Both the position numbers and the translations under genes were made by a program. From contig CADCDY010000021.1 in the NCBI GenBank assembly GCA_902800245.1, positions 1 through 38,552 on the forward strand: 38,552 bases of DNA, given 5' to 3'. The notes under the pieces are model-generated. The model ran no database searches and was not told the origin of the DNA. It was given only the letters and a program-made list of their open reading frames with translations. Source of the DNA: an uncultured Prevotellaceae bacterium. Lineage in GTDB: Bacteria > Bacteroidota > Bacteroidia > Bacteroidales > Bacteroidaceae. Shown here piece after piece: positions 1-38,552 of this stretch. The number at the start of each line of letters is the position of its first letter. Within the stretch, counting starts at the first letter, position 1.

Positions 1-668
1 TTCTCATACGCATCATACACGCTGAATTCTGAAATAAGATTAGCTGGAATGGTGCCCAAATAATTATACAGGGCAAAGAGTGGAATCATCTCGTCTAAAT
101 CCAGAATACCACCTTCACCAGCTATACCACCAAACAATACGTGCATTAACGGATGTGTCGACATCGTGTTGTGAGTATAGGTGTATTCCATATCCAACTT
201 ACCTTTGTAATACTCCGTATTTTTGCTGGGATTGGAACCTGTCCAGGAATATACATTGCGAATCTCCTTAGATTTGTATTGACATACTATTTCAGAAAGA
301 TTGTCGCCATCATAACTGAAGGTGAAATTCTCGTTCACCATATCTACATCCAGGAATACCTCTCCAGTTTGAACTTTACCGTCTGTAATATGATAAGCAT
401 ACGTATCCGTTCCGCTATTATATGCATGAGAGATGTTGATATCGTCTCCAGAATATGAATAGTCAACCGTATTGTTCTCGGCAGGGCGACCATCGCTATC
501 CTCGGTAAATTGTATCTGACTAATTCTTTCTTGGTCGTCATAACTGAAAGTGGAAGTATAATGCCTTGTGCCAATTTCAATCTCCATACTGGCAATTCGT
601 TTACTCTGGGCAAGGCCGCTTACCGTTCCAACAAAAAACAATAATAATGATAGTAAAGTTTGTTTCAT
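1..668 (-). CDS. Exported DUF4595-like protein, 3' end cut by window edge
   Basis: Reading from an ATG at 668 on the minus strand, the frame stays open for 222 codons to the window edge, so the C-terminus is missing. It begins with a signal peptide (MKQTLLSLLLFFVGTVSGLAQ) followed by beta-rich sequence with repeated YDD/YDGDN-type strands, as in the DUF4595 family of Bacteroidales exported proteins (fold described as porin-like, function unknown). It is a paralogue of the divergent gene at 827: both carry a block of the form T-HPL-HALFG followed by DLDE and YLG-(I/L)P. A Bacteroidetes-type promoter lies directly upstream. Family assignment is by pattern and moderately sure. That it is a real exported protein is well supported by signal, promoter and paralogy. 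Confidence 0.8.
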   Translation of the reverse strand, partial: MKQTLLSLLLFFVGTVSGLAQSKRIASMEIEIGTRHYTSTFSYDDQERISQIQFTEDSDGRPAENNTVDYSYSGDDINISHAYNSGTDTYAYHITDGKVQTGEVFLDVDMVNENFTFSYDGDNLSEIVCQYKSKEIRNVYSWTGSNPSKNTEYYKGKLDMEYTYTHNTMSTHPLMHVLFGGIAGEGGILDLDEMIPLFALYNYLGTIPANLISEFSVYDAYE

Positions 669-708
669 AAATCTGTTCTCCTATGTTAGTAATACTTCAA
701 TGATGTTG

Positions 709-739
709 CAAAGGTAGTATAAAATTCCGATTCGACAAA
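709..739 (-). promoter_or_regulatory. Bacteroidetes-type promoter for the leftward DUF4595-like gene
   Basis: On the minus strand a -33 TTTG (739-736) is followed after 19 bp by a -7 TACCTTTG (716-709), the Bacteroidetes sigma-ABfr consensus. The predicted start is about 40 bases before the ATG at 668. Confidence 0.7.
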
Positions 740-754
740 AAAAAACCTGATTAA

Positions 755-786
755 TTTGGTTTTTTGTTCGATTATCATTACCTTTG
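755..786 (+). promoter_or_regulatory. Bacteroidetes-type promoter for the rightward DUF4595-like gene
   Basis: TTTG at 755-758, a 20-bp spacer and TACCTTTG at 779-786. It is arranged back-to-back with the promoter of the paralogue on the other strand, about 16 bp apart. Confidence 0.75.
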
Positions 787-826
787 CACCAATAACTAAG
801 GACAAAACAATTAAAGGACTATTATT

Positions 827-1699
827 ATGAAGAAATTCTACCTAATTGCATTATGCGCAGTCATCAGTTCTGTGGCTTATGCCCAGAGCGGTTCACTGTT
901 TGCCAACAAGAGGTTGGTGTCATTTACGGAGGAAAGTGGTAACTCAAAACGGAAGTATGTTATGGAATACGACGACCAAGGACGTATTCTTAAATATGCC
1001 TCTGAGGATGGCAACAGAGTTCACAACTATACTTATTATGGTGACGACGAAATACTTAACGACGACGGAGCAGAACCAATCACGTATAAACTATCTAATG
1101 GAAGACTGGTGTGGGCAACTATTTTCTTTGATTGCCATACTAATTGTGACATCATTTATGATGACAATAAATTGAAACAAATCGTTGACGGCATAGACGT
1201 AGGAGAATATTCAGAATACGTATGGGATGGCGACAATCCGACGGAATATACTTTCTATTCAAGGAAGGGTAACATTCTGTTCCAAGGCACCTATACGTTT
1301 AACAATATCTCGACCCATCCGCTGGTACACGCATTGTTTGGTCTTGGCGAATATTTTCCAGCGGATCTTGACGAGAAACTGGCTGTTTATCCCTATCTGG
1401 GTGAACTGCCGAAAGGACTTGTTGAGAATTTCTCTTTTACTGAAGATGGCGAAGGGCCTTATTCGTATAACTATACGTACGAACTAAATGACGAGGGTGA
1501 CGTGGTAAAGGTTACTGAGACTAAAAAATCTCGCACCACAATATATACGCTCGAATGGGAAAGTTCTGGTACCGGAATAGAAACTGTTAAGTCTGATTCC
1601 CCATCTGATGGTGTTTACTACAACCTCACCGGCCGCAAGACGGCCAGTCCCGCCAAAGGCGTATTCATCACAAATGGACGTAAAGTCGTGATTCGTTAA
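827..1699 (+). CDS. Exported DUF4595-like protein with C-terminal tag
   Basis: The 290-residue protein starts with a signal peptide (MKKFYLIALCAVISSVAYAQ). It continues with tyrosine- and aspartate-rich beta strands (EYDDQGRI, YTYYGDDEI, WDGDNPTEY) of the kind seen in DUF4595 proteins. The last 30 residues hold YYNLTGR, PAKGVFI and NGRKVVIR, a short tag shared with several other exported proteins in this window and resembling type IX secretion C-terminal signals. The middle block (HPLVHALFGLG) matches the divergent paralogue at 1-668. The start is supported by a good promoter about 40 bases upstream. The function is unknown; surface or outer-membrane location is inferred from the signal and tag. 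Confidence 0.85.
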   Translation: MKKFYLIALCAVISSVAYAQSGSLFANKRLVSFTEESGNSKRKYVMEYDDQGRILKYASEDGNRVHNYTYYGDDEILNDDGAEPITYKLSNGRLVWATIFFDCHTNCDIIYDDNKLKQIVDGIDVGEYSEYVWDGDNPTEYTFYSRKGNILFQGTYTFNNISTHPLVHALFGLGEYFPADLDEKLAVYPYLGELPKGLVENFSFTEDGEGPYSYNYTYELNDEGDVVKVTETKKSRTTIYTLEWESSGTGIETVKSDSPSDGVYYNLTGRKTASPAKGVFITNGRKVVIR

Positions 1700-2053
1700 A
1701 CCCTAAAAACGATGATGCTAGACGAAATCGTTAATTATCTTAAATATTTTCGGTTTTTCGCTCATCCCATTCACTATGTTGGTAAAAACTCGGAACATCC
1801 TTAGAGCAACCCCAGAGCAGAATGGGAGCAACCCTATGGTAAGGCTTTCGTAGGCTAAAATTATGCAAATGTTCGTCAATATCAGTATTTAGAGGCATCT
1901 TCAGAGATTCTTATAACCTCATCAGCCTACCACGTCAGGCATCAATTAGCGTCACAGTCTATCTGCACCGTCTTAACGGGGGTGAAAAAGTATTAATAAA
2001 TCCTTCGTTTTTTCAAGCTCTTTCTACAAAAGTTCCTTGATTTGTGCAAAGAT

Positions 2054-2487
2054 ACCCCTCACCCCTCACCGGAAACGCAGGAAACACCTTTATATAAAGG
2101 GCTTAAGGGTGGGTGAGGGGTATTCTTAGCCCCTCACTCACCTTTACCTCACCCCTCACTATGAAGTACAAGTTGTCAACTAAATTCGTTAAACTACAGT
2201 TGACTGGCAATCTCAATAATGCAAACTGTCAGTCCGTGCCCGACGGACTGGCAGTCCGCTCCTTGCGGAATCAGAGTTTGCTCCCTACGGAATAACGACG
2301 AGCAAGAAGCCGATTGCCTGTGAGCAAGAAGTAACTGTCCGTTAGCTTCCTTTGCGTTCCTTGTTGGTTTCGATGAGGTGAGTGAGGGGTCAGTGAGGGG
2401 TGAGTGAGGGGTCAAGCCTACCCCTCACTGGTTCTCATCCCCTTTCTGCAAAGGCTTTCCCAAAGATTTGAGTGAGGGGTGAGGGGT
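2054..2487. repeat. GTGAGGGG repeat cluster with 7- and 11-bp periods
   Basis: CCCCTCA occurs as a 7-bp tandem pair at 2055-2070 and again around 2130-2159 and 2421-2429. The reverse orientation GTGAGGG(G) occurs at 2113-2120 and 2471-2487 (7-bp period). Three 11-bp units of the form AGTGAGGGGT[C/G] lie head to tail at 2381-2391, 2392-2402 and 2403-2413. Because both orientations are present, several long-range hairpins are possible. No coding function is seen. Confidence 0.7.
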
Positions 2488-2743
2488 TGTTACACGATAG
2501 TCAACCAAAATCAGAAACATCACAGACAGTCAACTCTCATGTTTGACACCGCTAAACTTCGAGTTTACCGGCACTAAAATGCAATACTCCGAAAGAAATT
2601 TTGAATAGTCCAAGAGTATTTTCGATTACTCCCGAAAGTATTGCCCGATACCTTCCCTGTTAACCGCCACGGGCACATGCCCTGTTTTTCCTTCTTCTTG
2701 AAACTTTTTTCCCTTTTCCGCATTGTATTCCAATAATTTTGTG

Positions 2744-2751
2744 TACCTTTG
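2744..2751 (+). promoter_or_regulatory. Promoter -7 element for the 2771 gene
   Basis: TACCTTTG at 2744-2751. The -33 side is weak (ATTG at 2722-2725, 18-bp spacer). The element rules out the upstream in-frame ATG at 2723 and makes the ATG at 2771 the best start. Confidence 0.6.
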
Positions 2752-2770
2752 CATGTCAATAAGAACTGAA

Positions 2771-3226
2771 ATGACAAAGGAACAGCGGACATCAGACGAT
2801 TATTATAAGGAAAGCAAGCGCCTCCGTGCGGAAGTGCTTACAATGGCTGAAGACCTGAAAGGACAACCTTTGCGTTTCGTCATCACCAATGGTATTACGA
2901 TGAATGTTGAGGTCACGAAGTCAGATCTGAAAACTATCGTTAGCAAGGCTTCCCGCGATAACAAATTTAATGCTATTAAGAATGCCCTGGCAAAAGACAT
3001 CCGAGGTTTCCTTGAGAAAGGACAATATTTGGGTTGGCGCTCGGTGACAGAAGGAAAGCATGGTGAAAGTGCTTACTTTGCTTATTTCGATAGGGAGATA
3101 GGGGTGCGGGCGGTACTTGCTATGCGGAAGATGAAGAATGGTGGTCCTTACAAGCCTTATGCGTTCATTGACGAATACGGTTTCTCCGCTACCGAAGAAT
3201 TGCTACAAAAAGGAAATCCGCTTTAA
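2771..3226 (+). CDS. Hypothetical protein, possibly PBECR/LPD-like nuclease-type domain
   Basis: A 151-residue soluble protein starting MTKEQRTSDDYYKESKRL, with no signal peptide. The ATG at 2771 is chosen because the TACCTTTG promoter lies just upstream and transcription would begin after the earlier ATGs at 2723 and about 2753. The C-terminal half (ALAKDIRGFLEKGQYLGW, KHGESAYFAYFDREIGVRAV) resembles in layout the small phage- and polyvalent-protein-associated domains of the Barnase/EndoU/ColicinE5/RelE-like group. There, an 'LPEIIKNSKYIGW...YFAYY...' pattern is common. This is a pattern resemblance only; no catalytic residues can be confirmed. The gene stands alone between repeat-rich segments, which suggests accessory DNA. 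Confidence 0.65.
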   Translation: MTKEQRTSDDYYKESKRLRAEVLTMAEDLKGQPLRFVITNGITMNVEVTKSDLKTIVSKASRDNKFNAIKNALAKDIRGFLEKGQYLGWRSVTEGKHGESAYFAYFDREIGVRAVLAMRKMKNGGPYKPYAFIDEYGFSATEELLQKGNPL

Positions 3227-3233
3227 TGGCCTT

Positions 3234-3321
3234 GCTTGCCGGACCAACCGGGGCTATCCATCTGAAGCGGAGTTAAAAGTGCTTCTATTTTAATAAGTCG
3301 CTTGCCGGACCAACCGGGGCT
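3234..3321 (+). repeat. 22-bp direct repeat pair containing CCGG-accaa-CCGG
   Basis: Two identical 22-bp copies lie at 3234-3255 and 3300-3321, 66 bp apart. Each carries a CCGG(5)CCGG core (TTGCCGGACCAACCGGGG). A partial third copy (ACCAACCGG) occurs near 3467-3475. They fall in the non-coding gap after the 2771 gene. Confidence 0.75.
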
Positions 3322-3421
3322 CTTACCCTAAATAGGTTCCTTTCACGCTGCAAAGATAGGTAATATTTCTGAGATTTCCAAGATTTTTCGTATATTTCTT
3401 CATTTTCTGCAAAATAATCAC

Positions 3422-3579
3422 TAATTTTGCATCCCAGTTATTGCATCAAGAGTGGCACAAGTGCCCACCAACCGGCCTAAGGCGCTTCGCTCTGCGAAGA
3501 ACCATTTTTAAATGAATTGGATCGTTGGCAGCGGTGGTAAAGCGATGCGAGTGAATGTTTAATCCACTAAAAATAAACG
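3422..3579 (+). promoter_or_regulatory. Putative promoter and structured 5' leader of the 3580 gene
   Basis: A -7-like TAATTTTG lies at 3422-3429, with no good -33. The roughly 140-nt leader that would follow holds a GGCAC-aa-GTGCC hairpin (3454-3465) and a CTTCGC-tct-GCGAAG hairpin (3485-3499), then open sequence up to the ATG. Such a long leader is unusual among the other promoters here, most of which lie within 50-100 bases of their gene. Function is inferred. Confidence 0.4.
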
Positions 3580-4014
3580 ATGATGGAAATCAAGAAGATT
3601 GAGAAAAGTGACTTTGTGATGTTCCCACGTATGCAGCATCGTGGGCTCCAGTTCAGACATGTAGAGCGTGATGCCTATCGCGCTGAGTTGCGCCATGTGG
3701 AGGGGCATGGTGACTATTGGCTTTTACACCAACAGTCAAAACCGCACGTTGTGGCCCACGTCCAGTTACCCAAGACGGAGGCCGAGTTCGACAACATCCT
3801 TGGCTTCTGCCTGGGGCAGAACCATTGGTGTGAATACATCGAGGGTGACCTCTCCTTCCTCTGCGTCATTGCAGGCTTCAACGCTGAAGAGCTAACGCCC
3901 AAGTACCCAGACTTCATCAGTGAAAGAGTTTACGCCCTCAGCGATGCCACCCGTTGGTGGCATGAGTATGGGAAGGGAAAGGAAAACACAAGCCAGGGGA
4001 AAAGCCTGGAATGA
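3580..4014 (+). CDS. Hypothetical protein, 144 aa
   Basis: A soluble protein (MMEIKKIEKSDFVMF...) rich in histidine, tryptophan and aromatic residues (HVEGHGDYWLLHQ, GQNHWCEYIEGDLSF, ATRWWHEYGKG). It has no signal peptide or membrane segment. I do not recognise the family. The GKGKENTSQGKSLE tail is low-complexity and its last codons form a small CCAGG/CCTGG hairpin. The second codon is also ATG, so the start could be 3580 or 3583. Codon composition looks coding, and a putative promoter with a long leader precedes it. It stands alone in repeat-rich accessory DNA left of the defence island. Confidence 0.65.
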   Translation: MMEIKKIEKSDFVMFPRMQHRGLQFRHVERDAYRAELRHVEGHGDYWLLHQQSKPHVVAHVQLPKTEAEFDNILGFCLGQNHWCEYIEGDLSFLCVIAGFNAEELTPKYPDFISERVYALSDATRWWHEYGKGKENTSQGKSLE

Positions 4015-4078
4015 TTTTCTAATTAATAGCTTTACCTCGATGATATTGATTATCTTAATATTATCATCACCTCTTGCT

Positions 4079-4162
4079 GTAAAACAAGTTGTTTTACTAT
4101 CGCAGAAGCCGAACTTCTCGATTTATAAGTGCCGTTTATTATTGTAAAACAACTTGTTTTAC
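4079..4162. repeat. Pair of 19-bp quasi-palindromes
   Basis: GTAAAACAAGTTGTTTTAC at 4079-4097 and GTAAAACAACTTGTTTTAC at 4144-4162. Each is a 9-bp inverted repeat around a single central base, and the two copies are exact reverse complements of each other, 65 bp apart. They could be protein-binding or recombination sites, or foldback elements. No gene is encoded between them. Confidence 0.7.
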
Positions 4163-4415
4163 TTTAAGCAGACTGTTCTCTTTCTTACGAAACAATGATT
4201 ATTTAGCCTGATGCATCATGTATAATATATGATAATGAATGATAGTAACTATTTCAATATCATTCACATAAAGTATTGAATATAAGCCAATTACAAAGGA
4301 AATGATATTAAGCATTTTTTACTAAAATAAATTATAACATGTCATCAACTCGTGCCAAAGGCGTAGTGTAGGCGTAGGATAGACAGGCAAGTTGCGTCGG
4401 AGATGACAGGCACTT

Positions 4416-4501
4416 GGCATACTCTAGCCATACTCAAACTATATGCTTAGAGTATGGCAAGAAGCAGCTTAAAAGCAGGCTAGAGTATGGGTAAAGTATC
4501 G
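4416..4501. repeat. 11-bp-period AGAGTATGG repeats, left flank of defence island
   Basis: GGCATACTCTA-GCCATACTCAA at 4416-4437 is an inverted 11-bp tandem pair. A single TTAGAGTATGGC lies around 4447-4458. A direct pair TAGAGTATGGG-TAAAGTATCGA begins at 4481. The same words recur on the far side of the island at 13531-13551. Confidence 0.7.
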
Positions 4502-4539
4502 AATTCCGATAAGGGGTCTATAAAAAGATGTTAAATCTG

Positions 4540-4570
4540 TTTGTATTTCAAATATTTTTGTTTAATTTTG
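4540..4570 (+). promoter_or_regulatory. Promoter of the first defence operon
   Basis: TTTG at 4540-4543, a 19-bp spacer and TAATTTTG at 4563-4570. Transcription would start near 4577, so the coding start must be the ATG at 4598 and not the in-frame TTG at 4541. Confidence 0.7.
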
Positions 4571-4597
4571 CAAGGTAATGTGTACACAACTATAGAT

Positions 4598-5677
4598 ATG
4601 GACGGATTTAAAAATATAGAAATCAAGAATTTCAGGGGTATCGACCATCTGAAGATAGATGATTTTTCGCGTGTCAACGTGTTCTTGGGACAGAACAGTT
4701 CTGGTAAAAGCACAATATTGGAAGCAATCCTGCTTCTTTTAGGTATGTCCAGCCCTGATCTTCCACAAACCCTCAATAAAATAAGGTCTCGCAATAATTT
4801 TAGTGGGGTTGGGGATGTACGTTACATGTTTAACAATCTGGTACTTTCTCTTTCTCCAGAGATAAGCGCAGAATTTGCAGATGATGTAAAACGTCACCTC
4901 AAACTAAATCTGTCGTATGTGTTCAACGAAAATGAGGATATAGCCCGAGAAAATGCCCCCCTTGCAATTTCTGATACCACAGCCTATATCAATACGTTGG
5001 AGATGCTCTTCGATATAGTTGAAAAGAAAGTGAAGAATAGTTATCGTAGTTCCTTAACCTTTAATCAAGGAGGGGCAATAACCGGCAGGAAATTGGCCGA
5101 TGGCTATATTGAAAAAGTGTTTGTCAGTCTTATAACTGCAGATTTGCTGGCAGGAAGTCTTGTAAACGACCTGTCTGAACTTTTCAAGCGCAAGCAAAAA
5201 GACCTGATTGTGGAGCGTTTAGCAAATTTTGATAAGAACATAAACACCATTGATATTTTAAATAATGATGTGTATATCGGTTTTGAAGGTATCAATGAGA
5301 TGTTGCCACTTGGCATGTCTGGCGATGGTCTTCGCAGATTCCTTAACATAGTGGCCAGTTCAGCCAATCCAATGACGAACATTATTCTGATAGACGAAAT
5401 TGACAACGGACTGCATTATTCTGCTTACAAGAAATTGTGGGAAGCTATCTTTGCCATGGCAACGACAACGAATAAGCAGGTCTTCGTGACGACTCATAGT
5501 AAGGAAACGCTTTATAAGCTCAATGAAATGTTGGAAGAAAATTCCGACTATCAGAAAGAATTGAGGCTATATACCATTGAGAAGACTTTAAAGAAGGGAA
5601 TTCAGGCTTATAAGTTGACCTACGATGGTCTGCAAGAAGCATGCTCAAACGATATTGAATTAAGAAGCATAGTGTGA
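4598..5677 (+). CDS. AAA/ABC-type P-loop ATPase of a TOPRIM-coupled defence pair
   Basis: A 359-residue cytoplasmic ATPase starting MDGFKNIEIKNFRGI. The NFRG strand and Walker A GQNSSGKST (residues 31-39) are typical of OLD/RecF/AbiEii-like 'AAA_21/AAA_15' ATPases. An ABC-type signature-like segment, LGMSGDGLRRF, lies near residues 238-248. Walker B NIILIDEIDNGLH (D266/E267) and the H-switch VTTHSKE follow. The stop codon overlaps the next start (TGATG), implying translational coupling to a TOPRIM protein. That arrangement resembles a split OLD nuclease or the AriA-AriB (PARIS) pair. A role in anti-phage defence is inferred from family and context. The start at 4598 is fixed by the promoter at 4540-4570. 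Confidence 0.88.
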   Translation: MDGFKNIEIKNFRGIDHLKIDDFSRVNVFLGQNSSGKSTILEAILLLLGMSSPDLPQTLNKIRSRNNFSGVGDVRYMFNNLVLSLSPEISAEFADDVKRHLKLNLSYVFNENEDIARENAPLAISDTTAYINTLEMLFDIVEKKVKNSYRSSLTFNQGGAITGRKLADGYIEKVFVSLITADLLAGSLVNDLSELFKRKQKDLIVERLANFDKNINTIDILNNDVYIGFEGINEMLPLGMSGDGLRRFLNIVASSANPMTNIILIDEIDNGLHYSAYKKLWEAIFAMATTTNKQVFVTTHSKETLYKLNEMLEENSDYQKELRLYTIEKTLKKGIQAYKLTYDGLQEACSNDIELRSIV

Positions 5678-6285
5678 TGAAAGGACTATATACGATCTAT
5701 GTTGAAGGAATCGCAGATGTGAGATTTCTCAGTCAATACATTCATCATCTGTTTGGCGTTATAGTTCCTGAAGAGAGAATTGTAAAGTTGGACGGATGGA
5801 CAAATTTGAAGGGTACAACATGGCAGCAGAGAATGAGAGCCATAACGGACAAAGGTGGTACCAATATTGTCATTATAGACGCAGATAATGATATTGAAGC
5901 CCGACGTTCTGATGTATTGTTATGGAAAGAGGAAAATGCTCTGGAATTTGAGTTGTTCCTTTTGCCCAACAACAAAGATGCAGGTGCATTAGAAGACTTG
6001 TTAGAAAGGATTGTCAATCCAAACAACCGCCCCATTCTTGATTGTTGGGAGAATTACGAGCAAGAATTGGTTCAGCTTGACATCCCAGGTAGAACACCCC
6101 CGCCTCTGACAACTCCTGCCAAGAAAACAAAAATATACGGTTATCTTGAAGCGATGCTCAAACCGAGCCAAAAAGAGTTGATAAAAGAGGTAAACCGCAA
6201 TTACGAGAACACCCAGCACTGGAATCTGGAAGCAGAGTATCTTGGGCAGTTGAAAGAGTTTTTGGAGAAATTCATGTCGCATTAA
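5677..6285 (+). CDS. TOPRIM-fold protein (DUF3226/DUF4435-like), partner of the ATPase
   Basis: A 202-residue protein starting MKGLYTIYVEG at the ATG that overlaps the ATPase stop. TOPRIM hallmarks are visible: an acidic residue in YVEG (E10) and the D-x-D strand VIIDADND (D68, D70). The block FLLPNNKDAGALEDLL (residues 94-109) matches the 'PDN...GmLEdfl' segment typical of DUF3226. In OLD and PARIS systems the TOPRIM part is the nuclease or effector, released or activated by the ATPase. The same division of labour is inferred here. DUF3226 is preferred over DUF4435 because of the PNN-GALED block, but both are remote TOPRIM relatives. Confidence 0.82.
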   Translation: MKGLYTIYVEGIADVRFLSQYIHHLFGVIVPEERIVKLDGWTNLKGTTWQQRMRAITDKGGTNIVIIDADNDIEARRSDVLLWKEENALEFELFLLPNNKDAGALEDLLERIVNPNNRPILDCWENYEQELVQLDIPGRTPPPLTTPAKKTKIYGYLEAMLKPSQKELIKEVNRNYENTQHWNLEAEYLGQLKEFLEKFMSH

Positions 6286-6321
6286 CATATTGTTAAATGG
6301 ATTATTACGAAGCTATATAAT

Positions 6322-7488
6322 ATGCCTAAATCTATCATAGTTTATAAAGTATTTCTTGCTTCTCCTGGAGATGTAAAAGAAGAAAGGGCAGAAGTGAAGA
6401 AGGTCGTGGAACTATTCAATCAAATAAACTCAAAAAACGGCATAAAATTAGAGTTGGTTTGTTGGGAAGATAGTACATCTCCTGCATTTGGAGAATATCC
6501 TCAAGAAGTGGTTAGTTCTCAGATAGGTGATGACTATGATATTTTCATAGGTATCTTATGGGCAAGATTTGGGACGCCGACTCCCCATTTTGGATCTGGC
6601 ACCGAGGAAGAGTTCAATGGAGCATATAGGCGGTTGCAGTGTGGTGACAAGCTAGAAATAATGATATACCTTAAAGATGATAGTATATCTCCATCACAAA
6701 TAGATCCCGTGCAACTTGGAAGGGTTAAAGATTTTATTTCAAAGTTGCCTGATTTAGGCGGGTATTATTTCTCCTTTAAATCTAAAGAAGAATTTCACGA
6801 TTTGCTTTTAAAGCATCTAAAAGAATCTGTTGATCGCTTAGAACAAGAAAATAATACCCCATCAGTTATAAACTCAATTGTGGAGCTCCGTCAAAAAGAG
6901 CATCCGCTGGAGTGTACTGTTCAAACAGATAATTGGGGCTTTTTTGAATATGAAGATTTCATACTGCAAAAAACTCAAGATGTCATTGCAAGCATCAATC
7001 AAATGACAAGTTTGACAGAAAGATTCAATGGCGATATCAATATGCATACGCAGGAATTCCTGTACTTGCAGAAAAATCCAAATAGAATGTACGCAAAAAG
7101 CATTTGCATAAACACAGCGCGAGATATGAATAGGTATGCCAAAGACATTGATGTAGCTAACAAATCTTGGTTTACCGGTCTTGGAAAAATGCAGGGTGGC
7201 GTCAGAAATATGTTAGAGATATCGGAAGGTCTCACATCTAATAGCGATTGGGAAGGCTTGGTTGATAGTTTACACTATTTGTCTGGCGAAATGGGGAAAA
7301 CGTATAGTGCAATTCGACAATTATATACAGCGGTTAATAGTATTCCTAAGATATCGCAACCTTTGAATATCGCTCGGCAAAACGTATGCAAGACGTTAAA
7401 GGATATTCTAACGAATGTAGAAACTGGAAGAGACTACTGTGAAGAGACAATAAGTACTATTGAGAACAAAATACATCCGATAGTGTAA
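6322..7488 (+). CDS. DUF4062-like (TIR-related fold) protein with C-terminal helical region
   Basis: A 388-residue cytoplasmic protein. The N-terminal ~165 residues (KVFLASPGDVKEERAEV, a YDIFIGILWARFGTPT strand near residue 75, GTEEEFNGAYRR, IMIYLKDD) match DUF4062-type domains, a TIR-like sensor or effector domain common in defence and STAND proteins. The remaining ~220 residues are mostly helical with no motif I recognise; there is no NTPase P-loop, so it is not a full STAND ATPase. It lies 36 bp after the TOPRIM gene and 13 bp before the HNH gene on the same strand, so it is probably in the same operon. An effector or NAD-related activity is only a possibility, since no catalytic residue can be assigned. 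Confidence 0.75.
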   Translation: MPKSIIVYKVFLASPGDVKEERAEVKKVVELFNQINSKNGIKLELVCWEDSTSPAFGEYPQEVVSSQIGDDYDIFIGILWARFGTPTPHFGSGTEEEFNGAYRRLQCGDKLEIMIYLKDDSISPSQIDPVQLGRVKDFISKLPDLGGYYFSFKSKEEFHDLLLKHLKESVDRLEQENNTPSVINSIVELRQKEHPLECTVQTDNWGFFEYEDFILQKTQDVIASINQMTSLTERFNGDINMHTQEFLYLQKNPNRMYAKSICINTARDMNRYAKDIDVANKSWFTGLGKMQGGVRNMLEISEGLTSNSDWEGLVDSLHYLSGEMGKTYSAIRQLYTAVNSIPKISQPLNIARQNVCKTLKDILTNVETGRDYCEETISTIENKIHPIV

Positions 7489-7501
7489 ATAATAGAGCTA
7501 T

Positions 7502-8287
7502 ATGGCAAGAGATAATTGGACTGAAGAGCAGATTACGATAGTACTCTATGAGTATTGTCGGAATCCGTTTGGACAATTCTCAGCAACGAAGCCATTCGTA
7601 AAGGAGTTGGGGAAGTTGTTGGGTCGCACATCTGGGGCTATTGTCCGTAAGGTCGGAAATCTTGCCAGTTTTGACCCTCAGATGAAAGCAAGAGGTGTTG
7701 GAGGGCTTGGTCATACAGGAAAACTTGATGAAGTTGTATGGAATAGGTATTTCGGTCATTGGGACAAACTCGCCTATAACGCAGAGGTGCTGTTGGCAAA
7801 GTTCAAAAACAAGGAACTGGAAGAATCTTTGACAATTGATCTTAACGATTTGCCAAAAGGGTCTGAACGCATTCAGGAAGTTAAGCAAAGAATTAATCAA
7901 TGCTTTTTCAGGGACACGGTATTGTCCTCGTATGAGAACAAGTGCTGTATAACAGGAATAAACAACACCATGTTACTTCATGCTTGTCATATTGTAGGGT
8001 GGAGCGAAGATGAGGTAAATAGAACAAACCCGCAAAACGGCTTATGTCTGAATGTTTTTTTCCATAAAGCGTATGATGAGAACCTTATTGGTATCTCACC
8101 GGATTATGAGATATTCGTTTCAGATGAATTCTTTGGAGCGAAATTAGAAAATGTGGATTCATCTACAAAGGAGTATATAAAGAGTATTAATCATAGAAAA
8201 CTGATAATGCCTAAACGGTTCCTGCCTAACAGGGATTTGTTGGCTATTCATTTTGATAATTTCAGAAACAATAATATACTGAGATGA
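7502..8287 (+). CDS. HNH restriction-type endonuclease
   Basis: A 261-residue protein. Its N-terminal ~60 residues (WTEEQITIVLYEYCRNPFG...LGRTSGAIVRKVGN) look like a SANT/Myb-like or helix-turn-helix DNA-binding module. The C-terminal half is an HNH domain of the HNH_2 type: YENKCCITG, LLHACHIVGWSEDE (H160, H163), NRTNPQNGLCLN, FFHKAYDENLIGI. In this family the HNH domain cuts DNA using one divalent metal. Position directly after the DUF4062-like gene makes it the last gene of the first operon, and the next gene has its own promoter. It probably supplies DNA cleavage to this cassette; its specificity is unknown. Confidence 0.85.
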   Translation: MARDNWTEEQITIVLYEYCRNPFGQFSATKPFVKELGKLLGRTSGAIVRKVGNLASFDPQMKARGVGGLGHTGKLDEVVWNRYFGHWDKLAYNAEVLLAKFKNKELEESLTIDLNDLPKGSERIQEVKQRINQCFFRDTVLSSYENKCCITGINNTMLLHACHIVGWSEDEVNRTNPQNGLCLNVFFHKAYDENLIGISPDYEIFVSDEFFGAKLENVDSSTKEYIKSINHRKLIMPKRFLPNRDLLAIHFDNFRNNNILR

Positions 8288-8364
8288 AAACCTGATAAAT
8301 GTTTAATTTGCCAGATTATTCTTAAAATGACATCAACATTGATTCCTCAAATACAATCTTTTAG

Positions 8365-8372
8365 TAACTTTG
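8365..8372 (+). promoter_or_regulatory. Promoter -7 element of the second defence operon
   Basis: TAACTTTG at 8365-8372 with a poor -33. It lies between the HNH gene and the 8390 gene and rejects an upstream in-frame ATG at 8327 as the start. Confidence 0.55.
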
Positions 8373-8389
8373 CACAAAAAAGCAAAGTG

Positions 8390-8974
8390 ATGAAAAGATT
8401 ATTTTTTAGAAGTGAAAAGGCTTTCCTTGAAAAACTTGATGGGAAAGTTTATGCAATTTGCGATAAACATGGCCATTATTTGTGTGACATAATCGAGGAT
8501 GACTATTTGAGGTTGATAGACGCAGGCATCATTATTAACTTGGACGATAACAGGGATTATACATTAATGGAAGCAGATTGTAATGATATGCTTACATTAG
8601 ACTTAGGCGAAAAAGGACAAAATGATTTCAAAGAGAGATTTGGCTTGTTCATAGAAATAAAAGGTGAGTACAACAAAATACATTTTAAAGAGTTTTCCTT
8701 TGACTATGAAATAGATAATTTGATTTTAAAGTCTTCTAAGGAAGAAGATGAAACCTCATTTGTATTTATAGATGGAATTGCCATTCAGATTGAATCATTA
8801 GAGACTCTTGTGCCTGTTGAATGTCCGATTATATTAACATATCCACATAAACAAGAAGTTTACAATAGTAAGAGAATGCGTGACGAAATAGAAGACTATA
8901 GGGGACATTCGTGGGATGGTGATTGTTATAGTATAGCTCTTCTATACGGTGTAGAGCGGAGGTTGTGCAATTAA
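8390..8974 (+). CDS. Hypothetical protein, first gene of the McrBC-like operon
   Basis: A 194-residue acidic protein (MKRLFFRSEKAFLEKLDGKVYAICDKHG...). It has no signal peptide or membrane segment and no motif I recognise. The ATG at 8390 is chosen because the TAACTTTG promoter element at 8365-8372 follows the earlier in-frame ATG. It is only 18 bp before the mcrB-like gene and in the same orientation, so it is probably cotranscribed with the type IV restriction module. Roles as a regulator, inhibitor or specificity factor are all possible; none is visible in the sequence. Codon use is AT-rich like the first operon. Confidence 0.7.
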   Translation: MKRLFFRSEKAFLEKLDGKVYAICDKHGHYLCDIIEDDYLRLIDAGIIINLDDNRDYTLMEADCNDMLTLDLGEKGQNDFKERFGLFIEIKGEYNKIHFKEFSFDYEIDNLILKSSKEEDETSFVFIDGIAIQIESLETLVPVECPIILTYPHKQEVYNSKRMRDEIEDYRGHSWDGDCYSIALLYGVERRLCN

Positions 8975-8992
8975 ACAATAAACGTACAAAGT

Positions 8993-10585
8993 ATGAACAA
9001 TAATAGAAACATTATTAAAACAGAGTTCAAGTATTATCTGGCAAATGTCGCACGTTCCGCCAGACGAACCAGCGAAGGTTTTAACCTTGGAAGAACTGCA
9101 GTTGATAGTTTTCTTTCTTTTATCGAAACAGATAAATTGTTTGATTATGCGCCAGAGAAATGGAAGCATATAGAATCTATGTATGATATAACAACGCCTA
9201 CTGAAGTGAAGCAAATTGCAGATGTGCTACTGAATGACAAGACATTTCTTGAGCATGATAATGCAAAAAACCAAGGATGGAGGTCTGGAGCCATATCGCA
9301 TTATGTCTGTTTTATCAATGCACGTTCTTTTTTCTTGGGGTTACAAGATGAAAGTAAGCATTCTTGTCAACTAAATAAATCTCTTCAACAAATCTTCTAT
9401 GGTGCTCCTGGAACAGAGTATATACGTTCCTATCTAACCGCTCTTCGTACTAAGCCGTTTATGTTGTTGGCAGGTATCTCTGGTACGGGCAAAAGCCGCA
9501 TTGTGAGAAAACTGGCACAAGCGACCACAACACAGAAATACGATAAGGATGAAGACCGCTGGAAGGACAACCGTCCAGAGAACTTTGAGCTGATACAGGT
9601 GAAACCTAATTGGCATAACTCGATGGATGTGGTTGGTTTTTATTCCAATATCTCTGGGAAATATGAGTTTACACCCTTCGTGGAGTTTATCGTGAAGGCC
9701 TGGCAGCATCAGGACACTCCGTATTTCCTTTGCTTGGATGAGATGAATCTGGCCCCAGTGGAAGAATACTTTGCTGAGTTCCTTAGTGCCATTGAGTCAC
9801 GCTCTACCGACGAGAACGGAGATTACATAACTGACCCTATCATCAAACCGTTCAAGAATTTTGGTGAGAAAGAAGGCAAATCAATGCTTATACAGTTACT
9901 CGGTGACGCTGACCCTATAGACAAAAATCCCATAGCTGTACATTTTTACGAAAAAGGTCTCACCTTGCCTCCTAACTTGATGGTGATGGGTACGGTGAAT
10001 ATGGACGAGACGACTTTCTCATTCTCGCGCAAGGTGCTGGATAGGGCAATGTCGGTGGAGATGAACGAAGTGGATTACGACAAGTTCCTGTCGGGCGAAA
10101 GCGAGCAGTTCCCCTTGCTGACGGACATGAATGAGTTGCTGGTGAACCGTCCACAACGGGCAGCAGAAGTGACAGAGGAGATGGAATCAGATAAGGTGGT
10201 TGCCTATTTAAAGGATGTGAACACGCTGATGGAAGGAACACCGTTCAAGCTCGGTTATCGTGCCGCAAACGAGGCTATGCTTTATGTCGCAGCCTGCAAA
10301 AAGTTTGCAGGAAGCGACTATGCTTTGGCAAATGCGTTGGACGAATTCACCTTGATGAAGATTCTTTCTCGCATTGAGGGTGACGACAGTCGGTTGGGCA
10401 TTGCCGACGATGACTCGCGGATTGCCACACTTGGCATAGAAGCAAACGAACAACATACAAGCTTGTTGACTTGCCTGAAGGCAATCGTCCATAAACACAT
10501 TGGAGCTTCCAGCGAGACAGAGAAGAAGATTGACCAAATGTGTAATACGCTTGAACGTGAGCATTTTGTCTCTTATTGGGCATAA
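8993..10585 (+). CDS. mcrB: McrB-like AAA+ GTPase of a type IV restriction system
   Basis: A 530-residue motor subunit that in McrBC systems uses GTP to translocate DNA and activate the McrC nuclease at modified bases. An N-terminal region (about 1-140) has no family I can name and probably reads the target. The AAA+ core shows Walker A GISGTGKS (161-168), Walker B FLCLDEMN (245-252) and the McrB consensus GTVNMDETT (333-341, corresponding to the MNTAD loop), followed by the R-K-V-L-D-R arginine segment (346-351). A P-loop-like IFYGAPGT without the lysine lies just upstream (near 134-141). Its stop abuts the start of the DUF2357 gene with no gap. mcrB is used for family; the substrate modification is unknown. 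Confidence 0.88.
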   Translation: MNNNRNIIKTEFKYYLANVARSARRTSEGFNLGRTAVDSFLSFIETDKLFDYAPEKWKHIESMYDITTPTEVKQIADVLLNDKTFLEHDNAKNQGWRSGAISHYVCFINARSFFLGLQDESKHSCQLNKSLQQIFYGAPGTEYIRSYLTALRTKPFMLLAGISGTGKSRIVRKLAQATTTQKYDKDEDRWKDNRPENFELIQVKPNWHNSMDVVGFYSNISGKYEFTPFVEFIVKAWQHQDTPYFLCLDEMNLAPVEEYFAEFLSAIESRSTDENGDYITDPIIKPFKNFGEKEGKSMLIQLLGDADPIDKNPIAVHFYEKGLTLPPNLMVMGTVNMDETTFSFSRKVLDRAMSVEMNEVDYDKFLSGESEQFPLLTDMNELLVNRPQRAAEVTEEMESDKVVAYLKDVNTLMEGTPFKLGYRAANEAMLYVAACKKFAGSDYALANALDEFTLMKILSRIEGDDSRLGIADDDSRIATLGIEANEQHTSLLTCLKAIVHKHIGASSETEKKIDQMCNTLEREHFVSYWA

Positions 10586-12802
10586 ATGGCTGTGAAGGGG
10601 GACATATTTAACTTTGAGATTCGGAACAATGATGTCCGAATGCGTTTCTCGTGTGACAAAACCATCGATCGCATACGAAAGGCGATGGAAAACCTTTCTG
10701 TGGAACGGGGCGACGAGAAACTGATGGCTGAATTTGTCACCTCACAAGAGGATGCCAGCTTTGTTTTCAATGGGCATGAAAGCAATAACAAGCAACTGAT
10801 GCACGAGGCTCTTTTCTTCGAGAATACACAATACCCCGTGCTTATTCAGGGAGAAGATGGAGTGAGCGAAATGTCGCTGATGTTCTCCAACGTGACAAAA
10901 GACTCACAGTTGAGTATCGACGGGAATCTGCTGTTTGGCGCTGTCGGATTCGGCAATCAGGTCGGGAAAACCGACATCAGTCTTAACTATAAGAAGGACG
11001 GAAGGACGAAAAGCCTGCGTTTCACCACGGAGGTACTGAGTTACAAGATGGATTACCGCACTGACATGAAGTGGATTATCCGTGACATAGAGCAGGAATA
11101 CAGTATGCTGTCGTTTGCCTTCATGCGCGAAACCTACATCAACTTCCGTACTAGCAGTGGTGAATCGTCTGATCTGATTTGGTGGCAGATATTCCAATCA
11201 TGCTTTAATGACATCACCAAAGCCTGCCGACAAATCATCAACTCTCCCAAACGGAAGTTGCACGATAGAGTGAGCTATGAACGTCAGGAGAGGCTGAGAT
11301 GGGTGGAGCGTGAACTGGAGAACGAATACTACGAGTTCAAGGATGACCCACATCACCTCTATCGCACTCATGAACTCTGTCACACCAACGACACCATAGA
11401 GAACCGTTTCCTGAAATTTGTAATGGGTCAAACGCTGCAACGCTTCAACATTGTGAGCCAACATATCAGGAATGCCGTCGCTAAATCCAAGATTATGGAA
11501 AGTAGGCTCGACGAGATGGGAGAGGAGCTGCAACGGCTGGTGAGCCATCCTTTCTTCCGGAATATCGGAGTGTTCAAGGGATTCTCGCAAGACTCGCTGG
11601 TGATGAAGAAATCCATCAACTATCGAACCATCTACCAAAAATGGATTGAGTTGCTTTGCGGATATGAACTGGAGGAAGGTGTTAACAAACTGGAGACGAA
11701 GGATATAGCCATGTTGTATGAGATATGGTGTTTCTTGAAAGTAAAGAACATTGTTTCCGACCTGTTGGGTGAGAAGGCTGTTGCTCAATACAAAGGCAAG
11801 AAGATGACGCCGCAGTTTATCCGTGATTTGAACTGGGGCACGCATTCGGAGGTTATCTTCCTGCGGACGGAGGACGATGTGGAATTGGCATCGGTAATGT
11901 ATAATGCTCCAGTGAAAGAAGATGATAGTAAAGTGTCGTCTGCCATAAAGGGGACAAAGACATTTACCACTCAACAGCGTCCTGATATCGTGTTGCGTTT
12001 GACTAAACGGCAGAAGGGAATTCAATATACCTTCCTTTTCGATGCAAAATACCGCATAAGCGATTCTCATCCCGACGATATGGACATTCCACCAAGTGAT
12101 GCCATTGACCAGATGCACCGCTATCGTGATGCCATCTATTTTATCGAACCAGCCAACCAGAAGCCCAAGCGTGAAGTAATAGGCGGATATGTCCTTTTCC
12201 CAGGGAACTACACTCGTGAGGAGTTTGAAAAGTCACATTATTATGAATCGATCAAGGCTATTGGCATCGGCGCATTTCCATTGAAGCCGTCAGACGGGAT
12301 TATAGTTGATCCTAATAATAGTGAACAGGCATTGCGTGAACAGATAGCGGAATGGTTGAAGCGGAGCCGGATGAAGACTTATCTGTATAAGAATGTGGCG
12401 CCCCAACATGGATTGGAATACCAAAATCCTGACGATGTACTTCTTGTAAATTTCGCAAAGAAGGACAAACTTGCGAAGATGAAAGAGCTGGGATTGTGCT
12501 ATCTTCGTACAGGCGAAGATGCGGGAGCAATTGTTTTGGAGCCAAGAGCATTGAATGCAAAGTACGTGATATTGCATAACGGAACATCTGGCACATTGTA
12601 TAAGTTGAAAGGTGGGGGGCCGAGATTTATGTCTAAGGAAGCTTTGCAAAAGAAAGGCTTTGAAAACTTGGGGCATGATTATTATTTGGTATATTCTTTT
12701 GATACAAGTAAATCGCAAGACTATGCCATAATACCCGCTCTTGCGAGGAGAAATAGTACTGCACGCCCTTGGTTTGCTACTTGGGAAGAACTTATGCATT
12801 AG
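10586..12802 (+). CDS. mcrC: DUF2357 PD-(D/E)xK nuclease, McrC-like subunit
   Basis: A 738-residue protein directly abutting the McrB-like gene. The first ~450 residues fit the DUF2357 region (ENRFLKFVM, LEMLYEIWCFLKV-like segment near 370). A PD-(D/E)xK nuclease follows: RPDIVLRL with D467, then FDAKYRI with D486 and K488. This layout is the alternative McrC found beside McrB-type GTPases, and it makes the DNA cut in type IV restriction. After the nuclease core (ending near residue 600) there is a further segment of about 110-130 residues (VLLVNFAKKDKLAKM..., LGLCYLRTGEDAG, KYVILHNG) that I cannot assign. The gene name reflects role by context rather than close similarity to E. coli McrC. 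Confidence 0.85.
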   Translation: MAVKGDIFNFEIRNNDVRMRFSCDKTIDRIRKAMENLSVERGDEKLMAEFVTSQEDASFVFNGHESNNKQLMHEALFFENTQYPVLIQGEDGVSEMSLMFSNVTKDSQLSIDGNLLFGAVGFGNQVGKTDISLNYKKDGRTKSLRFTTEVLSYKMDYRTDMKWIIRDIEQEYSMLSFAFMRETYINFRTSSGESSDLIWWQIFQSCFNDITKACRQIINSPKRKLHDRVSYERQERLRWVERELENEYYEFKDDPHHLYRTHELCHTNDTIENRFLKFVMGQTLQRFNIVSQHIRNAVAKSKIMESRLDEMGEELQRLVSHPFFRNIGVFKGFSQDSLVMKKSINYRTIYQKWIELLCGYELEEGVNKLETKDIAMLYEIWCFLKVKNIVSDLLGEKAVAQYKGKKMTPQFIRDLNWGTHSEVIFLRTEDDVELASVMYNAPVKEDDSKVSSAIKGTKTFTTQQRPDIVLRLTKRQKGIQYTFLFDAKYRISDSHPDDMDIPPSDAIDQMHRYRDAIYFIEPANQKPKREVIGGYVLFPGNYTREEFEKSHYYESIKAIGIGAFPLKPSDGIIVDPNNSEQALREQIAEWLKRSRMKTYLYKNVAPQHGLEYQNPDDVLLVNFAKKDKLAKMKELGLCYLRTGEDAGAIVLEPRALNAKYVILHNGTSGTLYKLKGGGPRFMSKEALQKKGFENLGHDYYLVYSFDTSKSQDYAIIPALARRNSTARPWFATWEELMH

Positions 12803-12805
12803 TTT

Positions 12806-13435
12806 ATGGATAAACTCTCGAAACTCCAACGACATGACAAGGCTGCGATTAAGCGAGAACAGAGCGATGCTTGCATCAGCTCTGTCGAGCGTGAGCAGGC
12901 TCGGCGATCAGCCAATATGGCGGCGATTCGGTCGAAGGACACGAAGCCGGAGATGATTGTGCGACGTGGGCTGTGGAAAAGAGGTTTTCGTTATAGACTG
13001 AACCACAAAAGATTGCCTGGGCATCCGGACTTGGTGCTGAGGAAATACAGGACTTGCATCTTTGTGAATGGATGCTTTTGGCATGGACACAACGTGACGG
13101 AGTCACGGATGGAAGATGTCAGAGGGAAGATGGAAGATGTAATTGAGAGTTCGGAGTGTTGCAAGATTCCGAAGACGAACAGGGAGTTCTGGGTGGCGAA
13201 GATTCAGAGGAACAAGGAACGTGATAAGGAGGAACAGCGCAAGTTGGCTGAAATGGGCTGGCATTGCATCACGGTATGGGAGTGCGAGCTGACGCCCAAA
13301 CGACGCGAAGAAACATTGGAATCATTAGCCTTCACGTTGAACCACATCTGGTTGCAAGACCACGGTGCCAAGACAATTCCTTATCCCCAGTTGGAGGAAG
13401 AGGATGTGCAGATACCAATGGCTGCAGAAGATTAA
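12806..13435 (+). CDS. vsr: Vsr-like (very short patch repair) endonuclease with repeat-derived insertion
   Basis: A 209-residue protein starting 3 bp after the McrC-like stop. Vsr motifs are clear: MAAIRSKDTKPEMIVRRGLW, GFRYRLN, GHPDLVL with the catalytic aspartate D75, FVNGCFWHGH (C90, H93, H95), PKTNREFWVAKIQRN and VWECEL. Vsr proteins nick the T strand of T:G mismatches made by deamination of 5-methylcytosine and are usually about 140-150 aa. This one is longer, with an unusual 40-residue N-terminal lead and an extra segment of about 16-20 residues after the HGH motif, encoded by a heptamer array (13108-13142). No cytosine methyltransferase is visible in the window. It probably belongs to the McrBC-like operon. 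Confidence 0.88.
   Translation: MDKLSKLQRHDKAAIKREQSDACISSVEREQARRSANMAAIRSKDTKPEMIVRRGLWKRGFRYRLNHKRLPGHPDLVLRKYRTCIFVNGCFWHGHNVTESRMEDVRGKMEDVIESSECCKIPKTNREFWVAKIQRNKERDKEEQRKLAEMGWHCITVWECELTPKRREETLESLAFTLNHIWLQDHGAKTIPYPQLEEEDVQIPMAAED
13108..13142 (+). repeat. Heptamer array inside the vsr reading frame
   Basis: Five 7-bp units GATGGAA, GATGTCA, GAGGGAA, GATGGAA and GATGTAA lie in tandem. They encode the RMEDVRGKMEDV segment that separates the CFWHGH and PKTN motifs of Vsr. Read on the other strand they match the family of the array at 27654-27709. Confidence 0.8.
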
Positions 13436-13530
13436 ACTAAAAGCGTAGTATTATGGCATACAAACTTGAAATATGTCGGATGTATGAGGTCTGATGGTTG
13501 ATGTGAAATATAATTTGTGGAATATGAATA

Positions 13531-13551
13531 CAGTATGGGTAGAGTATGGCT
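13531..13551 (+). repeat. 11-bp-period AGAGTATGG repeats, right flank of defence island
   Basis: CAGTATGGGTAGAGTATGGC at 13531-13550 is a tandem 11-bp pair. AGTATGGGTAGAGTAT (13532-13547) matches 4484-4499 at 15 of 16 positions, and the 20-mer matches the reverse complement of 4416-4435 at 17 of 20. It lies about 100 bp after the last gene of the island. Confidence 0.7.
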
Positions 13552-13587
13552 TAACATATATTAACGGACACTAGTGGTCTTTTTTCT

Positions 13588-13617
13588 TTTGTTTCTCATT
13601 TTTAATTTGTACTTTTG
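13588..13617 (+). promoter_or_regulatory. Promoter of the C10 peptidase gene
   Basis: TTTG at 13588-13591, an 18-bp spacer (slightly short) and TACTTTTG at 13610-13617, followed by a leader of about 60 bases to the ATG at 13683. Confidence 0.6.
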
Positions 13618-13682
13618 CAACAGCATTAGTATGAAACGTAAAAGGCATGCATAATTTAATTACATATACAAATATTAATCTT

Positions 13683-16022
13683 ATGAAGAAAGTATTACTT
13701 ATCGTGACCTTGACCGTTCTGACTATCACAGCAACGGCAGGTGAAGTAACAGTTAAGAAGGCGCTTCAAAAGGCACGTGCCTTCATGTCTCAGAAAGAGA
13801 GCGACATGCAACTTGTGGCTCAGGACAAGAGTAAACAACCTGCGTGGTATGTCTTTGCCCCAGCCAAAAAAAACAGCGGCTTTGTCATTATGGCTGGCGA
13901 CGACCGTGTCAGTCAGGTGTTAGGCTACACCGACGAAGGTTCCTTCGACCCTGACAACATGCCTGAGAATATGGAGTGGTGGCTGAAGGGCTGCACTGAG
14001 CAGATTCAGTGGCTGCGCGAAGGCAAGGCCAGTGCGAGGCGTGCTCCAGAAGGACGTCAGGCTGTGGCTCCTATGCTGACAACAAAATGGGGACAGGACG
14101 GACCCTACAACCTGCGAACTCCTGTCATCAACAGCTATCATGCCCCCACAGGCTGTATGCCCACCGCTTTGGCCCAGATTCTGTACTACTGGAAGAGCAC
14201 AGCTGGTGCAAAAGCTTTGGATGCCTATACCACCTACACAAATGGAATCAATATGCCAGCCCTGCCAGCCACGACCTTCGACTATAACCTGATGCAGGAC
14301 GAATACGACGCCGACGCCACTGATGCATCCGCTCAGGAGGTGGCCAAACTGATGCTCTACTGCGGACAGGCATTCAAAGTCGATTATCAAGAGTTGGAAT
14401 CGGGAGCCAGCGGAGGCAGCAATGTCTTCGTCAACAACTTCTACTTTGATATTCACGGACGCGACCTCAAGCGTATAGCCGAGAGTCAGGAAGAATGGGA
14501 TGCTACTCTCTATGCTGAGATGAAGGCCGGTCGCCCCATATTCATGTCTGCCATAAACTATCAGGCTGGTCATGGTTTCGTAATCGACGGCTATGACGGC
14601 AATGGTCTCTATCATATCAATTGGGGATGGAATGGTCGCGACAACGGTTTCTATGTGCTCGATGTTGCCTGCCCTAGCAGAGAGGGGCATGTTGCCCTCC
14701 AAGGCGAAGGCTACACCATCGGTCAGGTGGCTGGCTTGGAACTGCGGCCCGCTTCAGATGCTATCAGCCACAACGATATGGCGCTGAGTGTTCAAAGCCT
14801 TGAATTGGATGCTGCAAGCTACACGCGTTCATCGTCCGAAGAAGACTTTACGGTAAATGCTACTGCCTATGTACAAAACGACTACGGCAGCACGCTTAGT
14901 TTCAACAATACTGTGGGCGTGTTTACTACCGATGGCCAATTTTTGAAAGCTGGTACAATAAGTACTGTTTCCGATTTGCAAAACATGTATGGCGGTAAAT
15001 GGACACGTACCATCAGTTTCGGCAGTGGCCTGAACGATGGCACCTATATCCTGAAAATGGTTAGCCGTCTGGTAGGAGAGGAAAAATGGAATGAGGACTT
15101 CGGCAGCTATCGTCACTACGCAGAGCTAACCATCAGTGGCAACAGCATGACGGCTAACGTGGTGACCAATCCATTTAACCGCAGTCTTACTATCAATTCC
15201 ATGGAAGTTATCGGCAATGCTTGGCAGGGGGCTGAAGTTACGCTGAAGTTTAATGCCACCAACACGGGAACCTACTACATCAACAATGTCTATGCACACA
15301 TCAACAATGTGCTTCAGTCTGCCATCGGACTATCTCTAGAACCTGGCGAAACAGGAGACTTCTATCTGCATTACACACCGACAAGCAGCGGTAATCAGAC
15401 CGTAAATTTGCGCTCTTCCAAATATAATGGCAGTGGTACATCCTATTTGACCAGTTCTTTCACCGTTGCCGCCAAACCCGACGCCTTGACAGCCAACGTC
15501 ACCTCTGCAGGCTGGGCAACATTTGTTCCTGCCTTCAATGTGACAGTACCCGAGGGCGTTGAGGCTTACTACGTTTCTGCTGCTTCTGATGTCAGTGCTA
15601 CGCTAACTCAGATAACGGATAAGATTTGTGCCAAGGAACCCGTACTGCTGAAGAACGAAGGAACACACAGCTTCCCTGTTACCAGTGCCTATGTCGCTAA
15701 ACTGGACGACAACCTGCTGAAGGTGAGCGACGGTGCACAGGGGGTAAACGACTACGTATTGGCCAACCACGGAACTGTAGGCTTCTACAAATGGATTGGT
15801 GCGGCTCTCGAATCCGGTAAGGTCTATCTGCCCGCAAGTGCTATTGCTTCTGGTGCTCCTGAATTCATCAGTATCCTCAATGATAACGTCACGGGCATCA
15901 GCACTACGCTCATGAATAATGAAAGAGTGAATAGCGAGGTCTATAATCTCAACGGTCAGCGTGTAACTCAGCCTACCAAGGGTCTCTACATTGTGAACGG
16001 AAAGAAAGTCGTTCTCAAATGA
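13683..16022 (+). CDS. Secreted C10-family cysteine protease (interpain/streptopain-like)
   Basis: A 779-residue precursor beginning MKKVLLIVTLTVLTITATAG (signal peptide). The next ~130 residues are the Spi/I69-like propeptide (VKKALQKARAFMSQKES, FVIMAGDDRVSQVLGYTDEG). The catalytic domain carries the cysteine in PTGCMPTALAQILYYW (C158) and the histidine in AGHGFVIDGYDG (H297), then INWGWNGRDNGFYVLD. About 400 residues of beta-sandwich-like repeats follow. The end has the tag YNLNGQR-VTQP-TKGLYIVNGKKVVLK, resembling type IX sorting signals. These peptidases act outside the cell on host or dietary proteins. An upstream in-frame ATG at 13647 is rejected because MKK gives a clean signal peptide. 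Identification is firm; the substrate is unknown. Confidence 0.93.
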   Translation: MKKVLLIVTLTVLTITATAGEVTVKKALQKARAFMSQKESDMQLVAQDKSKQPAWYVFAPAKKNSGFVIMAGDDRVSQVLGYTDEGSFDPDNMPENMEWWLKGCTEQIQWLREGKASARRAPEGRQAVAPMLTTKWGQDGPYNLRTPVINSYHAPTGCMPTALAQILYYWKSTAGAKALDAYTTYTNGINMPALPATTFDYNLMQDEYDADATDASAQEVAKLMLYCGQAFKVDYQELESGASGGSNVFVNNFYFDIHGRDLKRIAESQEEWDATLYAEMKAGRPIFMSAINYQAGHGFVIDGYDGNGLYHINWGWNGRDNGFYVLDVACPSREGHVALQGEGYTIGQVAGLELRPASDAISHNDMALSVQSLELDAASYTRSSSEEDFTVNATAYVQNDYGSTLSFNNTVGVFTTDGQFLKAGTISTVSDLQNMYGGKWTRTISFGSGLNDGTYILKMVSRLVGEEKWNEDFGSYRHYAELTISGNSMTANVVTNPFNRSLTINSMEVIGNAWQGAEVTLKFNATNTGTYYINNVYAHINNVLQSAIGLSLEPGETGDFYLHYTPTSSGNQTVNLRSSKYNGSGTSYLTSSFTVAAKPDALTANVTSAGWATFVPAFNVTVPEGVEAYYVSAASDVSATLTQITDKICAKEPVLLKNEGTHSFPVTSAYVAKLDDNLLKVSDGAQGVNDYVLANHGTVGFYKWIGAALESGKVYLPASAIASGAPEFISILNDNVTGISTTLMNNERVNSEVYNLNGQRVTQPTKGLYIVNGKKVVLK

Positions 16023-16073
16023 GATATTTGTGATAAATGAATGGTAATTTGTTCCTTATAAAAATAGACAAAC

Positions 16074-16223
16074 ATGAAAAAGATATATTTCTCTCCTGAA
16101 ATGGAGGTGGTAGATATTGAGATGCAGCAGCAGGTGCTGGCTGGGTCACTGGGTATTGACTCCACAGGCATCAGTGATGAAAATGAGTTGCTCGCTCCAG
16201 AGATGGACATTTTCAACCTGTAA
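16074..16223 (+). CDS. Small 49-aa peptide following the C10 peptidase
   Basis: The short gene begins MKKIYFSPEMEVVDIEMQQQ, continues QVLAGSLGIDSTG and ends NELLAPEMDIFNL. It follows the peptidase stop by 51 bp and is followed by a strong terminator, so it is likely the last gene of that transcript. Small proteins starting 'MKK-Y-SPE-EVV-I-...-VLA-S' are common in Prevotella and Bacteroides genomes, often near exported proteins; their role is not known to me. The conserved start and the tight fit before the terminator argue for a real gene. Confidence 0.65.
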   Translation: MKKIYFSPEMEVVDIEMQQQVLAGSLGIDSTGISDENELLAPEMDIFNL

Positions 16224-16264
16224 AACATGGACATACTGCAGTAATTTGATTACAATTACATATT

Positions 16265-16296
16265 ACGAGGGGTTTTTTGAAACACCCCTCGTTTTT
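16265..16296 (+). terminator. Rho-independent terminator after the peptidase/small peptide unit
   Basis: Stem ACGAGGGG (16265-16272) pairs with CCCCTCGT (16285-16292) around a 12-base loop and is followed by a T run. Confidence 0.75.
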
Positions 16297-16353
16297 ACCT
16301 ACCCGCCCCGTGTCATTTGGCGTGAGACTATAGAGGTATAAAGAAAAAGAAGT

Positions 16354-16629
16354 ATGAAAACGAAACATGTACAATATCAGGCTCATGGCACGTGTTCGCA
16401 ATTGATTGACGTGACGGCCGATGAGCATGACGTTATCCAACAGGTGTTCTTCCTGGGAGGATGTAATGGAAACCTGCAGGGCATCAGCCAGCTGGTGAGA
16501 GGTCAGAAGATTGACGACGTGATTCGTCGCTTGGACGGCATTCGCTGTGGTATCAAGAACACATCGTGCCCTGACCAGTTGTGTCGAGCACTCGAACAGC
16601 TGAAGCAGGCTCCCTTAGAGGGCGAGTGA
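16354..16629 (+). CDS. TSCPD-domain protein (TIGR03905-like, four cysteines)
   Basis: A 91-residue cytoplasmic protein with conserved cysteines in GTCSQL, GGCNGNLQGI, IRCGIKNTSC and SCPDQLCRAL. This is the small stand-alone TSCPD family (TIGR03905), which resembles the C-terminal zinc-binding region of vitamin B12-dependent ribonucleotide reductases. Its role is not established; metal binding by the cysteines is likely. Length fits the family (about 80-90 aa). It stands alone between two terminators. No TAnnTTTG promoter is obvious in the short gap upstream. Confidence 0.88.
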   Translation: MKTKHVQYQAHGTCSQLIDVTADEHDVIQQVFFLGGCNGNLQGISQLVRGQKIDDVIRRLDGIRCGIKNTSCPDQLCRALEQLKQAPLEGE

Positions 16630-16631
16630 AC

Positions 16632-16671
16632 AAAAAAAGTGGGCTGACACGTTAGTCTGCCCACTTTTTTA
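16632..16671. terminator. Bidirectional terminator
   Basis: AAAAAAGTGGGC (16633-16644) pairs with GCCCACTTTTTT (16659-16670). The A/T tails make it work in both directions, closing the TSCPD gene on + and the exported-protein operon on minus. Confidence 0.85.
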
Positions 16672-16704
16672 TGATTTGATGATGCGATTTACTTCATCAT
16701 CACC

Positions 16705-18606
16705 TTATTTTACCATCACCTTACGAACGGTGCCGTCGCTGAGGCGGATGATGTTCAGACCGCGCTGGGGAGCGCTGACCTGACGTCCGTCGAGCGTATA
16801 ACGGGCAGCCTCAGTAGCAGTGGTGTTGTCGACATTACTGATGGCGGTGGGTTCGTTGTCGGTCACCTTGACCTTGGCCACGTTGGCAACCTTGCCGTCG
16901 CTAGCGATGAGGATAGCAATGACATAAATCTGATCCATCTGCAAGGCATTCTTCAGCTTAGCGTAGGTGGGGAGATCCAGCGTGTAGCTAACCTCTGTGG
17001 TTTCACCAGCTGTAAGGGTCTGACTGGATACTTGGTTAGAACCGCCGACGTATGAGCTGGCAATGGCAACATCGTTGAAAGTGTATCCCTGAATAGGATT
17101 AGTGCCATATTTTCCACCTTTGCAGATTTCTGCGAGGTCTTCTCCCACTTGTGAAGCAGTATACTGAGCATAGTAGTTGGTCTGATTCCAACCTGTGCCT
17201 GTACCTGTCAGGCCATCGGCAATCAGTACAAACTCCAATTTGTAGGTTCCGTCGAACAACGGACGGAGACTGGATTTGGCGACAACCTTCGTTTTGTCTG
17301 CGTTGAAGTTACCGCTGACTTGTACATCGGCCATTGCAGGGATGGCAAGTGCTGCCTCCATATCCAACAGAACGTCATTAGCTGAGCCGTAATAGGGGTC
17401 TACCTCTTCACCGCGATTGATGCGTGCCGAGGGAGCACCTTGGAAGCTGAGCTTAGCATAATTGTTGCTCGCAATAAACATAGCGTCGGAAGTCTGCTTG
17501 CTATATTGGTGGATGGCAACGCCAGCGAAACGGTTGCCAAAGGTTTCACGCATCTTTGCCATACCGACATGGCCACGGGGACAATAGCCACAGCCTGTAC
17601 CGGTATACTGCTCTACCAACGCACTACGGCTGATGATCTCGCCAAGTGAATACAGGGTGAACGAAGCCGTCTTGTCAGCAGCCTCATTAGCGTTACCATT
17701 AACCTTGGTGATGGTCAGCGTCTTGTTCTTGATACTCTGGGTAGCCTCAGCAGGAATGGGAATGATGGCTTTTCCCTTTGACGAGAAGGCGATTGGAGTA
17801 GCAACGTCGACATGCTGTTCGGCACTGGCCGTTCCGTCGGTGGTGATGGTATAGTCGATACTGCTGATGGGGGTAATACCATTGTTGGATAAAATTACCT
17901 CTGCATTGGCACTTTCACCAACTTTGCCATAAACATTGCCAAAATCAAGTGGCGTCACAAGGTTATCGGCAAACTCGCCTTCAAGCAGAACCTGCAGGAA
18001 CAGTCTGCCGAAGCCTTGACCGTTGAGGTCAGACCATGAGGGTACTTGGCTATCGGTTTTGATAATCAAGGTATTCGGGCTATCTGTTCCTGAAATCAGG
18101 ACAGGATAAGAGTCTTCCTGATAAGATACCTTTGTGATGGTGAACGAATAGCCGACATAGACTCCCTCGGCAGGAATGGCGTAGGGCGACGTCAGGGCTA
18201 CATCGATGTTGAGATTGCCGAGTTCAGACTGCGGTACGTCGACGACTTGGATGCAATCGCTCGTACTATTAGGCAGTTTTGAGGCTATCCATACTTTGGC
18301 ATCGGTAGCGTTGGGAGCTACCAGTCCGAAACGAATGGCCTGAATAGTCTTGCCTCCGGCAACAGTATGATCACCAGGAATGAAGATGGCACAATGATAG
18401 GTGTCTGGGCTACTGACTCCAAGGCCACCTTTCTCCGATTCACTGTCGACATAACCCCACCAGCCTTGATTGGCACCTGGGGCAATAATTGCACGATGGT
18501 TGTTTTTGGCAACAGGATCCATGATCAGCTTTTGTTGTTGCAGTACCTGTGCCTGAACGATGCCTGCTACGGCAAACATCACGATAAGAGTAAAAATTTT
18601 CTTCAT
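16705..18606 (-). CDS. Exported Omp28-like thioredoxin-fold protein with C-terminal tag
   Basis: A 633-residue protein with a signal peptide (MKKIFTLIVMFAVAGIVQAQ). The first ~300 residues are beta-rich (adhesion- or Ig-like). A thioredoxin-like segment VEQYTGTGCGYCPRGHVGM (C339, C342) follows, of the kind in Omp28-related proteins of Porphyromonas and Prevotella. The end carries YTLDGRQ-VSAPQRGLNIIRLSDG, the short sorting-type tag. A TTG six bases upstream also gives an open frame, but the ATG before KKIF is preferred. It is the last gene of a five-gene minus-strand operon, 15 bp after the 18622 gene, and ends at the bidirectional terminator. A surface thiol-disulfide role is inferred from CGYC. 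Confidence 0.85.
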   Translation of the reverse strand: MKKIFTLIVMFAVAGIVQAQVLQQQKLIMDPVAKNNHRAIIAPGANQGWWGYVDSESEKGGLGVSSPDTYHCAIFIPGDHTVAGGKTIQAIRFGLVAPNATDAKVWIASKLPNSTSDCIQVVDVPQSELGNLNIDVALTSPYAIPAEGVYVGYSFTITKVSYQEDSYPVLISGTDSPNTLIIKTDSQVPSWSDLNGQGFGRLFLQVLLEGEFADNLVTPLDFGNVYGKVGESANAEVILSNNGITPISSIDYTITTDGTASAEQHVDVATPIAFSSKGKAIIPIPAEATQSIKNKTLTITKVNGNANEAADKTASFTLYSLGEIISRSALVEQYTGTGCGYCPRGHVGMAKMRETFGNRFAGVAIHQYSKQTSDAMFIASNNYAKLSFQGAPSARINRGEEVDPYYGSANDVLLDMEAALAIPAMADVQVSGNFNADKTKVVAKSSLRPLFDGTYKLEFVLIADGLTGTGTGWNQTNYYAQYTASQVGEDLAEICKGGKYGTNPIQGYTFNDVAIASSYVGGSNQVSSQTLTAGETTEVSYTLDLPTYAKLKNALQMDQIYVIAILIASDGKVANVAKVKVTDNEPTAISNVDNTTATEAARYTLDGRQVSAPQRGLNIIRLSDGTVRKVMVK

Positions 18607-18621
18607 AAGCAAAATAAAAGT

Positions 18622-19248
18622 TTATTTAGTGAATGATTTGATGATTCTTCCGTCTGACAAACGGGTGATAGTGACACCTTGATGGCTGCTCGTTGCAGGC
18701 AGGCCCTGAAGGGTGTAACACTCTGAAACGGTTGCCTCGGTGCTGAAGTTACCGACGTGGGAGGGGTCAGCATATGCGAAGGTGACCTGAATGGCAGGGC
18801 CATCGGCAATCTTAGTGCCCAAAGCACTCAGTACCTCAATGGCCAACGTGGCCTTGCACGTGCCGTAAGCTTTTGGAAACCATTCGCACTGCAGGTCGCG
18901 CACCTCACCAGCAGCCATCTCACCTTTAGTGGTTTCAAAGGAACCCGTAGTGGTTTTGGTGATACAGCTTGACGGGAAGCAGATTTGGAACTGGCCATTG
19001 TCGAGGGTCTCAATCTGGTAGCTGATGCGCACCGAGGCATTAGACCCCGATGTGTTCTTGACAGAAAGACCGGTAGTGATGAAATTGCCCATGATTTCGT
19101 CTTCTGTCAGTTCGCTGACAGTGAGCGATGTACCATTGGCTACCGTATTGCCGCCCTTGTCGACAAACTGGAACGTTGAACTGTCCTGTGCCACAGCACA
19201 CAGAGTGCTCAGCAGGGAAAACAGAAATAGAGTAAAAAGTTTCTTCAT
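18622..19248 (-). CDS. Exported protein of unknown function with C-terminal tag
   Basis: A 208-residue protein with a signal peptide (MKKLFTLFLFSLLSTLCAVAQ), a single beta-sandwich-like domain (VKNTSGSNASVRISYQIE, ECEWFPKAYGTCKATLAIE-type strands) and the tag YTLQGLP...HQGVTITRLSDGRIIK. I do not recognise the family beyond that. The end is close in sequence to that of the downstream 633-aa protein (ITRLSDG versus IIRLSDG). Two starts are possible, 19254 (MRMKK) and 19248 (MKK). It lies 13 bp after the Omp28-like lipoprotein gene and 15 bp before the next, so it is clearly in an operon with them. Confidence 0.78.
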   Translation of the reverse strand: MKKLFTLFLFSLLSTLCAVAQDSSTFQFVDKGGNTVANGTSLTVSELTEDEIMGNFITTGLSVKNTSGSNASVRISYQIETLDNGQFQICFPSSCITKTTTGSFETTKGEMAAGEVRDLQCEWFPKAYGTCKATLAIEVLSALGTKIADGPAIQVTFAYADPSHVGNFSTEATVSECYTLQGLPATSSHQGVTITRLSDGRIIKSFTK

Positions 19249-19261
19249 ACGCATATATGTT

Positions 19262-20050
19262 TTATAATTCTATTTTTCGGACTTGCAGGACGCCTTGGTC
19301 GTTGTAGAGGAATGCGACGATGGCGAGGTCGTTGATTTTCCATTCGGCAGGGACTTTCAGCGTGTAGCTTCCTGTAACGGAATGCTCGCCTTCCTTTACC
19401 GTCATTTCCTCGCCCCATGAGCCGTTGAGAGCGGTGCGGAAGACGTGCTGATGGAGATAGGTGTCGTTGCGCGAACCGTCAGGCATCAGCTGAAACGCCG
19501 TTACGTTGTCCTCGACGACCCACAGTTGCAGGTGTCCTGAGATGGTGCCTTCGATACCCTCGACGTCGGCATGGATTGTCAGTTCGTCATCGTTACGCTG
19601 TACGGCTATGTTGATGGATACAGAAGCAGATTTCTGCAGCTCTTCGCGGATGCGGGTGTTCCATGTAGTATATTCCGTGGGAAGACCGCGATTAACGAGT
19701 CCTACGGGCTGGTATTCCAAACCCCAATGATCGTAGTATTCGTCACCAGTATCGGTACTCAGACCAAGAAACTTCGCATTGGTATGGAAACCCAGCGGAC
19801 CGCTATGGATGGCCACAGCAATGACGCTGTCAGCACCGTACTGCTGCTGTAGGGCATGGATTTCGTCGTTGGCCTTCGGACAGTTGACACAGCGTTGGCC
19901 CGTGAAGTCCTCGAGCAGCACACAGCGCGACACACTATTATTGGGGACTGTCGGTTCCACATAGATAAGACGGTCGCCTTCATCGATGTGACTGCAGGCT
20001 ACGAATGCCAGTGTGGCAAGTGCTGTAAGGATATATGTCTTGACGTTCAT
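19262..20050 (-). CDS. Omp28-like lipoprotein with thioredoxin-type CxxC
   Basis: A 262-residue lipoprotein (MNVKTYILTALATLAFVACS, lipobox ending at the cysteine) with a thioredoxin-like front, VLLEDFTGQRCVNCPKANDEI, where C-V-N-C is the candidate redox pair. VIAVAIHSGPLGFH and a C-terminal beta domain follow. This is the layout of Omp28-family proteins. Anchoring in the outer membrane is predicted. It lies 12 bp downstream of the barrel-protein gene on the same strand and probably works with it and the following exported proteins. An ATG two codons upstream (20056) is an alternative start. Confidence 0.85.
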   Translation of the reverse strand: MNVKTYILTALATLAFVACSHIDEGDRLIYVEPTVPNNSVSRCVLLEDFTGQRCVNCPKANDEIHALQQQYGADSVIAVAIHSGPLGFHTNAKFLGLSTDTGDEYYDHWGLEYQPVGLVNRGLPTEYTTWNTRIREELQKSASVSINIAVQRNDDELTIHADVEGIEGTISGHLQLWVVEDNVTAFQLMPDGSRNDTYLHQHVFRTALNGSWGEEMTVKEGEHSVTGSYTLKVPAEWKINDLAIVAFLYNDQGVLQVRKIEL

Positions 20051-20062
20051 GAGCAATCGTTT

Positions 20063-21625
20063 TTAGAAGTTATAGTTGTACGACAGGGTGACACCTTTGC
20101 TGGCAGGTACATAGCGGCAGACGCCACCTGCGCAGTTGTAGCCGGCACGTGTACGGCCATAGCCCAACTGTAGGCGATGGGCGCCAGTGCTGAAGGCCAC
20201 ACCACCCTGATAGTAGTGGGTGTGGGTTTCGCCCGCATTATACATATCGCCTGCCGAGAGCATCCAATGCGGCGCCAGCGACAGTTCCAGCAGTCCGTAG
20301 AGCCAGTCGCCCTGATCGTCGGCAGTCGTCAGATACTGTACCTCGGCACGCAGGGCGGTCTTTGGAGCCAACTGGTATTTACCGTCGGCAATGAAAATGT
20401 TGCTGCGCACCATACCGCCTTCGCCTTCGACAACGGTTTTGTTGTAACGCTGGTTCATATACATCAGCGTCAGACGGAAGTCCTTGGTCCAGCGACGCGT
20501 CAGTTGGACGTCGATGTCCTGATAGAACGTCTCACCCTCCCAACGGACATGCGAGAAATTCATCTTGACATTCATGCCATACTTACCGCCCAGCGTGGTC
20601 TTGCGCTTGAAATTGTAGCCTGCCTCAGCCTGCCAAGCCCACTCGCCGCCCGCCAACTGTGTAGCGTAGGGATAGAGGGCTGCCAAGGCGTAGGTGTGGT
20701 CCTGCGTGAACGCTGGCAGATGATTGATGAACGACGAGGTGCCAATCATCGAACGGAGACTGCGGAATGCCATGTTTTCGCTACGCTTCGCCTGCAGCAA
20801 CAGGCTCAGGCCTTTCATCGAGTAAGAGCCGGAGAAGAGCGCTGTCGTACCCTTGTCGTAGCTATACTGGTTGTCGAACGAGGGATCCTGCGTCTTTTGT
20901 GCGTATTCGGCCAAGAGACTCCACGGTCCGCTGTTCAGCGAGGCCCGCACGTCCCAGGCATTGACGAATTCCGGAAGATTCAGTTTGTGGGTAGCATCAA
21001 CGAAGATGTCCTCCTGACTTTCGTATTTGTTGACCCACGAAGCACCCAGCGTCAGTTTGGTGTCCGACTTTTGCAGACTGGGAATCCATTCGTTCAGCGC
21101 CACCTCGGCATCGGCACCACTGACCAGCGATTTGTTCCACTTCCAATAGCGACGTTGCTTGCCAGAGAGAGCCTTAATGGTAACACCCTTCATGGGTTTC
21201 ACCACCAGACGTCCGCCAAGGAGCGAATTGTCGATGCCTAGCGAGCGTTCCTCGTAGGTACGCAGGATGAGGCCAGAGCCAAACTGTTCGTAGAAGGTGC
21301 CTGCCGTCAGTTCCGCACAGCCCAGACGGCCCTTCACCCAGAAGTGGGGAACGCCCCAGCCTTTGAAGTCGTTTTCGAAACCGGGCAGGGGGTGTTCGAG
21401 ATATTCCATGCGCACACCAGCATCAACGTACTGGCTTTGCAACTGCAGGTCGATGTATGTATTGGTGAGAAAGTCTTCCGTCTTCTCGGCCCCAATCTCG
21501 TTGTCGTTCTGAGGCAGCAACATATCGCTCTGCACCGTTCCGTGAAGAGTGACTCCTTGCTTCTTTTCCTGAGCATTAACTGCCAAACAGCAAGATGCGG
21601 CCAACAATAGCAATAGACTTCTCAT
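20063..21625 (-). CDS. Outer-membrane beta-barrel protein (DUF6029-like)
   Basis: A 520-residue protein starting MRSLLLLLAASCCLAVNAQ (signal peptide). The rest is a long series of alternating amphipathic strands (LTLGASWVNKYES, WSLLAEYAQKTQD, GLSLLLQAKRSENMAFR, LALRAEVQYLTT-like) ending in VTLSYNYNF, an aromatic-terminated last strand typical of outer-membrane barrels. I favour the DUF6029 family, which has this size and pattern in Bacteroidales; its role is unknown. A start at 21655 would read through the heptamer spacer, so the ATG at 21625 is preferred. It is the second gene of the operon, after the frameshifted TlpA-like gene. Confidence 0.82.
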   Translation of the reverse strand: MRSLLLLLAASCCLAVNAQEKKQGVTLHGTVQSDMLLPQNDNEIGAEKTEDFLTNTYIDLQLQSQYVDAGVRMEYLEHPLPGFENDFKGWGVPHFWVKGRLGCAELTAGTFYEQFGSGLILRTYEERSLGIDNSLLGGRLVVKPMKGVTIKALSGKQRRYWKWNKSLVSGADAEVALNEWIPSLQKSDTKLTLGASWVNKYESQEDIFVDATHKLNLPEFVNAWDVRASLNSGPWSLLAEYAQKTQDPSFDNQYSYDKGTTALFSGSYSMKGLSLLLQAKRSENMAFRSLRSMIGTSSFINHLPAFTQDHTYALAALYPYATQLAGGEWAWQAEAGYNFKRKTTLGGKYGMNVKMNFSHVRWEGETFYQDIDVQLTRRWTKDFRLTLMYMNQRYNKTVVEGEGGMVRSNIFIADGKYQLAPKTALRAEVQYLTTADDQGDWLYGLLELSLAPHWMLSAGDMYNAGETHTHYYQGGVAFSTGAHRLQLGYGRTRAGYNCAGGVCRYVPASKGVTLSYNYNF

Positions 21626-21628
21626 GTA

Positions 21629-21651
21629 TTGAACATTAACCATTGACCATT
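21629..21651 (-). repeat. Heptamer array between tlpA-like and barrel genes
   Basis: TTGAACA, TTAACCA and TTGACCA lie in tandem (7-bp period, + strand reading). They fill almost the whole spacer between the stop codon at 21652-21654 and the start codon at 21625. Confidence 0.75.
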
Positions 21652-22157
21652 TCATTTGATTAAGTCTTTGACTTTTTCAATGAGTTCCGTTTCCTCGCCG
21701 TCAGTATAGCCCGCATGGCGATAGACAATGTTGCCCTGACCATCGACAATGAGGACATAAGGTATCATCTGGATGCCCAGTGCACGCTTGAGGTCGCCAT
21801 TGGGGTCGAGCAACACGGGTCGAGCAACACATCGTATTCCCAATTATGGTTATCGACAAGGGGTTTCACCTTATTGATGTTCTGTCCTTGGTCAATGGAT
21901 ACAGCAAATATCTTGACGCCTGTCTCCTGCTGCCAGTCTTCATACACCTCGCTGATGGCATCGAGCTCGCGGTTGCACGGCTTGCACCACGTAGCGAAGA
22001 AATCGATGATAAACGGCTTACCACCATTGGAAAGCGTGTCGACGTTGACAGTCTTGCCATCCATGGTCTTGACTGTCACGGAGGGAAGCTGGGCATTGCT
22101 TGGCAGAGTAAATGCCAATAACAAAGCAAACAGGGAAAAGAGTAATTTTCTATTCAT
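21652..22157 (-). pseudogene. TlpA-like exported thioredoxin, frameshifted by a 14-bp duplication
   Basis: The gene starts MNRKLLFSLFALLLAFTLPSNAQ (signal peptide). It encodes a TlpA/AhpC-type fold with FFATWCKPC (C58, C61), VKIFAVSIDQ, and then WEYDVLLDP, where the frame breaks. The remaining half (NGDLKRALGIQMIPYVLIVDGQG, ending EKVKDLIK) continues in another frame. The break is an exact 14-bp tandem duplication at 21803-21830. Removing one copy restores YDVLLDPNGDLKRALGI with the cis-proline loop intact. As read, the product stops early and lacks the end of the fold. It is the first gene of the exported redox operon. The cause may be recent mutation, reversible slippage or a sequence error. 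Confidence 0.88.
21803..21830 (-). repeat. 14-bp tandem duplication causing a frameshift
   Basis: GGGTCGAGCAACAC occurs at 21803-21816 and again at 21817-21830 with no spacer. The 14-bp gain shifts the frame of the TlpA-like gene. Confidence 0.92.
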
Positions 22158-22187
22158 CGTTTCTAACTATATTTCGTTTACAGCGGA

Positions 22188-22219
22188 CAAAAGTACAAAT
22201 AAATGGGCGAAATTCCAAA
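22188..22219 (-). promoter_or_regulatory. Promoter of the exported redox operon
   Basis: On the minus strand TTTG (22219-22216), a 20-bp spacer and TACTTTTG (22195-22188), about 30 bases before the tlpA-like ATG at 22157. Confidence 0.72.
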
Positions 22220-22237
22220 TTTTTTTTGAGATAATTG

Positions 22238-24490
22238 CTACAGCGGGTCGACGTCGTAGTAGATTTGCAGCGAGGAATAACGCTTGTCGGCCATCATCTG
22301 TTGTTGTGCCGTGAGCAGATATTGGCGCACACGAGGCATGTCGATGCCCAGTTCGAGTTTCAGCACCAGCTTGCGGATATTTTGTCCACTGACCTTGGCG
22401 ACGGAAGGTTTGTCGGGCCCCAACACGCGAGCTCCGAACCATTGGCGCAGACGAGCTCCCATTTCCGTGGCGGCAGTCTCGACGACGGCATTCTGGCGAT
22501 GGCGCAGAAAGACGTAAATCAAATGGGTGAATGGCGGATAATGGAACAGTTGGCGTTCGGCAACGAGATCACGGTATAAAGAAATGTAGTCGTTGTGTAC
22601 CACGTGACGGATAACGGGCGTCTTGGGCTGTTTGGTCTGTAGGATGACCAGTCCGCGACGACGTTTGCGTCCTGCCCGCCCACTGACCTGCGACATCATC
22701 ATAAACGAGTGTTCGAAGGCGCGAAAATCGGGTTGGTTCATCATGCTGTCAGCATTGACGATGCCCACAACGCTGACATTGTCGAAATCGAGACCCTTCG
22801 AAATCATTTGCGTGCCGATGAGGATGTTGGTACGACCAGCTCCGAAGTCGGTGATGATGCGTTCGTAGGCGTTGCGTGTACGGGTGGTGTCGAGGTCCAT
22901 GCGAGCAATGCGGGCCTGAGGAAAAACCTCGCGCACCTGTTCCTCTATCTTCTCCGTACCAAAACCGCGAGTACGCAGGTCTGTACTGCCACAACAGGGG
23001 CACTCCGTAGGTATACGATAGGTAAAACCACAGTAGTGGCACGTCAACTGGTTCAGTTGTCGGTGGAGCGTCAGCGATACGTCACAATGCTGGCAGGTAG
23101 GAACCCAACCACATTGGTGGCACTCGATGACAGGAGCAAAGCCGCGGCGGTTCTGAAACAGGATAACTTGTTCGCCACGTTCCAGGGCTTCACGCATACG
23201 TGCCAACAGCAGGGGCGAGAAAGCTCCTGCCATCATTTTTCGGTGCTGGAGGTCTGCCGTGTCGACGACCTGTATCTCAGGCAGTTCGATACCTTTGTAA
23301 CGTTCCGTCAGTTCCACCAAGCCGTACTTACCCGTCTTGGCATTGTGGTAGCTTTCCATAGACGGCGTCGCAGTACCCAGCAGTATCTTAGCTTTTGGCT
23401 CTTGTGCCAACATAATGGCGGTACTGCGAGCATGATAACGGGGAGCTGGGTCCTGCTGCTTGTAACTGGTCTCGTGTTCCTCGTCGACAATGACCAGTCC
23501 CAGTCGCTGGAAGGGCAGGAATACGGCACTGCGGGCACCGAGAATGACATCGTAAGGATTGGCCGACAGTTGTTTCTGCCAGATTTCCACGCGTTCGGCA
23601 TCGGAATACTTGGAATGGTAGATGCCCAGACGATTGCCGAAGATGCGTTGCAGACGTTGCATCATCTGCACCGTCAGCGCTATCTCAGGCAACAGGTAAA
23701 GCACCTGTTCCTTACGTTCGAGGGCCCGGCGGATAAGGTGGATATAGATTTCCGTCTTACCAGACCCCGTCACCCCATGCAATAGCGTCACCTGTTTCTT
23801 CATCTGCTGCATCAGAATGTCGTTGTAGGCATTCTCCTGAGCAGCACTGAGAGGTTGGATGAGGTCAGGACGATAGTCGCCACCATGATTCAGACGACCG
23901 ACTTCTACCTCGTAGGTTTCGAGCAACTGACGTTTCACCAGTTGGTTGATGGTCTCGGCAGAAGCACCACTGGCGTTCATCAGTTCTTCACGTGTGACCT
24001 CCTGCGGATGACAGTCCTCTTGATCCCACCCTGATAAAGCCAAATACTCGATAAAGGCCTCGAGTTGTTTCTTGGCCCTCGACAATACGTTCAGCGCTAC
24101 ATGCAGGGCCGTCACGTTACGGTATTGCAGGGTCAGACGGATGTAGGTCTCCGTGCGTGGCTTATAGCCGTCCTCAGCTTTTAGTCCTGCTGGCAATGCC
24201 GCTTTATACACCTCACCAATGGGCGACAGGTAATAGTCACTAATCCAGTGCCACAGACGCAGTTGCTGTTCGGTGACGATGGGTGTTTGGTCCATGACCT
24301 GCTGAATAGGCTTCACCTCATAACCCTCAGGTTTTGTCGTATGAACGCGACCAACCAGTCCGACATACGACTTCGAACGTCCAAAGGTCACCAGCACACG
24401 AACACCTACCTGCACCGTCATGCCTTCAGGCACAGCGTAGGTAAACATCCCATGCAAGGGAACTGGCAGAATCACATCAACATACGTCAT
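22238..24490 (-). CDS. priA: Primosomal protein N' (PriA helicase)
   Basis: A 750-residue replication-restart helicase that recognises stalled forks and reloads the replisome. The order is typical: a 3'-end-binding N-terminal domain (MTYVDVILPVPLHGMFTYAVP), Walker A in LLHGVTGSGKTEIYIHLI (near 245), DEEH in VIVDEEHETSYKQQ, and GTATPSMES. The zinc cluster follows (CHQCGWVPTCQHCD ... CHYCGF ... CPCCGS), then helicase motifs GTEKIEEQV, TQMISKGLDFDNV and SGRAGR. Length matches the family (about 730-820). The promoter (TATCTTTG at 24506-24499) is so close to the ATG that the transcript would be nearly leaderless. This is core genome and anchors the window to a chromosome. Confidence 0.97.
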   Translation of the reverse strand: MTYVDVILPVPLHGMFTYAVPEGMTVQVGVRVLVTFGRSKSYVGLVGRVHTTKPEGYEVKPIQQVMDQTPIVTEQQLRLWHWISDYYLSPIGEVYKAALPAGLKAEDGYKPRTETYIRLTLQYRNVTALHVALNVLSRAKKQLEAFIEYLALSGWDQEDCHPQEVTREELMNASGASAETINQLVKRQLLETYEVEVGRLNHGGDYRPDLIQPLSAAQENAYNDILMQQMKKQVTLLHGVTGSGKTEIYIHLIRRALERKEQVLYLLPEIALTVQMMQRLQRIFGNRLGIYHSKYSDAERVEIWQKQLSANPYDVILGARSAVFLPFQRLGLVIVDEEHETSYKQQDPAPRYHARSTAIMLAQEPKAKILLGTATPSMESYHNAKTGKYGLVELTERYKGIELPEIQVVDTADLQHRKMMAGAFSPLLLARMREALERGEQVILFQNRRGFAPVIECHQCGWVPTCQHCDVSLTLHRQLNQLTCHYCGFTYRIPTECPCCGSTDLRTRGFGTEKIEEQVREVFPQARIARMDLDTTRTRNAYERIITDFGAGRTNILIGTQMISKGLDFDNVSVVGIVNADSMMNQPDFRAFEHSFMMMSQVSGRAGRKRRRGLVILQTKQPKTPVIRHVVHNDYISLYRDLVAERQLFHYPPFTHLIYVFLRHRQNAVVETAATEMGARLRQWFGARVLGPDKPSVAKVSGQNIRKLVLKLELGIDMPRVRQYLLTAQQQMMADKRYSSLQIYYDVDPL

Positions 24491-24498
24491 ACAGGCGG

Positions 24499-24529
24499 CA
24501 AAGATACAAAAAAATAGGCTAACTACAAA
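24499..24529 (-). promoter_or_regulatory. priA promoter, overlapping the asd terminator
   Basis: On the minus strand TTTG (24529-24526), a 19-bp spacer and TATCTTTG (24506-24499). The -33 element sits in the loop of the terminator hairpin of the upstream asd gene, and the predicted start is about 2 bases before the priA ATG. Confidence 0.65.
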
Positions 24530-24540
24530 GAGTTAGCCTA
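24507..24540 (-). terminator. Terminator of asd
   Basis: A perfect 10-bp stem TAGGCTAACT (24515-24524) / AGTTAGCCTA (24531-24540) with a 6-base loop. On the minus strand it is followed by a T7 run. Confidence 0.85.
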
Positions 24541-24563
24541 CCTTTTATGATGTTATGTTTATC

Positions 24564-25577
24564 TTACTTAACGTTTCCTACCTTTATTAAATACTCTGCA
24601 ATCTGGACGGCATTCAGCGCAGCACCCTTACGAATCTGGTCACCACTGAGCCAGAAGGTCAGACCATTCTCATCGCTGAGGTCCTTGCGGACACGACCCA
24701 CATAGACGTCATCCTTGCCAGCAGTTTCCAGAGGCATGGGGTACTTCAGGTTAGCAGGATCATCAACAAGTGTACAACCAGGAGCAGCGGCAATAGCCTT
24801 CTGAGCTTCCTCGACGCTGATGGGCTTCTCAGTCTCAATCCAAACGCTCTCAGAGTGACTGCGCAACGAGCTGACACGCACACACATAGCCGAGCACTTA
24901 GCATCGGTATGCATAATCTTGCGGGTCTCGTTATACATCTTCATCTCTTCTTTGGTATAGCCGTTGGGCTGGAAGACGTCAATCTGCGGAATGACGTTGT
25001 AAGCCAACTGGTGGGCAAACTTTTTGATGGTCTTCACCTCACCCTCTTCTACCATCTCCTTATACTGCTGTTGCAGTTCGGCCATAGCAGCGGCACCAGC
25101 ACCTGAGGCGCTCTGGTAAGAAGAAACATGAATGCGCTTGATGTGCGAAATTTTCTCCAGAGGCTGAAGCACGACAACCATCATAATGGTGGTGCAGTTG
25201 GGGTTGGCAATGATGCCACGCGGACGGTTCAGCGCATCCTCGGCATTGCACTCAGGCACCACCAAGGGTACATCGTCGTCCATGCGGAAAGCGCTGGAGT
25301 TGTCAATCATCACAGCACCATACTTCGTGATGGTTTCGGCAAACTCCTTCGACGTGCCGGCACCAGCAGAGGTGAAGGCAATGTCGACATCCTTGAAATC
25401 GTCGTTATGCTGGAGCAACTTCACAGTCAACTCCTTACCGCGGAAGGTGTATTTCGTGCCTGCTGAGCGTTCTGAGCCAAACAGCACAAGTTCGTCCATC
25501 GGGAAATTTCTCTGGTCGAGGATGCGTAAAAACTCCTGACCTACGGCACCTGAGGCACCCACAATTGCTACTTTCAT
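24564..25577 (-). CDS. asd: Aspartate-semialdehyde dehydrogenase
   Basis: A 337-residue cytoplasmic enzyme that reduces aspartyl phosphate to aspartate semialdehyde with NADPH, feeding lysine/diaminopimelate, threonine and methionine synthesis. Visible features are the NADP-binding loop [18 protein letters not shown] at the start, the catalytic cysteine in NPNCTTIMM (C128), the YQSASGAG segment, and [15 protein letters not shown] near the C-terminus with the conserved arginine/histidine. Length and motifs fit the bacterial Asd family closely. It has a TACCTTTG promoter element about 37 bases upstream and its own terminator, so it is a single-gene unit between the GH operon and priA. Confidence 0.97.
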
Positions 25578-25613
25578 AAGCCTAATTCTTTTCCAATATT
25601 ATTATTTGGGGTG

Positions 25614-25621
25614 CAAAGGTA
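25614..25621 (-). promoter_or_regulatory. asd promoter -7 element
   Basis: TACCTTTG on the minus strand (25621-25614). No clear -33 TTTG is found at the usual distance. Confidence 0.5.
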
Positions 25622-25664
25622 ATCAAAATATTCGAAATACACGCCATTTTCTTTCATTTTTTCA

Positions 25665-27632
25665 CTATTTCGTCTTTCCGACTATCACAATGCCACCATT
25701 TTCAGGGATGACAATGTTCATCTGCTGTTTCTTGTTCTGCTTGACGGTCTTGACACTGCCAACGACGTTAGGATCGTTGGTGTATTTAGCATCGTCAGCA
25801 TAGACGGTCAGTTGGGTGTCCTTCACAAACATGGGCAGCGAGAGGACCTTCTTCAGCGGCTGCTTCTCGGCATTGATACCTGCTATGTACCACGTATCGC
25901 CAGCACGGCGGGCAATGATGGCATACTTGCCAGGATAACCGTCGATGAAGCGTACCTCGTCCCAGTTGGTGGGCACCTGCTTCATGAAGTCGATAGCCCA
26001 AGCGGGAGCATCCTCGAGGTTGTTGGGAGCCAAAGCAAAGTGCTGGACGCTGCTCTGGAACAACACAGCGGTAGCCAACGCATAAACATCGCTGGTGCGA
26101 CGATAGGTACCACGGTCGTTACCAGTGCTATAGCGCTTGTTGAGGGCTGAACCACCCCAGTCCATAGAGGCTACGGTGTTGCGGATGAAGACGTGCGTAC
26201 AGCCGTTCTTGGCCTCAGCATCACAGGCACCCTGTCCAAAGCTCAGGTTCTCGGAAGCCAGCACAGCCTCAGAGGCTACGTAGTTCGGATACATACGTTC
26301 CCAACCGCGAGGCAGCGTGCATCCGTGGAAAATACACTGCAATCCAAACTCGTTGGCATCGGTCAGAATGTCTTCGTAGAGCTGCATCATCACCTGCTTG
26401 TCACCACCGAAGAAGTCAACCTTGATACCCAAGATGCCATTCTCCTGCATCCACTTCATCTCCTGACGACGAACAGAACTCTTGTTCATCTTCTGACGAG
26501 GTCCCTGAGGAGCGTCGTTCCAGAAACCATTACTGTTATACCACAGGAATAGACCTACGCCCTTCGACTGGGCATAGCGCGACAACTCGGCAACCTTGTC
26601 GTAACCAATCTGTGAATCCCAGTGTGCATCAACCAATACGGAACGATAGCCCAAAGCGGCCGAGAAGTCGATATACTCCTTCTGCTCCTTGTAGTTGCAG
26701 CTGCCGTCCATGCGGATAATCCACGACCAGGTACCCTTGCCATAGGTATAGTCCTTCGAAGCCTTGTATTTAGGCTGCACGAGGTCGTTGGCAACGGTGG
26801 TCTCCACGATAGGAGCCAGCGTGGTGCCGATAGTCATCGTGCGCCAGGGAGTCAATGCAGGCAGGGCGACCTTGGCATTCGAGGTGCCCCAGCCGTCCAT
26901 CTCTGATGCCTGCGGGAAATCGATGCTGTATTTTGCACCACCGTCGTTCTTCAGCGCGCAACCGACATAGTTGCCGTCAGTACCTGTCTCAGAAATAATC
27001 ACCCAACCCTGTGGAGTCTTAAACAAGCAAGGGAAGGTATAGCCCTGGCCCCAGCCGTTCTTACCCATCTCGTCGTCCCAGTTATAGCTGGTCTCATAGC
27101 TGGGATAGGTACGGGCAAAACCACCCATCGGCTTCACCTGCGGACAGAGGAACGTCGTCGTTCCCTCAGGCAGGATAAAACTGCTGGCCTCGCTCTCGAC
27201 AACAGCACTAAACATATCCTTCTTGGCACCATAGATCTTATAGCGATAGGCCACGTCACGACCTGTCACGCGGAAAATGACATCCAGTGCGGGCTTGCCG
27301 TCTTTCTCAAACTGGCAGACAGCCTCCGTAGCCTCATAGCTGACGTGGCTCTGCTTGATGGTCTTCAGCGAATACTCGTCCTTAACGGTGGTTGTCTGAC
27401 AGTCCTTCAGGGTAAGGCCCTGCGACAGGTCAGCGAAATTCATCACCACACCCAGCGGAGAGGGAGTGATAAATACGGTTCCGTCGAGCGTCACCTGATA
27501 CGTGGCTTTACCGCCTTGGTCACTCACGGTAACGGCCATCTTGCCGTCCGGACTCTGGAATGTCTTCTCAGTTGCTTGGGCTGTCAGCAGACACAATGCC
27601 AATGCTGCAGCAGTCATCATTCGTTTCATCAT
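25665..27632 (-). CDS. Glycoside hydrolase family 97, predicted retaining alpha-galactosidase type
   Basis: A 655-residue secreted or periplasmic enzyme with a signal peptide (MKRMMTAAALALCLLTAQA). It has the GH97 order: N-terminal beta-supersandwich (FQSPDGKMAVTVSDQGG), a central (beta/alpha)8 barrel with WSWIIRMDGSCNYKEQKEYIDF, GILGIKVDFFGGDKQ, FHGCTLPRGWERMYPN and ASEAVLASE, and a C-terminal beta domain. The aspartate in KVDFF (about D406) sits where retaining GH97 enzymes such as BtGH97b have their nucleophile, unlike the inverting SusB alpha-glucosidases. Alpha-galactosidase is therefore more likely than alpha-glucosidase. It is the third gene of the GH31-GH95-GH97 operon. Confidence 0.92.
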   Translation of the reverse strand: MMKRMMTAAALALCLLTAQATEKTFQSPDGKMAVTVSDQGGKATYQVTLDGTVFITPSPLGVVMNFADLSQGLTLKDCQTTTVKDEYSLKTIKQSHVSYEATEAVCQFEKDGKPALDVIFRVTGRDVAYRYKIYGAKKDMFSAVVESEASSFILPEGTTTFLCPQVKPMGGFARTYPSYETSYNWDDEMGKNGWGQGYTFPCLFKTPQGWVIISETGTDGNYVGCALKNDGGAKYSIDFPQASEMDGWGTSNAKVALPALTPWRTMTIGTTLAPIVETTVANDLVQPKYKASKDYTYGKGTWSWIIRMDGSCNYKEQKEYIDFSAALGYRSVLVDAHWDSQIGYDKVAELSRYAQSKGVGLFLWYNSNGFWNDAPQGPRQKMNKSSVRRQEMKWMQENGILGIKVDFFGGDKQVMMQLYEDILTDANEFGLQCIFHGCTLPRGWERMYPNYVASEAVLASENLSFGQGACDAEAKNGCTHVFIRNTVASMDWGGSALNKRYSTGNDRGTYRRTSDVYALATAVLFQSSVQHFALAPNNLEDAPAWAIDFMKQVPTNWDEVRFIDGYPGKYAIIARRAGDTWYIAGINAEKQPLKKVLSLPMFVKDTQLTVYADDAKYTNDPNVVGSVKTVKQNKKQQMNIVIPENGGIVIVGKTK

Positions 27633-27653
27633 AGTTCTTGTTTTTATTTAATA

Positions 27654-27709
27654 TCTTACTTCTTACATCTTACATCATCCATCTTACCTCTTACTTCTCA
27701 CCTCATACA
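27654..27709 (-). repeat. Eight-unit heptamer array across the GH95 stop codon
   Basis: On the + strand, TCTTACT, TCTTACA, TCTTACA, TCATCCA, TCTTACC, TCTTACT, TCTCACC and TCATACA lie in unbroken 7-bp tandem. The array starts in the GH95-GH97 spacer and runs into the last eight codons of GH95. The GH95 stop (27684-27686) and its terminal VRSKR codons are made of repeat units. Confidence 0.88.
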
Positions 27710-30167
27710 CTCCCCCCGCCTTGGTATCGAGATCGTACTCATAGACAGGACGAATATCCAACTGTTCGAATGCTTTCAGTTCTGGAGAGCGTAGGGGCTG
27801 CTTGACATCAGCCGATTCGTACAACGCATTGGGACAAGGACCAGCGGCTTCTTTCAGTCCCTTGCCCTGCAGAGGCACATAGGAACGCAGGCGCAGCTTA
27901 CCTCCAATCGTCGAGCGTATGTTTGCAGAACGAAGTTCCCCTCCGTTCCATTTCTCGTCCACCACAAAACCGCCTCGAGCCCTGAGGCCTTTCACCTCAC
28001 CATCTGTCCAAGCATCAGGCAGGGCGGGCAACAGGTGGACGGCACCGTCGTGACTCTGCACCAACATCTCGCAAACACCGGCAGCACAGCCGAAGTTACC
28101 ATCAATCTGGAAGGGCGGATGGGCATCAAACAGGTTCGGATAGGTTCCTCCGTGCCCTCCCCACTCCACTGAGTCGGGAATCAGTGTCAGCATATTCTTG
28201 ATGATGCGGAAGGCGTGGTTGCCATCCAACATACGTGCCCAGAAATTAATCTTCCAGCCCAGGCTCCAACCCGTAGCCATATCGCCACGTTGCTTCAGCG
28301 TGTTGGCAGCAGCCGAGAACAAATCCGGATGGGAATATGGGGAAATCTGATTCGAGGGATAGAGTCCGTAGAGGTGCGAGATATGACGATGCTCGTCTTT
28401 CGGATTGTCGCCATCCCACATCCACTCCTGCAACTGTCCGTAACGTCCAATCTGCATGGGAGGCAGTTGCTGGAGGGCAGTACGATAGACGGCAGTAGAA
28501 TCGTCGCTGATGCCCAACACCTGAGCGGCACGCACCACCTGATTCAGCGCATCAAACACAATCTGATTGTCCATCGTAGAACCAGCCGTCACGGTAGTAT
28601 TCTTACCCACGGGGCCGTGCTCTGGCGAAACGGTAGGCACCGTGACCAGCCAGCCAAACTCAGGATGAATGCGCATATAGTCCAACAGGAAGTCGGCAGC
28701 ACCCTTCATCACAGGATAGTAGTCTGCCAACAACTGCTTGTCGCCAGTAAACAAATACTGTTGCCAGATATGTGTCGTCAACCAGGCGCCACCTGTTGGG
28801 AACATGCCCCACGTGGTACCGTCGACGGGTCCGGCAATACGCCAGAGGTCAGTATTGTGATGAGCCACCCAACCCCTGCAACCATACATCTCCTGTGCGG
28901 TCTTGACACCCGTCTCGCTCAGGTCCTTGATCATTGCAAACAGCGGTTGCTGGTTTTCCACGAGATTGCCAACCGTTGAGGGCCAATAGTTCATCTCGGC
29001 ATTGATATTGATGGTGTACTTCGAATCCCAAGCAGCATTCTTCTTGTCGTTCCACACGCCCTGTAGGTTAGCAGGCTGTCCGCCAGGTTGCGAACTGGAT
29101 ATCAGCAGATAACGACCATACTGCATCATCAGCGACACCATATCGAGGTCGCTACCGTCGAACGTCGTCAGGCGCTGGTCAGTAGGCAAAGCCGCCGTTT
29201 CCGCAGGTTTTCCTGCGGGTTCGCCCAACTTCAGGCTCACCCTATTATACTGCTCCTGATATTTCTTCAGGTGCTCCTTCAACAACTGCTTGTACGCCTT
29301 GCCTTTGACGCCAGCCAGCGTCTGGTTATTCTTCTTTACTGGATTACCGCTGATGTCGTGATAGTTCACGTAGTTGGTGGCGGCGGTGATATACAGCGTC
29401 GCCGTAGTGGCGTCGTCCACCGCTATCGACGTTGCCTTGTGCGCTATCTTACCGTCCGACTCCACCAGGATGCGGCACTCGGCTTTCAGACCGGCCTTGA
29501 TGCCTTCCTGTTCCACACCGTCAACAACGGCAGCCAGTTCGTTGACGCGTCCATTGATGCCTTCGTGCTCGTAAACCGAAAAGACCTGTGCATTCAGCTG
29601 ACTGTCGAAGCTCATGTCGAACTCCAGCTCGCCTTTCTTCGAGGCTTCCAGTCGTACGATGATGACGTTATCAGCCTGCGAGGCGAAGACGGTACGCACA
29701 TACTTCACGCCATTCACCTCGTAGTTCGTGGTATTCAGCGCATTGCCGAGATTTAGTTCACGACGGTAATTTACAGGCTCCGCGTCGCTGTCATAGTCGA
29801 ACTTGAGTTTCAGACTGCCCAACGGCAGAAAACGCATGCCGTGAGGACCACGGAAGAAGTACTTATCCAACAACTGATGAGCTTCTTCTTCACGCCCCAT
29901 CAGCGTCAGGTCGCGAACCTCCTGAAGGTGCTCGCGGGCTTCAGGACTGTTATTGTTGTGGGGGGAACCGCTCCAAAAGGTTTCCTCGTTGAGTTGGATT
30001 TCTTCCTCCTTGACGCCACCATATATCATTGCCCCCAGATGGGAATTGCCAACGGGCAACGCCTTCAGCCACTTCTTGGCGGGTTGGTCGTACCAAAGCT
30101 TATGCTCTTGCGCTGTAGCAGTCAAAGCCAACAGGCAGACTGCCATTGTCGTTAATAACTTCTTCAT
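27684..30167 (-). CDS. Glycoside hydrolase family 95 (alpha-L-fucosidase/galactosidase)
   Basis: An 827-residue exported enzyme (signal [20 protein letters not shown]). GH95 hallmarks are [20 protein letters not shown] and [16 protein letters not shown] at the start, [12 protein letters not shown] and HHNTDLWR in the (alpha/alpha)6 barrel, [17 protein letters not shown], and [21 protein letters not shown]. The family removes terminal alpha-1,2-L-fucose, or in some members alpha-L-galactose, from plant xyloglucan, pectin or host glycans. It lies 12 bp after GH31 and 51 bp before GH97. Its last codons and stop lie within a heptamer array, so its C-terminus may vary between strains. Confidence 0.94.
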
Positions 30168-30172
30168 ATTTC

Positions 30173-30193
30173 TTAATGTTCAATGTTCAACGT
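30173..30193 (-). repeat. Heptamer array across the GH31 stop codon
   Basis: TTAATGT, TCAATGT and TCAACGT (+ strand reading, 7-bp period). They cover the last codons and the stop of the GH31 gene and the spacer to GH95. Confidence 0.75.
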
Positions 30194-32585
30194 TAATCTC
30201 CTGTCCTTGATAGTTTACTGTCTTCGTGGTGCCGTCAGGCCAAACAATTGTGAATGCTCTTTCGGAGAGCATTCCAGGATAGCTGCCCTTCCTTGCACCA
30301 ATGGTCAGCGTGTGCTTTTTGTCATTCCAGCCAAACCGGATGACACTATACATGCCCTTCTCGTAGTTATAGTTGTCGCCCTCGTCTTCGTAGAGCACAA
30401 AACTACCGTCAGCACCAGGATAGACGCGCAGCTCGAGGTTGACCCAAGCCTTCTCGCCCACATATTGCATCTCTGGACCTAACGGCAGGATGCTGCCGGC
30501 ACGCACGAACATCGGCACGCGGTCGAACGTCGTCTCAAGGGTGACGCTTCGTCCGCCCTTGTATGCCTTGTTGGTCCAGAAATCATACCATGTAGCACCC
30601 TTCGGCAGATACTTCACAGCACTCTTCGTTGCCGTCCAGTCAATTGTCAATTGTCCATTGTCAATTGTCAATTCTTTCTTGTCCCATCCTGTCATGGCAT
30701 CCGTGCGGATGATCTTTTCTTCCGTATACTGCGGGTCGACGATGGGAGCAGCAAGGATGCTACGACCGAACATAAACTCGTCGGTCATATTCCACACCTT
30801 CTTGTCCTGAGCGAAGTCGCTGAACAGCGGACGCAGATAGCTGTCGTTGTTGCTCGTCACCTGCCAGGCCGTGCTATATAAATAAGGTAACAGACGATAG
30901 CGCAGCCGAATCATCTTCTCGATGGCGTCATACACCGGCTCGCCCTTCTTGCCAAACTGCCATATCTCACGAGGTGCATCGGCACCATGACTGCGGAACA
31001 CAGGACAGAACAATCCATACTGCATCCAGCGCACATACAGCTCCTGGAACTGAGGATTCTTCGGCGCCGAGGCTGGGCCTTGGGTATTGTAGGAACCACA
31101 GAAGAATCCACCGATGTCCGTATTGAAATTGGGATTACCCGTCAACGTGAAGCTCAGTCCTGCAGGCACCTGTTTGCGCAACATATCCCACGACGAGTTC
31201 ACGTCGCCACTCCACATGTTCGAGCCGTAGTGCTGCTGACCGGCAAACGACGAGCGCGTCATGATGAAGACTCGTTTTTGGCTATTGGCTGTTGGCTGTT
31301 CTCTCTCTGAGAGTGTGGCGTTGCGAGGGCTATTAGCCTCTTTACGTTGGGCTTGATAGATGCCACGAACGGTTTCCAACGGGAAGGCATTACGCTGTGA
31401 ACGCCAGGTACCGCCATACACCTTGTGCGCGTAGTCGCTCTCGCGGGGATTGAAGAAGTCGGGGTCGGTAGAGTCCATCCACCAGGCGTCACACCCGTAG
31501 TCGTAGAGCGTCTTCAGATATTTCCAATAGATGGCGCGGGCCTCAGGACTGAAAGCGTCATAGACCTTCACGCCCGAAGGATATTTCATGACGGGAGGCC
31601 AGATATGCGAGATGCCGCTCTGTGGCCACGTCTCGAAAGGCAACAGCAACCCCTTCTCGTTCAGTTCGCGGAACTGCTGCGTCTGAGGTCCGAAGCTGGC
31701 CCAGATCGAGATCATGAAGTGGGCGTGCTTGGCGTGCACATTCTTGATGAGCTGAGGCCCTGTGGCAAAGTCCTCCGACAGGAAGTCCATCGCATTCCAC
31801 AGATAGTTCGAGCCCCAATACTGCCAGTCCTGAATGATACCGTCCAGAGGCACCTGCAAAGCACGGTACTGGTCAACGATGCTCTCCGTCTCAGCAGCTG
31901 TCTTATAGCGCTCCTTCGACTGCCAGTAGCCGTAGGTCCACAGCGGGAACATCGGCACGTCGCCCGTCAGGTGACGCATCTGGGCTATCACGCCGTCAGC
32001 ACTTCCGCCATACATGAAGTAGTAGTCAATGCCCTGACCGGCCTCAGAGGTAAACGACATACCCTCGGCATTATCCTCAAACACCGTCGGCGAATAGTTC
32101 TCCCAATAGAGTCCCCAGCCCTTGATGCTCTGCAGCACATTCTGGAAGTCCTCCAGATTCGACTGCTCCATGCGTTTCTTCTCGCCCCTGCGGTTCATCT
32201 TGCCGTTCTGGATGGTTCCCAAACCGTAGATGGCCTCGTCCTTGTCGAGGAAGAAGCTCTGACTGACCTCGAACTCACCCGTATTCTTACGCACCATGCT
32301 GATGCCCTTTTCCCTCAGGAGCACCTTGCCCTTGTTCGTCATGAAGACCAGGATCTGCGTCTCGGGTTCCAGCTTCACTGTCAGCTCGCTGCTCTTCCAC
32401 GTGTTGCCCGTATGTGTCACGGCAACATTCTCCGGTTTGGCAGTAATGACCAACGTCTTCGTAGGCTCATCTTTTACCACATGAACGATACTCGGCGTGA
32501 AGAACTCCACCTTCACGTCTTGGGCCTTAACACTGCCCAGCGACATGGCCATCAGCCACGCAAACATCACAATCTGCTTCATCAT
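30180..32585 (-). CDS. Glycoside hydrolase family 31 with two repeat-derived insertions
   Basis: An 801-residue exported enzyme (signal MMKQIVMFAWLMAMSLGSVKAQ). GH31 features are the N-terminal beta-sandwich (EAIYGLGTIQNGKMNRRG), WTYGYWQSKERY, the nucleophile in DAWWMDSTDPDFF (D371), FIMTRSSFAGQQ, the acid/base in MWSGDVNSSWD (D461), GGFFCGSYN, and PVFRSHGADAPREIW. Alpha-xylosidase or alpha-glucosidase activity is possible; a GH95 neighbour makes xyloglucan-type substrates plausible. Two heptamer arrays lie in the frame: one gives ATLSEREQPTANSQ-type sequence before FIMTRS, the other LTIDNGQLTIDW before the C-terminal domain. Promoter at 32613-32644. First gene of the operon. Confidence 0.94.
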   Translation of the reverse strand: MMKQIVMFAWLMAMSLGSVKAQDVKVEFFTPSIVHVVKDEPTKTLVITAKPENVAVTHTGNTWKSSELTVKLEPETQILVFMTNKGKVLLREKGISMVRKNTGEFEVSQSFFLDKDEAIYGLGTIQNGKMNRRGEKKRMEQSNLEDFQNVLQSIKGWGLYWENYSPTVFEDNAEGMSFTSEAGQGIDYYFMYGGSADGVIAQMRHLTGDVPMFPLWTYGYWQSKERYKTAAETESIVDQYRALQVPLDGIIQDWQYWGSNYLWNAMDFLSEDFATGPQLIKNVHAKHAHFMISIWASFGPQTQQFRELNEKGLLLPFETWPQSGISHIWPPVMKYPSGVKVYDAFSPEARAIYWKYLKTLYDYGCDAWWMDSTDPDFFNPRESDYAHKVYGGTWRSQRNAFPLETVRGIYQAQRKEANSPRNATLSEREQPTANSQKRVFIMTRSSFAGQQHYGSNMWSGDVNSSWDMLRKQVPAGLSFTLTGNPNFNTDIGGFFCGSYNTQGPASAPKNPQFQELYVRWMQYGLFCPVFRSHGADAPREIWQFGKKGEPVYDAIEKMIRLRYRLLPYLYSTAWQVTSNNDSYLRPLFSDFAQDKKVWNMTDEFMFGRSILAAPIVDPQYTEEKIIRTDAMTGWDKKELTIDNGQLTIDWTATKSAVKYLPKGATWYDFWTNKAYKGGRSVTLETTFDRVPMFVRAGSILPLGPEMQYVGEKAWVNLELRVYPGADGSFVLYEDEGDNYNYEKGMYSVIRFGWNDKKHTLTIGARKGSYPGMLSERAFTIVWPDGTTKTVNYQGQEINVEH
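30640..30674 (-). repeat. Heptamer array inside GH31 (TCAATTG units)
   Basis: TCAATTG, TCAATTG, TCCATTG, TCAATTG and TCAATTC in perfect 7-bp tandem. On the minus strand they encode the LTIDNGQLTID insertion in GH31. Confidence 0.85.
31275..31340 (-). repeat. Heptamer-containing insertion inside GH31 (TTGGCTG units)
   Basis: TTGGCTA, TTGGCTG and TTGGCTG at 31278-31298, followed by CTCTCTGAGAG and a partial GGCTATTAGCC. The stretch encodes about 20 extra residues (ending PTANSQ) directly before the conserved FIMTRSSFAG strand. Confidence 0.75.
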
Positions 32586-32612
32586 TTTAGGACTTGATCT
32601 GGTTTATGGCTG

Positions 32613-32644
32613 CGAAGGTACGAAAAAATCCCGAGCCCACCAAA
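32613..32644 (-). promoter_or_regulatory. Promoter of the GH31-GH95-GH97 operon
   Basis: On the minus strand TTTG (32644-32641), a 20-bp spacer and TACCTTCG (32620-32613, one mismatch to TAnnTTTG), about 28 bases before the ATG. Confidence 0.6.
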
Positions 32645-32701
32645 CAATACCCGATTTTTTTGAATTGACTTTTCGTACTTATATACCCATTTTTTATTTT
32701 T

Positions 32702-32734
32702 TTTGTGAGATATCAGAAATATTTCGTATCTTTG
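32702..32734 (+). promoter_or_regulatory. Intact promoter in front of the SusC pseudogene
   Basis: TTTG at 32702-32705, a 21-bp spacer and TATCTTTG at 32727-32734, divergent from the GH operon promoter. Confidence 0.65.
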
Positions 32735-32761
32735 CCACCAAATTGCAATAACTATTATGAG

Positions 32762-33330
32762 ATGAAAACTATAAGATCGGTACTACTGCGGATTCTTTGT
32801 TTGGCATTCTTGGGATGCTGGATGCCGGCAACAGGCGCTTGGGCACAGAACCCGCCTGACGGTGGACCTTGGCGTGCTGGGTTCCGTGCAGGACAACAAC
32901 GTCATCCCCTTCCGCCAGAAGCTGTTCTATTCTGCTGCCACCTTCAATCCCACCTTCCCGGCAGGTGCTAATGCCGCTGGCGGCTACGACGACGTCACCG
33001 AGGCCTGGTGGATCAATAATCCCTATGCCCTGCTCACCATGAAGGAGGATGAAGAAAACTCACACGTCAATGTCCACGCGAAGGCAACCATCGACCTGGG
33101 CTACGGTCTTACGCTGACCGCCTTCGGCAGCTATTCGTATACCAACATCGGCAACGCCCACTATTACCCCACCTACGTGTGGAGTCACGGCGAAGCCTAT
33201 CAGGGCGACAGAAAGACGACGGAGCTGCTGGGCAATATCGCCCTAAGCTGGCGGCGACGGATGGCAGAGCGCCACCAGCTGGAACTGTTAGGACTGATAG
33301 AAGGCGGCCGTGATCAGGACAAGGGAAGAA
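32762..33330 (+). pseudogene. SusC-like TonB-dependent receptor remnant
   Basis: An intact start (MKTIRSVLLRILCLAFLGCW... ending GAWAQNPP, a signal peptide) runs only ~32 codons. It then joins, in another frame near 32855, a barrel fragment of a SusC-type receptor: DLGVLGSVQDNNVIPF, FYSAATFNPTFPAG, NNPYALLTMKED, LGYGLTLTAFGSYSYTN. The whole plug domain and most of the ~1000-residue protein are missing, and the fragment then runs into unrelated sequence near 33310-33330. SusC receptors import oligosaccharides, so this was probably the transporter of the divergent GH operon. No SusD partner is present. The promoter upstream is intact, so a short exported peptide may still be made. Confidence 0.85.
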
Positions 33331-33489
33331 CTGATAGCATTGGCCCTAAGGTTGAAAACCAATTATCTTAATACGAAGTTCTACACCAGCCATTGTACGG
33401 GTGACAATGTGTATGATGTGATGAAAGGCGTGATGGGTGAACAATTACAGTCCTTCAGTTGTGGAAATGCTAATTTGTCATTAGTATGA
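33325..33489 (+). pseudogene. C-terminal remnant of an MBL-fold metallo-hydrolase
   Basis: An open frame of about 54 codons without its own start reads NYLNTKFYTSHCTGDNVYDV, then MKGVMGEQLQSFSCG, and stops at 33487-33489. The 'YTxHCTG-xxAYxxLKxxMGxxLxxxxxG' pattern is the usual C-terminal end of MBL-fold hydrolases of the type acting as phosphoryl- or thiol-ester hydrolases. The front part with the HxHxDH metal motif is absent. It abuts the SusC fragment with no gap, marking a deletion or fusion junction, and overlaps the 3' end of the TSUP gene on the other strand by about 20 bp. Confidence 0.65.
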
Positions 33490-34198
33490 TTACGCCACTG
33501 ATGCAGATATAGGCATAGACGATGTAGCGGAAGATGCGGTTGGGAATGTGCTTGAAAACGTATGCCCCCAGTATCGTGCCGATGATGACACCACCGAGGC
33601 CATAGAGATAATCAACTGCTACAGTGGTGGTAAAAAAGCCGTTGTATGCTCTCACACCTGTCATCATCACATTGCCAATCAGGAAATAGGTCTGAGCCAT
33701 TGCCATGTAATGCTCCTTCGTTGGTTCACTTTGGATGAAGTAAAGCACGGCAGGCGGGCCTTGCATACCGAAGAAACCGCCCATCAGTCCGCTCAATGTT
33801 CCTGCGCCTACTTGTACTTTCTTTGTTGTCGGCAGTTTTATGCGCTGGCTAAACAACATGAAATAGATGCTAATCAAGATGAGTGCTACACCAAGGATAC
33901 GTCGCAGGATATGGTCTTCGATACGTGTCAGGGCAAAGATGGCAATGGTCGAGACGATGATGAACGTCAGCAGAATCGGCCAAAGCCGTTGCCAGGTAAC
34001 ATAGCTTCTTAATCGCCATACGATAGCAGCAGAGGTTGTTATCGCAAGTAGTCCTGAGAGTGTTGTTGCCTCGCCATACGTGGGCATAAGGAACGGCAGC
34101 ATCGTCATGATGAAGATGCCGAAGCCGAAGCCCGTGGTGCGCTGGATGAAACTCGCACCGATGCTCAACAGGAATATGGAGATGACAATGCTACTCAT
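33470..34198 (-). CDS. TSUP-family (TauE/SafE-like) membrane permease
   Basis: A 242-residue membrane protein with about seven to eight hydrophobic segments. The paired TSUP repeats are visible in IGASFIQRTTGFGFGIFIMT and in the second half GAGTLSGLMGGFFGMQGPP. The family exports or takes up small anions such as sulfite, sulfonates or thiosulfate; the substrate here is unknown. Length (about 240-260) and the duplicated G-x-G-G motifs fit. Its transcript would begin at a TACCTTTG element (34306-34299) and carry the first copy of the ~85-bp leader repeat as 5' UTR. Confidence 0.88.
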   Translation of the reverse strand: MSSIVISIFLLSIGASFIQRTTGFGFGIFIMTMLPFLMPTYGEATTLSGLLAITTSAAIVWRLRSYVTWQRLWPILLTFIIVSTIAIFALTRIEDHILRRILGVALILISIYFMLFSQRIKLPTTKKVQVGAGTLSGLMGGFFGMQGPPAVLYFIQSEPTKEHYMAMAQTYFLIGNVMMTGVRAYNGFFTTTVAVDYLYGLGGVIIGTILGAYVFKHIPNRIFRYIVYAYICISGVIILMTN

Positions 34199-34222
34199 TT
34201 CCTAATTATTTTAAAAACTTGG

Positions 34223-34306
34223 TGCAAGGACGGTGCAAATCGAACGCAAAAAGCTCAATTTTTGCTGAGATGCAGCCCGTTCTCGCAATTTTTAATTGCA
34301 AAGGTA
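34223..34306 (-). repeat. Promoter-leader repeat, copy A (upstream of TSUP permease)
   Basis: Read on the minus strand it begins with the -7 TACCTTTG (34306-34299). It continues as a leader with AAAATTGCGAGAAC, GGCTGCATCTCAGCAA, TTGAGC and TGCACCGTCCTTGCA. It is alignable over its whole length with copy B at 34873-34957 in the opposite orientation. The remaining gap to the ATG is short. Confidence 0.75.
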
Positions 34307-34328
34307 ACACATATTCATGGATTATTCG

Positions 34329-34336
34329 TATATTTG
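34329..34336 (+). promoter_or_regulatory. Putative promoter of the 34351 small gene
   Basis: TATATTTG at 34329-34336; the -33 element is not clear. The transcript would start very close to the ATG at 34351. Confidence 0.4.
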
Positions 34337-34350
34337 CGGAATCATTTAAT

Positions 34351-34578
34351 ATGTTTTGTGATATGATAGACCAGATTATTGAATACAACATTATCGTTGC
34401 ATTGGCCCGTGTATGCTCTGCCGGTACTCACATGAAGGAGATTTCGATTGGGAGAGTCATTACCACAGAACAAGCAGGGAATCTTCCCCCAGACCTCAAA
34501 CGCGGAGTACTCTCAGAAGATGGTATTTGGAATCTGCTCTCTGATTATCGTGAACTTCAAAAGAAAAAGCAAAAATGA
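34351..34578 (+). CDS. Small hypothetical protein, 75 aa
   Basis: A short soluble protein (MFCDMIDQIIEYNIIVALARV, ending WNLLSDYRELQKKKQK) with no family I recognise. The ATG at 34351 is preferred to an upstream in-frame ATG at 34219, because that lies inside the leader repeat and before the TATATTTG element; 34363 is a further option. Its stop overlaps the start of the truncated exonuclease (ATGA), so the two were translationally coupled. Its role may have been regulatory or accessory to the exonuclease. Being conserved next to a broken gene, it may itself be a relic. Confidence 0.6.
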   Translation: MFCDMIDQIIEYNIIVALARVCSAGTHMKEISIGRVITTEQAGNLPPDLKRGVLSEDGIWNLLSDYRELQKKKQK

Positions 34579-34808
34579 TTCGCGACTTCATTGCCATAGA
34601 CTTTGAGACGGCCAATCAGCAGCTGTCAAGTGTCTGCTCTATTGGAGTGGTCATGGTGCGTAATGGGCAGGTGGCTGACAGTTTCTATAGTCTTATTCAG
34701 CCGGAGCCGAACTACTACAACTACTGGTGCCAGCGGGTGCATGGACTGAGCCAATGCGATACAGACGATGCCGAAGCCTGTGCTGCCATAGCTCTATACA
34801 TATTATAG
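34575..34808 (+). pseudogene. Truncated DnaQ-like 3'-5' exonuclease
   Basis: A 77-residue frame starting MIRDFIAIDFETANQQLSSV with the ExoI motif D-F-E, then CSIGVVMVRNGQVADSFYSL, IQPEPNYYNYW and VHGLSQCDTDDAEAC. This is the N-terminal third of a DEDD-type exonuclease (family length about 170-200 aa). After DAEACAAIALYIL the frame stops. The ExoII/ExoIII motifs that complete the active site are missing, so the product cannot be active. The start overlaps the stop of the preceding small gene. The stop is followed by AT-rich sequence up to the second leader repeat. Confidence 0.8.
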
Positions 34809-34872
34809 CAGATTCCGTAATTTTGGTAATTCTTTCCAAGATTTGGGTAGTAGGTGTATAGAAAATAGTGCG

Positions 34873-34957
34873 TACCTTTGCAAAAAAATTGCGAGAACAG
34901 GCTGCGCCTCAGCAATTTGAGCGAGCTCAATTGCACTCGGCTTGCACTGTCCTTGCA
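34873..34957 (+). repeat. Promoter-leader repeat, copy B (upstream of flavodoxin/cyclophilin gene)
   Basis: It begins with TACCTTTG (34873-34880), then AAAATTGCGAGAAC, GGCTGCGCCTCAGCAA, a TGAGC-ga-GCTCA hairpin and TTGCACTGTCCTTGCA. It is the inverted partner of copy A. The ATG of the downstream gene follows within about 20 bases, so most of the transcript leader is repeat. Confidence 0.75.
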
Positions 34958-34974
34958 GCGAAATTCAAAACGTA

Positions 34975-36096
34975 ATGAATATGAAGCAAATTATGATGTT
35001 ACTGGCAGCAATGCTGCTGACTGCCTGTTCAAAGAATTACGAGGTGAAGGCCGCTACCGTGCAGGAAGCAGGCAAGACGCTGGTGGTGTACTACAGTTAC
35101 ACGAATAATTGTCACGAGATAGTGACCTCTCTGACGAGCCAAATTCAGGCGGATGTGATGCGCATAGAGCCTGCCGACAAGACGCAGAAGTACGAGGCAA
35201 ACAACTATGCCATCGGCACACAGTTGCTGAATGCTATTAAAGCCAATCCTAACGATGCGGCGAGCTATCCAGCTATCGACCCTGTAAGCATCACCGACCT
35301 CTCGCAGTACCAGAACATCATTATCGTCACGCCGCTATGGTGGAGCCAGATGGCGGCCATCATGCAGACGTACCTATTTAATTATGGTGCGCAAATGGCG
35401 GGTAAGCACGTCGCGCTGATTGTATCGAGTCACAGCAGCGGCATTAACGGCGTGGTGGCCGATGCGGAACGACTGGTGAAGAACGTCACTTGGATGGGCA
35501 ATGCACTGTGGATCAATGCCAGCAATCATAATAACCGTGCCTCGCTGATTCAGAACTGGTTGCCGACGCTGAACTTCGCAGAAAAACAAACTACTATGAG
35601 CAAGATGTATATCACTATCGACGGACAGGCACAAGCTGTGACGCTCGTCGACAATCAAGCAACAAAGACGCTTGTCGAGAAATTGCAGCAGGCTCCCGTC
35701 ACCGTGACGCTGAACAGCAGCGGAGGCTTTGAGATTTGGGGAGCACTGGGTTTCTCGCTGCCCACAAGCAACGAGCAGATTAATGCGCAGCCTGGCGATG
35801 TCATCCTGTACAACGGTTCGAATATCTGCATCTTCTACGGCACGAACTCGTGGAGCTACACCCGTTTAGGTAAGATTGACGGCCTGTCGGAGAGCGAACT
35901 TCGCACGTTCCTCAAGGCTGGCGAGGGCAACATCACCGTTACGCTGTCGCTCTCGTCTGGGACAACCACCATCAATAGCGTCCGTAGCGTAGCTACAGAA
36001 AATGACGCATACTACTCGCTCAGCGGGCAGCGGCTGGCTCAGGCTCCTGCCCATGGAATATACATCGAAAACGGAATCAAAAAAATAGCGCGATAA
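34975..36096 (+). CDS. Flavodoxin-like plus cyclophilin-like fusion lipoprotein with C-terminal tag
   Basis: A 373-residue lipoprotein (MNMKQIMMLLAAMLLTACSK; lipobox cysteine about residue 17). Residues ~30-200 are a flavodoxin fold: TLVVYYSYTNNCHEIV (phosphate loop), NIIIVTPLWWSQMAAIMQTYL and KHVALIVSSHSSGINGV. Residues ~215-325 are a cyclophilin-like fold domain: KMYITIDGQAQAVTLVDNQ, LSLPTSNEQINAQPGDVILY-like and SNICIFYGTNSWSY. The end has YYSLSGQRLAQAPAHGIYIENG, the sorting-type tag. Flavodoxin and cyclophilin-like proteins often occur as neighbouring genes beside AraC regulators and hydrolases in gut bacteria; here they are one chain. A start at 34981 is also possible. Redox function is inferred. 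Confidence 0.88.
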   Translation: MNMKQIMMLLAAMLLTACSKNYEVKAATVQEAGKTLVVYYSYTNNCHEIVTSLTSQIQADVMRIEPADKTQKYEANNYAIGTQLLNAIKANPNDAASYPAIDPVSITDLSQYQNIIIVTPLWWSQMAAIMQTYLFNYGAQMAGKHVALIVSSHSSGINGVVADAERLVKNVTWMGNALWINASNHNNRASLIQNWLPTLNFAEKQTTMSKMYITIDGQAQAVTLVDNQATKTLVEKLQQAPVTVTLNSSGGFEIWGALGFSLPTSNEQINAQPGDVILYNGSNICIFYGTNSWSYTRLGKIDGLSESELRTFLKAGEGNITVTLSLSSGTTTINSVRSVATENDAYYSLSGQRLAQAPAHGIYIENGIKKIAR

Positions 36097-36099
36097 GGT

Positions 36100-37191
36100 A
36101 TGAAGAAAGTATTATTAGCCGCAGTGCTGATGGGCGGGATGCTCGCAGCTTGCACGAACAAACAAACTACAAACGAAAAGGATATGAATACAACGCTGAC
36201 ATTGACTCAGGAATGGGACAAGGTGTTCCCACAGAGCGACAAGGTGGACCACAAGAAGGTGACCTTCAAGAACCGCTACGGCATAGAATTGGCTGCCGAC
36301 ATGTACACGCCGAAGGGTGCAACGGGCAAGTTGGCTGCGCTAGCTGTCACGGGGCCCTTCGGAGCCGTGAAAGAGCAGGCGAGCGGTCTCTATGCCCAGC
36401 ACATGGCCGAGCGCGGTTTCCTAACTATCGCTTTCGACCCCTCGTTCACTGGCGAGAGCGGTGGCGAGCCTCGCCGCATGGCCTCGCCCGACATCAACAC
36501 CGAGGACTTCCTCGCTGCCGTCGATTTCCTGAGCAATCAGGAAAATGTGGATGCTGAAAGAATTGGCATCATCGGCATCTGCGGTTTTGGTGGAATGGCT
36601 GTAAATGCTGCCGCCATCGATCCTCGTATCAAGGCCACCGTTGCTTCAACGATGTACGACATGAGCAAGGTAAACGTGGAGGGTTACTTCAAGAGTGAGG
36701 ACACCAAGGAGCAGCGCATGGAGAAGCGCAAGACCATCGCTGCACAGCGCACCGAGGACTTTAAAAGCCGTACCTACAAGCGTGCAGGTGGTGTCATCGA
36801 CCCGTTGCCCGACGATGCACCGTTCTTCGTGAAGGACTACTACGACTACTACAAGACTCCGCGAGGCTACCACGAGCGCAGCGGCAACTCCACTGACGGC
36901 TGGAACGTCATCGGCTGTCAGTCGTTCCTCAACCAGCCCCTGTTGGCATGGGCGCACGAGATTGAGTCGCCCGTCCTGCTGATCCACGGCGAGAAGGCCC
37001 ACAGCCGCTACTTCTCTGAGTACGCTTTTGAAAAGATGACGGGCAAGCACGTGGAAGGCCAAAGCGCAGTTGTCGGCAACAAAGAACTGATGATTATTCC
37101 CGATGCTGTCCATACCGACCTCTATGACGACAAGAATAATCGCATCCCTTACGACAAAATGGAAGCCTTTTTCCACGATAATCTCAAGTAA
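36100..37191 (+). CDS. Alpha/beta hydrolase lipoprotein (dienelactone hydrolase-like)
   Basis: A 363-residue lipoprotein (MKKVLLAAVLMGGMLAACTN; lipobox cysteine near residue 18) with an alpha/beta-hydrolase core: YGIELAADMYTPKG, FDPSFTGESGGEPR, and the nucleophile elbow IGIIGICGFGGMAVNAA, with a cysteine at 161 where many relatives have serine. An insertion follows (KRAGGVIDPLPDDAPFFVKD), then VLLIHGEKAHSRYFSE and the histidine in IPDAVHTDLYDD. The family resembles YcjY/DLH-type hydrolases; the substrate is unknown. It lies 3 bp after the fusion lipoprotein, so the two form an operon. The Cys in the elbow suggests a DLH-like thiol nucleophile. Confidence 0.88.
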   Translation: MKKVLLAAVLMGGMLAACTNKQTTNEKDMNTTLTLTQEWDKVFPQSDKVDHKKVTFKNRYGIELAADMYTPKGATGKLAALAVTGPFGAVKEQASGLYAQHMAERGFLTIAFDPSFTGESGGEPRRMASPDINTEDFLAAVDFLSNQENVDAERIGIIGICGFGGMAVNAAAIDPRIKATVASTMYDMSKVNVEGYFKSEDTKEQRMEKRKTIAAQRTEDFKSRTYKRAGGVIDPLPDDAPFFVKDYYDYYKTPRGYHERSGNSTDGWNVIGCQSFLNQPLLAWAHEIESPVLLIHGEKAHSRYFSEYAFEKMTGKHVEGQSAVVGNKELMIIPDAVHTDLYDDKNNRIPYDKMEAFFHDNLK

Positions 37192-37239
37192 TTTGCGAAT
37201 AACCATCCAAGTTTCGGATTAATTTCGTATCTTCGCAGC

Positions 37240-38214
37240 ATGAAACAGAAAATCTATGAGGTCGATAGTGTCGACGGCTATAACAAATGGTACGGTGTGG
37301 AGACGCTGCACCCGTTGGTGACGGTGCTTAACATCAAGGAGAGTCCTGAGTGGCTGAATGGCGCGACGCTTCGCTACGGAGTCTATGGAATCTTCCTGAA
37401 GCAGGGCGCGGGCTGCTCGGCTCGCTATGGACGTGAGAAGTACGATTATCAGGAGGGCACCATCGTGACGCATGCCCCAGGCGAGGTGTTTACCGTTGAA
37501 TGGAAAGGACAAAGCAGCGAGAGCCATCCGAGCTTGCTCGAAGATGGCCGAGTCGCGTTGGACGAAGGCGTAGCCAATAAGGACTTGCCTATGCCACCCT
37601 CACGCGGACTGCTTTTCCATCCCGACCTGCTCTATGGCACGTCGCTGGGCAAAAAGATTAAGGACTATTCGTTTTTCGATTACGGTGATCACGAGTCGTT
37701 GCATCTATCGCAGGCGGAGCGCACGGTCATCATGGCACTGATGGATCAGATTGAGACGGAGATGCAACATGCCATCGACAAACACTCTCAGACTCTCATC
37801 ACAGACACTATCGCCCTGATGCTCGACTACTGTCTGCGCTACTACGACCGCCAGTTCATCACGCGACACAAGGCGAACAGCGAGGTGTTCTTGGCTTTCC
37901 AGCAACAACTGAAGGACTATTTCCTCAATGGTCATCCAGAAAGGAACGGTTTGCCAACAGTTGCCTACTTTGCCGACAAGGCCTGCCTCTCGCCCAACTA
38001 TTTCGGCGACCTCATCAGCAAGGAGAGCGGCACCACCGCCCAGCGCCATATCCAGGATGCCGTCATCGAGCGTTCCAAGCAGCTCCTCATCGAGACCCGT
38101 CTGCCCGTCAGCGAAATCGCCTATCAGCTCGGCTTCGAATATCCGCAACACTTCTCGCGCCTGTTCAAGTCGCGCACAGGTATGACACCAAACCAATACA
38201 GAATGACAGCATAA
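37240..38214 (+). CDS. AraC-family transcriptional regulator
   Basis: A 324-residue regulator with an N-terminal cupin-like sensor domain (about 1-150) and a C-terminal double helix-turn-helix: ACLSPNYFGDLISKESG, then RLPVSEIAYQLGFEYPQHFSRLFKSRTGMTPNQYR, the signature of the AraC/XylS family. A TATCTTCG element (37228-37235) sits directly before the ATG, suggesting a near-leaderless transcript. It lies 48 bp after the hydrolase and 11 bp before the flavoprotein gene, in the same orientation, and probably controls this redox cluster, as AraC genes commonly do next to flavodoxin/reductase genes. The inducer is unknown. Confidence 0.93.
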   Translation: MKQKIYEVDSVDGYNKWYGVETLHPLVTVLNIKESPEWLNGATLRYGVYGIFLKQGAGCSARYGREKYDYQEGTIVTHAPGEVFTVEWKGQSSESHPSLLEDGRVALDEGVANKDLPMPPSRGLLFHPDLLYGTSLGKKIKDYSFFDYGDHESLHLSQAERTVIMALMDQIETEMQHAIDKHSQTLITDTIALMLDYCLRYYDRQFITRHKANSEVFLAFQQQLKDYFLNGHPERNGLPTVAYFADKACLSPNYFGDLISKESGTTAQRHIQDAVIERSKQLLIETRLPVSEIAYQLGFEYPQHFSRLFKSRTGMTPNQYRMTA

Positions 38215-38225
38215 AACAAACAAAG

Positions 38226-38552
38226 ATGAAAAGAGTTATAGTTATATCCACGAGCCTTCGTCATGGCTCAAACAGCGATATGCTCGCTGACCAGTTCGTG
38301 GAAGGTGCCAAGGCTGCCGGAAACGATGTAGAGAAGATTTCGCTTGCAGGTAAGGTTATCCAGTTCTGCAAAGGCTGTTTGGCTTGTCAGAAACTGGGGC
38401 GCTGTGTCATCAACGATGACGTGAACGACATCATGACGAAAGTGCTTCAGGCCGACGTCATCTGCTGGGCTACTCCCATCTACTATTACGAGATGAGTGG
38501 ACAGATGAAGACACTCATAGACCGCATGAACGCTATGTATGAACTGGATTAT
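38226..38552 (+). CDS. NADPH-dependent FMN reductase-type flavoprotein, 3' end cut
   Basis: The ATG at 38226 opens a frame that runs 109 codons to the window edge. It starts MKRVIVISTSLRHGSNSDML, a flavodoxin-type FMN phosphate loop, followed by FCKGCLACQKLGRCVINDD, a cysteine cluster found in the iron-sulfur flavoprotein/NAD(P)H oxidoreductase group, and ADVICWATPIYYYEMSGQMK, the isoalloxazine-contacting segment. The protein is incomplete at the C-terminus (family about 180-200 aa). It is 11 bp after the AraC gene and probably belongs to the same redox cluster. Confidence 0.88.
   Translation, partial: MKRVIVISTSLRHGSNSDMLADQFVEGAKAAGNDVEKISLAGKVIQFCKGCLACQKLGRCVINDDVNDIMTKVLQADVICWATPIYYYEMSGQMKTLIDRMNAMYELDY

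Follow-up and report, generated by a model that had tools for sequence, protein, structure and literature searches.

The DNA analysed here, which we call the window, is a stretch of 38,552 nucleotides from an uncultured Prevotellaceae bacterium. Eight genes run co-directionally on its forward strand from 4598 to 13435, in the order ATPase, TOPRIM, DUF4062, HNH, g195, McrB, McrC and Vsr (Table 1). The original prediction had singled out the first four as a cassette ending at 8287. Their ORFs are present, open and all on the forward strand, and we confirm them as real, intact coding units, but this extent proved too short: they form the left part of the run, which same-strand genes continue to 13435. 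The packing is tight, as had been noted, and the ATPase stop overlaps the TOPRIM start at 5677; a GTG at 5674 is an alternative TOPRIM start, likewise overlapping the ATPase stop. Further downstream, HNH and g195 are separated by 102 nt (39 nt if g195 starts at 8327, as in its longest ORF, instead of at the ATG), g195 and McrB by 18, McrB and McrC by 0 and McrC and Vsr by 3.

Table 1. Genes and other features of the locus, with positions in the window
Feature	Position	Strand	Remarks
Bacteroidetes-type promoter TTTG-N19-TAnnTTTG (presumed from consensus)	4540..4570	+	27 nt 5' of ATPase ATG
ABC-type (OLD-like) ATPase, AbiLi / PDC-M38A type	4598..5677	+	359 aa; AAA_15, AAA_21, AbiLi, PDC-M38A
Class-switching central segment, proposed sensor	4715..5317	+	ATPase codons ~40-240
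TOPRIM nuclease (DUF3226; PDC-M38B, AbiLii-like)	5677..6285	+	coordinates from ATG
DUF4062 TIR-like protein, ~190-aa C-terminal region (Swarozyc-like)	6322..7488	+	DUF4062 profile
HNH endonuclease (HNH_2)	7502..8287	+	HNH_2; PADLOC HNH
Possible second promoter half-site TAACTTTGC (TAnnTTTGC)	8365..8373	+	upstream of g195
g195, protein without assigned family	8390..8974	+	longest ORF from 8327
McrB-like AAA protein	8993..10585	+	AAA_5; PDC-M26A
McrC-like protein, DUF2357 + PDDEXK_7	10586..12802	+	both Pfam matches
Vsr endonuclease	12806..13435	+	Vsr; TIGR00632

All four families named in the prediction (AAA_15, DUF3226, DUF4062 and HNH_2) hold as profile matches. The ATPase matches Pfam AAA_15 (2.2e-25) and AAA_21 (4e-19) and, in PADLOC, AbiLi (PDLC02336; 3.2e-60, residues 5-356) and PDC-M38A (1.8e-46). 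What we take to be its Walker A motif begins at residue 31, with the presumed signature-like GMSGDG at 239 and Walker B region at 262. The TOPRIM protein has a TOPRIM fold of OLD type and matches DUF3226 (5.1e-13) and, over residues 78-133 only, PDC-M38B (5.6e-6); it has no match to AbiLii at E<=1. PDC-M38 requires adjacent M38A and M38B proteins, and the window pair presents them side by side. All 73 aligned TOPRIM proteins match DUF3226; at E<=0.001, 71 match PDC-M38B, 50 match AbiLii (PDLC02338; best 2.4e-11) and none matches DUF4435 (PF14491). E10, D68 and D70 are invariant in this alignment and are presumably the catalytic E and DxD of the family. The predicted resemblance of ATPase plus TOPRIM to split OLD and PARIS is upheld, and genes 1 and 2 would constitute an autonomous abortive-infection pair of AbiL/PDC-M38 type. 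PADLOC already models this pair (AbiLi, PDC-M38A, PDC-M38B).

Among the following genes, DUF4062 reaches 32.6 bits with its Pfam profile (9.1e-8; cut-off 24.7). Its E97 may be equivalent to the catalytic Glu of KpSwz; of 14 aligned proteins, 13 keep this residue and the other is a fragment missing that region. The HNH protein matches HNH_2 (3.4e-10) and the PADLOC HNH profile (2.5e-69). In the profile search g195 matched no family above its cut-off; a relative (344 bits, 1.8e-100) lies between HNH and McrB in locus L126. McrB matches AAA_5 (25.9 bits, cut-off 22) and PDC-M26A (2.5e-45), and McrC, of which genome G152 encodes a 98% identical protein, matches DUF2357 (2.4e-40) and PDDEXK_7 (7.2e-31), so that an AAA McrB-like protein is followed by a DUF2357+PD-(D/E)XK protein, as required for McrBC with DUF2357. 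Vsr matches its Pfam profile (1.4e-30) and TIGR00632 (127.7 bits, cut-off 97.85).

A promoter had been predicted ahead of the cassette and is found there; its pattern occurs 9 times in the window against a shuffle mean of 0.86. It recurs in relatives of the pair. Of 47 loci examined, taken from the 48 of the segment analysis below, 39 carry a TAnnTTTG half-site no more than 110 nt before the ATPase start (7.2% of shuffles), 34 of these sitting 22-42 nt from the start, and 11 carry the full promoter (0.2% of shuffles). The gap between TOPRIM and the next gene contains a half-site in 2 of 46 loci and measures at most 40 nt in 34 of 46. A promoter at the head together with short gaps indicates co-expression of pair and cargo, and at the window locus head and restriction cargo are probably in one transcript. 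Half-sites also precede McrB in 6 of 31 loci and, with the one at 8365 in the window, make two transcripts possible; judging from this motif, a second transcript may start at g195.

The near loci (L024-L073) were found by patterns from the window TOPRIM; most are metagenome assemblies, many of ruminant origin, which makes an uneven sample where assembly errors in single loci remain possible. ORFs were called from the first start codon with a minimum of 60 aa and co-directional runs allowed gaps up to 400 nt, rules under which small and broken genes may go unseen. An ATPase ORF stands directly 5' of TOPRIM in 50 of 50 near loci, although in L040 it is split and in L057 the contig begins within it. 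The co-directional run 3' of the pair holds core restriction genes in 39 of the 50, and the run contents include methylases (26), McrB/C (32) and GHKL (21), as counted with profiles that leave aside HsdR, N6-methylase fusions (L028) and some kinds of DUF4062. Restriction-gene matches number 136 in 347 kb downstream of the pair versus 2 in 288 kb upstream. The pair forms the sharp left edge of what is probably a modular defence operon. The kinds of cargo seen behind it comprise methyltransferases, GHKL ATPases, McrBC, Vsr, DUF4062 and HNH. Seven islands retain just 26-56 codons of the TOPRIM 3' end, directly 5' of a recognised cargo gene in six, and the family sample of 301 genomes contains 24 McrC regions without TOPRIM, several of which end at contig ends. 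Operons of this mix-and-match kind occur in gut Bacteroidales.

Further from the window, core restriction genes follow the pair in just one of the 13 later loci (L074-L086) and one of the 12 family-sample loci, the latter being 14 regions fetched around TOPRIM matches less L105 and L106, which gave no TOPRIM ORF. These two exceptions, L081 and L095, are near relatives by identity or tree, as are L079 and L093, also included in the comparison sets. Overall, restriction neighbours occur in 2 of 25, plus an HsdR-like gene in L083 outside the profiles used. They are rare for the pair outside this clade, which counts against our main explanation.

The ATPase itself is mosaic. The segment that separates its Walker A from its signature motif was compared in 48 loci, namely the window and the near loci minus L040 and L057 (ATPase ORF <300 aa) and L048 (from the same genome as L047, whose two proteins it duplicates exactly; retained in the count of 50). 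Pairwise identity of the segment is two-peaked and defines eight classes, with nearly constant length (197-204 aa) and fitted boundaries at median residues 39 and 243 in 21 discordant pairs. With respect to the remainder of the ATPase gene and to TOPRIM, the classes show partial reassortment. In the tree-conflict test the ATPase C-terminal part was joined with TOPRIM, both of which reassort in some loci, and its very small p values are a sign of conflict, not exact odds. On this joined tree the classes require 20 changes against 25.8 in shuffles; they are clustered beyond shuffles, so swapping is not free. Class and TOPRIM cluster are linked (44 same-same pairs, mean 26.0; 33 of 2000 shuffles as high). 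Across the 42 loci with a cargo label, ATPase class and cargo are not associated (same-same pairs number 14, where shuffles average 15.0 with sd 3.9), and a weak TOPRIM-cargo association (11 versus 7.4; 299 of 2000 shuffles as high) leaves coupling neither demonstrated nor excluded.

The central segment is possibly the sensor. We tentatively consider, as a view still short of an even chance, that the ATPase would be a modular receptor with at least eight sensor types, which recombination running through the conserved motifs of the ATP site would shuffle, and that the pair would guard the restriction cargo, firing when phages disable it. Specificity domains in type I restriction are likewise shuffled. 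All eight classes of the segment are acidic, with mean net charges from -4.2 to -7.3, unlike AriA, whose residues said to meet Ocr are positively charged (PMC11455837); an Ocr-type trigger is therefore without support.

We favour, as the probable reading, an autonomous abortive-infection pair with a diversified sensor, co-expressed with the exchangeable restriction modules behind it and acting as a second line of defence. The constant head with its sharp edge and promoter speaks for this, as do the separable parts, an ATPase class unmatched to cargo, the TOPRIM residues and fold, and the published precedents of AbiL, RloB and AriB. The data show the gene content, the constant head, its promoter and the mosaicism, the TOPRIM remnants, the ATPase segment classes and the conserved TOPRIM residues; the biochemical steps, the sensing role of the central segment and the layering are inferred. 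The ATPase would keep the TOPRIM nuclease inactive until its middle part, aa ~40-240, encounters a phage product, and would then release or activate it. By analogy with AriB, TOPRIM would cut nucleic acid, probably RNA and possibly tRNA, and the cell would stop. The pair usually supplies the promoter, and its 3' end would be the joint at which other defence genes are exchanged, the cargo often being C5-methyltransferase/GHKL-ATPase systems with McrB-McrC-Vsr; in the window it is a Swarozyc-like DUF4062 predicted NADase, an HNH nuclease and g195-McrB-McrC-Vsr. Such cargo would restrict phage DNA, or deplete NAD in the case of DUF4062, the pair serving as backup once the phage evades restriction.

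Alternatively, the locus could be an ordinary defence island, an exchange hotspot where unrelated systems came to be neighbours with no functional layering. Separable modules and an ATPase class unmatched to cargo agree with this, as does the report that DUF4062 proteins adjoin diverse defence genes (PMC13174449); we nevertheless hold it to be unlikely, given the fixed order with its downstream excess of restriction genes, a recognised cargo made mostly of such genes, and the co-expression indicated by the head promoter and short gaps. It is quite improbable that the pair itself does the cutting for the restriction system, with the methylases behind it shielding host DNA: DNA cleavage is reported for TOPRIM proteins of OLD/Gabija (PMC12409363) and 26 of the 50 near loci have methylases behind the pair, but the other 24, some of them truncated, have none in the run, the window operon lacks one, the three C5-methylase matches of its genome being on other contigs, and a switch of cargo type is not accompanied by a corresponding switch of ATPase class.

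The first four genes had been proposed as the best candidate for an undescribed system, with their co-occurrence and order across relatives as the check. The comparison does not support this: DUF4062 and HNH are both present in just 2 of 50 near loci (L063 and L069), and the genes are found apart or shuffled. HNH relatives occur in 13 of the 301 family genomes, that of the window counted; the other 12 neighbourhoods (10 fetched regions, L106 and L126) lack DUF4062 as searched with two profiles, and some HNH relatives adjoin a C5 methylase or Vsr. An integrated machine of these four genes, or of these plus McrBC, whose ATPase would sense infection and drive TOPRIM, NADase and HNH jointly, is hardly credible, since against the dense packing behind a single promoter in the window and the same gene order in L063 (and in L069, apart from an inserted Bro-N gene) stand this rarity, the TOPRIM tree, on which the DUF4062 label needs five changes for six rows (5.9 on average in shuffles), and L062, where the DUF4062 gene survives only as its C-terminal part.

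Should sensing reside in the central segment, the classes found in nature would offer a ready panel for finding what AbiL/PARIS-like pairs recognise, a trigger known for only a minority of them. A fixed head before restriction genes that can be exchanged would, moreover, be a clear example of an abortive module that may back up restriction, PARIS and PrrC being others.

Among known systems, Swarozyc is described in a 2026 preprint as a single-gene DUF4062 defence (PMC13174449). The window gene shares its N-terminal DUF4062 with conserved Glu and an extra C-terminal region; of the loci compared, just L062, L063 and L069 gave a match to the latter region of the window protein. Compared by description, the winged AUX domain of KpSwz is unlike the helical C-terminus of the window model, itself of low confidence (mean pLDDT 65.7 overall). 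Many cargo genes are of kinds shared with MORC/paraMORC (GHKL) and HK/RR-like C5-methylase systems, namely C5 methylase, GHKL, response-regulator-like, Vsr and HNH_2, according to PMC2292703 and PMC8011034; the main text of PMC8011034 is without TOPRIM, DUF3226 or DUF2357, and PMC2292703 without McrC or DUF2357, TOPRIM appearing there just for topoisomerases and one reference.

With PARIS, whose AriB is described as a TOPRIM tRNase released by AriA (PMC12409363; PMC11455837), the window pair shares an ATPase that clears the AAA_15 and AAA_21 thresholds (90.5 and 70.2 bits versus 32 and 27). Its effector differs, being DUF3226 without a match to DUF4435, which the published two-gene PARIS detection rule requires (PMC9122126). 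AbiL is presented as an abortive system of two genes, and its kin, the RloB family, is reported from type I restriction operons (PMC10440598). Neither a pair heading C5-methylase/GHKL/McrBC cargo nor a class-switching ATPase centre was found described in the portions of the literature searched. The window pair resembles AbiL and PDC-M38 in its two adjacent genes, an OLD-like ATPase before TOPRIM, and departs from them by its DUF3226 TOPRIM, its position at the head of C5-methylase/GHKL/McrBC cargo and the class-switching centre of its ATPase.

The original prediction had read 4598..8287 as a candidate four-gene system; its four ORFs are indeed present and open where it had placed them, the gene families it had named are backed by Pfam (AAA_15, DUF3226, DUF4062 and HNH_2), and the promoter expected in front is found as a Bacteroidetes-type promoter 27 nt upstream of the ATPase. 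The same strand runs onward to 13435 through g195 (a protein without family match, preceded by a promoter half-site), McrB, McrC (DUF2357 plus PDDEXK_7) and Vsr. On the right, the operon probably ends before the 791-aa ORF that follows.

A single search of genome contigs for relatives of the window's TOPRIM protein, P0001, gave 69 loci (L024-L092), whose ORFs were called and clustered; annotation relied on Pfam for 39 selected representatives and on cluster-built profiles. The near loci (L024-L073, n=50) have a best-segment identity of at least 54%. In a sample of 301 genomes from the family to which the window belongs, a TOPRIM match was present in 14, and 12 loci were used. Methylase, GHKL ATPase, McrB, McrC or c18 counterpart, Vsr and HNH were counted as core restriction genes.

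These comparisons reveal an ATPase-TOPRIM head followed by a slot of exchangeable cargo. The ATPase ORF lies directly upstream of TOPRIM in all 50 near loci, and 39 carry a core restriction gene in the co-directional run downstream; the other 11 show a contig end, a gap or strand change, or other genes, as in L028 with its fused N6-methylase/specificity protein. Such a gene stands behind TOPRIM in one of 13 loci in L074-L086 (L081, with a partial TOPRIM, 73% identical) and in one of the 12 from the family sample (L095, which the TOPRIM tree places within the near clade). Core restriction matches around the near loci number 2 in 288 kb upstream (2 loci) versus 136 in 347 kb downstream (40 loci).

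Signals bearing on co-transcription recur. Of 47 loci, 39 have the TAnnTTTG half-site upstream of the ATPase, compared with 7.2% of shuffles, and 11 have the full promoter there, compared with 0.2%. With ORFs taken from their first start codon, a 4-nt overlap between ATPase and TOPRIM is seen in 52 of 77 rows, of which two lack an adjacent ATPase. The gap between TOPRIM and the next gene is at most 40 nt in 34/46 and contains a half-site in 2/46; McrB has one upstream in 6/31.

In the slot, profiles detect DUF4062 in five near loci (L046, L062, with its C-terminal part only, L063, L069, L070), as two subfamilies. With the window, 6 rows of the TOPRIM tree carry this label, which requires 5 changes there, whereas shuffles average 5.9. 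HNH occurs in the run of seven (L026, L029, L055, L063, L066, L067, L069); among the 50, both occur together only in L063 and L069. HNH relatives are present in 13 of the 301 family genomes (E<=1e-30), the window's genome among them, and the profiles used find no DUF4062 in the other 12 neighbourhoods. One of the family genomes (G197) carries L126, in which a g195 relative, McrB and McrC come after HNH, so that HNH-g195-McrB-McrC may be a travelling block. ATPase-TOPRIM was not found in the retrieved stretch of L126. McrC matches occur in 40/301 family genomes (E<=1e-10), many covering the last ~110 residues only. TOPRIM is absent, by profile and tblastn, from 24 regions around other McrC matches, several of which are truncated by a contig end; a C5 methylase is present in 15 of these 24 regions. 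The protein behind TOPRIM in L030, without Pfam match at 0.001, is possibly a further cargo type.

Features of the window and of compared loci (L numbers)
Sequence	Coordinates	Feature
Window	13588-16022	791-aa ORF after Vsr
Window	13588-13617	promoter match of the 791-aa ORF
L030	7253-9412	~720-aa protein immediately after TOPRIM; relatives in L050, L059
L031	9759-13469	slot block: C5 methylase, then HD-CE, ORC-CDC6-like, weakly CARF-similar protein
L072	8733-12343	same slot block as L031
L039	8653-11700	1015-aa protein after TOPRIM, metallophosphatase and STAND NTPase matches; non-restriction cargo
L083	8622-11867	HsdR-like gene directly after distant ATPase-TOPRIM pair, not covered by profiles used; link to type I restriction beyond near clade
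L087	6959-8159	YhcG (DUF1016) nuclease gene upstream of TOPRIM remnant
L089	6801-8150	YhcG (DUF1016) nuclease gene upstream of TOPRIM remnant
L126	1426-11536	one run: N4/N6 methylase, GHKL kinase-like, unknown, HNH, g195 relative (sole other g195 found), McrB, McrC
L139 (IMG/VR contig)	6916-12319	ATPase-TOPRIM pair, unknown 421-aa protein, D12 methylase; resembles L033

In seven loci (L087-L092, L106) the match to P0001 is confined to 26-56 residues lying at or beyond residue 142, and these TOPRIM remnants sit before cargo; cargo and head are therefore separable, through loss or exchange, near the TOPRIM 3' end. The McrC of L106 is 98% identical to that of the window. In L087 and L089 it is as if YhcG had taken the place of the head at the same joint.

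The head is itself a mosaic. ATPase and TOPRIM identities correlate modestly (r 0.39; 1,275 pairs, 51 loci): L024 and L053 share 95% in ATPase and 58% in TOPRIM, L024 and L026 60% and 92%. At the window's ATPase gene, the stretch 4567-5685 is 90% identical in nucleotides to L058, the TOPRIM proteins of the two being 59% identical, and the window's McrB-McrC DNA (9380-12849) matches L069 at 93%.

Within the ATPase, identities over residues 60-230 form two peaks, 35-45% and 60-75%, with 37 of 1,128 pairs (48 loci) at 50-60%; in these loci a comparable gap is lacking over residues 1-55 and 240-359. Linkage at 55% gives eight central-segment classes (20, 11, 4, 4, 3, 3, 2 and 1 members), the window sharing its class with L058 and L070. 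For 21 discordant pairs (C-terminal part and TOPRIM at least 80% identical, centre below 50%), a two-breakpoint fit places the low segment from median residue 39 (range 32-62) to 243 (range 182-271), adjoining Walker A (31-39) and the signature-like motif (239). Residues 40-240 measure 197-204 aa in all 48 loci. Three classes were tested for clade status on a tree built from TOPRIM together with the ATPase's C-terminal part, and it was rejected for each. Class shows no association with cargo (same-same pairs: 14 observed, 15.0 expected, sd 3.9); with TOPRIM cluster it is partially associated (44 versus 26.0; 33 of 2000 shuffles as high), the largest cluster (14 loci, 80% linkage) containing five classes.

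While the anatomy and evolution of the locus can be read directly from these comparisons, for sensing, cleavage and layering we infer a scheme of mutually independent layers. The restriction cargo would act first, the ATPase-TOPRIM pair would be an abortive second line, and DUF4062 could add an NAD-depleting layer; a May 2026 preprint on the Swarozyc system describes DUF4062 as a TIR-like NADase (PMC13174449). In the parts of the literature searched, we found no description of the head-plus-slot organisation or of the segment classes. A restriction-linked abortive pair is precedented, because growth of E. coli is inhibited by the Fusobacterium nucleatum AbiLii, though it was not by the lactococcal one (PMC3985639), and the RloB family is described both as kin of AbiLii and as occurring within operons for type I restriction (PMC10440598).
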